DNA of 64,000 nt, taken from Candidatus Acetothermia bacterium (GTDB taxonomy: Bacteria; Bipolaricaulota; Bipolaricaulia; RBG-16-55-9). The stretch spans positions 30,162-94,161 of the forward strand of contig JACQCZ010000005.1 in NCBI GenBank assembly GCA_016201405.1. The letters run 5' to 3'. A model generated the notes under the pieces. It searched no databases. It was not told where the DNA came from and was given only the letters and a program-made list of their open reading frames with translations. The position numbers and the translations under genes are program-made. This document shows, in pieces, positions 1-64,000 of the stretch. Positions within the stretch are counted from its first letter, which is position 1; each line of letters begins with the position of its first letter.

Positions 1-92
1 ATAGTTTCCAATGACCTCCAATGATATCACCAGCTTTATATTTTTCTCTCTTCATGCTTTCCTTTTACGAATCAAGTCCAGGGCACACAAGA

Positions 93-125
93 AATAATCT
101 CCCCGGGGTCACCGAGGAGATTATT
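93..125. terminator. Hairpin AATAATCTCC...GGAGATTATT, terminator-like, followed by a T-rich stretch
   Basis: Perfect 10-bp inverted repeat (93-102 / 116-125) followed by ctctctttttattt. Confidence 0.5.
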
Positions 126-164
126 CGTTAAACGTCTCTCTTTTTATTTGTAGGCGGGTGAAAA

Positions 165-658
165 CTCCGGTCTTTTAAGGCCGGAGATGAAAGCCGCCCG
201 TCCGCGACAGCGGACGCTGGTTGCTATACTCTTTAGATGCTCAAATCCACCTCGAACGCCAGCTACGACATCCAGTACCATTTCGTTTGGATTCCCAAAT
301 ATCGTAAACGTGTCTTGCAGGGAGCTTTGAAAAAACGTCTGGAGGAGATGATTCATCTTTGTGTCCAGATCAATGAGTTTGAGATCATGGAGCTGGGGAT
401 TCAACCCGATCATGTGCATCTGTTTTTGTCGGCCAAGCCCCGCCATTCTCCCGCCAAGATCATGCACTTGATCAAGGGAGGAACCGCGTATCAGATTCGG
501 CAAGAGTTTCCGGAGTTGGAAGAGGTGTTGTGGGGAGATATCTTCTGGGCTGATGGATACTATGTTTCCACCCATGGAAAGTGGACTGAAGCTACCGTGA
601 GACGTTACATCCAGCATCAACATCACAACTCCTAGAAACTGCGGACTTTAGGCCGCAG
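165..658 (+). mobile_element. Solo IS200/IS605-family element: TnpA flanked by similar subterminal hairpins
   Basis: Left hairpin CTCCGG-tcttttaagg-CCGGAG (165-186) and right hairpin CTGCGG-actttagg-CCGCAG (639-658) flank the TnpA ORF; no TnpB in the window. Confidence 0.75.
237..635 (+). CDS. tnpA: IS200/IS605-family Y1 transposase TnpA
   Basis: HUH motif (PDHVHLF), WADGYYVST with candidate catalytic Tyr, 132 aa, typical YHFVWIPKYRKRVL N-terminus. Confidence 0.92.
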   Translation: MLKSTSNASYDIQYHFVWIPKYRKRVLQGALKKRLEEMIHLCVQINEFEIMELGIQPDHVHLFLSAKPRHSPAKIMHLIKGGTAYQIRQEFPELEEVLWGDIFWADGYYVSTHGKWTEATVRRYIQHQHHNS

Positions 659-681
659 TAGTTCATTCTCAAATATTCTTC

Positions 682-1464
682 TTAGCGCGCTCCATTGTTC
701 AAATATTCACAAACATCCTGAGCTTGCGTCGTGCAGATGTAAACCGGAATGTACGTGTCCTGATGGCCTACAGGGAGCTTGAACTTGCTGCCCGTGAGAT
801 GAGTGCCCATCGAGTTCTCCCCTGCTCCAGAGAATGAATAGGTTCCGGGCTTCAGATTGAATGCGAACCGATTGTCATAGGATGCTGCCGTGGTAAATTT
901 GGTCCCATTCGCATCATAGATGGAGATTACACCATTTCGCACGGAGGCCTGTGGCGCCTGTAGAACAACAGTCACCAAGGTCTCATCGAGCGCATGGTAA
1001 ATGACTGAGATGCCTGTTACTGGAGTCGTGTTGACGATGGCCTGGCCTTTAGAGGTGTTGAAGAAGGTCACGTAGCCTGAGATGGTCGCGCCCTTGTGAT
1101 CGGTTGTACTGGGTGCATTGATTGTGACGTTATAGTCCTTGCTCTCTCCGCCCCGCAACGTGCCAAGGCCGATGTAATCGGAATCGGTCGTCAAGCCGCC
1201 TGAGAGGCTGAGCAATGCATAGCCGTTGTAAGCGCTCGCCCTGCCGACGTTTGAGATGTGCAAGGTGATCGTAAAGCTGCTGCCAAAGGCGACAGAGGGC
1301 GGGCCGGAAATCGCTCCAGTAAAGGTCGTGAATGGAATATTTCGGTGTGACTCAAGGCCAACTCGATTCGTGTTCTCTTGCGAAGCCCCCAGGAATGCCG
1401 ACGTGCAGCCATTTGCCAAAAAAACCATTGCAATAAGCGGTAATAATACCCACAATCTCCTCAA
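682..1464 (-). CDS. Lipoprotein with CARDB-like domain
   Basis: Lipobox signal MRRLWVLLPLIAMVFLANGC; CARDB-like SFTITLHISNVGRASAYNG...LGTLRGGESKDY. Confidence 0.7.
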   Translation of the reverse strand: MRRLWVLLPLIAMVFLANGCTSAFLGASQENTNRVGLESHRNIPFTTFTGAISGPPSVAFGSSFTITLHISNVGRASAYNGYALLSLSGGLTTDSDYIGLGTLRGGESKDYNVTINAPSTTDHKGATISGYVTFFNTSKGQAIVNTTPVTGISVIYHALDETLVTVVLQAPQASVRNGVISIYDANGTKFTTAASYDNRFAFNLKPGTYSFSGAGENSMGTHLTGSKFKLPVGHQDTYIPVYICTTQAQDVCEYLNNGAR

Positions 1465-1607
1465 GATCTACTCCCCTTTCATATTCAGCCTCGTGCAATG
1501 CTCCAAGATTGCAAAAGAATAGCGATTTTGTCAAATGGCGTACTTATTTTGCATTATATTGATTGGCCGTTCTGATCTGTGATACAAACCTGAAAGGGAG
1601 GCGAGCG

Positions 1608-1925
1608 ATGATTCAATCAATCTATCTGGCTCTTTGTGTTCTCGGGATCATTCTTCCGTATTCTCAGTTTGTGCCCTTTCTGCAAGAGAACGGCCTCAAT
1701 CTGCCGCTCTTTCTCAATTCAATCTTTGCGACCCCTATTGGCGGATTTGCCTGGTGGGATGTCATCGTCTCCGCAGTTGCCCTGCTTGTCTTTATGCGAA
1801 TCGAGGGGCATCGCTTGAAGATGAAAGCTCGCTGGGCTCCGGTCGTAGCACTGCTTCTCGTTGGGGTCTCGCTCGCTCTGCCCCTCTTTCTCTATCTGAG
1901 AGAGCGGGCGCTCCATCAAGCCTGA
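1608..1925 (+). CDS. DUF2834-like small membrane protein
   Basis: ATG at 1608 after gggaggcg RBS; three hydrophobic segments, PYSQFVPFL...FATPIGGFAWWDVIVSA pattern. Confidence 0.65.
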   Translation: MIQSIYLALCVLGIILPYSQFVPFLQENGLNLPLFLNSIFATPIGGFAWWDVIVSAVALLVFMRIEGHRLKMKARWAPVVALLLVGVSLALPLFLYLRERALHQA

Positions 1926-2695
1926 GCGGCATTCTTTGCATCTCTGTGTGACCAGTAGAATGAAAGCCCACTGAGGCCGATGGCTGCGATAGAAGCGAGC
2001 AAATAAGTCCAACCTATAGCCAGAATCGGCAAGAGCAGACCCACAATCAACAAAAATGTAGCTGAAGCGAGCAAGCCCATTAAGATTCCGCGCTGCAGCT
2101 TTGTCGCGGCATCGGGTCCCTGCTGATGATGTGTAAAGGCGGAGATGACCAGCCCAAAGACGGGAAAGGGTGTGAGCAGCCCACTCAGCTGCGGGCCGAG
2201 CTCATCCGCGATTGCGGTCATCGTGACGACAAAGGCGGTGGCGATGCCGATGCGCGCGGGCAGATCCCACTTCGGAGGAGCGGGTGCGATCAACGCAATT
2301 GTAGGCTTGGGCATGAGCCAGATGACCAACCCGATGACAATTACCACAACAAAATATGCCACTAAGAGTGACCACGAGATTGAATTCCAGATGGCCGTTG
2401 CGACGAGAAAAGCCAGTGCCGATAGTGTCACGCTCATCTGCCAACCGCACTTTCGAGAAATACGACTATAAACAAAGCAAAAGACGCAGACCGAAGCCTG
2501 CCCGACGATATTTCCAATTGCCGCATGTGCCGCAAAGATTGGCCCATACTCCAGAGCCAGGAAGAGCGAGACGGGTCCTGATGTGAGTGGCATGCCCATC
2601 AGCAGCCCGCTGACGACGGGTCCCCAGCGGCGGCCAGCCAGAGTTACAGAGCCGATCAGAAATGGGGTCAGAATGAGCTTGAGGAGGAAAATCAT
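1916..2695 (-). CDS. Multi-pass membrane protein, conserved hypothetical
   Basis: Long hydrophobic ORF (259 aa) with about 8 TM-like segments. Confidence 0.7.
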   Translation of the reverse strand: MIFLLKLILTPFLIGSVTLAGRRWGPVVSGLLMGMPLTSGPVSLFLALEYGPIFAAHAAIGNIVGQASVCVFCFVYSRISRKCGWQMSVTLSALAFLVATAIWNSISWSLLVAYFVVVIVIGLVIWLMPKPTIALIAPAPPKWDLPARIGIATAFVVTMTAIADELGPQLSGLLTPFPVFGLVISAFTHHQQGPDAATKLQRGILMGLLASATFLLIVGLLLPILAIGWTYLLASIAAIGLSGLSFYWSHRDAKNAAQA

Positions 2696-2727
2696 AATGA
2701 TTGGCCTTGATTTTGAATGAAGTCGGG

Positions 2728-3342
2728 CTATTTCACAACAAGACTGGAAAAATGGGCATCGGTTCCTGCTCCCACCCAGAGCGCGATCTGCCCTTCAGAC
2801 TCGCCAAGCTTGAGGTCATTGACAATGAGAGAGGGCTGCTTGGCATCATGAACATAGAGCTGCGCCTTCGTGCCTGAGACCGTGATTTTAATCTTCGTCC
2901 ACTCGCCTGAGACGAGATCGACATAAGATTCATAGACTCCGGGATTCTCTTCGCGCAACTTGTGCCATGGATAATCAGGATAAGAGATATATTGTGTTGC
3001 GTGATTGCGGCGCAGCTGGTCATCCGCCCGCCCATTAGTGGGTCTCAAATAAAAGCATTCAAACTTCGATCCATGCAGCTGGACTCGAAAGGCGATCCCC
3101 ACAAATCCGCGCATCCCTGCGGAGGCACCCGCTTGTGGAGAGCCTGCGATCTCGGTTTCGATGATGCCATCTTTGAACTTTACATTGGGGATAATGACGA
3201 GCGGATGCGTCTTGCTCGATTCTTGGTTCTGCTCGATCACGCGCAATGCGGGCTTATCCCGATAATTGGCCAGCTCAGTCTTGACGTTGTGCGATTCCAG
3301 ACCCGATAACGAGTCTAGATTAATCGTGTGGCTCGGGTTCAT
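2728..3342 (-). CDS. DUF1080 / LamG-like (concanavalin-like) domain protein
   Basis: ATG at 3342 preferred over the ORF-track start because it avoids overlap with the divergent gene; FVGIAFRVQLHGSKFECFYLRP...GEWTKIKITVSGTKAQLYV pattern. Confidence 0.65.
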   Translation of the reverse strand: MNPSHTINLDSLSGLESHNVKTELANYRDKPALRVIEQNQESSKTHPLVIIPNVKFKDGIIETEIAGSPQAGASAGMRGFVGIAFRVQLHGSKFECFYLRPTNGRADDQLRRNHATQYISYPDYPWHKLREENPGVYESYVDLVSGEWTKIKITVSGTKAQLYVHDAKQPSLIVNDLKLGESEGQIALWVGAGTDAHFSSLVVK

Positions 3343-3453
3343 CTCGTTCCTCCCAGGTTTTATTAATATGGGGTGAGTCGATGCGTGGACTATAGCAGTG
3401 CTAAGAAGATTCTTGACGATGTTCTTCTGTAAAATATTTTGCACAATACGATC

Positions 3454-4635
3454 ATGACTAGCAGACTCCCAAGAAGAGCAGAGATTGTGATTATCGGCGG
3501 CGGAATTGTGGGGGCGAGCATCGCCTATCACCTCACCCAAGCCGGATGTAAAGATGTTGTAGTACTAGAGCGGGAATGTGTGCAGGGGCTTGGCTCCACA
3601 GGCCGTGCGACGGGCGGAATCCGATCGCAGTTTTCGCATCCTCTGGATATTGCTATGTCGCTCTACTCACTGGACTTCATTCGGCACTTCAAAGATGAGA
3701 CGGGTGTCGATCCCTGCTATCGCCCCAACGGCTATATCTTTCTGGCGACCACTAAAGCCCAAACGAGCGATTTAAAAGACCTTGTCGCACTACAACAAAA
3801 ATCGGGTCTCAAAGAAGTGAGGCTTGTAAGCCGCGAGGATATCAGAGAGCTTGCGCCCATTCTCAATGTTGACGACGTTCTAGGAGGCACATTCTGCTCC
3901 AGCGATGGCTTCATCGAGCCTCTTTATTTGCTGAAGGGCTTTACCGAGCGAGCCGTAGCGCGTGGATCCAAAGTTTTGTTAAATACAACCGCAACTGGAA
4001 TTGAGCTTGCTGGGAGCAAAATTACAGGTGTCGTGACAAATCAGGGCACAATCTCGACAAACATTGTCATCAACGCCGCCGGAGCCTGGGCCAAGAAGAT
4101 TGCCGCAATGGCAAATGTTGTGCTTCCAGTCGAGCCACTGCGACGGCATGTAGCTGGCACACAGCCCTTTCCAGAATTGCCGGATGAGACGCCGATGATT
4201 ATTGGCTTAGAGAGTGGCTTTCATTTCAGAAAAGATCATCATGGCGGCGGCGGGGTGATGCTCCTCTGGAATAGCCATGAAGAGGTGTATGGCGAAAATC
4301 TCGAGTTTGATTATGACTGGCTCAAAAAGACTCTTGAGTTTGCAACGCATCGAGTTCCCAAGTTCGAGAGATTGCAAATCACTCCACGGCGCTGCTGGGC
4401 CGGACTCTATGAGATGACGCCCGATGCCCATCCCGTTCTCGGGAAGGTCTCTGGCATCGAAGGTCTTTATCTGGCCAATGGCTTTAGCGGACATGGCGTC
4501 ATGCACTCACCGGCCACCGGAAAGCTGCTCTCTGAGCTGATTCTCGATGGCCGGGCGAAATTAATGGACATCTCTTCCTTGAGTTTTGACCGCTTTGCCA
4601 GTGGAAAGCTCTTTGCCGAAAAGGGAGTCCTCTAG
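3454..4635 (+). CDS. FAD-dependent oxidoreductase (DAO family; sarcosine/glycine oxidase-like)
   Basis: EIVIIGGGIVGASIAYHL dinucleotide-binding motif; C-terminal GLYLANGFSGHGVMHSPATGKLLSELI. Confidence 0.88.
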   Translation: MTSRLPRRAEIVIIGGGIVGASIAYHLTQAGCKDVVVLERECVQGLGSTGRATGGIRSQFSHPLDIAMSLYSLDFIRHFKDETGVDPCYRPNGYIFLATTKAQTSDLKDLVALQQKSGLKEVRLVSREDIRELAPILNVDDVLGGTFCSSDGFIEPLYLLKGFTERAVARGSKVLLNTTATGIELAGSKITGVVTNQGTISTNIVINAAGAWAKKIAAMANVVLPVEPLRRHVAGTQPFPELPDETPMIIGLESGFHFRKDHHGGGGVMLLWNSHEEVYGENLEFDYDWLKKTLEFATHRVPKFERLQITPRRCWAGLYEMTPDAHPVLGKVSGIEGLYLANGFSGHGVMHSPATGKLLSELILDGRAKLMDISSLSFDRFASGKLFAEKGVL

Positions 4636-4854
4636 TCAGAACGCTATGGCCAAAATGAACGGATTGACGTCGTGCAAGAGCCCTTCTCTTGCCGACAAAA
4701 CGCGAATCTGCGTTGACAAACGAGACCCCCTCCTTTAGTATAGCTTTTGAAAGAATGAGTTTTACATCCATGTGCAGTTCACGAGTCGTTGCGTCTTATC
4801 AGGAGGTCGCAGCCTGATCTCCTCCCTCTCTCGTAGCTCCGGGAGGTATATTCC

Positions 4855-5820
4855 TTGAGCGAACTCAAGCTATCTCAAACTGAGATCCAATTGGGAGATG
4901 CCGATCAGGCAACGGCTCTATTGGGTCCGCACAACCGCAACCTCAAATCGATCCAGAAGCTCTTTGAGGTACGCCTTCAAACAAAAGGCGATCGCATGAT
5001 TGTGCAGGGCGATGAGACCGAAGTGGAGCGCGTGGTGCGGCTCTTCGTCAAGTTGAGCGAGCTCGTTGGGCAGGGGCACATGCCTGGCGTCGCCGATGTC
5101 GAATATCTCTCTGCAGAGATCAAAGCCAATCACGATGTGGGCGAAGTGCTGCGGGAAGTGATCCAGCAGACGCACTGGGGCGAGGCGATTCGAGCCAAGA
5201 CCTCAGGTCAGTCTCGCTATATCGAGACGATGAAGCGGCACGAAGTTGTATTTGGCATAGGCCCATCCGGAACAGGCAAGACGTATTTAGCCGTGGCCAT
5301 GGCCGTCAATTATCTCAAGAAGGGGCTGGTTCATAGAATCATTTTGACCCGTCCGGCAGTCGAAGCGGGAGAAGAGCTAGGCTTTTTGCCGGGTGACATC
5401 GAAGCCAAAGTCAACCCCTATCTGCGTCCGCTCTATGACTCACTCTTTGACATGATCCAGGGCGATGAAGTGGGGCGCTATGTCGAGAGTGGCCGCATCG
5501 AGATTGCACCGCTTGCCTTCATGCGCGGCCGCACGCTGAATAACAGCTTTATTATTTTGGACGAAGCTCAAAACACAACTACAGGCCAGATGAAGATGTT
5601 TCTGACCCGGCTGGGAATAAACTCGCGCGCGGTCATCACCGGCGATGTCACGCAGATTGACCTGCAGCGCGGCACATCGGGTCTGGTGCAGGTTCAAAAG
5701 ATTTTGAAAGATATTGAAGAGATCGCCTTTGTCTATCTCGAAAAGAGCGATGTAGTGCGCCACCCGCTGGTCAAGAGAATTCTGGATGCTTATGAGAAAG
5801 TCGAACAAGCCAAAAAATAA
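4855..5820 (+). CDS. phoH: PhoH-family ATPase
   Basis: Walker A GIGPSGTGKTYLA, VEAGEELGFLPGD, FIILDEAQNTT. Confidence 0.93.
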   Translation: MSELKLSQTEIQLGDADQATALLGPHNRNLKSIQKLFEVRLQTKGDRMIVQGDETEVERVVRLFVKLSELVGQGHMPGVADVEYLSAEIKANHDVGEVLREVIQQTHWGEAIRAKTSGQSRYIETMKRHEVVFGIGPSGTGKTYLAVAMAVNYLKKGLVHRIILTRPAVEAGEELGFLPGDIEAKVNPYLRPLYDSLFDMIQGDEVGRYVESGRIEIAPLAFMRGRTLNNSFIILDEAQNTTTGQMKMFLTRLGINSRAVITGDVTQIDLQRGTSGLVQVQKILKDIEEIAFVYLEKSDVVRHPLVKRILDAYEKVEQAKK

Positions 5821-7267
5821 TCCGAGCGATTCGCTTCTTCAGCGCGTCCGCTCGACGCGCGGCTGGCCGATGGCGATGCTCGTGGTCGTCATTCTCGCAG
5901 GGCTTCATGCCTTCCGGATCGATCTCTCTGCGGATCCTGTCGTAAGCTGGCTCGTTGGCGACCGCATCTTGGGGAATGCACTCATCGTCATTCTTCTCGT
6001 CGGGCTCTGGATCGGCTATCTCCAGCTTCGTGAGCCGCATCTGATGGAGAATGCCCGAATGCGTCTCTTCCTGCTGGCCATTGTGGTCGCCGTAGCGGTG
6101 CTGGGAAAGTCCGTCGATCTTCTGGCTCCCTACCTCGTGCGGCCGGATCAGGCGGCCTATCTCGTCCCTGTCGCGATGGGAGCAGGTTTGGCCACCATCT
6201 TTGTCGGTGCTGAGGTTGGCCTTACGCTGGCCATCCTGCTCGCCTTTTGGGCTGGCCTGGGAGATTCCATCAACGCCGTTGCTGTGCTGGCTGCCTTTGG
6301 CAGCGGAACGGCTGCCGTCTTTCGCTGCGCTCATCTGCGGCGCCTCTCAGACTTGCCCCTGGCAGGCCTGGAGATTGGGCTCTTTGGCATGCTCCTTCAT
6401 GGCGGAGCGGGACTCGTCGTTCAGGGGGTTGAGTCCTTCAATCCCTTGATGATGGTCTGGTCGGGGCTCAATGGCATTATCAGCGTCCTGGTCATGTTTG
6501 GAGCACTGCCGCTGGCCGAGATCATCACTCAACGCACAAATCCTCTCGGTCTGGTTGAGCTGCTCAACCCGACCAGTCCGCTTCTGCTGATGCTGCGCGA
6601 ACAGGCTGCGGGTACATATCACCACAGCATCATGGTGGCGGACTTGGCCGAGAGCGCTGCGCGTGCGGTGGGTGCCGATCCTCTGCTCACCAAAGTGGGT
6701 GGCTATTACCATGACATCGGAAAGATGAAGAGGCCGCAATTCTTCATTGAAAATCAACCCGATGGGGTCAATCCACACAACGAGATCTCGCCCAGCATGA
6801 GCAAGATGATTCTGACATCGCACATCAAAGAGGGAATTGAGCTTGCTCACGAGTATGGGCTTCGCGAGGACATCACGCAGTTCATCTCGCAGCATCACGG
6901 CACGTCGGTCATTCGCTTCTTCTATCAGAAGGCCTTGAAAGAGGGTAAAGCGACAGAGCAGTCGATGAGCGATTATCGCTATGACTCAGAGCTTCCAAAG
7001 ACCAAAGAGACGGCCATTGTCATGCTCGCAGATGTAGTGGAGGCGGCCTCTCATAGTCTGCAGGATCCGGCTCAGCTCAAAGAGACCGTGCGCCGGGCTA
7101 TTCGCACTCCCCTTGAAGATGACCAGTTGATCGAGAGCCCGCTCACATTGCGGGATTTGGAACAGATTGAGCGGGGCTTCTTTGCCACGCTGCGCGCGAT
7201 GAGGCATGACCGCAGCGGCTCCTATCCTGCGCAGCCTGAGAACAAGAAGACAAACTGGAAGTTCTGA
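5792..7267 (+). CDS. 7TM-HD phosphohydrolase (PgpH/YqfF-like), short form
   Basis: N-terminal TM segments; HD signature TYHHSIMVADLAE...GGYYHDIGK...SQHHGT; overlaps phoH 3' end. Confidence 0.87.
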   Translation: MRKSNKPKNNPSDSLLQRVRSTRGWPMAMLVVVILAGLHAFRIDLSADPVVSWLVGDRILGNALIVILLVGLWIGYLQLREPHLMENARMRLFLLAIVVAVAVLGKSVDLLAPYLVRPDQAAYLVPVAMGAGLATIFVGAEVGLTLAILLAFWAGLGDSINAVAVLAAFGSGTAAVFRCAHLRRLSDLPLAGLEIGLFGMLLHGGAGLVVQGVESFNPLMMVWSGLNGIISVLVMFGALPLAEIITQRTNPLGLVELLNPTSPLLLMLREQAAGTYHHSIMVADLAESAARAVGADPLLTKVGGYYHDIGKMKRPQFFIENQPDGVNPHNEISPSMSKMILTSHIKEGIELAHEYGLREDITQFISQHHGTSVIRFFYQKALKEGKATEQSMSDYRYDSELPKTKETAIVMLADVVEAASHSLQDPAQLKETVRRAIRTPLEDDQLIESPLTLRDLEQIERGFFATLRAMRHDRSGSYPAQPENKKTNWKF

Positions 7268-7268
7268 G

Positions 7269-7652
7269 ATGTCACGCGGAATTCTCTTGCTCGCTCTTCT
7301 AGGGGTCTTTCTTACGGGGTGCGACCTCTTCCAATCCCATGCGACAGGGACTTTAGAAGGACGAGTGACGATCGGCCCAATCTGTCCAGTTGTGCGGCCT
7401 GGCATTCCATGTCCCGTCCCGCCTGAAGCCTATGCTGCAAGAGAGGTCTGGATCTTTCAGGACAATAAACATAGGGCCACTGCAAAACTCGATGATTCAG
7501 GCCGATATTCGATTGCGCTGAAGCCGGGAATCTATCTCGTGGACATCAATCATGCTGGCATCGATAGAAGCACCGATCTACCGAAAGAAGTCCGCATCCA
7601 GAGCGGAGAGACAACGCACTTAGATATAGAGATCGATACCGGCATTCGCTGA
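7269..7652 (+). CDS. Lipoprotein with carboxypeptidase-regulatory-like beta domain
   Basis: LLALLGVFLTGCD lipobox; GRYSIALKPGIYLVDIN. Confidence 0.65.
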   Translation: MSRGILLLALLGVFLTGCDLFQSHATGTLEGRVTIGPICPVVRPGIPCPVPPEAYAAREVWIFQDNKHRATAKLDDSGRYSIALKPGIYLVDINHAGIDRSTDLPKEVRIQSGETTHLDIEIDTGIR

Positions 7653-7672
7653 CAAGAGCCATGCCGTGCGGC

Positions 7673-8437
7673 TCAGTCAACGACCATGATCTGATCGGGC
7701 GATTGAATCTCTATGGCCGGGATCATAGCTCCTGCAGGATCTTGAAGTGAACTGACTTTCCCATGCACACAGACATTCTTTCCAACGAAGAGCTGCTCTG
7801 GAGCTGACGAAAATTTGCTGCGATTCTCCGGAGTGATCCATGCCAGCAGGCGATTCTCTCCATCGGAGCCGATGTTTAGCAATGTGAGTGCGTTATTTGC
7901 ATTGGGATCATATTGGGCAGAGATGGCGGGTCCTTTGAAGTACTCCTCAATGCCTTGGCCTGTATATTGGGGGGCGTTGGACCAGTCAAGCGCGATGGCA
8001 CAGCTCCCGCCCGCGACTCTCTGAGAGCTTGGCTGACCACTCTCTTTGAGCAGATTATCCAGCCGCTGGCTGATCGCCTGGATCACTACCTCCAGGTTGT
8101 CAAAATTTTGATGAAGCGCGCTCACTTCTGTCTGGACATTGTCCAGAGTCTCTTTTACATTGCCTACCTGATTTGCCGTCTCCAGGCTAGAGAGGCGTCC
8201 TTGTACAGCCACGATATCTTTTCTGACTTGCTCCAAGCTAGTTTGAAGAGCAGTCAAGTCGCCGGCCACCTTCTTAGGGTCGGCCATCGTCTGCTGGCTG
8301 GCCGCGTCCAGTTTAGCGAGGACTGAGTTGATGCTAACCATGCCCACATTGATCCTGTCGATCTGCAGAATGATGAAGAAGAAAGAGACGATCAGAAAGA
8401 CAACAAAAAAGCCTACTAGCCAGCCCCTCACGTTCAT
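7673..8437 (-). CDS. Membrane-anchored coiled-coil protein with C-terminal OB-fold-like domain
   Basis: N-terminal TM, long heptad-rich region, C-terminal LLAWITPENRSKFSSAPEQLFVGKNVCVHGKVSSL...IEIQSPDQI; start at 8437 with RBS. Confidence 0.6.
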   Translation of the reverse strand: MNVRGWLVGFFVVFLIVSFFFIILQIDRINVGMVSINSVLAKLDAASQQTMADPKKVAGDLTALQTSLEQVRKDIVAVQGRLSSLETANQVGNVKETLDNVQTEVSALHQNFDNLEVVIQAISQRLDNLLKESGQPSSQRVAGGSCAIALDWSNAPQYTGQGIEEYFKGPAISAQYDPNANNALTLLNIGSDGENRLLAWITPENRSKFSSAPEQLFVGKNVCVHGKVSSLQDPAGAMIPAIEIQSPDQIMVVD

Positions 8438-8535
8438 AATGCCTCCTACGCAGGTTTGTTTTCGTCTTTGTGACCCATAATACAAATCTTAGGGTGCTTG
8501 TTCAAAATCCCGACTCGCTTTACGATGATGCATCT

Positions 8536-9309
8536 ATGAGCGAAGCTTCCAAATCAGCATCAGATTTTTGCTTCAGACTGGAATTTGTCAAGAACAGAAT
8601 TCTTTTTGAGGATTCTGATTTAATGATTATTGATAAGCCTGCAGGTCTGGCTGCTCACGGAGACAAACATCACGACACAGAAGAGACCTTAATAGCGCTG
8701 GTTCGTCAACACTTGATGGATGCCAAATCTGAGCCTGCCTTTGTGCATCGCCTGGACAAAGAGACCTCGGGTCTGATGATCGTTGCGAAAACAAAAGAGG
8801 CTCTTCGCATGCTCAATCGCCAGCTGAGATTCAAAAAGATTATTAAAACATATTTGGCTCTGCTGGACGGAGAGATCAAGCCCAAAGGCTCGATTCGCCT
8901 TGCTTTGAAGAAAGAGATGGACCGCAAGCGCTGGCTGGCCATCATGGTGCCAGCGTCTGCAGGCGGACAACACGCCCAGACCGATTATCAAAGAACGGAT
9001 CTGTTTGATTATCAAGAGCGAAAATTTTCGCTGGTGGTGGCCCATCCCAAGACCGGGCGCACGCACCAGTTACGGGCCCATTTTGCGGCACTTAGATGCC
9101 CAATAGCTGGAGATGATATCTACGGGCGAGTCGAGATGAATTCTATTCTGCGAACAGAGCTTGGCTTGCCAAGAATGCTCCTGCACGCGCAAAGGCTTCA
9201 ATTCGAGCATCCGACGACTCAAGAAATTATGGATCTGGAAGCAAAGCTTCCAGCAGATTTTGATGCATTTCTCGCTCGCTTGCGGCGAAAACCATCGAGA
9301 CTGGATTGA
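8536..9309 (+). CDS. RluA-family pseudouridine synthase
   Basis: VHRLDKETSGLMIVAKT and GRTHQLRAHFAALRCPIAGDDIYG motifs. Confidence 0.93.
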   Translation: MSEASKSASDFCFRLEFVKNRILFEDSDLMIIDKPAGLAAHGDKHHDTEETLIALVRQHLMDAKSEPAFVHRLDKETSGLMIVAKTKEALRMLNRQLRFKKIIKTYLALLDGEIKPKGSIRLALKKEMDRKRWLAIMVPASAGGQHAQTDYQRTDLFDYQERKFSLVVAHPKTGRTHQLRAHFAALRCPIAGDDIYGRVEMNSILRTELGLPRMLLHAQRLQFEHPTTQEIMDLEAKLPADFDAFLARLRRKPSRLD

Positions 9310-9318
9310 GAAAAGGAG

Positions 9319-9351
9319 AGGCCTCCGCGTCCCAAAGGAGTGCGGAGGCCT
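9319..9351. terminator. Hairpin between convergent genes
   Basis: AGGCCTCCGC (9319-9328) / GCGGAGGCCT (9342-9351), located between convergent RluA and subtilase genes. Confidence 0.7.
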
Positions 9352-9368
9352 CCTGTTTCCACTAGGGG

Positions 9369-12300
9369 CTATAGTGCTACACAGTGTGTTGCGACTTGGT
9401 TACAAACGAACAGGTTCGATCTCACGAATGGGAGAAGCGTTCCATCGTTGGCGAGCAGCGAGAACTCGGTGAGCACATCACGCGGCTTCACCTGGATCTT
9501 GGTGGTGTCGATCAGCACATAGATCGGGACATTGCTCGGTCCCACTTCTCGTGTGCCATCCCCATCCACATCCAGCTCAATCGTGAACCAGACGGCCGTT
9601 GGTTTACTGACGCCTACGGTGTATAGGATCCGTCCATCTTTGACGGAGCCGGTCATCGTCGGAGTCTGGCTGCTGAATGTTGTCGTTGTCGCTGTGGCGT
9701 TCCCAGTCACTTCAGCTTTGAGCGATGTGAAGACAAAGGGGTTCGCACCGGTGATGTCCGTTCCGCGCAGCTTGATGCTGAAGGTGTGATTCGTGTTCCA
9801 GCTCGGGTCGCCCTGGACTGTGATTCTGATCTGGCTCGATGTGCTTCCTTCAATGAAGACCCCCGGTCCTGGTGGGGGTGGAGGTGGCGTCTGGCTCACT
9901 GTGACGGTTGTTGAAGTAGAATTTGAGCTTCCTAAGTTATCAAAGACGGTGAGTGTCACTGTGTACGTTCCAGCGCTGGCATAGCTGCTCTGGAAGAGGG
10001 AGCTGGTCGAGTCAATTGTCCCATTCCCATCAATGTCCCAGCGATAGCTTGTAATGCTTCCATCTGGGTCGCTGGAGGTCTGTCCATTGAATGTGACAGG
10101 CTGGCCGACTTGTGGTGTCGTTGTGCTGAGCACGATTCGCGCCACAGGGGGCTGATTTGCTGCAGCCTGCACAAAGAGAGTCTGTGTGCTGGAGCCAGTC
10201 GCTCCCTGATTGTCTGTGACTGTGAGAGTGATCGTATAGGTTCTGGATGTCGTGAATTGCACAGTCTGATGAGCGCCGTGCAATTGCAGCTGACTCGATC
10301 CCTGGAAGACCCAGAAGTAGTCTGTAATCGTTCCATCGGGGTCGAACGAGCTGCTGCCGTCAAAGCTGACGGATTGGTTGACAACAGGATTGGTCGGTGT
10401 GAAGGTGAATTGCGAGACTGGCGGCTGGTTCGCTGGACCCGAGGACGTCACTTGGAATGCGGCAAAGTCCAGCGCAAAGCTCGCACCAGGAATGGTGGCC
10501 TGGATGCGCTGTGTCAGGACGGCTTGGAACGTGGTCGGGTTGGTGTAGCTGCTGTTTTGCGTGCCGTTCAATCCAAAGCTGATCTGGCTCGATGTGACCA
10601 CGGCATGTATGTCATCCACGCCAAGGGGACCTGTCACTTGGAGGCTGGAGCCGATTAGTGTCGAGAGGTTGTAAGTTCCTGGTGACAGGAAGCCATTGCC
10701 TCCGCCCAGCGGATACAGATTGCTGACCAGTCCGTTCGGATTGACATCAAAGAGCTGCACATACCCGCTGCCTGTCAACGTAAATGTAATTTGAATTGTG
10801 TCACCCACATTGTAGGACGTGCGGTCTGTATTGACGTCAATGGCCAGCTGGCTTCCAGCTCGGACAGTTATTTGCGAGCTGTTGTTGCTCTCATTGGACT
10901 CCGTTACCTGGTTGAAGGGGTCAACGACGGCGGTCAGAGTCTCTTGGGATGTCGTCAGCTGTCTCTGGAAGGCGAGCTGCACGGATGTGCCAGCCGCAAG
11001 ACCATTCAGGTTCAGACGGCTGAGCCCTTGGCTGTCGCGCAGCTCGACGGAGAAGAAGCTTGCCGCGCCTGTTCCCTGGTTGGCGACTGTCACGGTGTAA
11101 TTGACAGTGCTTCCGATTTGCGGGTTCTGCGGTGAGAAGCTGATTCCTGTCACCAGCAGGTCAGGCAGAGATTGCGTCTGGCTCGTGATCGTCAATTGGA
11201 CGCTGTTGTTGTTCTCGTTTGATTCGCTCACTTGGTTGAATGCGTCAACCGTCAGGGTCTCAGTCTGGCTATTGGCAACCAGTTGGCGGGTGAAGCTGAC
11301 GGTGGTCGATGCTCCGGCAGCCAATGTACTGAAGCTCTGCACCAGGCTTCCAGACGAGTCCGAGAGCTGCACCGAGAATGACCCGGCCGATGCATTCCCT
11401 TGGTTGCTCACTTGGGCTGTGATAGTGACATTACTCCCAATTTGAGGATTGCTGGGCAAATAGGTCGGGTTGCTGATCGTAAGATCTGGGCGGCTCGTAA
11501 TGACACCGACTAAATTGAGCCTTCCTGAGCCAAATTGCGTTGAAGCTCCCATCGGAACAGCATCTGACCGCAGTTTGGTCTCCACTCCGCTAGCTCCCAG
11601 TGCCGGATTCTGTGAGAGAAGCAGAGCGGCAGCTCCGGCCACGTGGGGCGAAGCGGCTGATGTCCCTTGAAATGGGTTGAATTGAGCAGTCGAAACTGAG
11701 ACGTTATCCGGCCCGACGATATCGGGCTTGACCCGGCCATCGGTGGTCGGGCCTTGAGAGCTGTAGGCTTCAAGAGGTCCCGTCGTCCAGCTCAACTGAC
11801 TCACCGCACCCACTGTTATGGCGCTGGACGAATCTCCAGGAGTCACAATGCTCCCGGAAGGAATGGATGGCGTAATATCTTGGTTGAGGTTGAAGATCGA
11901 AAGCTCTTTTGGCGCGTTTACAGTGAGAGGCTTTACTCGAATCTGAAATGTTCCGCCCGAGGGCGCGGTGAAAAAGATGTTTTCAGTCGGAGGCTGCGTG
12001 CCGCTCTGCAACCTTTCGGACGAAGCCAAAATTGCGCCACTCGTCGTCGTCACAAATAGATCATAATCTTGCGAAGTCACTGGCCAGTCTCTCCATGTCA
12101 AATAGACGCTGATGGCCTGGCCTGCCTGCGCTGAAAAATTGATGCCATCTTGACCTGAGAACTCAACCCAGCCGTTGCCATTGCCGTCCAAGGCGACGCC
12201 CTTCCAGTGGCGCTGGGCGTAGTTGCCTGCGGCGCTCACCCAGAGGATTCCCGCTGCGCGTGCGCGCTGGACGGAAGCATCGATTGGGCCAGTCCCGTCA

Positions 12301-13133
12301 TAATAGTTCGTATTGAACCAACCCACGGAGTGGTTGACGATCTGGACTCCCTGGCTGATGGCTTGGTCAACGGCATTTTCCAGGTCGACTTCGTCCGCCA
12401 CTTTCATCAGATAGATCTGGGCATCGGGAGCCATGTCATGCACGATTTCGGTCACGGCCGTGCCGTGTGAAGTCGTGCTCTGAAGCCCGGTGCCCGAGAA
12501 ATCAAACGTAATAGCGTTAGAGGGAATCTCGCCTGCTGCTTGTGCTGACGAGAGGCCAATAAATCCTAGGTCAATCACAGCCACTTTGATGCCTTGGCCG
12601 CGAAAGCCGCTGTTCTGGAATGATGCTGCACCCGTGATATTGACCCCTTCGCTCACCGTGAGGGCTTGCGGAGCGAGGGGGGGCCGGATATAGGCGACCC
12701 CAGCGATACTGGCCAGTTGAATAAGAATGTTGAGCGGATTATTGCTGAGCGGGATCTGCAGCTCAATGAAGCTTCTCGACTGGTTGGTGATGGTGCCGCC
12801 AGAGACTGCGCTCACAGCAGTTATCAATCCAGAGGCCGGGCTTGAGGTTTGCAGGATGACTTTGACTGAGTTTCCTGAGACCTGGATCCCTGCGCGGCTG
12901 GCTGTCTGCTGCACGGACTGGCTGCTCACACCGCCGCCCTGTTGGGCCATCTGAAGCACCTGAGCCAGGACGCTGTCAATTTTGGGACTGACGTTCGATT
13001 TCGAAGATTGCTGCGTGGTCTGGGCCATTGTTGGTTGAGCTGTATCGGTGACCAGGCCCAGCACAAAGACAAAGCTAATCAGGATGACAAGCAGCTTTGC
13101 CTTTTGATGGATGTCAGTTGTATTTACATTCAT
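9369..13133 (-). CDS. Secreted S8 subtilisin-like protease with CARDB x2, DUF4384-like, PKD x2 and C-terminal beta domain
   Basis: Signal peptide; VAVIDLGF (Asp), TSHGTAVTEIVHDMAPDA (His), FQGTSAASPHVAGAAALLL (Ser); two CARDB repeats; SYNVGDTIQITFTLTGSGYVQLFDVNPNG; two NQPPV...DPDG PKD repeats. Confidence 0.9.
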   Translation of the reverse strand: MNVNTTDIHQKAKLLVILISFVFVLGLVTDTAQPTMAQTTQQSSKSNVSPKIDSVLAQVLQMAQQGGGVSSQSVQQTASRAGIQVSGNSVKVILQTSSPASGLITAVSAVSGGTITNQSRSFIELQIPLSNNPLNILIQLASIAGVAYIRPPLAPQALTVSEGVNITGAASFQNSGFRGQGIKVAVIDLGFIGLSSAQAAGEIPSNAITFDFSGTGLQSTTSHGTAVTEIVHDMAPDAQIYLMKVADEVDLENAVDQAISQGVQIVNHSVGWFNTNYYDGTGPIDASVQRARAAGILWVSAAGNYAQRHWKGVALDGNGNGWVEFSGQDGINFSAQAGQAISVYLTWRDWPVTSQDYDLFVTTTSGAILASSERLQSGTQPPTENIFFTAPSGGTFQIRVKPLTVNAPKELSIFNLNQDITPSIPSGSIVTPGDSSSAITVGAVSQLSWTTGPLEAYSSQGPTTDGRVKPDIVGPDNVSVSTAQFNPFQGTSAASPHVAGAAALLLSQNPALGASGVETKLRSDAVPMGASTQFGSGRLNLVGVITSRPDLTISNPTYLPSNPQIGSNVTITAQVSNQGNASAGSFSVQLSDSSGSLVQSFSTLAAGASTTVSFTRQLVANSQTETLTVDAFNQVSESNENNNSVQLTITSQTQSLPDLLVTGISFSPQNPQIGSTVNYTVTVANQGTGAASFFSVELRDSQGLSRLNLNGLAAGTSVQLAFQRQLTTSQETLTAVVDPFNQVTESNESNNSSQITVRAGSQLAIDVNTDRTSYNVGDTIQITFTLTGSGYVQLFDVNPNGLVSNLYPLGGGNGFLSPGTYNLSTLIGSSLQVTGPLGVDDIHAVVTSSQISFGLNGTQNSSYTNPTTFQAVLTQRIQATIPGASFALDFAAFQVTSSGPANQPPVSQFTFTPTNPVVNQSVSFDGSSSFDPDGTITDYFWVFQGSSQLQLHGAHQTVQFTTSRTYTITLTVTDNQGATGSSTQTLFVQAAANQPPVARIVLSTTTPQVGQPVTFNGQTSSDPDGSITSYRWDIDGNGTIDSTSSLFQSSYASAGTYTVTLTVFDNLGSSNSTSTTVTVSQTPPPPPPGPGVFIEGSTSSQIRITVQGDPSWNTNHTFSIKLRGTDITGANPFVFTSLKAEVTGNATATTTTFSSQTPTMTGSVKDGRILYTVGVSKPTAVWFTIELDVDGDGTREVGPSNVPIYVLIDTTKIQVKPRDVLTEFSLLANDGTLLPFVRSNLFVCNQVATHCVAL

Positions 13134-13172
13134 ATGGCACTTCCTTTTTCGGCCATCGCGAAATCGCATCAT

Positions 13173-14006
13173 TTATGATCCTGGTGGCTGTGGGTTGTTG
13201 GGTAGCCGTACGAACTTCACGCCGGATTGGCTGGCCAGTTCTGCCAGACGATAGATCAGAGCCTGCACTCGCACAAAATTGTCCGAGCGGGACTCGATCA
13301 CGAGATCCAGGCTGTCGGGCAGTTGAGCGTCTGGAGCTGCGAGCTCGACTAGAACCCTGGCCCGAAGACCGGAGAGAGCGATTCCATTCAACTGCGCATA
13401 GTCATTCCAATCCGGGGCAGAGACCAGGCCGTACAAGACAGAGTCAATGTGAACTCCGTCGGGAGGCTGAATCTTGGCGGAGGTGATGAGTGGCTCCAGG
13501 GTCAGTGCTGTGATTGGCGTAGACAAGAAGCCAAAGGGCGCGAGGGCATCTTGAACCTTGCCAAGATCTTCAGCGCTCAGCTCTGTCTTGGGGAGCGCGG
13601 GAGAGATGATCAGCTCATATTGCAGCTGCACGGATGCGCTTTGAGGTCGCAAATGGACTTCCATGTCGCTCACTTGGATCTGAATCCAGAAGTGCTGTCC
13701 ATCTACATAGAGCCGTGGCATCTGGAAGAAGCTGCTCTCTTGAGCTGGGTTGCACTGCGTGCAGGGCTCTTTGCCCTTTACATATGTGATGTCTGTGCCG
13801 GTTTGAATGCGAATCCAGTAGTCAGAGTTTTGGGCCGTAGAGATCACTTGCAGCGGGTTGACAGCGGTCAGCGTCACGGTAGCGTGAAAGTGCCGTTGCG
13901 AATCTACGAGCGCGGCACTGGCTCCATTCGTGTCTGAGACAATGCCAACTGCGGGTGCTGCAAGCAAGAGCGTCAGCACCGCCCAGAGTGTGAACTGAGC
14001 TTTCAT
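13173..14006 (-). CDS. Secreted protein with C-terminal subtilase-propeptide-like segment
   Basis: Signal peptide MKAQFTLWAVLTLLLAAPAVG; C-terminus aligns by eye with the propeptide of the adjacent subtilase. Confidence 0.65.
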   Translation of the reverse strand: MKAQFTLWAVLTLLLAAPAVGIVSDTNGASAALVDSQRHFHATVTLTAVNPLQVISTAQNSDYWIRIQTGTDITYVKGKEPCTQCNPAQESSFFQMPRLYVDGQHFWIQIQVSDMEVHLRPQSASVQLQYELIISPALPKTELSAEDLGKVQDALAPFGFLSTPITALTLEPLITSAKIQPPDGVHIDSVLYGLVSAPDWNDYAQLNGIALSGLRARVLVELAAPDAQLPDSLDLVIESRSDNFVRVQALIYRLAELASQSGVKFVRLPNNPQPPGS

Positions 14007-14034
14007 AGTCTGCTCCTTTCGTGAGGGGGTAGGC

Positions 14035-14059
14035 GGGAGAGCCCGGAATGGGCTCTCCC
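14035..14059. other. Intergenic hairpin GGGAGAGCCC-ggaat-GGGCTCTCCC
   Basis: Perfect 10-bp inverted repeat between two codirectional minus-strand genes; no clear T-tract. Confidence 0.55.
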
Positions 14060-14083
14060 CTGTGGTCGTTTCCTTGAGAGTGA

Positions 14084-15463
14084 TTATAGGCCTTGGAAGT
14101 TGAAGCAGAGGCTGATGAACAGCCCAGGCTGATTGACCAGCACGAGACAGACCTGGATATTGAGGAATATGTCAATCTGTCCAGGAGTCGTAAAGCTGAG
14201 AATAAACGGGTCTGATGGCGGATGCTTCAGCTCTGTACCCAAGAAGATGAAATTTCTGCTGTGCTCCATGATGCCATTGGCATCCGAGTCGAGCTGGAGA
14301 TCGAACTTCACCTGGGTCGTCGTGCTGGATATTCCAATCGTGTATTCCACTTTGCCTGTGCCGACCAGACCGCTGAAATTCAGGATGTTCTGGTTGACTG
14401 GAACAGGCTGGATTCCCTGGGCTGCGGCATTTCCAGAGGCCGACTGGTTGACCGTGGTAAAGAAGCCGTTATTGGCTTCAAGATGAATCTGATAGGCTCT
14501 TGACACGAACCAGTCAGCCTGCCCTTGGATTGTGAGTTTGAAGTGGGTGCTATCCACACGAGTCACATAGTATCCGCCTTGCTGTGGGCTTGGGTTTCCA
14601 CCGAAGGACAGTACCGTGATCAATTGAGCAGTGGAGCTGGCTGCTCCATGATTATCTACAGCAGTCAGTGTCACTTGATAGGTTCCGGGAAGTGCATAGA
14701 TATGGAAGGTCGTTGCTCCGACAGCGGTCATGCCATCGCCAAAGTTCCAGATGTTCTGAGTGACAAAGTCACCGGCGTCTGGATCAAATGAGTTGGAGAT
14801 GAACTGAATGACCTGCCCGGCGAGTGCAAACTGCGGTGAGGCTGTGAACTGTGCAATTGGAGCTTGATTGAAGGTCGGGGGTGGTGGATTGGGATTTGAG
14901 GAGGTGACGACGAAGCTGGCGAAATCAGAGGCGATTCTGCCGACAGCGATGATTCCCTGGATGGCTGCCTGCACCTGTTGCGCAAATTGTGCTGGATTGG
15001 TGCATAGAGTTGGAAATGGGTTTCCAGGAGTTGGGTTTGCATTGAATAATGTCCTCAAATCCAGCGGGTCCAAGCTGGCGAAGGCCTGAACATATTCCGT
15101 CCCAAAGGGCGGCACGACTTGGAACCGATAAAGGTTTGGCCTGTCGGATAATGAGAATTGCCCTACGGGAACGAGCGAGTTGGGCGAAAAAGCGTTCGGG
15201 AATATGAGGGAGCAGTTGCCTGCGGCATCAATATCCACTACGTTCAGATAGACCTGCCCAACGCTGGGGGCCGTCGTGTTTATTTGGATGGTGATCTCTT
15301 CGCCGACTTGATAGGAGGCTTTTGCGAGGCTGACGTCCACTTGAATGTTGCTGTTGCTAGGGATGGGCACAATCCCCTGTGGCGCTTGCGCCAAACCCAG
15401 CTGTCCAAAGAGACTGATTATTGCCATTACGGCGATCATCACTGTAAATCTCTTAACGTTCAT
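14084..15463 (-). CDS. Secreted DUF4384-like/PKD protein, paralogous in modules to the subtilase C-terminal half
   Basis: Signal peptide; SYQVGEEITIQINTTAP, FNQAPIAQFTASP...SFDPDAGD PKD, C-terminal FKLTIQGQADW...KVEYTIGIS; start at 15463 with AAAGGAG RBS. Confidence 0.75.
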   Translation of the reverse strand: MNVKRFTVMIAVMAIISLFGQLGLAQAPQGIVPIPSNSNIQVDVSLAKASYQVGEEITIQINTTAPSVGQVYLNVVDIDAAGNCSLIFPNAFSPNSLVPVGQFSLSDRPNLYRFQVVPPFGTEYVQAFASLDPLDLRTLFNANPTPGNPFPTLCTNPAQFAQQVQAAIQGIIAVGRIASDFASFVVTSSNPNPPPPTFNQAPIAQFTASPQFALAGQVIQFISNSFDPDAGDFVTQNIWNFGDGMTAVGATTFHIYALPGTYQVTLTAVDNHGAASSTAQLITVLSFGGNPSPQQGGYYVTRVDSTHFKLTIQGQADWFVSRAYQIHLEANNGFFTTVNQSASGNAAAQGIQPVPVNQNILNFSGLVGTGKVEYTIGISSTTTQVKFDLQLDSDANGIMEHSRNFIFLGTELKHPPSDPFILSFTTPGQIDIFLNIQVCLVLVNQPGLFISLCFNFQGL

Positions 15464-15554
15464 TGCAGACTCCTTTCTCTTTTCTTGCGGCTGCATGGAA
15501 CTTTCTCTCACTGAAAATGTCTTTGTCCCGGTCATAGCTTTTGCGTCCCCTCTC

Positions 15555-16316
15555 TTATGTAGAGCACTTCCCTCGCCTCACGCATGCATTCAACGCGATG
15601 CCTGAGAGCTCGGCTCCGGTCACATTAGACTGAATGTCGTTTACCATCTGCTGGGTCAACGTGGTCCCAATAAGATTCTTGAGTCTTCCAATGACGAAAT
15701 CGTCAACAGCTTGAGCATTCCGCGCATCGCTATTGGGGTTGTTGCTGTTGGCAATGTAGTCTTCAAGAGCCTTTGAGATCTCTGTTATTGATGTATCCGA
15801 AAGTGCTTGCGAATATTTCTGGGTGCTTATTCCTTTGCTGTCCAAAAGCTTCTTGACCTCTTCCAGCGTCGCGGCGAGCGCCTGAACGTTCCCAACGATG
15901 ACATCAAAAGGAGCATGGAGCAGGACTCCCTCGGCGATATTGTCAATCAATAGCTGTACTGGAATTTTATTATTCAGAGTGTTTGTAAAAACAGTGCATA
16001 TCTGCTCTTTCTGGGTCTGAGTGGCCTGGCTGTTCTCAAGTTTCTTAAGCATGTCCAGCATATCTTCCGGATTGAGCCGGCTCTGCTGGAAAGCAGGCTG
16101 CGTGGCTCCGCTCAAGGCTGTCTTGACAGGGTCAGATACAGTCAGGCACTGGCTGATAAAGCTCTGCACATCGGAAGCCGTGGTCTTATCGCTTGGGGTC
16201 ACCGTGCAGGCCGCAGCCTGGTCCAGCACGAACGATGGGCCGGCTTGAGCCTGGAAGGCCACCAAACCCAGCACTCCCGTGATTAAGATTCCAATCGCTA
16301 ACCAATGTCGCATCAT
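15555..16316 (-). CDS. Secreted alpha-helical protein of unknown function
   Basis: Signal peptide MMRHWLAIGILITGVLGLVAFQAQA; helical composition; no family recognised. Confidence 0.6.
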   Translation of the reverse strand: MMRHWLAIGILITGVLGLVAFQAQAGPSFVLDQAAACTVTPSDKTTASDVQSFISQCLTVSDPVKTALSGATQPAFQQSRLNPEDMLDMLKKLENSQATQTQKEQICTVFTNTLNNKIPVQLLIDNIAEGVLLHAPFDVIVGNVQALAATLEEVKKLLDSKGISTQKYSQALSDTSITEISKALEDYIANSNNPNSDARNAQAVDDFVIGRLKNLIGTTLTQQMVNDIQSNVTGAELSGIALNACVRRGKCST

Positions 16317-16341
16317 GGATATGTACACCCCCTTTACAAAA

Positions 16342-16899
16342 TTACGAGACGAATATGACAGAATTGAGATGGTCATAACTCTTCACATACTCTTGAGCGC
16401 GCGGATCGACGACCATGCGCATTCCGTCCACAATAAACACGTATTCATGGCGTCCTGGTGCAAGGTCCAGCTTGGTGGACCACATGCCCCGGCTGTCACG
16501 GGTCAGTGAGACGGGATCCCACTTGGTGAAGTCGCCCGCGAGCTGCACTTCCTTGGCCTCTGGATAGGCCATCACAAACAACACGCCCTGACCCGATGTG
16601 TTAAAGGCGAGCGTGCCGGTATTTTGCACGACTACCCCAGAGAGAAATCCAATCAAAAAGATGGCTATTGCTGCTGCCAATGCCCATGCCGGGCGCATCG
16701 AGGGCAGTGTTGGAAGCGCCGGGAGCCTGAGCCAAGAGAAGATGCCCTTGCGTTGGGTGCGCTTTTGCAGATGCTCCAGCACATTCTTCTCAATGCGGTC
16801 TAGTCTCGCACCATCGATTTCAACGGCGCGAGAAATTCCATCCTTAATAAATTTTGCTACCTCTTCATCAAAAATCTCATCCCGCATCTCGTTACGCAT
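16342..16899 (-). CDS. Single-TM protein with C-terminal CBM48/AMPK-type glycogen-binding-like domain; candidate anti-sigma factor
   Basis: Start overlaps the sigma gene stop; TM AWALAAAIAIFLIGFLSGVVV; KEVQLAGDFTKWDPVSLTRDSRGMWSTKLDLAPGRHEYVFIVDG. Confidence 0.75.
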   Translation of the reverse strand: MRNEMRDEIFDEEVAKFIKDGISRAVEIDGARLDRIEKNVLEHLQKRTQRKGIFSWLRLPALPTLPSMRPAWALAAAIAIFLIGFLSGVVVQNTGTLAFNTSGQGVLFVMAYPEAKEVQLAGDFTKWDPVSLTRDSRGMWSTKLDLAPGRHEYVFIVDGMRMVVDPRAQEYVKSYDHLNSVIFVS

Positions 16900-17440
16900 T
16901 TCCTTTCACTCCTCTCTCAACCATCCAACTCTTGAGAGCCTCTTTTGCTCGATGAATTCTTGTCTTCACAGTTCCTTCTGGCAGATCCAATATTTGAGCT
17001 ATCTCCAGATAATCCAGTTCTCCGTAGAAGCGCAGCACCATGGGAGAGCGGTACTTCTCATCCAGTGCGGCCAGCGCATCCTGAACCAATTCATGCCGCT
17101 CATCCCGTGCAATTATCGCTTCCGGGTCTTCTGCGTGACCCTCGTACTGAACGGAGTCGTCCAGGCGGGTCTGGAACTTGTTGCGGCGGAGCATGTTCTT
17201 ACAGAGATTGGCCGTGATGGTGAAGATCCACGTCGAGAACTTTCTTTCCATGTCATAGCGGCGCAGGTTCTCGTACGCGCGGATAAATGCATCTTGGGCG
17301 GCATCTTCAGCATCAGCGGAGTTGCCGACGATGCCGAGCGCGATTCCGTAGACTGCACCTTTGTAGCGACGCACGATTTCACCCCATGCTTCGATATTGC
17401 CATCTAAGGCCTGTTGTATGAATCTTCCTTCCTCACCCAT
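16892..17440 (-). CDS. ECF RNA polymerase sigma factor (SigW-like)
   Basis: Region 2: DAEDAAQDAFIRAYENLRRYDMERKFSTWIFTITANLCKNMLRR; region 4: LDYLEIAQILDLPEGTVKTRIHRAKEALK. Confidence 0.93.
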   Translation of the reverse strand: MGEEGRFIQQALDGNIEAWGEIVRRYKGAVYGIALGIVGNSADAEDAAQDAFIRAYENLRRYDMERKFSTWIFTITANLCKNMLRRNKFQTRLDDSVQYEGHAEDPEAIIARDERHELVQDALAALDEKYRSPMVLRFYGELDYLEIAQILDLPEGTVKTRIHRAKEALKSWMVERGVKGNA

Positions 17441-17659
17441 GATCGTTTCCTTTCGTAGAACATCTACTCACCGACCTCGCTCAAAGTTTCACGCCTGGGT
17501 CTCCCGCTCCGATTGGAGTCTTTTGCACATGACGGGAGTCACCCGTCCCGTAGACAAAACGGGAGAGGGGGGTCAGACTTGAGTCCTTCGATGAGAGACC
17601 GGATATATTCTACGCTAGAGCTTGAAGCACGTCATGATTCTGATTGAGGAGGGTCCAAC

Positions 17660-19000
17660 TTGATCCTAGAGGTATGGAAGAGACTGCTTGATCTTTTGAC
17701 ACGCCGGTATGTCTATCCTGTTCTGTTATTGGGGCTGAGCATTGTATTGGTCGGATGCCCGGCCTTTGTGAACCAGGCTCCGATTTCCATTGTGGAGGCT
17801 ACGCCGCAGCAAGGCGAAGCGCCGCTCAATGTGCAGTTTGATGGCTCCCACTCCTTTGATGCAGATGGCACAATCGTACTCTATGAGTGGGATTTTGATG
17901 ATGGATCACCGGAAGTCTCTGGCCAGTCTCCTTCTCACAAATTCTCTTCGGATGGAACCTTCCATGTCTTACTTACAGTTACAGATAACTTTGGCAGCAA
18001 GAATACGGGCTCCCTGGTCATCAAGGTGAGCGAATCGAAAGTCTACTTCTCTTCGGATCGCACCGGGAATGCCGAAATATTTGTCATGGATCTCAATGGA
18101 GGCAATCAGTCTGAAGTGACGAGCAATGTCAACCGAGACATCTTCCCCAGTCTTGTTCCGAATACACGCGATAAGCTGGCCTTTGCTTCCGATCGCACGA
18201 CCCCACCCTTCTTTGACATCTTCTCGGCCAATACAGATGGCTCGCTGCCATCCAATTTGACGAATCAGACCAATCACTATTCGATTGAGCCGTCCTGGTC
18301 ACCCGATGGAGAATTTCTGACATACACCACAAACCGCAACGGTGGGAACTTTGAGATTTATATTGCGGCAAAGGATGGCACACTGCTGTCCGGTGGAAAC
18401 CCGATCATCAGCGAGGCGCCCAACTGGGCGTTAGCACCCGCCTGGAAGCCAGTCTTTGTCGCAAAGACGGCCACCTCTGAGACGCATCAGCTGGCCTATG
18501 TGCGATATAACACGGGAACGACAGATAGTGACTTGATACGGGTGCAGTTCACCATTGACTTGACTACAACACCGCCCTCGATTACGACAGTCTCGACCAC
18601 CAACTTGTTGGTGGACGCTGCCAACAAAGATGGCTCGCTCGGCGGTCCGACCTTTGGGATTGCTGGCTTGCCAGGGTCATCCAGGCTCTCATGGAAGTCG
18701 GATGGCACTCGGGTGGCGTTCACGAGGCAGGTTGCCCCAGGGAATCTTGATGTCTTCACGATCGCTTCTGATGGAACATCTCTCAAGAATGTCAACGCCG
18801 AATGCTTCTCTGGAAACGCATCTCAAGCGGGCACCAATGAATTTGATCCGTACTGGATAGAGAACAACGATATTGCGTTTGTATCGGATCGAACGGGATC
18901 TGATCAGGTCTTCAAAGTAGATTGCTCCGCAGGGACGGGTCTTGTTACTCAGCTTACGACGCTGGGGACGGAGAACGTGCACCCTGCAGGACAGAAATAA
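17660..19000 (+). CDS. PKD domain plus TolB-like beta-propeller lipoprotein
   Basis: Lipobox LSIVLVGC; PKD SFDADGTIVLYEWDFDDGS; repeated YFSSDRTGNAEIFVMDLNGG-type blades; TTG start with GGAGGG RBS. Confidence 0.8.
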   Translation: MILEVWKRLLDLLTRRYVYPVLLLGLSIVLVGCPAFVNQAPISIVEATPQQGEAPLNVQFDGSHSFDADGTIVLYEWDFDDGSPEVSGQSPSHKFSSDGTFHVLLTVTDNFGSKNTGSLVIKVSESKVYFSSDRTGNAEIFVMDLNGGNQSEVTSNVNRDIFPSLVPNTRDKLAFASDRTTPPFFDIFSANTDGSLPSNLTNQTNHYSIEPSWSPDGEFLTYTTNRNGGNFEIYIAAKDGTLLSGGNPIISEAPNWALAPAWKPVFVAKTATSETHQLAYVRYNTGTTDSDLIRVQFTIDLTTTPPSITTVSTTNLLVDAANKDGSLGGPTFGIAGLPGSSRLSWKSDGTRVAFTRQVAPGNLDVFTIASDGTSLKNVNAECFSGNASQAGTNEFDPYWIENNDIAFVSDRTGSDQVFKVDCSAGTGLVTQLTTLGTENVHPAGQK

Positions 19001-20462
19001 CGACGCTCATCAACAAAGCAATGAGCAACAGATAGATAAACCAGTCGCCAAAACGGGTGAACAGGGTCTCGCCATCAAGCAGAGAGACTCTTCCGGTAGT
19101 GATAGAGCGGTTCTCGATGGAGGACCGCTCTTGAATTTTTCCGTGCGGATCGATAATTCCAGAGATGCCCGAGTTGGCCGTCTGAACAAAATAACGCCCA
19201 TTCTCTACAGCCCGAAATACTCCTTTGGCAAAGTGCTGGTCGAGAGCCCAGCTATTCTTGAACCAGGCGTCGTTGGTGACGACTAGAATCAGTTCTGCGC
19301 CATTCCGGACAAACTCACGACTGACCTCTGGAAATATGGACTCAAAACAGATTGGCGTTGCGATGAGCCCCAACTCTGTCTTGAGAGGAAAGAAGCCTCT
19401 GCCGGGTGTGAGGAGTCCAAGGCGGCTTCCGGCTGGAATCAGAGTCGAAAGCCCCAAACTATTGAGAAGCTGAATTCCTGGGAAATACTCCGTGCTAAAG
19501 GGCACGAGCTGGACTTTGCTGTAAGTCTCTTTGGCCGGGCCATTCGGTGTAAAATAGGCGGTGCTGTTGAAAATTTCTGTGCCGCCGGAACTGGATGTGA
19601 ATGTCCCAAGCACGAGATGAGTCTGTGCAGCGCTCGTCCAGTTGCTAAAGAAATCCCGGGGCGTCGGATCTTCCAAAACAAATGCAGGTAGAGAGGACTC
19701 GGGTAATACGACTAAATCTGCTTTCTGGGGCAGAGCTTTGACCTCACCAAGGAGGTCAGTATAGATGGCTAGAAACTCATTGAGTTTTGTCGGATTGCTT
19801 CGCTCGCGCTGCCCGATATTGGGTTGAACTAAAGCAAGATTAAGGCTTGTTTCAGTAGAGACTGGTTGGTTGATTTGAGTTGAGCCCCATGCAAAAAGCC
19901 CAGCCATCATAACCAGAGCAAAAACTGGATAGGGCCATTGGCGTGCTCGTAGTCCGGTAATAATCAAATAATTGAAGAGAACGACTAGAAACGAAACGCC
20001 CCAGATTCCTGTGGCTGAAGCTACCTGGACAAATGGAAGCTGCTGAAAGAGAGCATCAGCGGCCTGCCCCCACGGGAAGCCAAAACGAGTCTGTGAGCGA
20101 ATAAACTCCAAGATCACCCAAAAGGCCGGTATAGCAACGATGAGAGCCCAGCGAGGCAGCCGGGCGCTTAGCCATGAGGCTCCTGCTCCAAATGCACCCC
20201 AGTAGAGCGCGAGATAAGCAATGAGCACAAGATATCCAGGGATGATGGCTGGGCCAGCCCATTCCCAAAGTGTGAAGAGCCAGTAGAGCAAGGCTCCAAA
20301 ATAAACGATCCCGGCAATGAAGCCAATCTTAAAGGACTCTTTGGGAGTCTTATTATGCAAAGCCCAAAAGAGGGGGATGAGAGCGATCCAGGCGAGCCAG
20401 CCGAGATTGGGCCCCGGCATGCTAACCGCAAGAAGAATTCCCGAGAGAATGGGAAGAATCAT
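18954..20462 (-). CDS. lnt: Apolipoprotein N-acyltransferase
   Basis: N-terminal TM segments; CN-hydrolase triad context VVLPESSLP (Glu), YSKVQLVPFSTEYFPG (Lys), PICFESIFPE (Cys). Confidence 0.9.
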   Translation of the reverse strand: MILPILSGILLAVSMPGPNLGWLAWIALIPLFWALHNKTPKESFKIGFIAGIVYFGALLYWLFTLWEWAGPAIIPGYLVLIAYLALYWGAFGAGASWLSARLPRWALIVAIPAFWVILEFIRSQTRFGFPWGQAADALFQQLPFVQVASATGIWGVSFLVVLFNYLIITGLRARQWPYPVFALVMMAGLFAWGSTQINQPVSTETSLNLALVQPNIGQRERSNPTKLNEFLAIYTDLLGEVKALPQKADLVVLPESSLPAFVLEDPTPRDFFSNWTSAAQTHLVLGTFTSSSGGTEIFNSTAYFTPNGPAKETYSKVQLVPFSTEYFPGIQLLNSLGLSTLIPAGSRLGLLTPGRGFFPLKTELGLIATPICFESIFPEVSREFVRNGAELILVVTNDAWFKNSWALDQHFAKGVFRAVENGRYFVQTANSGISGIIDPHGKIQERSSIENRSITTGRVSLLDGETLFTRFGDWFIYLLLIALLMSVVISVLQGARSPSPAS

Positions 20463-21046
20463 CGTATCACCAGGAGCAGCCCGCAAGCGATCAATCCAAC
20501 TCGGCCAAGCGACTCGACAAAACGAGTTTCGTCTCGAAGAAGTCTCGAAAGTGCACGGCCCATCACCCATAGAAGAAGTGAAATCACCAAGGCGATGAGC
20601 AATAGACCTGCCAAGTAGGCAATCAATTTCAGGAATCCTTCACTCTGTGTGGTAAAAGCGGTGATCCAGACTGCCGCGAAGTTAGGGCCGAAGCTTGAAA
20701 GCCCAAGACCCAAAATCCCTCCCCACAAAAATCCGGTCCAATTTGAGGTGACTCTTTGCAGTGGCAGAAACCCAGCGAGGACCAGCGATAGCATAGCAAG
20801 ATAGATGGAATAGTCGAAAAACTTGACATTGGCGCCAAACAACATAAAGAGCAGGCCCAGAACCACAATGAGCAGCAGTCCTCCGGCTAAGATCTGAGAA
20901 GAGAATGCTCTCCAATATTTCGGAAAATTTTTTGCATAAGCCAAGCCAAAAAAGAGCTGAGCGGCAATTAGCAGATAACCATTGAATTGGGTCGCGAGCG
21001 CAGCAACAGGGGCAAGGAATGCCCATTGAATCTGTGTGGTATCCAT
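20459..21046 (-). CDS. Multi-pass membrane protein
   Basis: 195 aa, hydrophobic, 4-bp overlap with lnt start. Confidence 0.65.
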   Translation of the reverse strand: MDTTQIQWAFLAPVAALATQFNGYLLIAAQLFFGLAYAKNFPKYWRAFSSQILAGGLLLIVVLGLLFMLFGANVKFFDYSIYLAMLSLVLAGFLPLQRVTSNWTGFLWGGILGLGLSSFGPNFAAVWITAFTTQSEGFLKLIAYLAGLLLIALVISLLLWVMGRALSRLLRDETRFVESLGRVGLIACGLLLVIR

Positions 21047-21050
21047 GGGC

Positions 21051-21794
21051 TTATCTCATGTAGATTCCGCCATTGACATTGATTGTCTCGCCGGTGATAT
21101 ACCTGGCTCGCTCAGAGCAAAGAAATGCGATGACGTCTGCAATCTCCCCCGCCTCGGCGACGTGCCTCAGCGGAATCTTGGCGCGAATCTGGTCTCCTTT
21201 TTCAATCAGAGATTTTTTGTTCATATCCGTTGCCGTGTAACCCGGAGAGATGGCGTTTACTGTGATTTTTGGCGCAAGCTCCAGTGCGAGAGATTTTGTC
21301 AATCCGATTAGACCAGCTTTTGCGGAGGCATAGTGCGCGCCGTGCTCCGATCCGGTCATTGCCCGGAGTGAGGCGACATTGACAATTCTTCCCCAGCTGC
21401 TCTTTTTCAAGTGCGGCAGAGCAGATTTTGAGCAGTAAAATGCAGCATTCAGCGTCACCGCGATCATCTTGTGCCACTCAGCGACCTCAAGCACATCTAG
21501 CTTGCCATGCGAAGTGTATCCCGCGTTGTTGACCAGAATATTCAAGCCGCCCAGTCTGTTTACAGTCTGTTCAATCAAAGACTCTACTTGTCTAAAATCT
21601 GAGACATCAGCTTGGATCGAAACTGCGCTTTGGCCTAACGCTTTGATCTTTTTCACGACGAAAGTGGCTTGATCAGCATTGGATAAATAATTGATGGCAA
21701 TATCGCAGCCCTGCTCAGCCAGCTTGATGGCAGTTGCAGCTCCAATCCCTCGGCTTGAGCCAGTCACCAACGCAACCCTCTTTATCGCAGGCAT
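21051..21794 (-). CDS. SDR-family oxidoreductase (FabG-like)
   Basis: VTGSSRGIGAATA, NNAGYTSHG, YASAKAGL, NVNGGIYMR. Confidence 0.92.
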   Translation of the reverse strand: MPAIKRVALVTGSSRGIGAATAIKLAEQGCDIAINYLSNADQATFVVKKIKALGQSAVSIQADVSDFRQVESLIEQTVNRLGGLNILVNNAGYTSHGKLDVLEVAEWHKMIAVTLNAAFYCSKSALPHLKKSSWGRIVNVASLRAMTGSEHGAHYASAKAGLIGLTKSLALELAPKITVNAISPGYTATDMNKKSLIEKGDQIRAKIPLRHVAEAGEIADVIAFLCSERARYITGETINVNGGIYMR

Positions 21795-21944
21795 GGAGAA
21801 TTATCGTACGAATGCAACAAACAAAGAGCAAGCGAGTTTTGTCATTGGCTCTGGTGCTCGTGATTTATTTAGAATGGCAGGTTGCTAGAATCCTGCATTC
21901 GCAGGAGTGGTGGCTGATAAATTGAAGAACTTCGAGGAGGGTTT

Positions 21945-23315
21945 GTGACCACTGCCATGAAGATCAATTGGAAAGAGTGCGGGAAAGAAGCGACCCAGAT
22001 TCTCTGCGATCTGCTCAAATTCGATACGACAAATCCGCCTGGCAACGAGCAAATTGCTGCTGATTATTTGCAAGAGTTCTTCCAAAGAGAGGGAATTGCG
22101 ACTGAGATTTTGGAAAAGGAGCCAGGCCGCAGCAACATCTTAGCTCGCTTGAAGGGCTCACGCCCTGGACCAAGACTGATGCTGCTCTCTCACACGGCTG
22201 TCGTTCCTGCTACAAATCCCAAGGAATGGGTACATCCTCCCTTCAGTGGCAAAGTAGCCGGTGGCTTTATCTGGGGGCGTGGCGCGCTCGATATGAAATC
22301 GATGACGGCAACTGAAGCCGTTGCATTCGCGCTTTTCAAACGCCTCCATCTCGATTTTGCTGGCGAGTTGCTTTATCTGGCTGTAGCTGACGAAGAGAAG
22401 GGTGCAATCTATGGTGCAAGCTGGCTAGCAGAGAAACACAAGGAGAAGATTTATGCCGATTTGGTGATCAATGAGGGCGGCGGCATGCCCCTTCAAATTG
22501 GCAGCAAGACCTTCTATACCATTGAGACTATGGAGAAGGGACTCTGGTGGGTGAAGGTCAGAATCAAGGGAACTGCAGGACATGCCTCGGTCCCGCACGA
22601 TGACAACCCTTTGGTCAAGGCGGCCAGGTTCATTGATAAGATGGCCAGTCACAAATTTCCCAAGATTGTCTCGCCCTCCGTTCGTGCTCTATTTGAGTCG
22701 ATTGGAGATGCACTGGGTGGAGGGCGCAAGCTTGTCGAGCTGATGCTCTCGGATAAGGAGGCCGATCTTGATCTGAGACAGGTCTTTGCTGGGACTCCGA
22801 TCAATCCATTTTTAGTCAATGCCAGCATTCGCACAACCTGCTCTCCCACGATGTTGACGGCGGGCCTCAAAGAGAATGTCATTCCGGATGCCTGTGAGTT
22901 TGTTCTTGACTTCCGGCTTGTCCCAGGCTACTCCACGGATCAGGTCCGCAAGGTGATCGAGACATACGCCAAAGAGCTGAACATCAAGATTGAAGTGGAG
23001 ACGTTGCAATTTCACGAGGCATCTGAATCTTCCAAAGATACGGAGTTTTTCAAGATCATTGAAGAGACGATTCATCAGGAGATTCCGGGCGTCGGCGTGG
23101 TTCCGCTCTTGATGACAGGGGCGACGGACTCCCGCTTTATGCGCGAGCTTGGCTCGGTGGCCTATGGCTTTAGCCCGCTCACGACCAAGATGAGCATGAT
23201 GGACCGTGCCAGACTGATTCACAACGACAACGAGCGGATTGACGTCGATAGCATGGAGTTGGGCGTTCGTATGCTCACCAAAATTGCAATGAAAGTGCTA
23301 AAGGTCAAAGTCTAA
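21945..23315 (+). CDS. M20/M25/M40-family metallopeptidase
   Basis: LLSHTAVVPA, GRGALDMKSM, ADEEKGAIYGASWL, dimerisation domain GTAGHASVPHDDNP. Confidence 0.88.
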   Translation: MTTAMKINWKECGKEATQILCDLLKFDTTNPPGNEQIAADYLQEFFQREGIATEILEKEPGRSNILARLKGSRPGPRLMLLSHTAVVPATNPKEWVHPPFSGKVAGGFIWGRGALDMKSMTATEAVAFALFKRLHLDFAGELLYLAVADEEKGAIYGASWLAEKHKEKIYADLVINEGGGMPLQIGSKTFYTIETMEKGLWWVKVRIKGTAGHASVPHDDNPLVKAARFIDKMASHKFPKIVSPSVRALFESIGDALGGGRKLVELMLSDKEADLDLRQVFAGTPINPFLVNASIRTTCSPTMLTAGLKENVIPDACEFVLDFRLVPGYSTDQVRKVIETYAKELNIKIEVETLQFHEASESSKDTEFFKIIEETIHQEIPGVGVVPLLMTGATDSRFMRELGSVAYGFSPLTTKMSMMDRARLIHNDNERIDVDSMELGVRMLTKIAMKVLKVKV

Positions 23316-23316
23316 G

Positions 23317-24027
23317 ATGTCTTATCAGAAATCAGCAAAGATCTACGATGCAGTCTATGCAGCGATCGGGAAAGACTATTTAAAAGAGTCTCAACGCGTT
23401 CGCGAGTTGATTGAGCAGTACAAGAGATCCTCTGGTAACTCGCTACTAGACGTGGCCTGCGGCACGGGCAAACACCTCACTCATCTCAAAGAGTGGTACA
23501 AGGCTGAAGGGCTCGATCTCGAAGAGAATATGATTGCGATTGCCAAAGAGCGACTTCCGGGAATTCCCTTCCACCACGGGGACATGATTGAGTTTGATTT
23601 GGGTAAACAGTTTGATGCAATTGTCTTCTTATTTAGCTCGATTGGCTATGCAAAGACTCCACGAAAGCTGAACAAGGCGATCTCCAATATGGCCAAGCAC
23701 CTGCACTTCGGTGGAGTCTCGATTATTGAGCCCTGGTTCAAGCCTGAAGATTGGAAGCCAGGCAGCGTCCATGCCATCTTTGTGAATGAGCCTGAACTGA
23801 AGGTGGCGCGTATGAATGTGAGCGGTCGTGAAGGAATTCTGGCGATCATGGATATGCACTACGAAGTAGGCTCACCGGAAGGTGTTGAGCATTTCAGAGA
23901 GATGCACAAGATGGGACTCTTCACGCATGATGAATATCTCAACGCCTTTCGCAAGGCCAGCCTCGAAGTATCTTATGACGCTGAAGGTCTCATGAACCGA
24001 GGCTTGTATATCGGAGTGAAGCCATGA
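23317..24027 (+). CDS. Class I SAM-dependent methyltransferase
   Basis: LLDVACGTGKHLTHL motif I; FDAIVFLFSSIGY. Confidence 0.88.
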   Translation: MSYQKSAKIYDAVYAAIGKDYLKESQRVRELIEQYKRSSGNSLLDVACGTGKHLTHLKEWYKAEGLDLEENMIAIAKERLPGIPFHHGDMIEFDLGKQFDAIVFLFSSIGYAKTPRKLNKAISNMAKHLHFGGVSIIEPWFKPEDWKPGSVHAIFVNEPELKVARMNVSGREGILAIMDMHYEVGSPEGVEHFREMHKMGLFTHDEYLNAFRKASLEVSYDAEGLMNRGLYIGVKP

Positions 24028-24052
24028 GTTATAATTGAAGGGGTGATCGACG

Positions 24053-24280
24053 ATGTCTGTGCGAGTCTATCGATCTTTGTCAGAGGCTGAAGCGGGAATC
24101 GTGGAATCCCTATTGAGAGCAAACAGCTTTCATCCCGAGGATATCCTGCAAAGTGTTCATGCATTTCTTGGTGGGATTGATCCAAATTACTACGTTGAAG
24201 TGCCTGAGCATGAGGCTCAAGGTGCCAGGGAGCTTCTGAAAACATTCAAAGTTGAAAATGTCATGGAATCGGACGATTAA
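24053..24280 (+). CDS. DUF2007-like small protein
   Basis: MSVRVYRSLSEAEAGIVESLLRANSF...VEVPEHEAQGARELL. Confidence 0.5.
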   Translation: MSVRVYRSLSEAEAGIVESLLRANSFHPEDILQSVHAFLGGIDPNYYVEVPEHEAQGARELLKTFKVENVMESDD

Positions 24281-24611
24281 GCACGAAGCGACTGGTGCAT
24301 ACAAGCGAATTTGGGCAGTCATCAAGAAGATTCCCCAGGGCCGCGTTGCCACTTATGGGCAAATTGCATTTCTCGCAGGGCTCCCCCATCACGCTCGTCA
24401 AGTCGGGTATGCATTGAACGCCCTACCTGATGAGAGCAATCTTCCTTGGCATCGGGTCATCAACTCTCAAGGCAAGGTCAGTCTGCGAGCTGAGCCCGGC
24501 TGTGAGAAGATTCAGCAAAGATTGTTAGAAGAAGAGGGCGTAATTTTTGACTTGAATAGCAGAGTATCACTGGAAAGATTTCAGTGGAATCCGCGAGTTC
24601 TTAAGCTCTAA
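24258..24611 (+). CDS. Alkyltransferase-like (ATL) protein; MGMT fold without the acceptor Cys
   Basis: IPQGRVATYGQIAFLAGLPHHARQVGYAL; active-site motif reads PWHRVI instead of PCHRV. Confidence 0.85.
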   Translation: MSWNRTIKHEATGAYKRIWAVIKKIPQGRVATYGQIAFLAGLPHHARQVGYALNALPDESNLPWHRVINSQGKVSLRAEPGCEKIQQRLLEEEGVIFDLNSRVSLERFQWNPRVLKL

Positions 24612-24719
24612 TTGGGTGTTCCATTTCGATTTTCGTCACGCGTATCTTCTGATTCGAAAATTTATGAAATTCTTCGCCTGATTCTCTAAACTTCATCCGT
24701 TTCCAAAGTGAGGTCTGCG

Positions 24720-25097
24720 ATGGAGATCGTCCGACTTGATCATATTCAGCTTGCCATGCCTGCGAGTGAAGAGGCCAAGGCCCGCACTTTTTATGGAGAG
24801 CTGTTGGGATTGACAGAGATACCAAAGCCCGCTCCGCTTGCAAAGCGTGGCGGCTGCTGGTTCCAAGGTGCTGGTTTTCAGGTTCATCTTGGAATTGAAG
24901 AGGATTTCAGACCAGCCAAGAAAGCGCATCCGGCATTTGCTGTCTCTGATCTGGAAGAGTTGAGGAAAAACCTGGAACGTGCGGGCATTGAGATTTGGAT
25001 TGATCCAGCCACACCAGACACCAAGCGCTTCCATGCTTTCGATCTCTTTGGTAACCGCCTCGAATTCATTCAAGATGGAGATAGATTATTTGCATGA
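24720..25097 (+). CDS. VOC/glyoxalase-family protein
   Basis: LDHIQLAMPASEEAKARTFYGELLGL...FDLFGNRLEFIQ. Confidence 0.85.
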   Translation: MEIVRLDHIQLAMPASEEAKARTFYGELLGLTEIPKPAPLAKRGGCWFQGAGFQVHLGIEEDFRPAKKAHPAFAVSDLEELRKNLERAGIEIWIDPATPDTKRFHAFDLFGNRLEFIQDGDRLFA

Positions 25098-26353
25098 TCC
25101 CCAAAAGATTGCGGGAGGCACTTCAGACTCCCTGGAGACGCACAGTCTATATCATCTTCTTTGCTCAATTGATGACCTCTGTGGGCTTCTCCAGCATCTT
25201 TCCATTTCTGCCTCATTATGTGCGCGAGCTTGGCTCAAGTAGCGGCCTCAGTGTTGAGCTCCTTTCAGCGCTCGTCTACTCCCTTCAGGCCTTTACGATG
25301 ATGATCGCCTCTCCTTTCTGGGGAGCCTTTGCCGACCGCTACGGGCGCAAGATTATGGTCTTGCGAGCGATGTTCGGGGGCACAATTGTTCTGGCGTTGA
25401 TGGCGTTTGTCCGCTCTGCAGAAGAATTGATCTTCATGCGGGCTGTTCAGGGTATCGTGACCGGAACGATCTCAGCGGCGAACGCGCTGGTTGCTGCGGA
25501 GACGCCCCGTGATCGCATCGGCTATGCCATGGGGCTGATGCAAGTTGGGCAGGCAGGAGGAGTGGCCTTGGGGCCTGTCATCGGCGGTGTCATGGCTGAC
25601 CTGATTGGGTATCGGGGAGTCTTCTACTTTACGGCGATGCTGCTGCTAATCTCAGGAATCTTAGTGTTCTATGGTGTCAAAGAGAACGTCGCGGTTGAGC
25701 CAGAAGATAAAGAGATGCGACAAGGAATATTTGAGAGATGGAAGAGCCTCCTCCAGACGCCAGGCGTGCTGATGACATACAGCTTGCGCTTTAGCACACG
25801 GCTGGGGCATCTCATGGTGCTCCCCATGATCCCGCTCTTTCTCGCTGTGCTCACCCCTGATAATGAGTATCTGAACACACTCACCGGGTTGGTGATAGGC
25901 TCAGCCTTCATCACGAACGCGATTGCTTCTGTTTATCTAGGGAGATTGAGCGACAAGATTGGGTCACTCAAAATTCTGATTGTGAGCGCTATTGTTGCGG
26001 GTCTTCTTTACATCCCTCAAGCCTTTGTCACATCAGGGTGGCAGCTCGTCCTCTTCCAGGCTCTCTTTGGGATTACATTGGGTGGAATGACTCCGGCGCT
26101 TAGCGCACTGCTTGCGCGCTATTCGCGGGTGGGGCAGGAGGGCGTGGCCTATGGGCTCGACAACTCCATCGTTTCAGGAGCCAGAACTATTGCTCCACTC
26201 ATTGGAGCGGGCGTGGCTCTCACATTGGGTCTGCGAGCCACATTCATCGTTACTGCAATAACCTTCTTCTTATCTGCGCTTCTGGCCATACGACTCTTTC
26301 CTGCTCTACCCACAAGAAATTCGAGCGAAGAGGCGCAAGCTTCCAAATCATAA
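25094..26353 (+). CDS. MFS transporter
   Basis: FADRYGRKIMVLRAMF and LGRLSDKIGSLKILI loops; 12 TM-like segments; ATGA overlap with VOC gene. Confidence 0.88.
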   Translation: MIPKRLREALQTPWRRTVYIIFFAQLMTSVGFSSIFPFLPHYVRELGSSSGLSVELLSALVYSLQAFTMMIASPFWGAFADRYGRKIMVLRAMFGGTIVLALMAFVRSAEELIFMRAVQGIVTGTISAANALVAAETPRDRIGYAMGLMQVGQAGGVALGPVIGGVMADLIGYRGVFYFTAMLLLISGILVFYGVKENVAVEPEDKEMRQGIFERWKSLLQTPGVLMTYSLRFSTRLGHLMVLPMIPLFLAVLTPDNEYLNTLTGLVIGSAFITNAIASVYLGRLSDKIGSLKILIVSAIVAGLLYIPQAFVTSGWQLVLFQALFGITLGGMTPALSALLARYSRVGQEGVAYGLDNSIVSGARTIAPLIGAGVALTLGLRATFIVTAITFFLSALLAIRLFPALPTRNSSEEAQASKS

Positions 26354-26399
26354 CTTGTCTAACACTGTGCTTGCCTGCTACCCTTCGCAGTATTGAATT

Positions 26400-27410
26400 A
26401 TGACGAGAGCCTTTGTTACGGGTGGAACTGGACTTGTAGGGTCACATCTGGTCGAGCGCCTCATTGAGCGCGGCGACTCTGTGTGTGCGCTGTGTCGCCC
26501 TTCGAGTGACTTCTCCTATATCGAAAGGCTCGGGGCGGATGTGATAGTCGGTGATCTCAGCGACGAGGCACTTTTACGACGTGCAGTCCAAAATATGCAG
26601 ATCATCTATCACTGCGCGGCACGTCCACCTCTCGGAGGAACGTTGTATGAGTTCACCCGCGATAATGTCGATGGGACTGAGAATCTATTGAAAGCCGCTC
26701 TCCATCAGGAGATTGAGCGTTTTGTCCATGTCAGCACTGTGGATGTTTATGGCTATTCTCATCACGACGGCACAAATGAGGAGGCACCCTTAAAGCCTGA
26801 TGGACCCTATTCACGATCCAAAATTGAAGCCGAAAGAATCGTGCTCTTTTTTTACGAGCGACATCAGCTTCCAGTGACAATCTTGCGTCCCTGTCTCATC
26901 TGTGGCCCCTTTGACCGCCATCTCTTCCCCGCAGTCATCAAAATCCTCTCATTGAAGAGGTCCCCGCTCGTCAATGGAGGGCGCAGGCTGCATGATCTTG
27001 TTTATGCTCGAGACGTAGCGGAAGCCATGGTACTAGCAGCTACAAAACCAGCCGCAATCGGACAGTGCTACAACATATCGGGTGGAGTCCGAAAGAGTGC
27101 GCGTGAGATTCTGCAAGCCATCTCTGATATGGCGGGTAAAGGCTCTCAGTTTCTGCATATTCCTTATCTCCCGGCTTATGGAGCAGCTCGTCTGATTGAT
27201 TTTGCCAGTAAGGTCATTCCATACCCAGTACCCTCGTTTTGTCGCTGGGAGACGATCAAGGCAATGGGGCATGACCGCCACTTCGATATTTCTAAGGCCG
27301 TTCGGGAGCTCGGTTATCAACCACGCGTCACACTCGAAGAAGGCATTCAATATTCCTGGGACTGGTATTGCGGAAAGAAGCCACAAGCCGTTCCGCTCTG
27401 GGGTCTATGA
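26400..27410 (+). CDS. NAD-dependent epimerase/dehydratase (extended SDR)
   Basis: FVTGGTGLVGSHLVERL; catalytic YSRSK. Confidence 0.9.
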   Translation: MTRAFVTGGTGLVGSHLVERLIERGDSVCALCRPSSDFSYIERLGADVIVGDLSDEALLRRAVQNMQIIYHCAARPPLGGTLYEFTRDNVDGTENLLKAALHQEIERFVHVSTVDVYGYSHHDGTNEEAPLKPDGPYSRSKIEAERIVLFFYERHQLPVTILRPCLICGPFDRHLFPAVIKILSLKRSPLVNGGRRLHDLVYARDVAEAMVLAATKPAAIGQCYNISGGVRKSAREILQAISDMAGKGSQFLHIPYLPAYGAARLIDFASKVIPYPVPSFCRWETIKAMGHDRHFDISKAVRELGYQPRVTLEEGIQYSWDWYCGKKPQAVPLWGL

Positions 27411-27413
27411 GTG

Positions 27414-27917
27414 ATGCAGAATATCATTCAGGAGCCAAAGTTGCAGATTGGCTGGCGCGAGTGGGTCTCGTTACCAGAGCTGGGAATTCCAGCCATCAAA
27501 GCCAAAATTGATACAGGAGCCAGGACATCCACCCTGCATGCTTTTTTGGTCGAGACTTTCCAGGAGAGCGGGCGACAACGAGTCCGGTTTGGAGTCCACC
27601 CTCTTGAAAAGAGAAGCGATGTCCGAGTCTTTTGCATTGCTGATCTGATTGATAGGAGAATTGTCACAGACTCCGGTGGGCATCACGAGCAGCGCCATGT
27701 GATCTCTACCGCGATTTGTGTTGGAGAGCGTCAATGGCCGATCGAGATCACGCTCTCCAACCGCGAAGAGATGAGGTTTCGAATGTTATTAGGAAGAACG
27801 GCACTTGATGGGCTGGTCATCGATCCTGGAGCCTCGTATTGCATGGGACGCTCGCTGGCCAAAGAATATGAAAAGCTGGACAAGTTCGAACAATCGTTCA
27901 AGAAACGAGATCTATGA
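27414..27917 (+). CDS. RimB/RimK-type retropepsin-like zinc protease family (PF05618-like)
   Basis: [15 protein letters not shown]...[10 protein letters not shown]; directly upstream of rimK. Confidence 0.85.
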
Positions 27918-28819
27918 AGATCGGCATTCTGTCGAGAAAACCAGAATTGTATTCGACCCGCAGGCTTGTGGAAGCAGCCAGGCAGCGTGGTCACGAAGTT
28001 CATGTTATTGACCCGCTCAAATGCTATATGAATATCACGCCTCACCGCCCAGCCATCCACTATCGGGGCGAAAATTTAGAAGGTTTTGATGCCATCATCC
28101 CGCGCATCGGAGCATCCATCACCTATTACGGAACGGCAGTCGTGAGGCAGTTCGAGATGATGGGCGTCTTCTCGCTTAATGAATCGGTGGCTGTCACCCG
28201 AGCACGAGATAAACTGCGCAGTCTTCAGCTCCTCTCTCGCAAAGGCATTGGACTTCCAGTGACAGGTTTTGCGCACTCCACAAAGTTCAAAAATGATCTG
28301 ATCGAAATGGTGAGCGGCTCTCCGCTCATCATCAAGCTGATTGAAGGGACTCAAGGCAAAGGAGTCGTTCTTGCTGAGACGCAGAAAGCGGCAGAGAGCG
28401 TGATAGAGGCCTTTGAAAAACTGGATGCCAACTTCTTGGTGCAAGAATTCATAAAAGAGGCAGCCGGACGAGACATTCGCTGCTTTATTGTTGGCGACAA
28501 AGTCGTGGCTGCGATGATGCGAAAGAGCAAAGAGGGTGAGTTTCGCTCCAATCTTCATCGAGGTGGCGAAGCCACACCGATCAAGATCACCCCAGAAGAG
28601 CGGACCATGTCCGTTCGTGCCGCCAAGATCATCGGGCTCAATGTCTCAGGCGTCGACATCTTGCGCTCCAAGCATGGCCCGCTCGTGATGGAGGTCAATT
28701 CGTCCCCAGGTTTACAAGGAATCGAGAAAGCAACTGGCAAAGATGTCGCAGGGATGATTATTGATTTCGTCGAAAAGCATGCCAGACCTGGCAACACACG
28801 CACACGAGGCAAGGGGTAG
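27914..28819 (+). CDS. rimK: RimK-family ATP-grasp alpha-L-glutamate ligase
   Basis: [21 protein letters not shown]...[26 protein letters not shown]...[18 protein letters not shown]-like ATP-grasp motifs. Confidence 0.92.
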
Positions 28820-29080
28820 TGCTGTCATTTCATGACTGACCCGTTTCAAATTTTCACTCCACTGGCCCGAAGGCCTCTTCGAACTTGGAAGCCATAGACA
28901 GTTCCTCATCCAACAAGATTGATAACGAGATAGATTCAGATAAATGGCTTCCTAACTTGACTTCCTCAATTCAATTTGGTATTCTTTTTAACAGATCAGA
29001 GTTGGTCTTACAGTCATATCACACGAATTTTGCGCTGGTTGGAAACTGAATCCGAGCAAATTAGCTAGGAGGAAAAGTCA

Positions 29081-29545
29081 ATGGCGATTGCTCTTATGAT
29101 GCACAAAAATGAGCATACCCCTGATGAGTTGAGACAATTGGCGGAAGCGCCTTATTTTAGCGCGAACCTTGTTCGTGTTAGCCTTGACTTGCAAGAGAGC
29201 AGACCTAAGCGGCGTGAGTCGAGTCCAGCACCTCACTTGAAAGATATGGCCGACCGGGATTTCCTTCCTCCAGGTACACCATTGCGAAGTCACGGAATTG
29301 CTCCTAGTACACGCACAAAATTTGAAATGATCGTGAAGGCTGAATTGCCTATTGTAGATCAAGATCAACTCGATAAATTTATGAATGCGCGTCAGCTTGG
29401 CTCGCTCTTGAAAAAGCATCCCGAATTGCAGTCAGATCAATCGGTGAGCGAGCTCTATTCGTTGCTCAAGATTGTATCGAAGCTCGGGTTCTGTGTAGGC
29501 TGGTATGAAGACCTGCAAGAGAATCGCCCTAAGGGCTGGCGCTAA
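29081..29545 (+). CDS. Hypothetical protein
   Basis: 154 aa ORF with AGGAGG RBS; no family recognised. Confidence 0.5.
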   Translation: MAIALMMHKNEHTPDELRQLAEAPYFSANLVRVSLDLQESRPKRRESSPAPHLKDMADRDFLPPGTPLRSHGIAPSTRTKFEMIVKAELPIVDQDQLDKFMNARQLGSLLKKHPELQSDQSVSELYSLLKIVSKLGFCVGWYEDLQENRPKGWR

Positions 29546-29884
29546 CTTCAACCGATCTTCTAAGCTGGATTTGCTGTAACCCCAATCCAGTTGGGCATTT
29601 CAGTGATGAGGCTGCAAGTTTTAAGCAACTCTTTCCATTTTTCTGCGTATAGCTCCTAAGATATCTTCTGCTGAACGCAAAGAGGGCTTGACTTGCAGCC
29701 TCGAACCGCGTCCTCTGATCCACGCTCTGCCTGGGTCAAGCACTTTTCTAACTGCTCCCGACAAAATAAACTGCATCACGACTGGATCTTTCTATTCTCT
29801 GGAAGCCTCTCTTCAAATACGCTATCGTAATGGATCTGTTCCCAGAGGTGAATTACCATCACTCGCAAGCTGACCCCGAAAGAG

Positions 29885-32299
29885 TTGAAGCGACGTCTTG
29901 ATCCCAGCCTTTTGCGCTTCAAAACGACTGAAGAGTGTAAGCCGCTGCATTCGATCATTGGACAGCAGCGTGCCGTCAAAGCTCTGGAGCTTGGTCTTGG
30001 CATCAAAGACTTTCGTTACAACATCTATGTGGCCGGAAGTGCTGGAACAGGCAAAGATTCGACAGTTAGCGCCTTTCTAAGAGACGTCTCAGCCAAAGAG
30101 CCTGTCCCGCCGGACCTTTGCTATGTCTATAACTTTGCGAAGCCCTACCGGCCACAGGTTCTAGAGCTGCCGCCTGGCATGGGCAAGCGGCTCCAGGTCG
30201 ATATGCGCAAGCTGATCGAGCGCCTCAAGCGAGACATTCCCGCGGCATTGGAATCGGAAGATTATCAGAAGAGAAGAAGATCGATTGAGAGCGAATTTGA
30301 AGTCATTCGAAACAGGCTCTTTGAAGATCTATCAAAGCGCGCAGAAGTGCAGGGATTTGTGATCAAGCAGACCGACCAAGGGCTGGCTGGCGTCCCGCTG
30401 ATCGGAGGCGAACCGCTCAGCGAAGAGAAGCTCCATGCCATGAGCATGGAAGAGCTTCAGGCGGTTGATAAGAAGGTCGATGATGCTCAGCCTAATCTGC
30501 AAAAGATGTTTCGCGAAGCCTTTGTCCGGACTCAGCAGCTGGAAGAGCGCCGCGATGACCGAATGAAGTCGCTGGAGCAGCGGATCACAAAGCTTGTCTT
30601 GTTGCCGCTCATTGAAGACCTCTGTGAGAAATACTGCGACCACAAAAATGCCGTCAACTATATTCTGGCTCTCAAAGATGACATTTTGGGCCATCTCACC
30701 GACTTTATTCCCAAGCCCGAGGAGAAGGGTGAAGGTGAGGACTCTGCCAACCCAGCCGCAGATGGATATGGCTTTCACGGTGAGCTCTCTGACCCGATGA
30801 CGCGCTACGACGTCAACGTGGTTGTGGATCACAGCAGTACGAGTGGCGCTCCCGTGGTCACAGTCAACAATGCAACGTATTCCAATCTCTTTGGACGTGT
30901 GGAGCGGCACATGCATTACGGCGTCATGATTTCAGACTTTACCATGATCCGCGCTGGTGCGTTGCACGAAGCGCGCGGCGGTTTTTTGGTTCTGAGCGCC
31001 GAGAATCTATTCAAGAATTGGATGAGTTGGGAGGCACTAAAATCAGCACTTCGCTGTGGCAGTATTGAGATGGAAGATCCTGGCTTTATGCAGGTCTACC
31101 CCACAGTCTCTGAAGGAGTGCGGCCTGAACCGGCTCCTATGGATGTAAAAGTGATTATGGTCGGCAGTGAAGAGCTCTACTTGACGTTGCAGACATACGA
31201 TGAAGAGTTCCGCAAGCTGTTCAATGTCAAGAGCGACTTTGACGATGTGATGGAATGGAAGAATGAGTATATTCACCAGTTTGGCCCTTTCATTCGGGCG
31301 CGGATTGACGAGAGGTCCGGGCTCAAGCACTTTGACCGAACTGGGGTGGCGCGAGTCGTTGAATATGCTTCCGAGCTCACTGAAGATCAAGATAAGCTCT
31401 CTGCCCAATTTAGCGAATTGATGACAGTCATTCGTGAAGCGAGCTATTGGGCCAGCCAAGCCAAATCGAAGTATGTCACAGCTAAACACGTCGACAAGGC
31501 CGTTGAAGAGAAGATTTACAGACACAACCTAGTCGAAGAGAAGATTCAAGAGCTGATCTCAAAAGGGGATATTTTAGTAGACATAACAGGAAAAGTAGTG
31601 GGTCAAGTCAATGGGCTCTACGTCGTAGGCTGGGGAGACTTTTCGTTTGGTCGGCCCGCGCGCATTACGGCGGCAGTCTATGCGGGCAAAGATGGCGTGA
31701 TGAGCATCGAGCGCGAGGCGGAGCTCTCCGGAACAACGCACACCAAGGGATTGCTCATCTTGAAGGGCTGGCTCGGGGGGCGGTTCGCCAAAAAGCGACC
31801 ACTGAGTCTGACAGCCAGCATCACCTTTGAGCAGAGCTATTCAATGGTTGATGGAGACAGCGCCTCTTCGACCGAGCTCTATGCGCTCATCTCGACGCTG
31901 GCTGATCTGCCCATTCGCCAAGGCATTGCAGTGACTGGCTCCGTCAATCAAAAGGGCGAGATTCAGCCCATTGGCGGCGTCAATGAGAAGATTGAGGGGT
32001 TTTTTGAGGTCTGCAAAGCGAAAGGCGATCTAACAGGCGACCAGGGCGTGATGATTCCTTATCAGAATATCCGCAATCTTTCGCTCAATGAAAAGGTGGT
32101 CACTTCTATCAAGAAAGGCAAATTCCACATCTGGGCAATCAAGACCGTCGAAGAAGGAATTGAGCTGCTTACGGGTCAAAAGGCAGGGAACTTGGGTAAG
32201 AGTGGAAAGTACACAAAAGACAGTGTTTATGCCCGCGTGGACGAGCGATTGCAGGAGTTGGAAGACAGCCTCAAACAATCGAGCGAAGCAGGCAATTAA
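29885..32299 (+). CDS. LonB-like AAA ATPase/protease (AAA_32 plus Lon protease domain)
   Basis: Walker A AGSAGTGKDST; Lon dyad SMVDGDSASSTELYALISTLADLPIRQGIAVTGSVNQKGEIQPIGGVNEKIEGFF; start codon uncertain (TTG or upstream). Confidence 0.9.
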   Translation: MKRRLDPSLLRFKTTEECKPLHSIIGQQRAVKALELGLGIKDFRYNIYVAGSAGTGKDSTVSAFLRDVSAKEPVPPDLCYVYNFAKPYRPQVLELPPGMGKRLQVDMRKLIERLKRDIPAALESEDYQKRRRSIESEFEVIRNRLFEDLSKRAEVQGFVIKQTDQGLAGVPLIGGEPLSEEKLHAMSMEELQAVDKKVDDAQPNLQKMFREAFVRTQQLEERRDDRMKSLEQRITKLVLLPLIEDLCEKYCDHKNAVNYILALKDDILGHLTDFIPKPEEKGEGEDSANPAADGYGFHGELSDPMTRYDVNVVVDHSSTSGAPVVTVNNATYSNLFGRVERHMHYGVMISDFTMIRAGALHEARGGFLVLSAENLFKNWMSWEALKSALRCGSIEMEDPGFMQVYPTVSEGVRPEPAPMDVKVIMVGSEELYLTLQTYDEEFRKLFNVKSDFDDVMEWKNEYIHQFGPFIRARIDERSGLKHFDRTGVARVVEYASELTEDQDKLSAQFSELMTVIREASYWASQAKSKYVTAKHVDKAVEEKIYRHNLVEEKIQELISKGDILVDITGKVVGQVNGLYVVGWGDFSFGRPARITAAVYAGKDGVMSIEREAELSGTTHTKGLLILKGWLGGRFAKKRPLSLTASITFEQSYSMVDGDSASSTELYALISTLADLPIRQGIAVTGSVNQKGEIQPIGGVNEKIEGFFEVCKAKGDLTGDQGVMIPYQNIRNLSLNEKVVTSIKKGKFHIWAIKTVEEGIELLTGQKAGNLGKSGKYTKDSVYARVDERLQELEDSLKQSSEAGN

Positions 32300-32303
32300 A
32301 TTA

Positions 32304-33506
32304 TTAGAGTCCCAATGATTTTGCAATGGTCTCTTTTTGAATCTCGTCAGTTCCTTCGACAATTCGCAGGACACGCGCTGTACGAAAGACCCTCTCAATT
32401 GGAAGCTCCTTCATCAATCCCATAGCGCCATGAATCTGAACTGCGCGGTCTGCCAGACGAAAGAGCATATTGGTCGCATACCACTTGACCATTGAGCTTT
32501 CTTGAATAATTGAGTCGCCCTGATCCATCTTCCAGGCGGCATGGAGCAGCATCTGCTCCGCAGCGTAGAGCTCAGCAGCTGATTCAGCCAGCATTCCCCG
32601 GATGTGCTGATATTTGGAGATTGGCTTACCAAAGGCAGTGCGCTGTGTGGCATATTCCACGCACCTTTCGATCAGATAGTGAGCGAGGCCGATGCTCATT
32701 GAAGCGATATTGAGTCGCCCGATGCCGAGCCAGCCCATGGCGGTGTAGAATCCCGTTCCTTCTTGGCCGATCACATTCTCTGCCGGGACTCTGCAATTCT
32801 CAAAGATCAGCTCTGCCTGACCGCCATCATCAATGATGCTGCGGGTGATCTTGCCCACCTGAAATCCTGGCCGATCCCGCTCTACGATAAAGGCCGTGAC
32901 ACCCATATAGCCCTGTTCTTTGTAGGTCTTGGGGTCTGTGACGGCAAAGACTTGCGCAAAGTCGGCATCAGCCGCATTGGAGATGAAGGTCTTCATGCCA
33001 TTGAGAACATAGCTATCGCCCTTGCGCTCGGCTTTAGTTTTCAGGTTTTTTATATCAGAGCCTGCTTCGGGTTCGGTCAATCCAAAACAGGTCGATATCT
33101 CGCCACGAATGAGCGGCTTGAGAAATTTCTCTTGTTGTGGCTGAGAGAGCTGGAGCAACATGGGGCTAGGGCCTTCTGCCCCTGACAATGTGAATACATT
33201 GAGCCCAGGGCCGTAGCGAAAGACCTCTTTGTACGCAAGCGCAATGCCGACCCGGTTGATGGCGCCTCCACCTATTTCAGCAGGCATGTGCATGGCATAG
33301 TAGCCGAGCTTTGCAGAGCTGCGCCGCACTTGTTGAATCACTCGCTTGAATTCAGGGACGAGACTCCCATCCTCATTGAGGCGGGCGCGCTCGTCTTCCA
33401 AGTATTTTTTATTCTCTTCGTCGAGAGGCAGAACGTCTTTCTCTATAAAGGAGCGGAGCCCCTTCACGATCATCTGATGCTCTTCACTACGGTTGAAATC
33501 GGTCAT
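32304..33506 (-). CDS. Acyl-CoA dehydrogenase
   Basis: CFGLTEPEAGSD, YATQRTAFGKPISKYQ, IHGAMGLMKELPIERVFRTARVLRIVEGTDEIQ. Confidence 0.92.
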   Translation of the reverse strand: MTDFNRSEEHQMIVKGLRSFIEKDVLPLDEENKKYLEDERARLNEDGSLVPEFKRVIQQVRRSSAKLGYYAMHMPAEIGGGAINRVGIALAYKEVFRYGPGLNVFTLSGAEGPSPMLLQLSQPQQEKFLKPLIRGEISTCFGLTEPEAGSDIKNLKTKAERKGDSYVLNGMKTFISNAADADFAQVFAVTDPKTYKEQGYMGVTAFIVERDRPGFQVGKITRSIIDDGGQAELIFENCRVPAENVIGQEGTGFYTAMGWLGIGRLNIASMSIGLAHYLIERCVEYATQRTAFGKPISKYQHIRGMLAESAAELYAAEQMLLHAAWKMDQGDSIIQESSMVKWYATNMLFRLADRAVQIHGAMGLMKELPIERVFRTARVLRIVEGTDEIQKETIAKSLGL

Positions 33507-34060
33507 ACCTGCTTTGCAGTGTAATCATCACGATAGGTCACTTGCAAAGCATTGTTGAACATATTGAGCAGGTTGATGAGGCCAATCAAGAAGGTCAGCT
33601 CTACGATCTCTTCGTCAGAGAAATTGGCTTTGAGCTCTGTGAAGAGGGCATCACTGACGCGATTGGAGTCCTTCATCATCGCTTCTGTATATTTAAGAGC
33701 CAGCTCTTCACGATTGGTCAGATTGCTGGGCGCCTCTAGCTGGTCAATTTGAAGCTGCGGAATCCCAATCATGCGCATGATGGCGCGGTGGGAGCTGGTG
33801 CAAAATTGGCACTGGTTCTCTTGAGAGGACTTCAGAATCACTTTCTCTTTGAGGGGTCTCTCCAATAGACCACCCGGATAGATCCCAATGCCCGTTTCGC
33901 CAAAAGCCTTCAAAATCTCAGGGCGCAGAGACATTGCCTGCAGCATTTCGACGGGCATCTTGCCTGCTTCAAAGAGGGCCTTGCTCTCTTTGAAAGCTGG
34001 ATGATCTTTGAGATCCTCAAAGACTTGCCTCACTGCTTTAGGATCGATGTTGACGCGCAT
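33503..34060 (-). CDS. Carboxymuconolactone decarboxylase/AhpD-like protein
   Basis: NQCQFCTSSHRAIMRMIGIP (CxxC...H). Confidence 0.82.
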   Translation of the reverse strand: MRVNIDPKAVRQVFEDLKDHPAFKESKALFEAGKMPVEMLQAMSLRPEILKAFGETGIGIYPGGLLERPLKEKVILKSSQENQCQFCTSSHRAIMRMIGIPQLQIDQLEAPSNLTNREELALKYTEAMMKDSNRVSDALFTELKANFSDEEIVELTFLIGLINLLNMFNNALQVTYRDDYTAKQV

Positions 34061-34069
34061 GGAATCTTA

Positions 34070-35731
34070 TTACACCGTAATCTTAGTGCCGTCCAGCCTT
34101 GTGAATGTAAAACCATCAAATTTTTCGTTGTATGTCGATTTGAGCTCGCCAAGAACACTGATGGCGACTGCCTCACCCAGCTTCATGCCTTCAATGCCAT
34201 CGGTGCGATAGTGAATGCCTGCGAAATCACGCCCCAAGGCAATGTTGGCTCCTAGTTTATTGAGCTCGCCACCAACTGTGAGGCTTTGGCCGTTGTAATG
34301 GAGCAGAGCCGTGCCATCAGCATTGGGTACTGCTGGGTTTGGAATCACAAAAGACTCATCAAAGAATGCTTTCAACACTGTAATACAGGCCCCCGCCATG
34401 GTGGCATGACCCGATGGATAGGAGGGGTGAGCCGGTGCCCCTTCAGGATACGCTTGCGGTAACAAAAAGGTGCCAAAGCGCCGTGATGTCTCTTGAACGG
34501 CATCAGAATAGAGAACGTCATTATGGATTAAGTAGCCCTTATTGGCAGTGAGGTGATTATGAATGCGTCCGCCAAATTCCTCGGGTCTTAGACGTCTGTT
34601 GACCAGCCATTTCTGAAACCAGGCACATTTGAGCGCGCGATTGCAGACACTGCCAAAGAGATAAAAGATGTGTGGATACCCAAATGTGGCAAATCCCACT
34701 TGAGTCTTGGAATGGATGTATGGGTTTCCGGCATTGAGTGGCGCGTTCATCGCCATCAAAATGAAAGCAGCGCTGACATAGGGATGATAGGCCATGTCCT
34801 GATGCACATATATCGTTAGGTCGCGGCCATTTCGGATGTATCTTGGAGTCTTGTCAATCTGGTTCTTTCCAGAATAGGTGCCCTGTTGCAGGTTGAGCCA
34901 GGTTCTGTAGTCCGATGCGAAGTCATCGCCTGCCACAGCCGTCTGAATGCGCTGTTCCATAGGTGCGGCTCCATATTGAACGGGTTTTGCAAGAAATTGC
35001 GAGATATATGGGCCTGTCAAATCTCCGGGTGTATCGCCACGGAATAATGTTCTTTTAGTCACTCGTTTCTTTTCTTTGGGGCCCTGGAAGGTAGTCATCC
35101 GCGAAAGATCGCTCGCGGCTTGCTGCGTCAATGGATTGGTCTCATATTCAGCAAACGGGATATCTCGGGTGAGAGCTTGCCAGTAGAGCTCCACCATCTC
35201 ACTTGCGGATTGTGGCACCACAAAGGATGGTGCAGCGGGCATGCTCATGTGGTGCGAATCTGGACCTTCCAGCTCATAGGCAAAAGCGGCTTGTGGATTG
35301 ACCAGCTTGATTGAGCCGCGCTGCGGAATCGCTTCAAATGCATCAGGGTCTGCAGACTGGAGGGCGGCTAAGAGTTTTGCATATGCATCCAATCGGACTT
35401 CACCCAAATCATTATGAGGAAGAGTCTTGGTGAAGCTGGCGATGGCATCTGGGAATAGCTGCTCGTCTCCATTGCAAGGAAAATCAGGCATGGGCACCAA
35501 GCGCTGACGCATGGCCAATCTCTCACGAAGGGCATAGGCCAAGTCGGCTCGCTTCGCTGCAATCTGCGCGATAGAGGTGCACGGAACGGCTTCCGCCGCT
35601 TCAACTGTGGATTCTTGCCAAGCTGTAAATGAGAGCCTACTTGCAGTGAGCGCAACTAGTGCTGCGCTCTTGACTCCAGAGAGAAAATCTCGCCGACTCC
35701 ATGCGTGTCCAGACAATAGACCACCCCTCAT
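34070..35731 (-). CDS. Vanadium-dependent haloperoxidase/PAP2-like secreted protein with Tat-like signal
   Basis: SRRDFLSGVKSAALVALTA; HPSYPSGHATMAGACITVLKAFF; GRDFAGIHYRTDGIEGM. Confidence 0.82.
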   Translation of the reverse strand: MRGGLLSGHAWSRRDFLSGVKSAALVALTASRLSFTAWQESTVEAAEAVPCTSIAQIAAKRADLAYALRERLAMRQRLVPMPDFPCNGDEQLFPDAIASFTKTLPHNDLGEVRLDAYAKLLAALQSADPDAFEAIPQRGSIKLVNPQAAFAYELEGPDSHHMSMPAAPSFVVPQSASEMVELYWQALTRDIPFAEYETNPLTQQAASDLSRMTTFQGPKEKKRVTKRTLFRGDTPGDLTGPYISQFLAKPVQYGAAPMEQRIQTAVAGDDFASDYRTWLNLQQGTYSGKNQIDKTPRYIRNGRDLTIYVHQDMAYHPYVSAAFILMAMNAPLNAGNPYIHSKTQVGFATFGYPHIFYLFGSVCNRALKCAWFQKWLVNRRLRPEEFGGRIHNHLTANKGYLIHNDVLYSDAVQETSRRFGTFLLPQAYPEGAPAHPSYPSGHATMAGACITVLKAFFDESFVIPNPAVPNADGTALLHYNGQSLTVGGELNKLGANIALGRDFAGIHYRTDGIEGMKLGEAVAISVLGELKSTYNEKFDGFTFTRLDGTKITV

Positions 35732-35748
35732 ATTCTTCACTACTCTAT

Positions 35749-35934
35749 TTATGCCTCTTTCTGCTCCTTCTTAACGAAATAGAGTAAATTAGAATTTCGG
35801 GAGTAGCCCAGGCTTTTGAAGACCTCGATCGAAGACAAATTCCCATCTTCAATGAGACATGCGATGACATTGATACCAAGATCACCGATGCGGGCTTTCG
35901 CATCAGGAATCAATTGGTGGGTAGTTCACTGCCT
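35749..35934 (-). pseudogene. GNAT acetyltransferase C-terminal remnant (copy A)
   Basis: Minus strand reads ...RQ*TTHQLIPDAKARIGDLGINVIACLIEDGNLSSIEVFKSLGYSRNSNLLYFVKKEQKEA*, aligning with the end of the intact gene at 36013-36453. Confidence 0.85.
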
Positions 35935-35939
35935 ATGGC

Positions 35940-35995
35940 TGACCAGCGCTGCGCTCTCGACTCCTTGCCTGTTCAGCCAACAGATCAACCCTCAT
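35940..35995 (-). pseudogene. Haloperoxidase 5'-end remnant (copy B) with 23-bp deletion
   Basis: ATGAGGGTTGATCTGTTGGCTGAACAGGCAAGGAGTC^GAGAGCGCAGCGCTGGT compared with the intact gene; 23 nt between GGAGTC direct repeats are missing. Confidence 0.75.
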
Positions 35996-36012
35996 ATTCT
36001 TCAATACTTTAT

Positions 36013-36453
36013 TTATGCCTCTTTGTGCTTCTTCTTGCTGAAATAGAGCAAATGAGGAGAATTTTGGGAATAGCCCAGGCTTTTGAAGACCTCGATCGAG
36101 GACAAGTTCCCATCTTCAATGAGGCACGCGATAACCTCAATGCCAAGATTGGTGATCCGGCTTTCCGCCTCTCGGATCAATCGGTGAGCGATTCCTTGCC
36201 GGCGATATGCTGGCGCAACCGCGACGCGATTGATCCAGCCCTTGCGCCCATCGTGCGTGCCAAAGACAGAGCCGATTATTTTAGAATCGAGTTGGGCCAC
36301 GAGATAGATGGCATTGCTCTTCTGGATCTCTTTTCCAATCTTCTCTTTGCGATCTCGCCCTTCAGGCTTAAAGGGCAGCTTTGACTCCTGCCAAAGTGCG
36401 ATCAGGGCGTCGTAATCTTCAATTCGCAGATCGCGGATGATGATCGAAGGCAT
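36013..36453 (-). CDS. GNAT-family N-acetyltransferase
   Basis: VAPAYRRQGIAHRLIREAE acetyl-CoA-binding motif. Confidence 0.9.
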   Translation of the reverse strand: MPSIIIRDLRIEDYDALIALWQESKLPFKPEGRDRKEKIGKEIQKSNAIYLVAQLDSKIIGSVFGTHDGRKGWINRVAVAPAYRRQGIAHRLIREAESRITNLGIEVIACLIEDGNLSSIEVFKSLGYSQNSPHLLYFSKKKHKEA

Positions 36454-36461
36454 TCAAATTG

Positions 36462-37619
36462 TTACGAATAAAACGTCTTGCCTTTGCTGGCCATCTCGCG
36501 CAGAAGCAGCGGGGCATCGTATCGCAAGTCGTTATGTTTAGCTTTGAGCTCATCCAGTTTTTTGACAATCTTATCTAAGCCAATCTCATCGGCTTTTGCG
36601 AGCGGTCCTTGAGGGAATCCTCCACCAAGCTGCATGGCTAGATCTATATCTTGTGGGTCCGCAGCGTCATCTTGCACTAGTCGTGCAGCGATTGCCGTCA
36701 TCATGGCGTACAGTGGCAGTGGATCAAAGCTACTAGCTGATGCAGCCTGATATTTGGCTCCAACGCCATTGGAATAATCATAAAAGCCATGCCCGCTCTT
36801 GCGGCCCAGCTGGCCTGCACTGACTTTTCTTTCCAGAACGGGCGGATTGGGAAGACCCGCCTCTTTGCGCACGTGATAGCCAATATCGAGTCCTGTGAGA
36901 TCGGCCAGCTCAAGGGGTCCCATCGGAAATTTTTCGGTGAACTTCATGCGGGCATCGATCGCTTCGGCAGGAATCTTTTCTCGCGAGATCTGCCACATCG
37001 CCTCGCCAATAAAGCCCTCAAAGATGGCACTCGTGATAAAGCCTCTCGTATCTTTGCGACAGACAATCGGTCTCTTTTTCAGCCTCTTGCTTAGCTCTAC
37101 TGTGATCTGTAATGTCGTATCGCTCGTCTTTTTGCCGCGAATCACTTCAATCAGCGACATCAGGATGGGGGGATTAAAAAAGTGCATTCCTATAACACGC
37201 TCCGGGCGTTCAGTGCCCGAAGCGATCTCGCTGATGGGGAGTGAGCTGGTGTTGGTTGCTAGAATTGCGTCGTCCTCGACAAAGCGCTCGAAGGTCTGAA
37301 AGAGCTCTTGCTTTAGAGCTAAATCTTCCGGAGAAGCTTCAATGACAAAGTCGGCTTCTAACAAAGCAACTCGCATATCCGTGAGAGGCGTGATGTGTTC
37401 AATGGCAGGCTGAACCTGCGATTTTGTAATCATCCCCTTCTCCGCCAGTTTTTCCAGGCTCCATTTGATCTTCTGATAGCCTGACAGGACCCGCTCTTCT
37501 GTGATGTCATAGAGATTGACCTCATAGTCGGCAAGCGCAGCCAGCTCAGCAATGCCATGCCCCATCGTTCCAGAGCCGATCACAGCGATTCTCCTGATAT
37601 TTTCAATCTTCACGGCCAT
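36462..37619 (-). CDS. 3-hydroxyacyl-CoA dehydrogenase
   Basis: IAVIGSGTMGHGIAELAALADYEV; MHFFNPP; KDTRGFI; GPLELADLTGLDI. Confidence 0.93.
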   Translation of the reverse strand: MAVKIENIRRIAVIGSGTMGHGIAELAALADYEVNLYDITEERVLSGYQKIKWSLEKLAEKGMITKSQVQPAIEHITPLTDMRVALLEADFVIEASPEDLALKQELFQTFERFVEDDAILATNTSSLPISEIASGTERPERVIGMHFFNPPILMSLIEVIRGKKTSDTTLQITVELSKRLKKRPIVCRKDTRGFITSAIFEGFIGEAMWQISREKIPAEAIDARMKFTEKFPMGPLELADLTGLDIGYHVRKEAGLPNPPVLERKVSAGQLGRKSGHGFYDYSNGVGAKYQAASASSFDPLPLYAMMTAIAARLVQDDAADPQDIDLAMQLGGGFPQGPLAKADEIGLDKIVKKLDELKAKHNDLRYDAPLLLREMASKGKTFYS

Positions 37620-37623
37620 CCCC

Positions 37624-39180
37624 CTATTGCGTCGATTTGATCAAGGTCTCTCGAAGGCGATTCTTTAGGATCTTGCCCGTGCCTCCCTTGGGCAATTCAT
37701 CGAGAAAGACGACGTGTTTTGGAACTTTATAATGTGTCAGCCTCTCTTTGCAGAAGCGGATCAGCTCGGCCTCTGTGATTTCGACATCTCCGCGACGCAC
37801 CACGACAGCTTGAATGGCTTGGGTCCATTCCGCGTCGGGAATCCCAATTATCGCCGCTTCTAAAACAGCCGGGTGCTCATAGAGAGCCGATTCCACTTCT
37901 GAAGAGAAGACATTCTCTCCTCCCGTCTTGATCATGTCATCTTTGCGGTCGACCACATAGTGATATCCTTCTTCATCAACGCGCGCCATGTCTTTGGTGT
38001 GGTACCAGCCGTTTTGCAGTGCTCTCTCGGTCTCTTCTGGAAGATTCCAATATCCCTTCATGATATTGGGTCCTCGGACGAGAATCTCGCCCACTTCGCC
38101 GACTCCTACGTCTCGCCCATCTTCATGAATCACACGGACATCTACTCCAATAATGGGCTTGCCCGCTGAGATCAGAAGATCATTTCGCCCCTCATGGAGC
38201 GCTCGCTCATGATCTTCTGCTGACAGACATGTGACTAGCGGAGCGGCTTCAGTCATACCGTAGCCCTGCTGAAACTTGCATTGAAAGATCTCTGCTGCTT
38301 GTTTAAGTCGATCCGGAGGCATGGGAGCTGCTCCGTACAGAATCTGGTCCAAGCTGCGCGTGTTGTATTGGCTCCTCGCCGGGTGATTGATCAGCCAGTT
38401 GATCATCGTTGGAATGAGCGTTACGGCATTGACACGCTTCTCTTCTATGGTTCTGAGCACATCATCGGGTTCAAAGCGAGGCACAAAGATATGTGTTCCG
38501 CCATTCCAAGTGACAGTAAATGTGGCGGCCCCATCGGCCAAATGAAACATCGGCGCAGCATGGAGATAAGTGTTATCCCGATAGAATCGAAATGAGAGTT
38601 GGGCATGATAGGCATTCATCATCAGGTTTTTATGAGTGAGCATGACGCCTTTGGGATGGCTGGTCGTTCCGCTCGTGTAAAAGATTCCAATCAGATCATT
38701 CTCGGAAACTTCAATATTGGGATCCTGTTTTGAAGAGTCTCTTAAGAGCTTCTCATAGCAAATTGTATTGGCTGGAGCATCGCGATCGGCAAACAAGATG
38801 TGCTGCACGCCCAGCATCTTCAGAGTCTCAAAATGAGCTTTGAAATGCTCATAAATCGTCTGATCAAGAGCAAAAATTTTTGGCAGGCAATCGCTCAGAG
38901 CGAAAGCAAATTCCTGTCTCCCCCATCGGATATTTAGCGGTACAATCACAAGCCCTGCGAACATTGCAGCATAGTAAAGCTCCAAAAAGCGGTGGCAGTT
39001 AAGCATTAGAACTGCAATGCGATCTCCTCGTTGCAGACCCAGTGATAACAAGCCGTTTGCCAGCCGCATGACTCGCTCATGGAGCTCTGAATAGGTCTGC
39101 TCGTGATCGCGACATTGGGTCGCAATGGCATGAGGATACATTCGGACGGGTCTGCGCAGGGTATTCCGCAAATCGAGCAT
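37624..39180 (-). CDS. AMP-dependent acyl-CoA synthetase/ligase
   Basis: IFYTSGTTSHPKGVMLTHKN; YGMTEAAP; GWYHTKDMARVDEEGY; PKGGTGKILKNRLRE. Confidence 0.94.
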   Translation of the reverse strand: MLDLRNTLRRPVRMYPHAIATQCRDHEQTYSELHERVMRLANGLLSLGLQRGDRIAVLMLNCHRFLELYYAAMFAGLVIVPLNIRWGRQEFAFALSDCLPKIFALDQTIYEHFKAHFETLKMLGVQHILFADRDAPANTICYEKLLRDSSKQDPNIEVSENDLIGIFYTSGTTSHPKGVMLTHKNLMMNAYHAQLSFRFYRDNTYLHAAPMFHLADGAATFTVTWNGGTHIFVPRFEPDDVLRTIEEKRVNAVTLIPTMINWLINHPARSQYNTRSLDQILYGAAPMPPDRLKQAAEIFQCKFQQGYGMTEAAPLVTCLSAEDHERALHEGRNDLLISAGKPIIGVDVRVIHEDGRDVGVGEVGEILVRGPNIMKGYWNLPEETERALQNGWYHTKDMARVDEEGYHYVVDRKDDMIKTGGENVFSSEVESALYEHPAVLEAAIIGIPDAEWTQAIQAVVVRRGDVEITEAELIRFCKERLTHYKVPKHVVFLDELPKGGTGKILKNRLRETLIKSTQ

Positions 39181-39215
39181 CTGCAGGGTCCTTTCGTCTC
39201 TTTCTCGATGAAGTC

Positions 39216-40361
39216 TCAGATCACATGTTCTCGCTTGAGTGACTCAATCTCATTATCAGGATACCCAATCTCGCGTAGAATTTCCCAGTTCTGCTCACCT
39301 AAATTCGGTGCAGGGCGGTCCTCTTTTTCATGTGCCTCTGACCAACGCACCGGGAAAGCGACCTCTGAAATGGGCTCCCCACGCATAAGGCCGCGAGAAT
39401 GGACATGTGGATTCTTTGCCACTTCCGAGAGATCGAGCACTGGAGAGACCGGGATCTCATTCGGGTTGAGCTCATCCAGCCAAGCATCGCGAGGTCTCTT
39501 TTTAAAAATCTCACGCAGGTCGCAGAAAATCGTTTCTTTCATTCCTTGGGAGAATTGGAGCGGAATATACTCTGGTCTTCCAAGGGCGTTGCAAAGATTG
39601 GCCCAGAACTTCTCTTCCAACGCGCCAATGGCTAGATATTTCTTGTCTTTGGTCTCATAGATGGCATAGCAGGGAAAGCCGCCTGTTAGCACTAATTCTT
39701 GCGGATTGGGCACCTTCTCAGTTGGGAAATACTCAGCAAAATGGACGGCCATCCATGAGATGACTGCATCAGTAAGCGAGACATCAATGAATGTTCCACC
39801 TTGGCCATAATCCCGCGCCCGGAGTGCTGCTACCACAGAGAGGGCCGCGAACATCGCTCCTGCCAGATCGGCCACAGGTACGCCCGGAATGACTGGGCTG
39901 GAGCCTGTCAGGCTCAATAATCCTGCGCGTGCGATGTAATTGAGATCATGGCCGATGTGGTCGCGGTAGAGGCCCACTTGGCCATATCCGGTGAGAGCAC
40001 AGTAGATAATCTCTGAGTTGCGCTCCTTGACTGCGTCATAATCAATTCCAAGACGCCGGGTCACTCCTGGTCGGAAGCCTTCGATGACTACATCGGAAGA
40101 TTCCGCCAGCTTTAGAAAGAGATCAACGCCTTTTGGTTTCTTGAGATCGACCGAGAGACTCTTTTTGTTGCGATTGAGCGTGAGAAAGCGAGCGCTCTTG
40201 CCCTCATGAAATGGGGGAAGCGAGCGTACTGGATCCCCACGGACAGGCTCTTCGATTTTTATGACCTCTGCGCCGAGGTCAGCGAGTAGTAGAGTGGCAT
40301 ACGGACCTGGGAGGAGTCTGGTGAGATCTAGAACTCGAGTTCCTTGTAGTAGATCCTTCAA
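39216..40361 (-). CDS. CaiB/BaiF-family CoA-transferase
   Basis: GTRVLDLTRLLPGPYATLLLADLGAEVIKIEEPVRGDPVR; LNRNKKSLSVDLK; DVVIEGFRPG. Confidence 0.94.
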   Translation of the reverse strand: MKDLLQGTRVLDLTRLLPGPYATLLLADLGAEVIKIEEPVRGDPVRSLPPFHEGKSARFLTLNRNKKSLSVDLKKPKGVDLFLKLAESSDVVIEGFRPGVTRRLGIDYDAVKERNSEIIYCALTGYGQVGLYRDHIGHDLNYIARAGLLSLTGSSPVIPGVPVADLAGAMFAALSVVAALRARDYGQGGTFIDVSLTDAVISWMAVHFAEYFPTEKVPNPQELVLTGGFPCYAIYETKDKKYLAIGALEEKFWANLCNALGRPEYIPLQFSQGMKETIFCDLREIFKKRPRDAWLDELNPNEIPVSPVLDLSEVAKNPHVHSRGLMRGEPISEVAFPVRWSEAHEKEDRPAPNLGEQNWEILREIGYPDNEIESLKREHVI

Positions 40362-40379
40362 CTCTCCCTCACTTCTTGC

Positions 40380-41693
40380 TCAGTTGGAGGCTTCGCTGAT
40401 CAAGCCCTCCAAAATAGTCAGACCCTGTTTTAGCTCCTCTTCCGTCATGACGAGCGGGATGAGCATGCGGATCACGTGCCCATAAAGACCAGCCTTGGCC
40501 AGGATGAGCCCTTGATCGAGAGCATCATGAATGATCTTTAGGGTCGCTTCGCTGGCAGGCTCTTTTGTAGTGCGGTCTTTGACAAGCTCAATCGCGCGCA
40601 TGGCGCCCATACCGCGTGCGTCCCCGACCAATTTGTATTGACTCTTAAATTCGTTAAAGCGCTTATCTAGCATCGAGCCGAGCTTCTGCGCCTGATCCAT
40701 CAATTTCTCTTCTTCGATCACATCAAGAACGGCATTGGCAGCGGCGCAGGCAATGGGGTTGCCTACATACGTGCCACCGATTCCACTGTCTGCAACTGAA
40801 TCAATGACATCAGATATGCCGATGACACCACTGAGCGGAAGCCCAGACGCGAGTGACTTTGCCGTGCAGATAAGATCAGGCTCAATTCCAAAATGCTCAG
40901 AGGCAAAGAACTTTCCCGTCCGGCCAACTCCGCTTTGCACTTCGTCAGCGATCATAACAATCCCGTTCTTCGTGCAGAATTCTCGAAGCTTGGGTAGAAA
41001 GTCTGGCATTGGCGTGTAGAATCCGCCTTCGCCCTGAATCGGCTCAAACACGATTCCGGCAATCTCTTGCGGATTGACTAAGCCGGTGAGCTTTCGCTCC
41101 CATTCAGCAAATGTGAGCGGCTCATGATATGGATTTGGGAAGGGTACTCTGTAAACATCGGGTGCAAAGGGACCAAAGTGGGCTTTGTATGGCGTTGCTT
41201 TGTGAGTCATAGTCATGGTGAGCAGCGTTCTGCCGTGAAATGCCCGGTCAAAGACGACGATGGCGCGGCGCTTGGTATGGTATCGGGCGATCTTGACTGC
41301 ATTCTCAACGGACTCTGCACCACTGTTGAAGAAAGCAACTTTTTTTGCGTGCTTGCCAGGTGCGTACTTCACCAGCCGCTCGGCCAGCTCCACATATGAC
41401 TCATACATCACAACACTAAAGTCTGTGTGCACAAACTTTGCGGCCTGAGCTTGAATTGCTTTGACGACCTTGGGGTGAGAGTGCCCAACAACCAGACAGC
41501 CCCAGCCGCCAGTGAAATCAAGATATTCATTTCCATCTACATCGGTTATTGTCGAGCCGTGACTCTCATCAATCATAAATGGAGCGAGTGCGGTAACTGC
41601 TTTCGCAACCACTTTCTCTTTGCGTTGCAGTAATGCAATCGAATTTGTTCCTGGCTTCAAGGTTTTCTTGCTTTTTACAGAAGAACCTTTCAT
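40380..41693 (-). CDS. Class III aminotransferase (4-aminobutyrate aminotransferase-like)
   Basis: FFNSGAESVENAVKIAR; FDRAFHGRTLLTM; IADEVQSGVGRTGKFFA; CTAKSLASGLPLSGVIG. Confidence 0.92.
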   Translation of the reverse strand: MKGSSVKSKKTLKPGTNSIALLQRKEKVVAKAVTALAPFMIDESHGSTITDVDGNEYLDFTGGWGCLVVGHSHPKVVKAIQAQAAKFVHTDFSVVMYESYVELAERLVKYAPGKHAKKVAFFNSGAESVENAVKIARYHTKRRAIVVFDRAFHGRTLLTMTMTHKATPYKAHFGPFAPDVYRVPFPNPYHEPLTFAEWERKLTGLVNPQEIAGIVFEPIQGEGGFYTPMPDFLPKLREFCTKNGIVMIADEVQSGVGRTGKFFASEHFGIEPDLICTAKSLASGLPLSGVIGISDVIDSVADSGIGGTYVGNPIACAAANAVLDVIEEEKLMDQAQKLGSMLDKRFNEFKSQYKLVGDARGMGAMRAIELVKDRTTKEPASEATLKIIHDALDQGLILAKAGLYGHVIRMLIPLVMTEEELKQGLTILEGLISEASN

Positions 41694-41831
41694 AGATCTC
41701 CCCTTCCACGTGTAAATAAAATTATGAAAACAGACTATGCTACCAACGCGAAAGTGCGCTTGCAATGAGGCGTGAGCTTGAGAGAGAGAAAAAATTGAGC
41801 TATCATTTCGAGACTTTGCTGGGAGTGTGCA

Positions 41832-42197
41832 ATGAGAATTGAACTTTTGAAATCAAAGATCCATAGAGCAAAGATCACAGACAAGAATCTCGGCTACGAG
41901 GGAAGCCTGACTCTCGATCAGGATCTTATGGATGCAGCCGGTATCTTCAAATATGAGAAGATCCAGCTTGTCAATGTCAACAATGGCTCACGCCTAGAGA
42001 CATACGCAATTCCTGGTGAGCGCGGCACAGGGGATGTCGTGCTCAATGGCGCGGCTGCGCGTTGGGGCGAGATTGGAGATGTGGTCATCATCATCTCTTA
42101 TGCGCAGATCGACCAGCATGGAGTGAAGGGCTTTGAGCCGAAGATTGTCTTAGTCGATGCTCAGAACCACATCAAACCATCGAGCAAGATTGCTTAA
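41832..42197 (+). CDS. panD: Aspartate 1-decarboxylase
   Basis: KIHRAKITDKNLGYEGSLTLDQDLMDAAGIFKYEKIQLVNVNNGSRLETYAIPGERGTGDVVLNGAAAR; G-S processing site. Confidence 0.94.
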   Translation: MRIELLKSKIHRAKITDKNLGYEGSLTLDQDLMDAAGIFKYEKIQLVNVNNGSRLETYAIPGERGTGDVVLNGAAARWGEIGDVVIIISYAQIDQHGVKGFEPKIVLVDAQNHIKPSSKIA

Positions 42198-42772
42198 TTT
42201 CCTGCAGGCACAACTTCGATCAGGGCATGCATTCCCAGAATATAGTGGTCTGTGGTCTGCCGATGTCGGACATGGCAAGAGAGATCGAATACTAATGTGC
42301 CTCCATCATCGACAGTCTTAAATTTTGGAGTAAAGTCGAACTCCACGTTCTGTCCCGGTGGGACCGCAAACGTCTTTTCATCGGGTGCAGCAAACAGAGG
42401 GCTCACGACTTCGTGATCAATGTGAAATTGGCCTTTATTCTCGAAGATAAGCCTGACATGCTCTCCGTTTTTGAGACGCAAGATCACTTTCGGGTTCTTT
42501 ACGTCATCCGGCTCTGTCGATGGCTTTCCATCAGAACCGGAGCGGCCTTCAGGGCCTTCAAAATAGAAATCTCCAATCTTGATGTGGATCTCCTTGACAG
42601 TCTCTTGGGCGTGTGCAGCGTCCATCGCTGTCGCAGGAGCCGGAACAGCAGATTGCTTAGCTGAGCTTAAATCGTTTTTGGCCTCTACTGGGGTTGTGAG
42701 AGAGGTTTGGCTTATCAAGATCAACGCGAACAGAACAACAAGGCCGGCCCCGATCATAACGAATAATTTCAT
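42194..42772 (-). CDS. Membrane-anchored cupredoxin-like protein
   Basis: N-terminal TM; HVRLIFENKGQFHIDHEVVSP...FDLSCHVRHRQTTDHYILGMHALIEV. Confidence 0.65.
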   Translation of the reverse strand: MKLFVMIGAGLVVLFALILISQTSLTTPVEAKNDLSSAKQSAVPAPATAMDAAHAQETVKEIHIKIGDFYFEGPEGRSGSDGKPSTEPDDVKNPKVILRLKNGEHVRLIFENKGQFHIDHEVVSPLFAAPDEKTFAVPPGQNVEFDFTPKFKTVDDGGTLVFDLSCHVRHRQTTDHYILGMHALIEVVPAGN

Positions 42773-42950
42773 ATTCTGGAAGACCTCCATATAGTTGCAA
42801 TTTGAGAATGACCGTGAAGCCCCTCGCTCCCATCTGCGGTTTCTCTGTAGCAGCTTAAAGGAGGACGAGAGAGAAGAGAATAGATTTTCCCGCGAGCGGC
42901 GTGATTTGGGTTGCGAGAGGCGATGGCTGGCTATGATTGGCTTGGTCAGA

Positions 42951-43703
42951 CTAAATATTGCTGCCTAGTCTTGCTTCAAGATTCTCACGATATCTGCGGC
43001 TGAGCTTAACTCGTGATCCATCACGCAAGATGAGCATAAAGTCTCCATGAAACCACTTCTGAACCTCTGCGATCTGCCCTAGGTTTACAAGAGCGCTTCG
43101 ATGGACACGCACAAAGTTCTTGTGTGATAGCCGCTTATCGAGTGATGAAAGGCTCTCCCGAGTTAAAAATGACTCGCTGCCGAAATGGACCAAAGCTTCG
43201 CTGTTTTGTGCCTCAATCCAGGTGATCTCATCAGTCTTGCGCAAGATCACTCTATTATTGACTTTGATCGGAAATTGGTCTTTGGCTCGTATCTCGCTGA
43301 TCAAGGACTCAAACTCAATGAGAGTGTGGTTGAGAGAAGAATTTTTCAGACGCGTCTTTGCGCGTTCCAGCGCCTGCAGCAAGCGGTCTTGGTCAAATGG
43401 CTTTAAGACATAATCAACAGCATGCTTCTCAAAGGCCTGGATCGCATAGCGGTCATAGGCTGTAACAAAGATGATGGCGGGTGTCCCTTTGATTTTTTTT
43501 AGAATCTCAAAGCTATTGCCGTCAGAGAGCTGGATATCCAGCAATATCAGATCGGGAGGAGTTTTTGTGATTGCTGAGATGGCTTCCCGAACTCCAGAGC
43601 ATTTTCCAATCAACTGTAGCTCAGAATCTTCATCGATCATCTGAGAGATGTGTTCTTGGGTCAGCGCTTCATCTTCGACGACTAGAGTCTTCCAGCGAGT
43701 CAA
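42951..43703 (-). CDS. LytTR-family response regulator
   Basis: Receiver LVVEDEALT...LILLDIQLSDGNSFEIL...KPF; LytTR DEITWIEAQNSEALVHFGSESFLTRESLSSLDKRLSHKNFVRVHRSALVNLGQI. Confidence 0.94.
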   Translation of the reverse strand: MTRWKTLVVEDEALTQEHISQMIDEDSELQLIGKCSGVREAISAITKTPPDLILLDIQLSDGNSFEILKKIKGTPAIIFVTAYDRYAIQAFEKHAVDYVLKPFDQDRLLQALERAKTRLKNSSLNHTLIEFESLISEIRAKDQFPIKVNNRVILRKTDEITWIEAQNSEALVHFGSESFLTRESLSSLDKRLSHKNFVRVHRSALVNLGQIAEVQKWFHGDFMLILRDGSRVKLSRRYRENLEARLGSNI

Positions 43704-44863
43704 ATCTTTATTACCTCTTCATGAGACGAATGAAAATTGCTACGTGCGATTGGTGCGATGGGCAATTCAATCGTGGCGATCGTACCACCCGTATCCAATG
43801 GTTCCAAGCGAAGCGTCGCCTTGTTTCCGTACAATGTCCATAAGCGGTCTTGAATGTTGCAGAGTCCTTTTCCCGTACTAGTGGCCGACGATGAAAGCCC
43901 ACTGCCGTTGTCCGAGACCCAAAGCCTTAAGAAGCCAGATCGTTTATCTGAGCCAATCTCAATCACGCCATTGGCTGGGGTGTTCCCCAAACCATGCCTC
44001 AGCGAATTCTCGACCAAGGGCTGCAGGATGAAGTTCGGAACTGGCAGATCAAGCGACGCTTCACTTAGCTGCCAGCGCACTTCAAAACGGTCCCCAAATC
44101 GGATCTTCTGGATCTCCAGATATTTCTTGAGAAATTCGACTTCTTGATGAAGCTCTATGACTGGGTGATCATCGTGGTCCAAAATGACTCTTAATAAGTC
44201 GCCCAGCTTGATTAGCATCTTCTCTGCAGCATCGGGATTGAGATGAAACAAGATGGCGATCGATTGGAGTGTGTTAAATAGAAAATGTGGGTGCAATTGA
44301 GATTGCAAAGCCTTCAATCGGGCCTCGGCTAGCTGTTCCGATAATGTTGCAGCGACGAGCTCATGCTCACGCGAGTGAAGATAGGCGTCGATGCCATAAA
44401 AGGCTCCCAAAAGGAGGACGAATTGAGCACCGATGCTCACAATGGCCAGCAAATTCCAGATTGTGAGGCTGTCAAAGAGATTGATACGAAGAGGACTCCC
44501 GACGAGTTGATCAAAGCTCCATAACGATATTCTGAAGAGAATCTGATGGATAAATACAAAGATGGAGAGCAAGCCAATGTTTGCCGGAATCCATACCCAC
44601 CAACGGACCTGGCGGAAATGGAAGCGCTTTGCGAGTGCCCAAAACGCCGGAACAAGAATGGCCACACAGTAGGTCTCTATCAACTCCCGTCCCAGAACTG
44701 GGGGGGAGAGAACGCGAGAGATGTCTGCGGAATTGTACCCGCTGGCGACCAGGCTAAGCACCAAGCGAAACGTTTCAAAGAGGTTGAAGGCCGTAAATAC
44801 GGCAAAGAGCCAGAGCCAGCTTTGCCAGCCGCGCCAGTTGATCTCCCAGGCAGCACTTTTCAT
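43700..44863 (-). CDS. LytS-type membrane sensor histidine kinase
   Basis: LQSQLHPHFLFNTLQSIAILFHLNPDAAEKML; FILQPLVENSLRHGLG; start at 44863 gives ATGA overlap with the M1 gene. Confidence 0.92.
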   Translation of the reverse strand: MKSAAWEINWRGWQSWLWLFAVFTAFNLFETFRLVLSLVASGYNSADISRVLSPPVLGRELIETYCVAILVPAFWALAKRFHFRQVRWWVWIPANIGLLSIFVFIHQILFRISLWSFDQLVGSPLRINLFDSLTIWNLLAIVSIGAQFVLLLGAFYGIDAYLHSREHELVAATLSEQLAEARLKALQSQLHPHFLFNTLQSIAILFHLNPDAAEKMLIKLGDLLRVILDHDDHPVIELHQEVEFLKKYLEIQKIRFGDRFEVRWQLSEASLDLPVPNFILQPLVENSLRHGLGNTPANGVIEIGSDKRSGFLRLWVSDNGSGLSSSATSTGKGLCNIQDRLWTLYGNKATLRLEPLDTGGTIATIELPIAPIARSNFHSSHEEVIKI

Positions 44864-46668
44864 GGGGAAAGCCCCAAGCCGTTCTTCAACATCTTTCGAG
44901 ATGAATAGAGGCAGCCCAAAATAATAAATCCAATTGCAAAGTAGAATGGGATATTCAGAAGAGCACCCACTTGGTGTGGAACCCACGTATCATTCGACCG
45001 GTTTTGCTCCAGAACTCTATGGGTCGGATCAAGTAAAACCTGCTGAATGTTGGAGATTCCTTCCACTGTGATCTCATCCCTGTCTTTATCTCCACTCCAA
45101 AGGACTATCTGCGGCGGCTCACCAGATGTGGGGATGACCTCTACTTTTACGGGCATGATCGCCTCGCCACTCTTTCGCAAAATGATGGAGAAGCGTGAGA
45201 CAGACCCGCTTGTCGAGATAGGCAGTACATCTTCGATGGAATAATCGAGTGTCTTTGTAGTCTTCAGCCATTGAGCAAAAAACCATTCCAGATCTTGTCC
45301 CGTGAATTTCTTGACGTATCCTGAAAAATCTGAGGTTGTTGTATTCTGATATTCAAACTGTGAGTAGTAGCTGTGAAGCAGATCTTTGAAGGAGTCACTG
45401 CCTAAAAAGTCTCGCAGCATCCAGAGTATTCCGGATCCTTTTGTATATATCGCGGCGGCGTAGGTTGAAGAAGACGAAAATGCTGAAGCAGCCTCTAAGA
45501 CAATTTCACCAGGCTCTCTGAAGTTCAGAGAGCTACGCACGACCTCTTCGAGTTTCTGATCCACATCCATCAAGAAGTTCTCATCGGCATAGGTGGCAAA
45601 ACCTTCATCCAGCCAGGCCTCTTTAAACTCATTGTTCCCGATCGCCCCGTACCACCACTGATGGGCAATTTCATGCGAGATCTCTAGAGTCGTCCCCTGG
45701 CCGATCATCACGATGCCCGGATATTCCATTCCACCTCCAACAGTGACTTGTGCGATGGTGAAGGTCGGATTGGCATATGTGCCAAACTGGTCGGTGTAAT
45801 ATGCCATTACGCGTTGTGCTTGGTCCGCCAGATCACTGAAGGGCTCATCGACATAGAAGCCGCGGATCTTGATGCCGTTCAGCTCAACCTCTTTGACGTG
45901 ATAACGGTTGCTGGCGATCCAAGCGAAGTCATGGACTTTGTCGGCAAGAAAGTGCAGGGTCTTCTTTGAATCGGTAGTTGATTCAGACTCTATCGCTCCC
46001 GTTCCGCCAACTTCAAAGTCAGACGGCACTGTGAGTTGGACGTCATAATTAGCGAAGTCACCGTAAAACTCGCCCAATAAGCTGTATGGCTCCAAGTTCC
46101 ACCCGGTCTGGTCCAGTACGGCCAGCTTTGGGTACCAGAGAGTCACAGTGTAGACTCCATCACGGTGGGCGCTACGCATAGCGTCGGTGAAGGCCATCAG
46201 ATCCCGAGAGGTTGCTTCCATCAAGTTATAAACAAATTCGATCTCAAGCGTGACGCTCGCTCCATCAGGTAGCTTCTGGGTCAGATTGAGGGTCATCAAT
46301 GTATCATCCATCGTGAAATTTAGTGACTGATCACCGGCCTTGATGCCGAGAATGTCCATAAAGGCGTCGTCGTTCGGATTTGCATAGATTTGATTAAGAG
46401 CGAAGATTCCACCGGCCTGTTGTAATTCTTGTTGATAATGGCTATTGGAGCCTTTGCGGAATGCATTGGGATAGACGTTAAAGTAGAGTTTATCAAGGTC
46501 TTGTCCTGAATGGTTCGTGAACAGCAGTCTTTCATGACCTGTAATGACATTTTGACTGGTGTCCAGATCAGCCTGGATGATGTACTGAACTTGATTGGGG
46601 AATCCAAACCCCGCGATTGGAATAAAGAGCAGGGCTAGCCACAACGTAGTAATTCGCATAGCTTTCAT
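44860..46668 (-). CDS. M1-family metallopeptidase with C-terminal TM segment
   Basis: GGGMEYPGIVMIG; HEIAHQWWYGAIGNNEFKEAWLDEGFATY (HExxH...E). Confidence 0.93.
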   Translation of the reverse strand: MKAMRITTLWLALLFIPIAGFGFPNQVQYIIQADLDTSQNVITGHERLLFTNHSGQDLDKLYFNVYPNAFRKGSNSHYQQELQQAGGIFALNQIYANPNDDAFMDILGIKAGDQSLNFTMDDTLMTLNLTQKLPDGASVTLEIEFVYNLMEATSRDLMAFTDAMRSAHRDGVYTVTLWYPKLAVLDQTGWNLEPYSLLGEFYGDFANYDVQLTVPSDFEVGGTGAIESESTTDSKKTLHFLADKVHDFAWIASNRYHVKEVELNGIKIRGFYVDEPFSDLADQAQRVMAYYTDQFGTYANPTFTIAQVTVGGGMEYPGIVMIGQGTTLEISHEIAHQWWYGAIGNNEFKEAWLDEGFATYADENFLMDVDQKLEEVVRSSLNFREPGEIVLEAASAFSSSSTYAAAIYTKGSGILWMLRDFLGSDSFKDLLHSYYSQFEYQNTTTSDFSGYVKKFTGQDLEWFFAQWLKTTKTLDYSIEDVLPISTSGSVSRFSIILRKSGEAIMPVKVEVIPTSGEPPQIVLWSGDKDRDEITVEGISNIQQVLLDPTHRVLEQNRSNDTWVPHQVGALLNIPFYFAIGFIILGCLYSSRKMLKNGLGLSP

Positions 46669-46770
46669 ATTTTAGATTCTGGCACATCTTGATCGCAATC
46701 GTACAAGCGTGCTTCCACTCTTGCTGGCCATTGGCTAGAATAGACTTGAGTTCTGGGAGGATGAAAACCC

Positions 46771-48039
46771 TTGCAAGCCGTCCTGCTCGCAGCTGGTGAG
46801 TCTTCGCGCTTCTGGCCGCTCTCGGAAGGGAAGCATAAGAGCCTCTTCTATCTCATGGGGAAGCCCTTGATTCAGTGGACATTGGAAGGTCTGGAGCGTG
46901 TCGGGATTGACGAGGTTGTCATCATTCAATCTTCATCCTGTCTGGTAGAAAAGACCCTCAAGGCGTTCCAGACCAGGCTCAATCTAAGCTATGTGGTGCA
47001 AGAAGAGCCCAAAGGCATGGGGGATGCACTTCTTTCTGCAAAAAAAGTCTTACGGGACTCTTTCTTTTTGCTTCATGCCCACCAGTTCACGGCTGATCAA
47101 TGGCTTACTGCTATGATGGAAAAGCAGAACAAGACAAGTTCAAAGCTGATTCTATCAGGGCAACCTACTAATCAACCCCGGAAGTATGGGATGCTCAAAC
47201 TGGAGAACGAGAGAGTCGTTGGTATCGTCGAAAAGCCATCCTCCGAGGATGCTCCGAGTGATATCAGGGCCTTGGGAATCTATTTACTGACTAAGAAATT
47301 GGTGAGAATTTTGGAAAAGAGCCAGGAACACCCATACGCATTTGAAGATGCACTGAACGGCTTCATGGCCCATCAAGACGTGCGCGTCGTTATTCAAGAT
47401 GTGCAGAGCATCTCGTTAAAATACCCCTGGGATCTTTTTGATGCGATACGTATTCTGATGAAACGTCACCTAAAACCTTACTGCGCTCGCTCTGCGCAGA
47501 TCAGCCCTCTCGCCCACATTGAGGGTGACGTCTTTATTGGCGAAAACGCCAAAATCTTTGAATATGCGGTCATCAAAGGGCCATGTTATATCGGTGATGG
47601 CTGCGTCATTGGGACGCACTCTCTCGTGCGTGACCACACAGACGTAGAGTCAGGGGCTGTAATCGGAGCCCATGCCGAAGTTGCCCGCTGCATCTTCCAG
47701 ACTGGTTCGAGCAGCCATTCCGGTTATTTTGGAGATTCCATCTTTGATCAGCGAACGAAGATTGGCGCGGGTACTGTGACAGCCAACGTAAAGATTCACC
47801 GGGATGAGATTAAGCCTGTGGTCAAAGAGGAGCGTCTCTCCACAGGCAGGCATGCGCTTGGCGTGATTGTAGGATGCGAGACTCAATTGGGGATTTCCGT
47901 AAAGACAATGCCCGGAACTCTGGTTGGAGCATTCTCGTTTGTGGGGCCTGGTGTGATTGTGGAAGAGAATGTCCCGTCGGAGACCCGTCTTCTTTTGAAA
48001 CAAGAGAAGCTGATAAAGAACAAGAGACGAAGATCATAA
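46771..48039 (+). CDS. Sugar-phosphate nucleotidyltransferase with left-handed beta-helix (GlmU-like bifunctional architecture)
   Basis: AVLLAAGESSRFWPLSEGKHKSLFYLMGKPLIQWTLEGL; hexapeptide repeats GDVFIGENAKIFEYAVIKGPCYIGDGCVIGTHSLV. Confidence 0.87.
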   Translation: MQAVLLAAGESSRFWPLSEGKHKSLFYLMGKPLIQWTLEGLERVGIDEVVIIQSSSCLVEKTLKAFQTRLNLSYVVQEEPKGMGDALLSAKKVLRDSFFLLHAHQFTADQWLTAMMEKQNKTSSKLILSGQPTNQPRKYGMLKLENERVVGIVEKPSSEDAPSDIRALGIYLLTKKLVRILEKSQEHPYAFEDALNGFMAHQDVRVVIQDVQSISLKYPWDLFDAIRILMKRHLKPYCARSAQISPLAHIEGDVFIGENAKIFEYAVIKGPCYIGDGCVIGTHSLVRDHTDVESGAVIGAHAEVARCIFQTGSSSHSGYFGDSIFDQRTKIGAGTVTANVKIHRDEIKPVVKEERLSTGRHALGVIVGCETQLGISVKTMPGTLVGAFSFVGPGVIVEENVPSETRLLLKQEKLIKNKRRRS

Positions 48040-48078
48040 GATCTCAGCAATTCTCCCGTTGACAAAGGGACCTACGAT

Positions 48079-48909
48079 ATGATAGACTTGTTGCGAAAAA
48101 TATTAAAAAGCTGTCATCTGGCTGCAGGGGGTACTATGGAGGGTGCAGCATCCCGTTTTCGCTACCTAGAGCGTGGGAGGGGCGAGGCTGTTGTCTTGCT
48201 GCATGGGCTCTTTGGCAGCCCTGAGAACTGGAACGATGTCATTGACAGCCTCAGTGTAGAGTTTCGTGTCCTGGCATTGCAGTTTCCCATCGATTATCAG
48301 CCCAAGCGATCTCTCTATTCTCTTTGCACGATTCCACAGCTGACTGAGTACGTCCGCGAGTTTTTGGATTACGCGGGCGTTGAGCGTGTAATACTGGCTG
48401 GGAACTCACTGGGCGGCCAGGTGGCGATTGACTTCTGCATCAAGCATCCGGAACGGGTCGAGCGGCTAATTATTACGGGAAGCGCCGGGCTCTTTGAGCG
48501 CAGCCTGAGTGGTGGTGGCATCCCGAAGGTTTGCCGTGAGTTTGTGCGTGAGAAGGCGAGCGAGATCTTTTACGACCCGAAGCACGTTACGGAAGATCTA
48601 GTTGAAGAGATTTTTGAGATGCTGGGAGATCGAAACTTCTTGCGATTTCTGCTCAGAATTGCCAAATCCACCCGGGACTATAACGTCAAAAGCGAGTTGG
48701 ATAAGATCAAAGTCCCGACGTTGATTGTTTGGGGTAAAAATGACCAGATCACCCCACCGACTGTTGCCTATGAATTTCAAGAGCATTTGGAGAATGCACA
48801 GCTAGTCTTCCTGGATCGCTGCGGACACACTCCACCCATTGAGCGACCCATTCAATTTAGCGAGATCGCCCGAGACTTTCTCGAAAAATCGCTAGCGCCC
48901 ATCTCGTAA
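48079..48909 (+). CDS. Alpha/beta hydrolase
   Basis: VVLLHGLFGSPENW; LAGNSLGGQVAIDF; VWGKNDQITPP; DRCGHTPPIERP. Confidence 0.9.
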   Translation: MIDLLRKILKSCHLAAGGTMEGAASRFRYLERGRGEAVVLLHGLFGSPENWNDVIDSLSVEFRVLALQFPIDYQPKRSLYSLCTIPQLTEYVREFLDYAGVERVILAGNSLGGQVAIDFCIKHPERVERLIITGSAGLFERSLSGGGIPKVCREFVREKASEIFYDPKHVTEDLVEEIFEMLGDRNFLRFLLRIAKSTRDYNVKSELDKIKVPTLIVWGKNDQITPPTVAYEFQEHLENAQLVFLDRCGHTPPIERPIQFSEIARDFLEKSLAPIS

Positions 48910-48929
48910 AGAGCCTTTCTTACTCTCTC

Positions 48930-48957
48930 TTGCATGCAAAACCAACTTCGATATAAT
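48930..48957 (+). promoter_or_regulatory. Candidate sigma70 promoter for ABC operon
   Basis: TTGCAT-N16-TATAAT upstream of the 49039 start. Confidence 0.5.
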
Positions 48958-49038
48958 GACTCATTGCGGATGGATGGCCTTCTCTCTTCTTTAAACTAAA
49001 CTACATGCCATTTCGTGATCACAAAAGGAATTAATGCT

Positions 49039-50034
49039 ATGAGTACAAATTTGGCAGTCTCGACCCAGAATTTAGGGCGAGTCTATCGCGCCAAGAAGCG
49101 AGAGGCTGGCTCAGGGAAAGAGATTGTTGCTCTACATGGCGTTGATCTGGAGATTCATCAGGGTGAGCTCTTTGGGCTGCTTGGCCCTAATGGCGCTGGC
49201 AAGACAACACTCATCAAAATATTGACAACCCTGCTCGCGCCGACCAGCGGCGAGGCCCGAGTAGCCGGCACAGACGTTGCCAAGAATCCATGGGAAGTGC
49301 GGCGCCATATCAACATGGTGAGCGGCGGAGAGTCGTCTGGGTATGGGCTCCTCACTGTGGAAGAGAATCTATGGCTCTTCTCGCAATTTTATGGACTCGA
49401 CTGGAAGACGGCCCGCGAAAGAATAAGAGAGATGCTCAAAATTGTCGGGATGGAAGACCGGGCCAAGACGAAGATCTATCATTTGTCCACAGGGATGCGC
49501 CAAAAGATGAACTTTGCACGGGGATTTATTACAGACCCCGAAATCATCTTTCTCGATGAGCCGACCTTGGGGCTCGATGTCCAGACATCACGGGTGCTGC
49601 GCGACTTCGTCAAGAACTGGGTGCGTGTGCGAAAAAATAAGACTCTTCTGCTCACCACTCACTATATGCAGGAGGCAGATGAGCTCTGTGACCGCGTCGC
49701 CATCATTGACCGAGGGAAAATTTTGGCCTGTGATACCCCTTCGAACTTGAAAAGAAGCCTTAATCAGTCCTCTGTCTTTCACTTGAAAGTGGACTCTCTG
49801 CCACAGCCCGATTCCCAATTTCAGGGACTGAAAGGGATCCAGAGCTTTGCCCATCACCAGCACAATGGCCTGCTTGAGCTCAGCTTTATTGTAGAGACGG
49901 AAAATGCCTTGATGCCCATCCTCGCCTCCATTGAGCGCTCCAAAGGGAATTTGATCTCTCTCGAAAAGCGGCAGCCCACGCTGGAAGATGTCTTTATCAA
50001 TCTCGTCGGGCGAGGACTCAGTGAGGAGCCATGA
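49039..50034 (+). CDS. ABC-2-type transporter ATP-binding protein
   Basis: LLGPNGAGKTTLIKIL; LSTGMRQKMNFAR; IIFLDEPTLGLD. Confidence 0.93.
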   Translation: MSTNLAVSTQNLGRVYRAKKREAGSGKEIVALHGVDLEIHQGELFGLLGPNGAGKTTLIKILTTLLAPTSGEARVAGTDVAKNPWEVRRHINMVSGGESSGYGLLTVEENLWLFSQFYGLDWKTARERIREMLKIVGMEDRAKTKIYHLSTGMRQKMNFARGFITDPEIIFLDEPTLGLDVQTSRVLRDFVKNWVRVRKNKTLLLTTHYMQEADELCDRVAIIDRGKILACDTPSNLKRSLNQSSVFHLKVDSLPQPDSQFQGLKGIQSFAHHQHNGLLELSFIVETENALMPILASIERSKGNLISLEKRQPTLEDVFINLVGRGLSEEP

Positions 50035-50858
50035 TCTTTAGAAAAAGAGTTGAGCTATTCTTGAGGACAGTGATTGGCAGAGCATACCCTCGTCTGATTG
50101 GCTTGCAGCGTGAGAGAAGCTGGCTCATCTTCGACACGCTCTTGCCGCTCTTACAGATGTCTGCCTTCGTCTTTGTCTATCGCGCGATGCAGGCGCCGCC
50201 CGAATATACAGGCTTTGTTGTGCTGGGTGGTGCGATGACTGCTTATTGGCTCAATGTGCTCTGGAGCATGGCTACGCAACTGCATTGGGAAAAAGAGAAC
50301 GGAAATCTGGCGCTCTTTATCATGGCGCCCACGTCCCGCATGGCGATTTTGCTGGGGATGGCTTTGGGAGGGATTGTGGCGACCAGCTTTCGAGCCGCCG
50401 CCGTCGTTCTTGTTGGAATTTTTATTTTCGGAGCGCACTTCTCAGCCGAGAGAATTCCAGAGCTGATTGGCATATTTTTGCTCACGCTCATCGCGCTCTA
50501 TGGGATGGGAATGTTATTTAGCTCGCTCTTTCTGCTCTACGGGCGGGAGGCGTGGCACATGTCATTACTCCTTCAGGAGCCCATTTACTTGCTCTCTGGT
50601 TTTTATTTCCCCGTGAGAAGTCTGGGTTACTGGACGGCGATGGGCGCTTCGATTGTGCCCATCACGCTTGGACTTGACGCGATGAGGCAGCTGCTCTTTC
50701 CCCGTATGATGCAGCAGATCAAATTTCTCGATGTTCGTATCGAGCTGCTTGTGCTGGCTGTGCTTGGGCTAGTCTTTCTCTTTCTGGCCCAGCGGTCACT
50801 TAGCTATATGGAGCGTTTGGCTTGCCAGGAGGGGCGGCTCACTGTTCGAGGCCAATAG
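50031..50858 (+). CDS. ABC-2-type permease
   Basis: TM-rich; 4-bp overlap with ATPase gene; EPIYLLSGFYFPVRSLGYW. Confidence 0.85.
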   Translation: MIFRKRVELFLRTVIGRAYPRLIGLQRERSWLIFDTLLPLLQMSAFVFVYRAMQAPPEYTGFVVLGGAMTAYWLNVLWSMATQLHWEKENGNLALFIMAPTSRMAILLGMALGGIVATSFRAAAVVLVGIFIFGAHFSAERIPELIGIFLLTLIALYGMGMLFSSLFLLYGREAWHMSLLLQEPIYLLSGFYFPVRSLGYWTAMGASIVPITLGLDAMRQLLFPRMMQQIKFLDVRIELLVLAVLGLVFLFLAQRSLSYMERLACQEGRLTVRGQ

Positions 50859-50860
50859 CG

Positions 50861-51721
50861 ATGGCTACCAATCAGCGAGCTGTAGAGAATTTGCGAAGTC
50901 TTCGCATGGCGGCCTGGCTTGGCTGGCAGATTGAATCCAACTGGACGGATCCCTTTCTATTTGCCATCTATTCCGTCATCAAGCCGATTGCAGGTGCGCT
51001 CATTCTTGTATTCATGTATATGGTGGTGGCAAAAGGTGGGCTGAGCAATCCGCTCTTTCCGATGATCTTTGTTGGAAATGCCTTTTACATCTACGTAGCT
51101 ATGGTGCTGATGGGCGTCAGCTTTGCGGTGGTGGATGACCGCGAGCGCTACGGAATGCTAAAATATATGTACACTGCGCCGCTCAATATCTATTTCTATC
51201 TGCTGGGCAGAGGGGGAGCCAAGACTTTGATTGCCACAGTCTCGGTTCTTATCACACTTGCATTTGGCGCATTACTCTTTAATTTGCCCATAGATATCGC
51301 AAGCATCGACTGGCTATTGCTGGTCACTGGACTGGTATTGGGGCTGCTCAGTCTCGCGTTCCTGGGAATCTTTTTGGGTGGAGTCGCGCTCATCACCGCG
51401 CGTCACGGCCAATTTACGGGAGAGGCAGTCGCTGGGGCGCTCTACATGCTCTGCGGGGCCGTCTTTCCTATCGATGTGCTCCCGGGGCTGCTACAAGCCA
51501 TTTCATACATCTTGCCGCTCACCTATTGGATCGAAACGATGCGGCGGGCTCTCTTAGGAAGCGGCTCAAGCCAGATTCTTTCGCAGCTTTCCAACTTAGA
51601 GCTTGTTGGAGTTTTGGGGGCATTTTCAGTGGGTGTTGTCATACTCTCGGTCCTCTTCTTTCGCTGGGCAGAGCATCGAGCAAAAGAAAAGGGGCTCATT
51701 GACATGCAGACCAATTATTGA
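50861..51721 (+). CDS. ABC-2-type permease
   Basis: TM-rich; LYMLCGAVFPIDVLPGLLQAISYILPLTYWIETMR. Confidence 0.87.
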   Translation: MATNQRAVENLRSLRMAAWLGWQIESNWTDPFLFAIYSVIKPIAGALILVFMYMVVAKGGLSNPLFPMIFVGNAFYIYVAMVLMGVSFAVVDDRERYGMLKYMYTAPLNIYFYLLGRGGAKTLIATVSVLITLAFGALLFNLPIDIASIDWLLLVTGLVLGLLSLAFLGIFLGGVALITARHGQFTGEAVAGALYMLCGAVFPIDVLPGLLQAISYILPLTYWIETMRRALLGSGSSQILSQLSNLELVGVLGAFSVGVVILSVLFFRWAEHRAKEKGLIDMQTNY

Positions 51722-52533
51722 GGCCGAACTCCCCACCCCAGCTTGTCCGACAACAATTGAAAGAAGCTTGGATGAGATTTTGGGATCACAATCCTTGTGG
51801 GCAGATCCGATCGCGAGATTTCTATCTTGTCATTTGCACTTAGCTTGGCCATTTTGATGCCATCAGCCAATAGCTGCCCCGGATAATGCATCTCGGCGTT
51901 GAGCTGAGCATTTGCCGGCAGTACCAACGGCCGCAGCCCCAGCGCATGGACGTTGAGCGGTGTTACCAAGATAGAATTGACGCCGGGGAATAAGATCGGT
52001 CCATAGGCGGCCAGTGAATAGGCCGTCGAGCCAGAAGGAGTGGCAATCATGACGCCATCCCCAGGGTAGCGGCTGATCCATTCGGAATTCCAGTAAAGAT
52101 CGACTTCCGTAAAGTCATCCACATCGGCCCTGGAGAGCACAACTTCATTGAGGGCTGTTGCAAGCTGCTTATCCGCTTTCACCTGCAGCCTCATACGCTC
52201 TTCAATGCGAAATTCGCCTGAGATCACCTGATCCAGAGCCTTGTTCATCTCATTGGAGCTGATTTGAGTGAGAAAGCCGAGACTTCCTACATTGACTCCG
52301 AGCACTGGAGTGGAATATGGTGCAACAAGCTTTGCGCAACGCAAAAAAGTCCCGTCCCCACCTAATGAGATTGCCAGTGAATCTGAATCAGGCTCCGAGG
52401 GCAGTTCTTCAGAGAATGGAAGAGCGCAGCACTCGATGCCACGCGCACTAGCCCACTCTTTGAGGCGAATGGCTACGGCAGGGGCCTCAACTCTTCGAGT
52501 ATAGACGACTGCAAGGATTTTTTTTGGAAACAT
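51715..52533 (-). CDS. nadK: NAD kinase
   Basis: AISLGGDGTFLRCAKL; LGVNVGSLGFLTQI; GDGVMIATPSGSTAYSLAAYGPILFPGVN. Confidence 0.93.
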   Translation of the reverse strand: MFPKKILAVVYTRRVEAPAVAIRLKEWASARGIECCALPFSEELPSEPDSDSLAISLGGDGTFLRCAKLVAPYSTPVLGVNVGSLGFLTQISSNEMNKALDQVISGEFRIEERMRLQVKADKQLATALNEVVLSRADVDDFTEVDLYWNSEWISRYPGDGVMIATPSGSTAYSLAAYGPILFPGVNSILVTPLNVHALGLRPLVLPANAQLNAEMHYPGQLLADGIKMAKLSANDKIEISRSDLPTRIVIPKSHPSFFQLLSDKLGWGVRPQ

Positions 52534-52566
52534 GCAAGAAAAGTCTAGTGGCAGAGAGCGATTCCG

Positions 52567-53379
52567 TCAACGTTGAATTTCATGGCCCACGTACTTCCAT
52601 CGACAGAGCCAGTGCTCCAAAAATTCTATTAAAACATAAAGTGTGAGCCCCAACGCGGCGATGGCCACAATTGCTGCGTAGTCTCCATTGATGTTGAGAA
52701 TGCCGGACTTAAAAATGAACCAGCCCAGCCCGCCGTACTCGGGCGTGCCAAACGCAAAGGTCGTTTCTGACACATAGACTGCAAAAATTCCCAACCCCAG
52801 ACTCACTCTTAAACTGCTAAAGATTGCTGGTAAAGAGCCTGGCAATATGACATTGGTATAAATACGAAAGGGCTTCACTCCAGCTGCCAAGGCTGTGACA
52901 ACGTACTCTTTGGGGATATTCTCCGCGGCGTCTCGGATCGAGACGAGGAGCTGGAAGAAGACGACGAGAACGATAAATGTGATCTTGGCTATATCTTCTG
53001 TTGCTTGCCCGATTTGGAATAAGAGAAAGATGACGGGCCAGAAGACGACTTTTGGAATCGGATAGATCGAGTAGACAAATGGGGTGAGATATCGCCTCGC
53101 CCAGTTGGCGTGCCCGATATAGAGCCCTAGAGGAATCGCAAGTGCCAGCGATAGGATGATCGATGTGATTAAGCGAAAGCTTGTGCCGAGAAGATGCTTC
53201 CCCAACTCCTCCCAGTGGTTGATCATAAAAGCAAGAACAGTGAGTGGACTGGGCACAAGTCGCACAATTCTCGCATCTTGCGGATCTTGATAGGCATAGA
53301 CCAGCAGTGAGCTCACGCCCTGCCAGATGAGCAGCAATAGGATCACGCTCAATAAATAACCAAGCAGGTTCTTGATCAT
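52567..53379 (-). CDS. ABC transporter permease (nitrate/sulfonate/taurine type)
   Basis: TM-rich; VTALAAGVKPFRIYTNVILPGSLPAIFSSLRVSLG EAA-like loop. Confidence 0.9.
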   Translation of the reverse strand: MIKNLLGYLLSVILLLLIWQGVSSLLVYAYQDPQDARIVRLVPSPLTVLAFMINHWEELGKHLLGTSFRLITSIILSLALAIPLGLYIGHANWARRYLTPFVYSIYPIPKVVFWPVIFLLFQIGQATEDIAKITFIVLVVFFQLLVSIRDAAENIPKEYVVTALAAGVKPFRIYTNVILPGSLPAIFSSLRVSLGLGIFAVYVSETTFAFGTPEYGGLGWFIFKSGILNINGDYAAIVAIAALGLTLYVLIEFLEHWLCRWKYVGHEIQR

Positions 53380-54113
53380 GTCTGGAGCAACCCCCTCACC
53401 TGTTGCACTCGGTCAAAAAACTCCTGACTCTGCCGGTAACTGACTTCGCCCATCTTTGGATTCTCAACTGTAGTGACTACATGGGTGGGGCGGGGAGCAA
53501 AGATCAGGACGCGTTGACCAAGAAAGAGAGCCTCTTCAATGTCATGGGTGACAAGAACCAGTGTGAAACTATGGCGCTTCCAGAGCGTGAGTATTAGATT
53601 TTGTGTCGCCTCTTTTGTAAGTGTGTCAAGGGCCGCCAGTGGCTCATCCATCAGAATCACTTTGACCTCTTGAGCCAGCGCGCGAGCGAGGCTTACACGC
53701 CTCTTCTCTCCTCCGGAGATCTGCGAAGGATAGCGCGCCTCCATTCCTGCGATGCCGAGCTCTTCAAAAGCCTCTTGAAGCCGCTCTCTCCTCTCAGCTT
53801 TGTTCTTTCTTGATCCGAGTGTCGCATTATCCCAGACACTCTTCCAGGGCAGCAGACCTGATTCTTGCAACATAAGAGCCACATCCTGACGAGGCTTTGT
53901 CACTTCTTGCTCTGCAATCCGAGCATTTCCTGAGCTGGGACGAAGGAGACCCGAAAGAATATAGAGAAGACTTGATTTTCCACAGCCGGAAGGGCCAATA
54001 ATGGCCACGCTCTCTCCAGCTTCCACAGAAAGACTAAGATTCTGAATGACGGGGTTGGGACGACCTGAGCCTGCCTCCTTATAGACCAGGCCCAGGTCCT
54101 TGACTTCAATCAT
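53376..54113 (-). CDS. ABC transporter ATP-binding protein
   Basis: AIIGPSGCGKSSLLYIL; ISGGEKRRVSLARALA; VILMDEPLAALD. Confidence 0.94.
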   Translation of the reverse strand: MIEVKDLGLVYKEAGSGRPNPVIQNLSLSVEAGESVAIIGPSGCGKSSLLYILSGLLRPSSGNARIAEQEVTKPRQDVALMLQESGLLPWKSVWDNATLGSRKNKAERRERLQEAFEELGIAGMEARYPSQISGGEKRRVSLARALAQEVKVILMDEPLAALDTLTKEATQNLILTLWKRHSFTLVLVTHDIEEALFLGQRVLIFAPRPTHVVTTVENPKMGEVSYRQSQEFFDRVQQVRGLLQT

Positions 54114-55222
54114 GGCTGATTGAATTGATGGATGTAGGCCTTGTCATATTCGATGCTGGCACTCACGAACTTTTTACTGAGTGCCCAATCGGCCACCTGC
54201 TGATACTCATCAGGGAGAAGGTTTCGGGGAGCTGGGAACTGCGGAATGAGATATTTGATCAAGAACTCTTCTGCGCCAGGTGGCAGGTCTTGACGCTGGA
54301 CGCCGGGGAAGAAGAATTTGAGAGCTGCATTCAAGCCGACCGTCACAATCTGATCACGCGGCGTATTTTGCAAGGTTGTGATGACTTGTTGATAGGCAGC
54401 GTAGAACTTATCAATGCGATCAGCCTTCTGCTGGATCACTTGACTCTGGAAGGCCATCACACTCGGCACAAGATCTTGTCCTTCAAATTCGGAAAGGACC
54501 ACAGCTGGAGTTCCGCCTGCATTGGTGATGTACTGGACGTACGCGCCGATCGGCTCCGGAAGAGCCGCAGCGAGCCAGCTTCCAGCGGCAACCAGAGTCG
54601 CCAACTCCACCAGGTCTGTGAAATCTGTGTAATCGAGAGCTTCGCTGACCTTGAAACCTTTGCTGGTGAGCAACCGGTCAGTCTCATATTCAATGTCGGT
54701 CTTGCGGAGCATGCCGATCGTATCGCGGGATGAGTTTCCAAGCCTGCTAAGCAATTGATCGAGAGTCTGGATGCTCGAGAATGCGTGGGTCATGATGGTG
54801 TAGCGGCGGCTTCCATCGGTATTGTCGTAGGCCGTGCTGGTCATGTTGAGTGTTGCATCATGATCCATCAAAATCAACAAGGAGCTGATGTCACTCATCA
54901 CGCCATCTATCGCTCCGGTCAAAAGTGCAGTATTCCGGTCTTGCAAGTTGGAAAAGCCGACGAGATCCACGCTCAGTCCATGATCTTTGAAGATATTCTG
55001 AGAGTCGTCATTGGCAAAGGCAATCGGGAAACTTTCAATTTCTGCCGGCAGGCTGATCGTCAATTTGGGAAGGTCATCCGCGCGTACAGGAATCCCCAAA
55101 GCCGCCGAAGCGAGAAGCACGCCTCCGATTGACTTTAGGAAGTTTCGTCGAGTAATTATGAAGATACACCTCCTAAAACTTTGGCAAATTATAGCCTTGA
55201 ATCGAGAGCAGTTCAATAGCAA
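54110..55222 (-). CDS. ABC transporter substrate-binding protein (NMT1/SsuA-like) with Tat-like signal
   Basis: TRRNFLKSIGGVLLASAALG; IAFANDDSQNIFKDHGLSVDLVGFSNLQDRNTALLTGAIDGVMSD; start codon uncertain. Confidence 0.87.
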   Translation of the reverse strand: MLLNCSRFKAIICQSFRRCIFIITRRNFLKSIGGVLLASAALGIPVRADDLPKLTISLPAEIESFPIAFANDDSQNIFKDHGLSVDLVGFSNLQDRNTALLTGAIDGVMSDISSLLILMDHDATLNMTSTAYDNTDGSRRYTIMTHAFSSIQTLDQLLSRLGNSSRDTIGMLRKTDIEYETDRLLTSKGFKVSEALDYTDFTDLVELATLVAAGSWLAAALPEPIGAYVQYITNAGGTPAVVLSEFEGQDLVPSVMAFQSQVIQQKADRIDKFYAAYQQVITTLQNTPRDQIVTVGLNAALKFFFPGVQRQDLPPGAEEFLIKYLIPQFPAPRNLLPDEYQQVADWALSKKFVSASIEYDKAYIHQFNQP

Positions 55223-55255
55223 TGCGCTTTATAAACGAGATAGAATGAGAGGATT

Positions 55256-56368
55256 ATGACTCTACAACGCACACCGCTCAATGAGCTACATCGCAAGCTA
55301 GGAGCCAAAATGGTGGACTTTGGCGGCTGGGAGATGCCGCTCTACTACACTAGCATCGTGGAAGAGCACCGCACTGTCCGCCAAGGGGTCGGGGTCTTTG
55401 ATGTGAGCCACATGGGAGAGATCGAGGTCCGGGGCAAGGAGGCCTTGGCCTTTGTACAATATCTGGTTCCCAATGACGTCGCGAAATTAGAGCTCGATCA
55501 GGCGCTTTATACGACCATGTGCGATCCTCAGGGATTTGTGCTGGATGATCTGCTCATCTATCGCCTGCCCGATCTGGAGCGTCAGGGCGAAAAGTATTTG
55601 CTCGTCGTCAATGCGGGTACGACGGAACAAGATTTTGCCTGGGTTCAGAGCCAGGCGCGGAGTCTCTCCGGAGTCGAGATTCAGAATTTGAGCAGCAGAT
55701 ACGCTCAGGTTGCGATTCAAGGACCAGCCTCTCAGGGAGCGCTCCAGCGCCATGTCGAAGTTGATCTATCGCGCATTCAATATTTTCATTCGATGGAGAC
55801 TGAGCTTTACAAAGAGGAGATTCTGATCTCTCGAACGGGATACACGGGAGAAGATGGCTTTGAGGTCTATGGACCGCCCATGACCATCGTCCAGCTCTGG
55901 AAAGACCTAATCAAATCCGATGTCGCTCCCATTGGCCTGGGAGCGCGAGATTCGCTTCGGTTTGAGCCAGGCTATCCTCTTTATGGCCATGAGCTGGATC
56001 AGCAAACAACGCCCATTGAAGCTGGGCTTAGCTGGACTGTGAAAGCCAAGCCCGGGAACTACAATGGGAAAGAGACATTGTTACACCAGAAGAAAAATGG
56101 TGGCGAAAAGTCTTTGATTGGCCTTCGAATGACTGACCCCGGCGTCGCCCGCCAAGGATATCCAATCTATCTAAATGGAGCCGAGGCCGGAATTGTCACC
56201 AGTGGCATGAAGTCGATCACACTTGATCAGTTTTTGGCATTGGGATTCATCAAGAAGGGATTTCCAAAAGAAGTTGGACGTAGAATTGAGATTGACATTC
56301 GAGGTCAGCGAAAAGCGGCTGAGCTCGTCAAGCTTCCCTTCTATCGCGGATCCGTCAGATCCCCTTAA
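55256..56368 (+). CDS. gcvT: Glycine cleavage system T protein (aminomethyltransferase)
   Basis: GGWEMPLYYTSIVEEHRTVRQGVGVFDVSHMGEIEVRG; ISRTGYTGEDGFEVY; GARDSLRFEPGYPLYGHEL. Confidence 0.95.
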   Translation: MTLQRTPLNELHRKLGAKMVDFGGWEMPLYYTSIVEEHRTVRQGVGVFDVSHMGEIEVRGKEALAFVQYLVPNDVAKLELDQALYTTMCDPQGFVLDDLLIYRLPDLERQGEKYLLVVNAGTTEQDFAWVQSQARSLSGVEIQNLSSRYAQVAIQGPASQGALQRHVEVDLSRIQYFHSMETELYKEEILISRTGYTGEDGFEVYGPPMTIVQLWKDLIKSDVAPIGLGARDSLRFEPGYPLYGHELDQQTTPIEAGLSWTVKAKPGNYNGKETLLHQKKNGGEKSLIGLRMTDPGVARQGYPIYLNGAEAGIVTSGMKSITLDQFLALGFIKKGFPKEVGRRIEIDIRGQRKAAELVKLPFYRGSVRSP

Positions 56369-56468
56369 TAAAGATAATGTAACGCAGACACTTGACCCCT
56401 TCGAAGGTGACGGCCTACAATCCAAATCGGTGAATCAGCAAATAATCCAGTATATGAGGGGGGTTTTC

Positions 56469-57923
56469 ATGCCAAGTAAACATATTTTGCTCTCCGTGCT
56501 TCTCTTCATCTTTACATTGGGCATCTTTGCTCCAGTGCTTTTGGCCCATGGAGAGGAACATAGCTACCAATCCGGTGCTGCACCTGTTGTCCTGGTGAAG
56601 AGCTTTGAAGATCTGCTCCATCGTCAGGAAGGTCTGCTTCACAGCTTTGAATCTCTCGTCAATCTTTATCAAGTCCCACCCATGTCCCTTCTCAAGAGTT
56701 ACGAGGATCTGCTCCGCCGACAGGCGCTTTTGATGGAGAGTTTTGACCAGGTGACCGAGCCTTATGCCTGTGGTCCAATGGAGCCAGAGCTCAAGCTGGT
56801 GGAGAGCTTTGAGGCACTTCTTCATGGCCAAATGACTCTGCTGGTGAGCTTTGAGGGTCTGATTCATAAATTGCCTCAGGCTTCTATGACTCTCATCCAG
56901 AGCTTTGAGGATCTGATCCGCCGACAGGCCAGCTTGGTCAAGAGCTTTGAGGGAATGCTCCACTGTTTGACGGAGATGCACCATGCATCGCCGCGAGAGC
57001 TCTATCCGTTCATTGCGAGCTTCGAAGACCTGATTCGCTCTCAGTCCCGATTGCTGATGAGCTTTGCCGTGCTCGTGAAGAGTGCTGGCGGGATGGACAT
57101 GCCTGGCATGGATATGATGCCGCCACCGAGCGATGACCAAAAAGATCACGACACATCTTCCGACGACTCTGATCAGAATAACACTCAGCCACCAGATGAC
57201 TCAAAACACGACGACAATTATGGCCATCAGGATGACTCAGACCACGACTACTCGCACGATGGCAAAGATGGGTATGACAAGTCCGATGATCACCATGATG
57301 GCTATGACAAGCCGGGGATGAAGTATACGGGCAATGATCTGCCCGATCTTCGAGCGATCATGGAATTTGCCAAGCAGGGCATGTACTTGGTGCAATACAA
57401 CCACATCCATGACATGTTGATGCAGCGGTCGGCTCTTCAGGAGCGCTCGGTAGCCATGATTCAGAACTTCAGGCTGATGATTCAGGATCTTCACAGCCAA
57501 GGCAAGCATGACGCCGCGATGTATGCAACGAAGCAGCTTGACGAGTTCCGCTTGAATCTCAGCAAGCTACAGACTGTGATTCTCAGGAAGAGCCTTGAAG
57601 TAACGATTATCCCTGCTGGTGATGAGGATGAAGACAATCAGCCGGATGACTCTGACACGGATTATCACCAGTTCGATGGTCAAGTGAAGCTGATTGTGAG
57701 CAACAATGGCCCATTCACGATCGACATGGCCTCATTTGCCGTCTTCCATGATTACAAGATGGTTGCGACCATGAGCCTTGGCACATTGGAGCCGGGCGAG
57801 CACAAGATCATCAAGCTCAAGATGCTGGATCCATACATGCTCAAGCTTGTGAAGGAGAGCTCGGTTGTAACGGGCTTTATCTCGATGTTCTCGAAGTTCT
57901 TCCAGGCCGCGATGATGGAGTAG
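56469..57923 (+). CDS. Secreted repeat protein with SFEDLL repeats and Asp/His-rich linker
   Basis: ATG at 56469 after GAGGGGGG RBS; signal peptide; five about 34-38 aa repeats SFEDL[LI]xxQxxL[LM]xSFExL; 57112-57320 encodes D/H-rich low complexity. Confidence 0.8.
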   Translation: MPSKHILLSVLLFIFTLGIFAPVLLAHGEEHSYQSGAAPVVLVKSFEDLLHRQEGLLHSFESLVNLYQVPPMSLLKSYEDLLRRQALLMESFDQVTEPYACGPMEPELKLVESFEALLHGQMTLLVSFEGLIHKLPQASMTLIQSFEDLIRRQASLVKSFEGMLHCLTEMHHASPRELYPFIASFEDLIRSQSRLLMSFAVLVKSAGGMDMPGMDMMPPPSDDQKDHDTSSDDSDQNNTQPPDDSKHDDNYGHQDDSDHDYSHDGKDGYDKSDDHHDGYDKPGMKYTGNDLPDLRAIMEFAKQGMYLVQYNHIHDMLMQRSALQERSVAMIQNFRLMIQDLHSQGKHDAAMYATKQLDEFRLNLSKLQTVILRKSLEVTIIPAGDEDEDNQPDDSDTDYHQFDGQVKLIVSNNGPFTIDMASFAVFHDYKMVATMSLGTLEPGEHKIIKLKMLDPYMLKLVKESSVVTGFISMFSKFFQAAMME

Positions 57924-57957
57924 TCTTCTTCCAGAAGTAAAGGTAACTTTCTACAAC

Positions 57958-57983
57958 GGGGCCGCTCGGCGACGGGCGGCCCC
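57958..57983 (+). terminator. GC-rich hairpin downstream of the repeat protein
   Basis: GGGGCCGC / GCGGCCCC then AAAATTTT. Confidence 0.65.
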
Positions 57984-58357
57984 AAAATTTTCGTATAAAT
58001 GTTTTCTGTCTTTGAGAGCTTGTTAGAATGTTGAGATCTCCTGCTGGCATCAAGTCAGACTTGCCCATTTATAGGCTGCGCTGAGCAGTAACCTGCCCTC
58101 GATAATTTCATCCTGCGGGGAAAGCAAAATTTCGCCCATCAGACCCAGCTCCAAGCCGTTCCCTTGTTGCTCATTTACTGCCCGACATAGTTTCAGTTTC
58201 ATTAGTGCCGCCTAGAGACTCAAAGCATCTCTTCATGCGTCTATCCAAACAGATCGCTCAAGGTCATCGACCGGTGCGAAAAGTGAAACGCCCCTTCATC
58301 GAAGGGACGTTTCCGCACCTCATGCCCTTTTGGGCTTGCTGTTCTTGCTAATAAGCT

Positions 58358-58864
58358 TTAGTTGAGCCACCAAATGAGCCCGCTCTTGCCGCTCCAGTAG
58401 TCACTGAAGTGGACGTTGATTGGGTTGGCGCGGTTTCTGAGCGTTGGCCATGTGTTGTAGGCAATAGCGTGATAGTAGATCTCTTTGGTCAGCGACTCTT
58501 TCACGAATTCTATGTCTGGGTAGGGTCGCAGCTTTGCGTCGACCATGCTGTACATGGAGACAGTCCAAGCGGCAATATCACTTGCACCACTCCAAGAGGA
58601 GGAGGCCTTTTCAATCCCCTTTGGCCTCAAATACAAGACCAGCCCGTCGGACGTGACTCGCACGGAGCTGATATAGTCATAGCTTGGATCATTCACGGAC
58701 GGATAGACATAGACGTCATTGGTGACGGCCTGAGCTGTCACATCAGCGTTGCTCTGGATTGACTCGTCCTGGCCAATTCCAGCTGTCAACAAAGATGTTG
58801 CACACCCGCTTAAAGTCAAGGCTGCCGCGATTGTGACTCCCAACAGACCCAATTTAAATCGCAT
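58358..58864 (-). CDS. Lipoprotein of unknown function
   Basis: MRFKLGLLGVTIAAALTLSGCAT lipobox; ATG 58864. Confidence 0.65.
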   Translation of the reverse strand: MRFKLGLLGVTIAAALTLSGCATSLLTAGIGQDESIQSNADVTAQAVTNDVYVYPSVNDPSYDYISSVRVTSDGLVLYLRPKGIEKASSSWSGASDIAAWTVSMYSMVDAKLRPYPDIEFVKESLTKEIYYHAIAYNTWPTLRNRANPINVHFSDYWSGKSGLIWWLN

Positions 58865-58984
58865 ACTTCCCGCTCCCCCTTTGTTTGTGAACAACTTCTT
58901 GATTTCGAAAGAAATACCTTGTGAATGGATCATTTTAGACTAGATTCATCGATAATTGCCAGTCCCGATTATTCGCTGACCCAG

Positions 58985-59986
58985 CTATGAGTGAACTTCG
59001 ATAATATCGCCATCTTGGACGACATGATCGCGCTCAACCCGCTGCCCTTGGAACTCTGCAGAGCCCCAAATGCGTGCAAACTTCAGGCTCTCCGCCAGAT
59101 CATGATGGATGGCCTTGGCCACGTCCAGCATCGTGCTTCCGCGCGGCAATATGTAAGGAGCCTCTTTCGATGCGGGTTGACCTGGCTTCTTGGAATAGAC
59201 GCGAACGACATCCAGAATCTCAAAGAGCGCGCGGCGCATCCCATTCAGTTTTTCCAGCTCATGAGTTGAGACGGCAACGATGGGGTACTCCTCGCCATAC
59301 ATCTCTTGCAGAGTCTTCAGCGCTTCTGTCGGTTCAGGTGCAGGTGCATCTGCTTTGGTCGCGATGATCTGACCTTTGCGCATCACGCCTGGCCCTGGGA
59401 AGCTCTTATCAAAATTCTTTGGCCCCACGACTTTGATATTGGCCTTCTCCAGATAATCAAGACCTTCCATAACAGAGTCTTCGGGAGCCGGCTGACTGAG
59501 ATCGATCAGCATGGCCACGATATCGGCCTGCCGGACGAGATTGTAGACCCATGGCTCAGCAAACTCGGAGAAGGGTGGCAGATCAATGAGCTGGATCTGA
59601 ACATCTTCAAAGGTCATCATGCCCACAGTGGGAGTGAAGGTCGAGAAGGGAAAATCAGCGATCTCAGGTTTAGCATGAGTCACGGCGGCCAAGAGCGAGG
59701 ACTTTCCACAATTGGGCAGACCTACGAGCACAACCTGTCCTGCTCCTGCTCGTTCGATGTGCTCCCATGCCTGAGTACTCACTTTTGTCTGTTTTGGCTT
59801 CTTTTGAATCTCTTCCTGGAGCTTGGAGAGCCGCTTTTTGAGATCAACACGCAGGCGCTCAGTTCCTTTGTGCTTGGGGACGAGCACCATCATCTCTTTT
59901 AGAGCTTCCAGCTTCTCATCCAAATTTGAAGTAGAGCGGTATCGCAACTCCGCCTTCGTATATTCTGGAGGGACATTTGTAGTCAT
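58985..59986 (-). CDS. DRG/Obg-like GTPase with C-terminal TGS domain
   Basis: G1 VGLPNCGKSSLLAAVT; FSTFTPTVGMM; LIDLPPFSE; ATKADAP; TGS YILPRGSTMLDVAKAIHHDLAESLKFARIWG. Confidence 0.9.
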   Translation of the reverse strand: MTTNVPPEYTKAELRYRSTSNLDEKLEALKEMMVLVPKHKGTERLRVDLKKRLSKLQEEIQKKPKQTKVSTQAWEHIERAGAGQVVLVGLPNCGKSSLLAAVTHAKPEIADFPFSTFTPTVGMMTFEDVQIQLIDLPPFSEFAEPWVYNLVRQADIVAMLIDLSQPAPEDSVMEGLDYLEKANIKVVGPKNFDKSFPGPGVMRKGQIIATKADAPAPEPTEALKTLQEMYGEEYPIVAVSTHELEKLNGMRRALFEILDVVRVYSKKPGQPASKEAPYILPRGSTMLDVAKAIHHDLAESLKFARIWGSAEFQGQRVERDHVVQDGDIIEVHS

Positions 59987-60070
59987 TCGATCTCACCAAG
60001 CTAAAAATACCAGCTTCGCCTGCATGGAGCAAACGACTTAGCCTGTATACTATGGCTACGGAGGCAACCC

Positions 60071-61516
60071 GTGAGCGATATCTCAATTCACAAAATTTCA
60101 GAGAATGTCTGGGAGATCCCCCAGACGGGCGGAATGCGTGTTCCGGCCCGCGTCTTTGCCAGCGATGCTCTGCTGGAAAAGATTAGAGAAGATGCCACGC
60201 TCACGCAGCTTCGCAACGCCACCCATCTGCCAGGAATTCACAAATACGCACTTGCGCTGCCGGACGCACATCAGGGCTATGGCTTTCCTGTCGGCGGCGT
60301 GGCTGCTCTGGATGCAGAGCATGGCGTCATCTCACCTGGGGCAATTGGCTATGACATCAATTGCGGAGTTCGCGTCTGCAAGACCAATCTCTGCTATGAC
60401 GACCTCAAAGGCAAAGAGCAGCAGCTAGTTGACCTGCTATTCTCACAAGTTCCGACGGGGATTGGAAGAGGGAGCATCGTTGGCACACTCTCGGAGAAAG
60501 AGTTGGATCAGGTTGCCACCCGAGGTGTCCGCTGGGCCGTCGAGAAGGGGCATGGCGTTGAGAATGATCTGCTGCACTGTGAAGATGAAGGCTTTCGCCC
60601 CGGTGCCGATCCCCGCTGTGTGTCGAATGATGCCAAGGGGCGCGGGAGAGGGCAGCTCGGCTCGCTCGGCTCTGGAAACCACTTTTTGGAGGTGCAGCGC
60701 GTCTCAGAGATTTTTGATGATGAGATTGCCAAACAATATGGGCTCTTTGAGAATCAAGTGGTCTTTACGATTCATTGCGGCTCGCGCGGCTATGGCCATC
60801 AGATCTGCACCGATTATCTTCGCATCGTAGAGCATGAGCACCGCGATCTGATCAAGCAGCTTCCAGACCGCGAGCTGGCCTGCGCACCTGCAAACAGCAA
60901 AGCAGGCCAAGGCTATTACAAGGCAATGAACTGCGCCATCAACTTTGCTTGGTGCAATCGCCAGCTCATCATGCACCATACCCGCATCTGCTTTGAACAG
61001 GTCTTTCGCGCCCCTTGGGAGAAGCTTGGCATGGAGCTTTTGTATGATGTTGCGCACAACATTGGTAAACGTGAGGTTCATAAAATCAATGGAGTCGAAA
61101 AAGAAGTTTATGTCCATCGCAAGGGAGCGACGCGCTCTTTTCCGGCAGGCCGGCAGGAGCTGCCGCGAGCCTATCGCCATGTGGGGCAGCCAGTCATCAT
61201 CCCTGGCTCGATGGGGACTGGAACTTATGTTTTGAAGGGCACGCAGACAGCGCTCGATTTGACGTTTGGAAGCACGGCGCATGGTGCAGGACGAATGTTC
61301 TCGCGGGCTAAGGCGAGAAAGCAGTGGCGGGCAGAGGACATCACGCGCGATCTCAAGGCGAATGGAATCTATGTCCTTGGACAGAGCAAGGCGACTATTG
61401 CAGAAGAGGCGCCGGGTGCATACAAAGATTTGGATGAAGTGGTGCGGGTCTCGCATGAATTAGGCATCGGAATGCGTGTGGCCAAAATGACTCCGGTTTG
61501 CAACATAAAGGGCTGA
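60071..61516 (+). CDS. rtcB: RNA-splicing ligase RtcB
   Basis: LPDAHQGYGFPVGGVAA; GAIGYDINCGVRV; LGSLGSGNHFLEVQ; VFTIHCGSRGYGHQ; MGTGTYVLKG. Confidence 0.96.
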   Translation: MSDISIHKISENVWEIPQTGGMRVPARVFASDALLEKIREDATLTQLRNATHLPGIHKYALALPDAHQGYGFPVGGVAALDAEHGVISPGAIGYDINCGVRVCKTNLCYDDLKGKEQQLVDLLFSQVPTGIGRGSIVGTLSEKELDQVATRGVRWAVEKGHGVENDLLHCEDEGFRPGADPRCVSNDAKGRGRGQLGSLGSGNHFLEVQRVSEIFDDEIAKQYGLFENQVVFTIHCGSRGYGHQICTDYLRIVEHEHRDLIKQLPDRELACAPANSKAGQGYYKAMNCAINFAWCNRQLIMHHTRICFEQVFRAPWEKLGMELLYDVAHNIGKREVHKINGVEKEVYVHRKGATRSFPAGRQELPRAYRHVGQPVIIPGSMGTGTYVLKGTQTALDLTFGSTAHGAGRMFSRAKARKQWRAEDITRDLKANGIYVLGQSKATIAEEAPGAYKDLDEVVRVSHELGIGMRVAKMTPVCNIKG

Positions 61517-61619
61517 GGTCGAGAATGTCATTCAGGCCAAGCGGAGCGCGAGCCGGAATCCGGGCCTGTAAATTCCATTGCATATAGAAGATTCGAGAAT
61601 GCCATAAGGGGCTGAAAAC

Positions 61620-62174
61620 TTGAAAGATCTCATCTCAAAACTACTGCGCGAATTGGGTGAAGATCCAAAACGGGATGGGCTGCGTGAGACTCCGGAGCGC
61701 GTCTCCGAGCTATTAAAAGAGCTCACCCAGGGCTATCAGCTTGACCCCAAAGAGATCGTTGGCGATTCCATCTTCTCGGTTGAATATGACTCGATGGTTG
61801 TCGTAAAGGAGATTGAGTATTACTCGCTCTGTGAGCATCATCTTGTCCCATTCTTTGGGCATGTTCATGTCGGCTATATTCCAGCCGGCAAAGTAATCGG
61901 AGCCGGAACGATTCCGCGTGTTGTTGATCTCTTTGCAAAGAGGCTCCAAATTCAAGAGCGCCTGACTGAAGAGATCGCCACGTTTCTGGAAGAAGTGATA
62001 AAGCCCCTTGGAGTCGGGGTTGTTATTGAAGGATTGCACCTTTGCATGGCCATGCGCGGTGCTGGCACACGGGATGCCCGGATGGTGACCAGCGCCATGA
62101 AGGGAATCTTCCGCAAAGATGCCCGAACGAGAGCCGAGTTCTTGCAGCTCATCGGCTCACGGGACGCAGTATGA
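61620..62174 (+). CDS. folE: GTP cyclohydrolase I
   Basis: LCEHHLVPFFGHVHVGYIPAGKVIG; VDLFAKRLQIQERLTEEIA; CMAMRGAGTRDARMVTS. Confidence 0.96.
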   Translation: MKDLISKLLRELGEDPKRDGLRETPERVSELLKELTQGYQLDPKEIVGDSIFSVEYDSMVVVKEIEYYSLCEHHLVPFFGHVHVGYIPAGKVIGAGTIPRVVDLFAKRLQIQERLTEEIATFLEEVIKPLGVGVVIEGLHLCMAMRGAGTRDARMVTSAMKGIFRKDARTRAEFLQLIGSRDAV

Positions 62175-62190
62175 CCCTCAAAAGAACTCG

Positions 62191-62219
62191 TTGACAATAT
62201 TTGGAAATCGCCCTACAAT
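62191..62219 (+). promoter_or_regulatory. Sigma70-type promoter for pgsA
   Basis: TTGACA-N17-TACAAT, upstream of the 62241 start. Confidence 0.75.
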
Positions 62220-62240
62220 TCTGTCTGTGAGAGTTTAAAT

Positions 62241-62795
62241 ATGACCTGGAATCTGCCCAATATCATCACGCTGCTCCGCATGGCCATGATTCCCCTCTTT
62301 CTCTTCTTTCTCCTCTCAGGGATCGTTCCACATGGCGAAATTTTCGCGCTAGTTGTATTTGCAACTGCTGCCATCTCCGATGGTGTGGATGGTTGGATTG
62401 CACGAAGCCGCAAGCAAGAGACACTTTTTGGCAAGTTCGCCGATCCCATTGCGGATAAGCTCCTCATCATGGCCGCGCTTTTAGCATTTGTAGGATTGGG
62501 AGAGATCTGGAATGTCTGGGTTCTCATCATTCTGGCTCGGGAGTTTTTGGTGATGGGGCTTCGCCTTCTTGCCATCTCTCATGATGTGGTCATCTCGGCC
62601 AGCATTCTCGGTAAGCTCAAGACTCTGTCACACATTTGTCTGGTCGTTGTTTTGCTGCTCAATCGCTTCTGGGAGTGGGGCCCAGTTGGGGATAGTGTCA
62701 AGAACGGGTTCATCTATCTGGCAGTCGCTTTGACATTGCTTTCAGGCTTTGAGTACTTTTACAAGAGCCGGTCACTTTTTCGCACTGCGTCATAA
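62241..62795 (+). CDS. pgsA: CDP-diacylglycerol--glycerol-3-phosphate 3-phosphatidyltransferase
   Basis: WNLPNIITLLRM; SDGVDGWIARSRKQETLFGKFADPIADKLLI (CDP-alcohol phosphotransferase motif). Confidence 0.94.
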   Translation: MTWNLPNIITLLRMAMIPLFLFFLLSGIVPHGEIFALVVFATAAISDGVDGWIARSRKQETLFGKFADPIADKLLIMAALLAFVGLGEIWNVWVLIILAREFLVMGLRLLAISHDVVISASILGKLKTLSHICLVVVLLLNRFWEWGPVGDSVKNGFIYLAVALTLLSGFEYFYKSRSLFRTAS

Positions 62796-62828
62796 CAACA
62801 AAACCAGATAATTTTGAGAGGAGAATCT

Positions 62829-63841
62829 ATGCCCAATCCTCAAGCCCAACTCGTGCTCAATATTTTGGATGAGATGTGGATGTCAGATGGCTGGATTGAT
62901 CCATTAGAGCCTCTGCTTGACGGCTGGACGCGGGAGCAGGTGACGCGGTCTTACGCAACAGGCGTGATTCCTGTGGAAGGGAATATCAACCACACGTCTT
63001 ATTGGGAAGATTATGCTCTCCATCTGGTTACGGGAAAATCTCTGGAAGATCTGAAGGCACTGGGCGATGCCGACAACGGGAAATTTCCAGAGAAGATGTC
63101 TAAATATCCGCAATCGGCCGGCCATTTCAAAGAGGTCCGCGCTGAGCTTCGAAAAGCAGTGCTCAATCTGGATGAAAAGGCACTAGACGAAAGGGCAGAG
63201 GGGGACATGCTGTCACGGAGCGCGCGCGCCGCTACGCGTGCCGTTCATTCCGGCTATCATGCTGGCCAGCTCTCATATTTACGCAGGTTGATGGAAGCTG
63301 CTGAACCGAAAACGACGGGCAGCATCACTATGCCGACATCCAAATTTTCCGGGTCCAAGCGGATGCTGCTCGATCTGATGGACTTTGCCTGGATCGGTGG
63401 CTATTCGTTTGATCCCTTTGAAGATGTGACCAAAGATATCTCAAAAAGCGATGCTCGCAAAACTGTAAAAGCTGGCATGCCAGCGATTTTGGGAATCGTC
63501 AACCACATGAAGTTTTGGGAAGAGTATGTCACTCGAAGATTGCGCGGTTTGGACACGACTGACATGGCTGTTGTAGAGCCAGGAGAGGCCCCTAGCGGTA
63601 TGCCAGGCTGGCCAGAAGCTCGAGAATCGCTCATTGCGCCCAGCATGCGGAGCTTCGTGCAGCCTTAGAGGCGTTGACTGATGATGACATGGCCAAGCCT
63701 CGACCGGGCAAGGGCAAGGGATTTGAAGAGGGACAGCCCGCGCAGTGGCTTGCCTATGGGATTGTCATTCATCATTCTTATCATGTGGGGCAGATCGTGC
63801 TCTTGCGTCAATTGATGGGTCACAAAGAGTATTTTATCTAA
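62829..63841 (+). pseudogene. Double-DinB-domain protein with apparent frameshift near 63639
   Basis: ORF stops at 63668, but the next frame continues HAELRAALEALTDDDMAKPRPGKGKGFEEGQPAQWLAYGIVIHHSYHVGQIVLLRQLMGHKEYFI* to 63841. Confidence 0.75.
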
Positions 63842-63873
63842 GCGATCTCTAAACCTACCTTCCCAAAAAGAAG

Positions 63874-63900
63874 AGAGGGCCGGAGTGACTCCGGCCCTCT
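63874..63900. terminator. Strong hairpin between convergent genes
   Basis: AGAGGGCCGGAG-TGA-CTCCGGCCCTCT, 12-bp perfect stem followed by TT. Confidence 0.8.
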
Positions 63901-63923
63901 TTCATGTTCTACAAAGGTCTGGC

Positions 63924-64000
63924 TTAGAAGCTGATGGTCACGAAGATCTCAGCCTCAACAAGTCCGGCTGTGTCAAACGTGGCTGAGGCATCCAAGCTGA
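63924..64000 (-). CDS. Partial CDS (C-terminus only), candidate outer-membrane beta-barrel
   Basis: Minus strand reads SLDASATFDTAGLVEAEIFVTISF*; alternating beta-strand ending in Phe; truncated by window edge. Confidence 0.45.
   Translation of the reverse strand, partial: SLDASATFDTAGLVEAEIFVTISF

Follow-up and report, generated by a model that had tools for sequence, protein, structure and literature searches.

The window, a 64,000-nucleotide stretch of DNA from a Candidatus Acetothermia bacterium (phylum Bipolaricaulota), encodes a secreted protein whose last ∼93 residues are homologous to the propeptide of the subtilase encoded next to it. Gene linkage, co-occurrence, and parallel trees across the phylum make it very likely that this tail protein and its neighboring protease are functional partners. 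By comparison with known systems, the tail protein is probably a propeptide-like regulator that is secreted and acts in trans on the subtilase, mainly as an inhibitor.

Tail Protein and Partner Subtilase

The subtilase frame lies directly downstream of the tail gene on the same (minus) strand, and four further operon genes lie upstream. The features are as follows.

9369-13133 (open frame to 13172), minus strand: S8 subtilase CDS, likely start ATG at 13133
11493-12650, minus strand: catalytic domain, ORF residues 175-560 (PF00082; active-site Asp, His, Asn, and Ser present)
12663-12986, minus strand: cis propeptide of the subtilase, ORF residues 63-170 (alignment and profile match to the tail)
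13173-14006, minus strand: tail protein CDS, 277 aa, class 1 trans partner (orthologues in most Bipolaricaulota genomes)
13176-13220, minus strand: C-terminal strand of the tail, VKFVRLPNNPQPPGS, presumed cleft-binding segment (alignment to the propeptide end)
13176-13454, minus strand: propeptide-like tail domain, residues 185-277 (homology, profiles, tree, predicted fold)
13455-13910, minus strand: N-terminal domain of the tail protein, residues 33-184 (confident structure model)
13914-14006, minus strand: predicted signal peptide, about residues 1-31 of the tail protein (read from sequence)
14084-15535, minus strand: secreted DUF4384 + PKD protein, upstream operon gene (same place in several relatives)
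15555-16376, minus strand: P273, secreted, no known domain, upstream operon gene (domain search, relatives' loci)
16342-16899, minus strand: single-pass membrane protein with an AMPK1_CBM/CBM48-like domain, anti-sigma-like position (domain match, relatives' loci)
16892-17440, minus strand: ECF-type sigma factor, upstream operon gene (PF04542, PF08281)

The tail protein consists of a signal peptide, an N-terminal domain of ∼150 aa, and the ∼93-aa tail, and the ATG of its gene at 14006 is preceded by AAGGAG. All of its orthologues carry a hydrophobic N-terminal signal, a region in which the model of the window protein is of low confidence. The N-terminal domain, which contains a CxxC in part of the family, gave no match to Pfam, NCBIfam, or PDB sequences and no credible Foldseek match, and no Pfam or NCBIfam model covers the tail family. 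The tail ORFs of 631-649 aa at three loci (L054, L061, and L077) were considered as proteins with long N-terminal extensions forming a domain; this was rejected because the added length is open frame that precedes an internal start with a signal peptide.

The subtilase is built of a signal, the propeptide, a catalytic domain with a PPC-like insert, two CARDB domains, a DUF4384 domain, and two PKD domains. Translation probably starts at the ATG at 13133 (MNVNTTDI..., behind AAGGAAG), which would leave an intergenic gap of about 39 nt. The protease has the Asp/His/Ser triad and the oxyanion Asn that characterize family S8, and this intact catalytic quartet is invariant in 42 of 42 related proteases. 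The paired subtilases also keep a conserved cis propeptide of their own. Those at L040, L045, and L057, with other f6/f7 subtilases, carry an extra domain of about 165 residues between signal peptide and propeptide, which looks by eye like a portion of a solute-binding protein and has no Pfam match. A duplication of this region as the source of the tail protein's N-terminal domain was ruled out, as the two show no similarity.

Homology of the Tail and the Cis Propeptide

A first-pass annotation had aligned the tail by eye with the pre-catalytic region of the adjacent S8 protease, with IDSVL at the start and GV.[YF][IV]R.P..PQ at the end. Both motifs are present exactly as described, the coordinates hold, and the alignment itself stands up to randomization: the two segments give a local BLOSUM62 score of 79 compared with 26.2 ± 4.5 for shuffled sequences, and none of 3000 shuffles reaches 79. 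When the whole tail protein is searched against subtilase residues 1-200, the identical alignment is found (0 of 2000 shuffles). The profile comparison that the annotation proposed is likewise significant, with separately built family profiles of tail and cis propeptide matching in HHalign at 98.2% (E = 5.7e-14); as a negative control, the N-terminal domain of the tail protein against the propeptides gives 1.7% (E = 0.029). A second, paralogous system pairs a short tail-only protein (about 128-216 aa, class 2) with another subtilase. HHalign links class-1 to class-2 tails (E = 2.9e-23) and class-2 tails to their own cis propeptides (E = 3.3e-20). Pairwise identity is low and the gaps are many, as would be expected if two unrelated segments happened to look alike, but given the shuffles, the controlled profile match, and the predicted fold, we regard the probability of a chance resemblance as negligible.

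Predicted Fold

The AlphaFold model of the full-length tail protein is confident (pLDDT 89.1). Foldseek searches with the full-length model were obscured by spurious alignments of the lipocalin and Bet v 1 types (TMq about 0.2, with rmsd mostly above 8 Å), so the tail domain was folded alone (pLDDT 93.5). The predicted fold is that of a subtilase prodomain, which bears out the first-pass annotation as regards a shared fold. In the PDB, the best match is the CspB prodomain (prob 0.99), the BPN' prosegment matches with prob 0.96 and TMt 0.73, and about half of the top 20 matches are subtilase prodomains; the PC1/3 prodomain, the cucumisin propeptide, Tk-subtilisin, pro-subtilisin E, and the Aeromonas sobria chaperone ORF2 also rank within the top 20. 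The Foldseek E-values are weak despite the high probabilities (best 0.014), as is usual for a domain of small size. In class 1, only a turn is left of the first prodomain helix, which some class-2 sequences seem to retain. With these two qualifications, the tail model has the subtilase-propeptide fold that is characteristic of I9. Pfam I9 (PF05922) has no match in 39 full-length, 55 tail-domain, and 42 cis propeptide sequences, and the true I9 matches in the phylum fall in other ORFs. One tail domain matches ORF_2_N at E = 0.15, below any cut-off. We also note weak matches to NapD in 5 of the 55 tail domains (best E = 0.0012), probably a resemblance at the level of the fold, NapD being another small chaperone-like protein with a ferredoxin-like fold.

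The C-terminal strand is the best-conserved stretch of the trans tails, though it is never a cleavage junction there. Across 55 trans tails, its Arg is invariant and two prolines are near-invariant (VRxPxxP). The trans chain usually stops 7-14 residues past the Arg, whereas the cis chain continues into the mature enzyme. The P1 position in the tails is presumed from alignment with subtilisin; on this basis, proline follows the presumed P1 in 47 of 63 trans versus 11 of 64 cis sequences, counts taken from related sequences that are not independent. Within a pair, the cis and trans P1-equivalent residues sometimes disagree.

Linkage, Co-occurrence, and Operon Context

We examined 42 class-1 tail loci, the window included. 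Wherever both genes are present, the tail gene precedes, in the same orientation, a subtilase gene that encodes a homologous propeptide. The gaps between the two are mostly from -4 to about 30 nt, with a frequent 4-nt overlap; larger overlaps reflect ORFs extended to the first possible start codon. Among 100 Bipolaricaulota genomes, all metagenome-assembled, 61 have both the class-1 tail and the subtilase type, 32 have neither, and 7 have one only (Fisher p = 2e-18 in a test that ignores relatedness). Six of the seven one-gene genomes are explained by contig ends. The seventh, G084, is the sole one with enough sequence past the tail gene, and it has no such subtilase. Another genome, G024, has one paired copy and one orphan tail gene. 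The two orphans (L049 7980-8897 in G024 and L136 8461-9288 in G084) have intact C-termini and no subtilase downstream; such orphan class-1 genes occur so far only in genus g14, and the target of their products might be a protease from another locus. The window's genome also encodes two further subtilases with the class-1 type of propeptide (L115 and L116) that have no partner in the surrounding 14 kb.

The class-2 partner lies upstream of its subtilase in some families and downstream in others, and most class-2 partners have a lipobox or an N-terminal membrane anchor, as read by eye. The window's own genome also contains such a pair, a second subtilase followed by a lipoprotein-type tail partner (L062 7593-10749, on contig C18 of genome G000).

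Upstream of the tail gene, an operon order is conserved between the window (13173-17440, minus strand) and L024, L027-L034, and L036: an ECF sigma factor, a membrane protein with an extracytoplasmic AMPK1_CBM/CBM48-like domain, P273, often the DUF4384 + PKD protein, the tail protein, and the subtilase. The position of the membrane protein (16342-16899) suggests an anti-sigma role; more speculatively, it might sense sugars and might itself be processed by the subtilase. Beside the sigma factor lies a divergent gene (17660-19000, plus strand) with a PKD domain and WD40-like PD40 repeats, which, by its PKD match, is conserved beside the operon in relatives.

Evolutionary History of the Pairs

In a tree of 111 domains, 56 trans tails fall on one side and 55 cis propeptides on the other (support 97/89), and the two halves branch broadly in parallel; the underlying alignment has few columns and the branches are long. 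The first-pass annotation had called the tail a copy of the subtilase's propeptide. The homology is upheld, but the trans tails form a clade of their own and the tail is an ancient paralogue, so a recent local copy of the cognate propeptide is ruled out. The simplest reading of the sequences would be one ancient propeptide duplication, followed by duplication of the whole pair and by gain of the N-terminal domain in class 1. An independent origin of the two trans classes from the propeptides of their own proteases is disfavored by the 97/89 branch, although the alternative tree that groups class-1 tails with class-1 propeptides is not rejected (AU p = 0.157).

Ten genomes that have both pair types allowed partners to be swapped. 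Of the 1024 within-genome assignments, the one with the true partners ranks first in distance correlation, with 0.886 for tail versus propeptide and 0.938 for tail versus catalytic domain. When all partners are swapped at once, the correlations are still 0.82 and 0.78, so class structure accounts for much of the pairing signal, and the true partners lead by a moderate margin. Over 51 pairs, the distances of tail and catalytic domain correlate at 0.86.

The tail protein lacks a catalytic domain and orphan genes exist in genus g14, as might be seen if the gene had split off from a subtilase precursor gene, or were a degenerating duplicate of one, and no longer had a function. The signal peptides and reading frames are nevertheless intact in most of the phylum, some residues are near-invariant, and the gene co-occurs with the protease, which makes a functionless remnant very improbable.

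Function of the Trans Partner

Prodomains bind subtilases through a β-sheet face and insert a C-terminal strand into the cleft (PMC6993865, PMC3567191). If the tail domain behaves as cis propeptides and stand-alone I9 inhibitors do, it would sit on the catalytic domain with its C-terminal strand (VRLPNNPQ-PPGS) occupying the substrate cleft, and the tail protein would thereby hold mature or prematurely released protease inactive. Since the chain ends at the strand and often has proline after the presumed P1, the tail may be cut poorly and so outlast the cis propeptide. The partner does not stand in for a missing propeptide, since the protease has one of its own, and the best reading is that the presumed inhibitor acts besides it.

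The first-pass annotation held that the tail protein inhibits or assists the protease encoded downstream. Phylum-wide linkage, co-occurrence, and parallel trees support the partnership, with inhibition the likelier of the two roles. If it were mainly an external chaperone, the tail protein would be synthesized ahead of the large multidomain subtilase, aid its folding or its passage across the envelope, and then be released or degraded, with inhibition as a by-product, as for ORF2 and the Aeromonas sobria serine protease (ASP). Prodomains do fold subtilases in trans (PMC3567191), ORF2, which is among the Foldseek matches, adjoins its protease gene and has its C-terminus at the active site (PMC5638518), and the tail gene is translated first, often with the 4-nt overlap. 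ORF2, however, serves a propeptide-deficient protease, whereas the paired subtilases here keep a conserved cis propeptide; the partner is encoded downstream and is a lipoprotein or membrane-anchored in some class-2 loci; and the two same-type subtilases without a nearby partner in the window's genome indicate that folding of the type as such does not need one. We therefore consider a role chiefly as chaperone unlikely. The anchors of the class-2 partners and the conserved N-terminal domain of class 1 would also fit a docking or targeting module. In that case, the prodomain fold would be retained purely for binding and would link the protease to the N-terminal domain in class 1 or to the membrane in class 2, bringing it to a particular site or offering it a substrate while its activity hardly changes. 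Conservation, however, peaks in the very strand that fills the cleft in prodomains and would block activity, which leaves such a tether quite improbable.

Inhibition is preferred over either role given the protease's own propeptide and the partnerless subtilases of the same type, and it is further favored by the high conservation of the presumed cleft-entering strand by the proline after the presumed P1, and by the precedents of SUB1-ProM and of the CspB prodomain, each of which blocks its protease as a separate molecule. Against it stand the weak Foldseek E-values, the largely lost first helix in class 1, the orphans of genus g14, the P1 mismatch between cis and trans in some pairs, and the presence of the proline in 11 cis sequences as well. 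It is quite possible that inhibitor and chaperone or docking roles are combined in one protein.

Relation to Known Systems

Several known proteins resemble the tail protein in part. SUB1-ProM, a stand-alone propeptide-like protein encoded beside subtilase genes in Plasmodium, is a potent and selective inhibitor of SUB1 (PMC6993865). Like it, the tail protein is a separate secreted propeptide-like product without a protease domain, encoded at a conserved locus beside a subtilase; unlike it, the tail protein is bacterial, has an extra N-terminal domain with no comparable counterpart in SUB1-ProM, and would be an inhibitor by inference, while the propeptide kinship of SUB1-ProM is known mainly from structure modeling. 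The stand-alone I9 inhibitors (Pleurotus POIA1, yeast proteinase B inhibitor 2, and Arabidopsis SPI-1) and TgMIC5 share the subtilase-propeptide fold as a separate gene product, yet they are eukaryotic. Such stand-alone inhibitors are described as having no significant sequence similarity to propeptides, possibly owing to convergence (PMC6993865), whereas the tail is clearly homologous to its cognate propeptide and has no Pfam I9 match. The Aeromonas sobria ASP/ORF2 pair is, as here, a bacterial two-gene module (PMC5638518), but its gene order is reversed and ASP lacks a propeptide, whereas the subtilase here has a homologous one. The top fold match, the prodomain of Clostridium CspB, stays bound to the protease, and in trans it both folds and blocks CspB, which also has an insert in its catalytic domain (PMC3567191); it differs in being self-cleaved from the same chain rather than encoded by a separate gene. 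These comparisons suggest that the tail family is I9-like in its mode of action and yet a separate, unnamed family.

Among the papers covered by our literature search, none joins Bipolaricaulota and subtilisin, and separate propeptide-like protease partners have been described so far mainly in eukaryotes. Here, a cis propeptide and a trans partner that are visibly paralogous stand side by side across a phylum, in two pair types, which offers a bacterial case for tracing and testing how a folding aid could become a separate inhibitor. More tentatively, the pairs may represent an ancient phylum-wide control system in which a single propeptide duplication gave rise to a dedicated trans inhibitor, inherited with the protease ever since as a double latch of cis and trans propeptides. 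In part of the phylum, this latch would be wired to the ECF sigma/anti-sigma operon; latch and protease could then belong to a pathway that senses the envelope or carbohydrates, in which the N-terminal domain would switch the latch to release. For this conserved but unnamed Bipolaricaulota family and the proteases paired with it, these results provide a first hypothesis of function.
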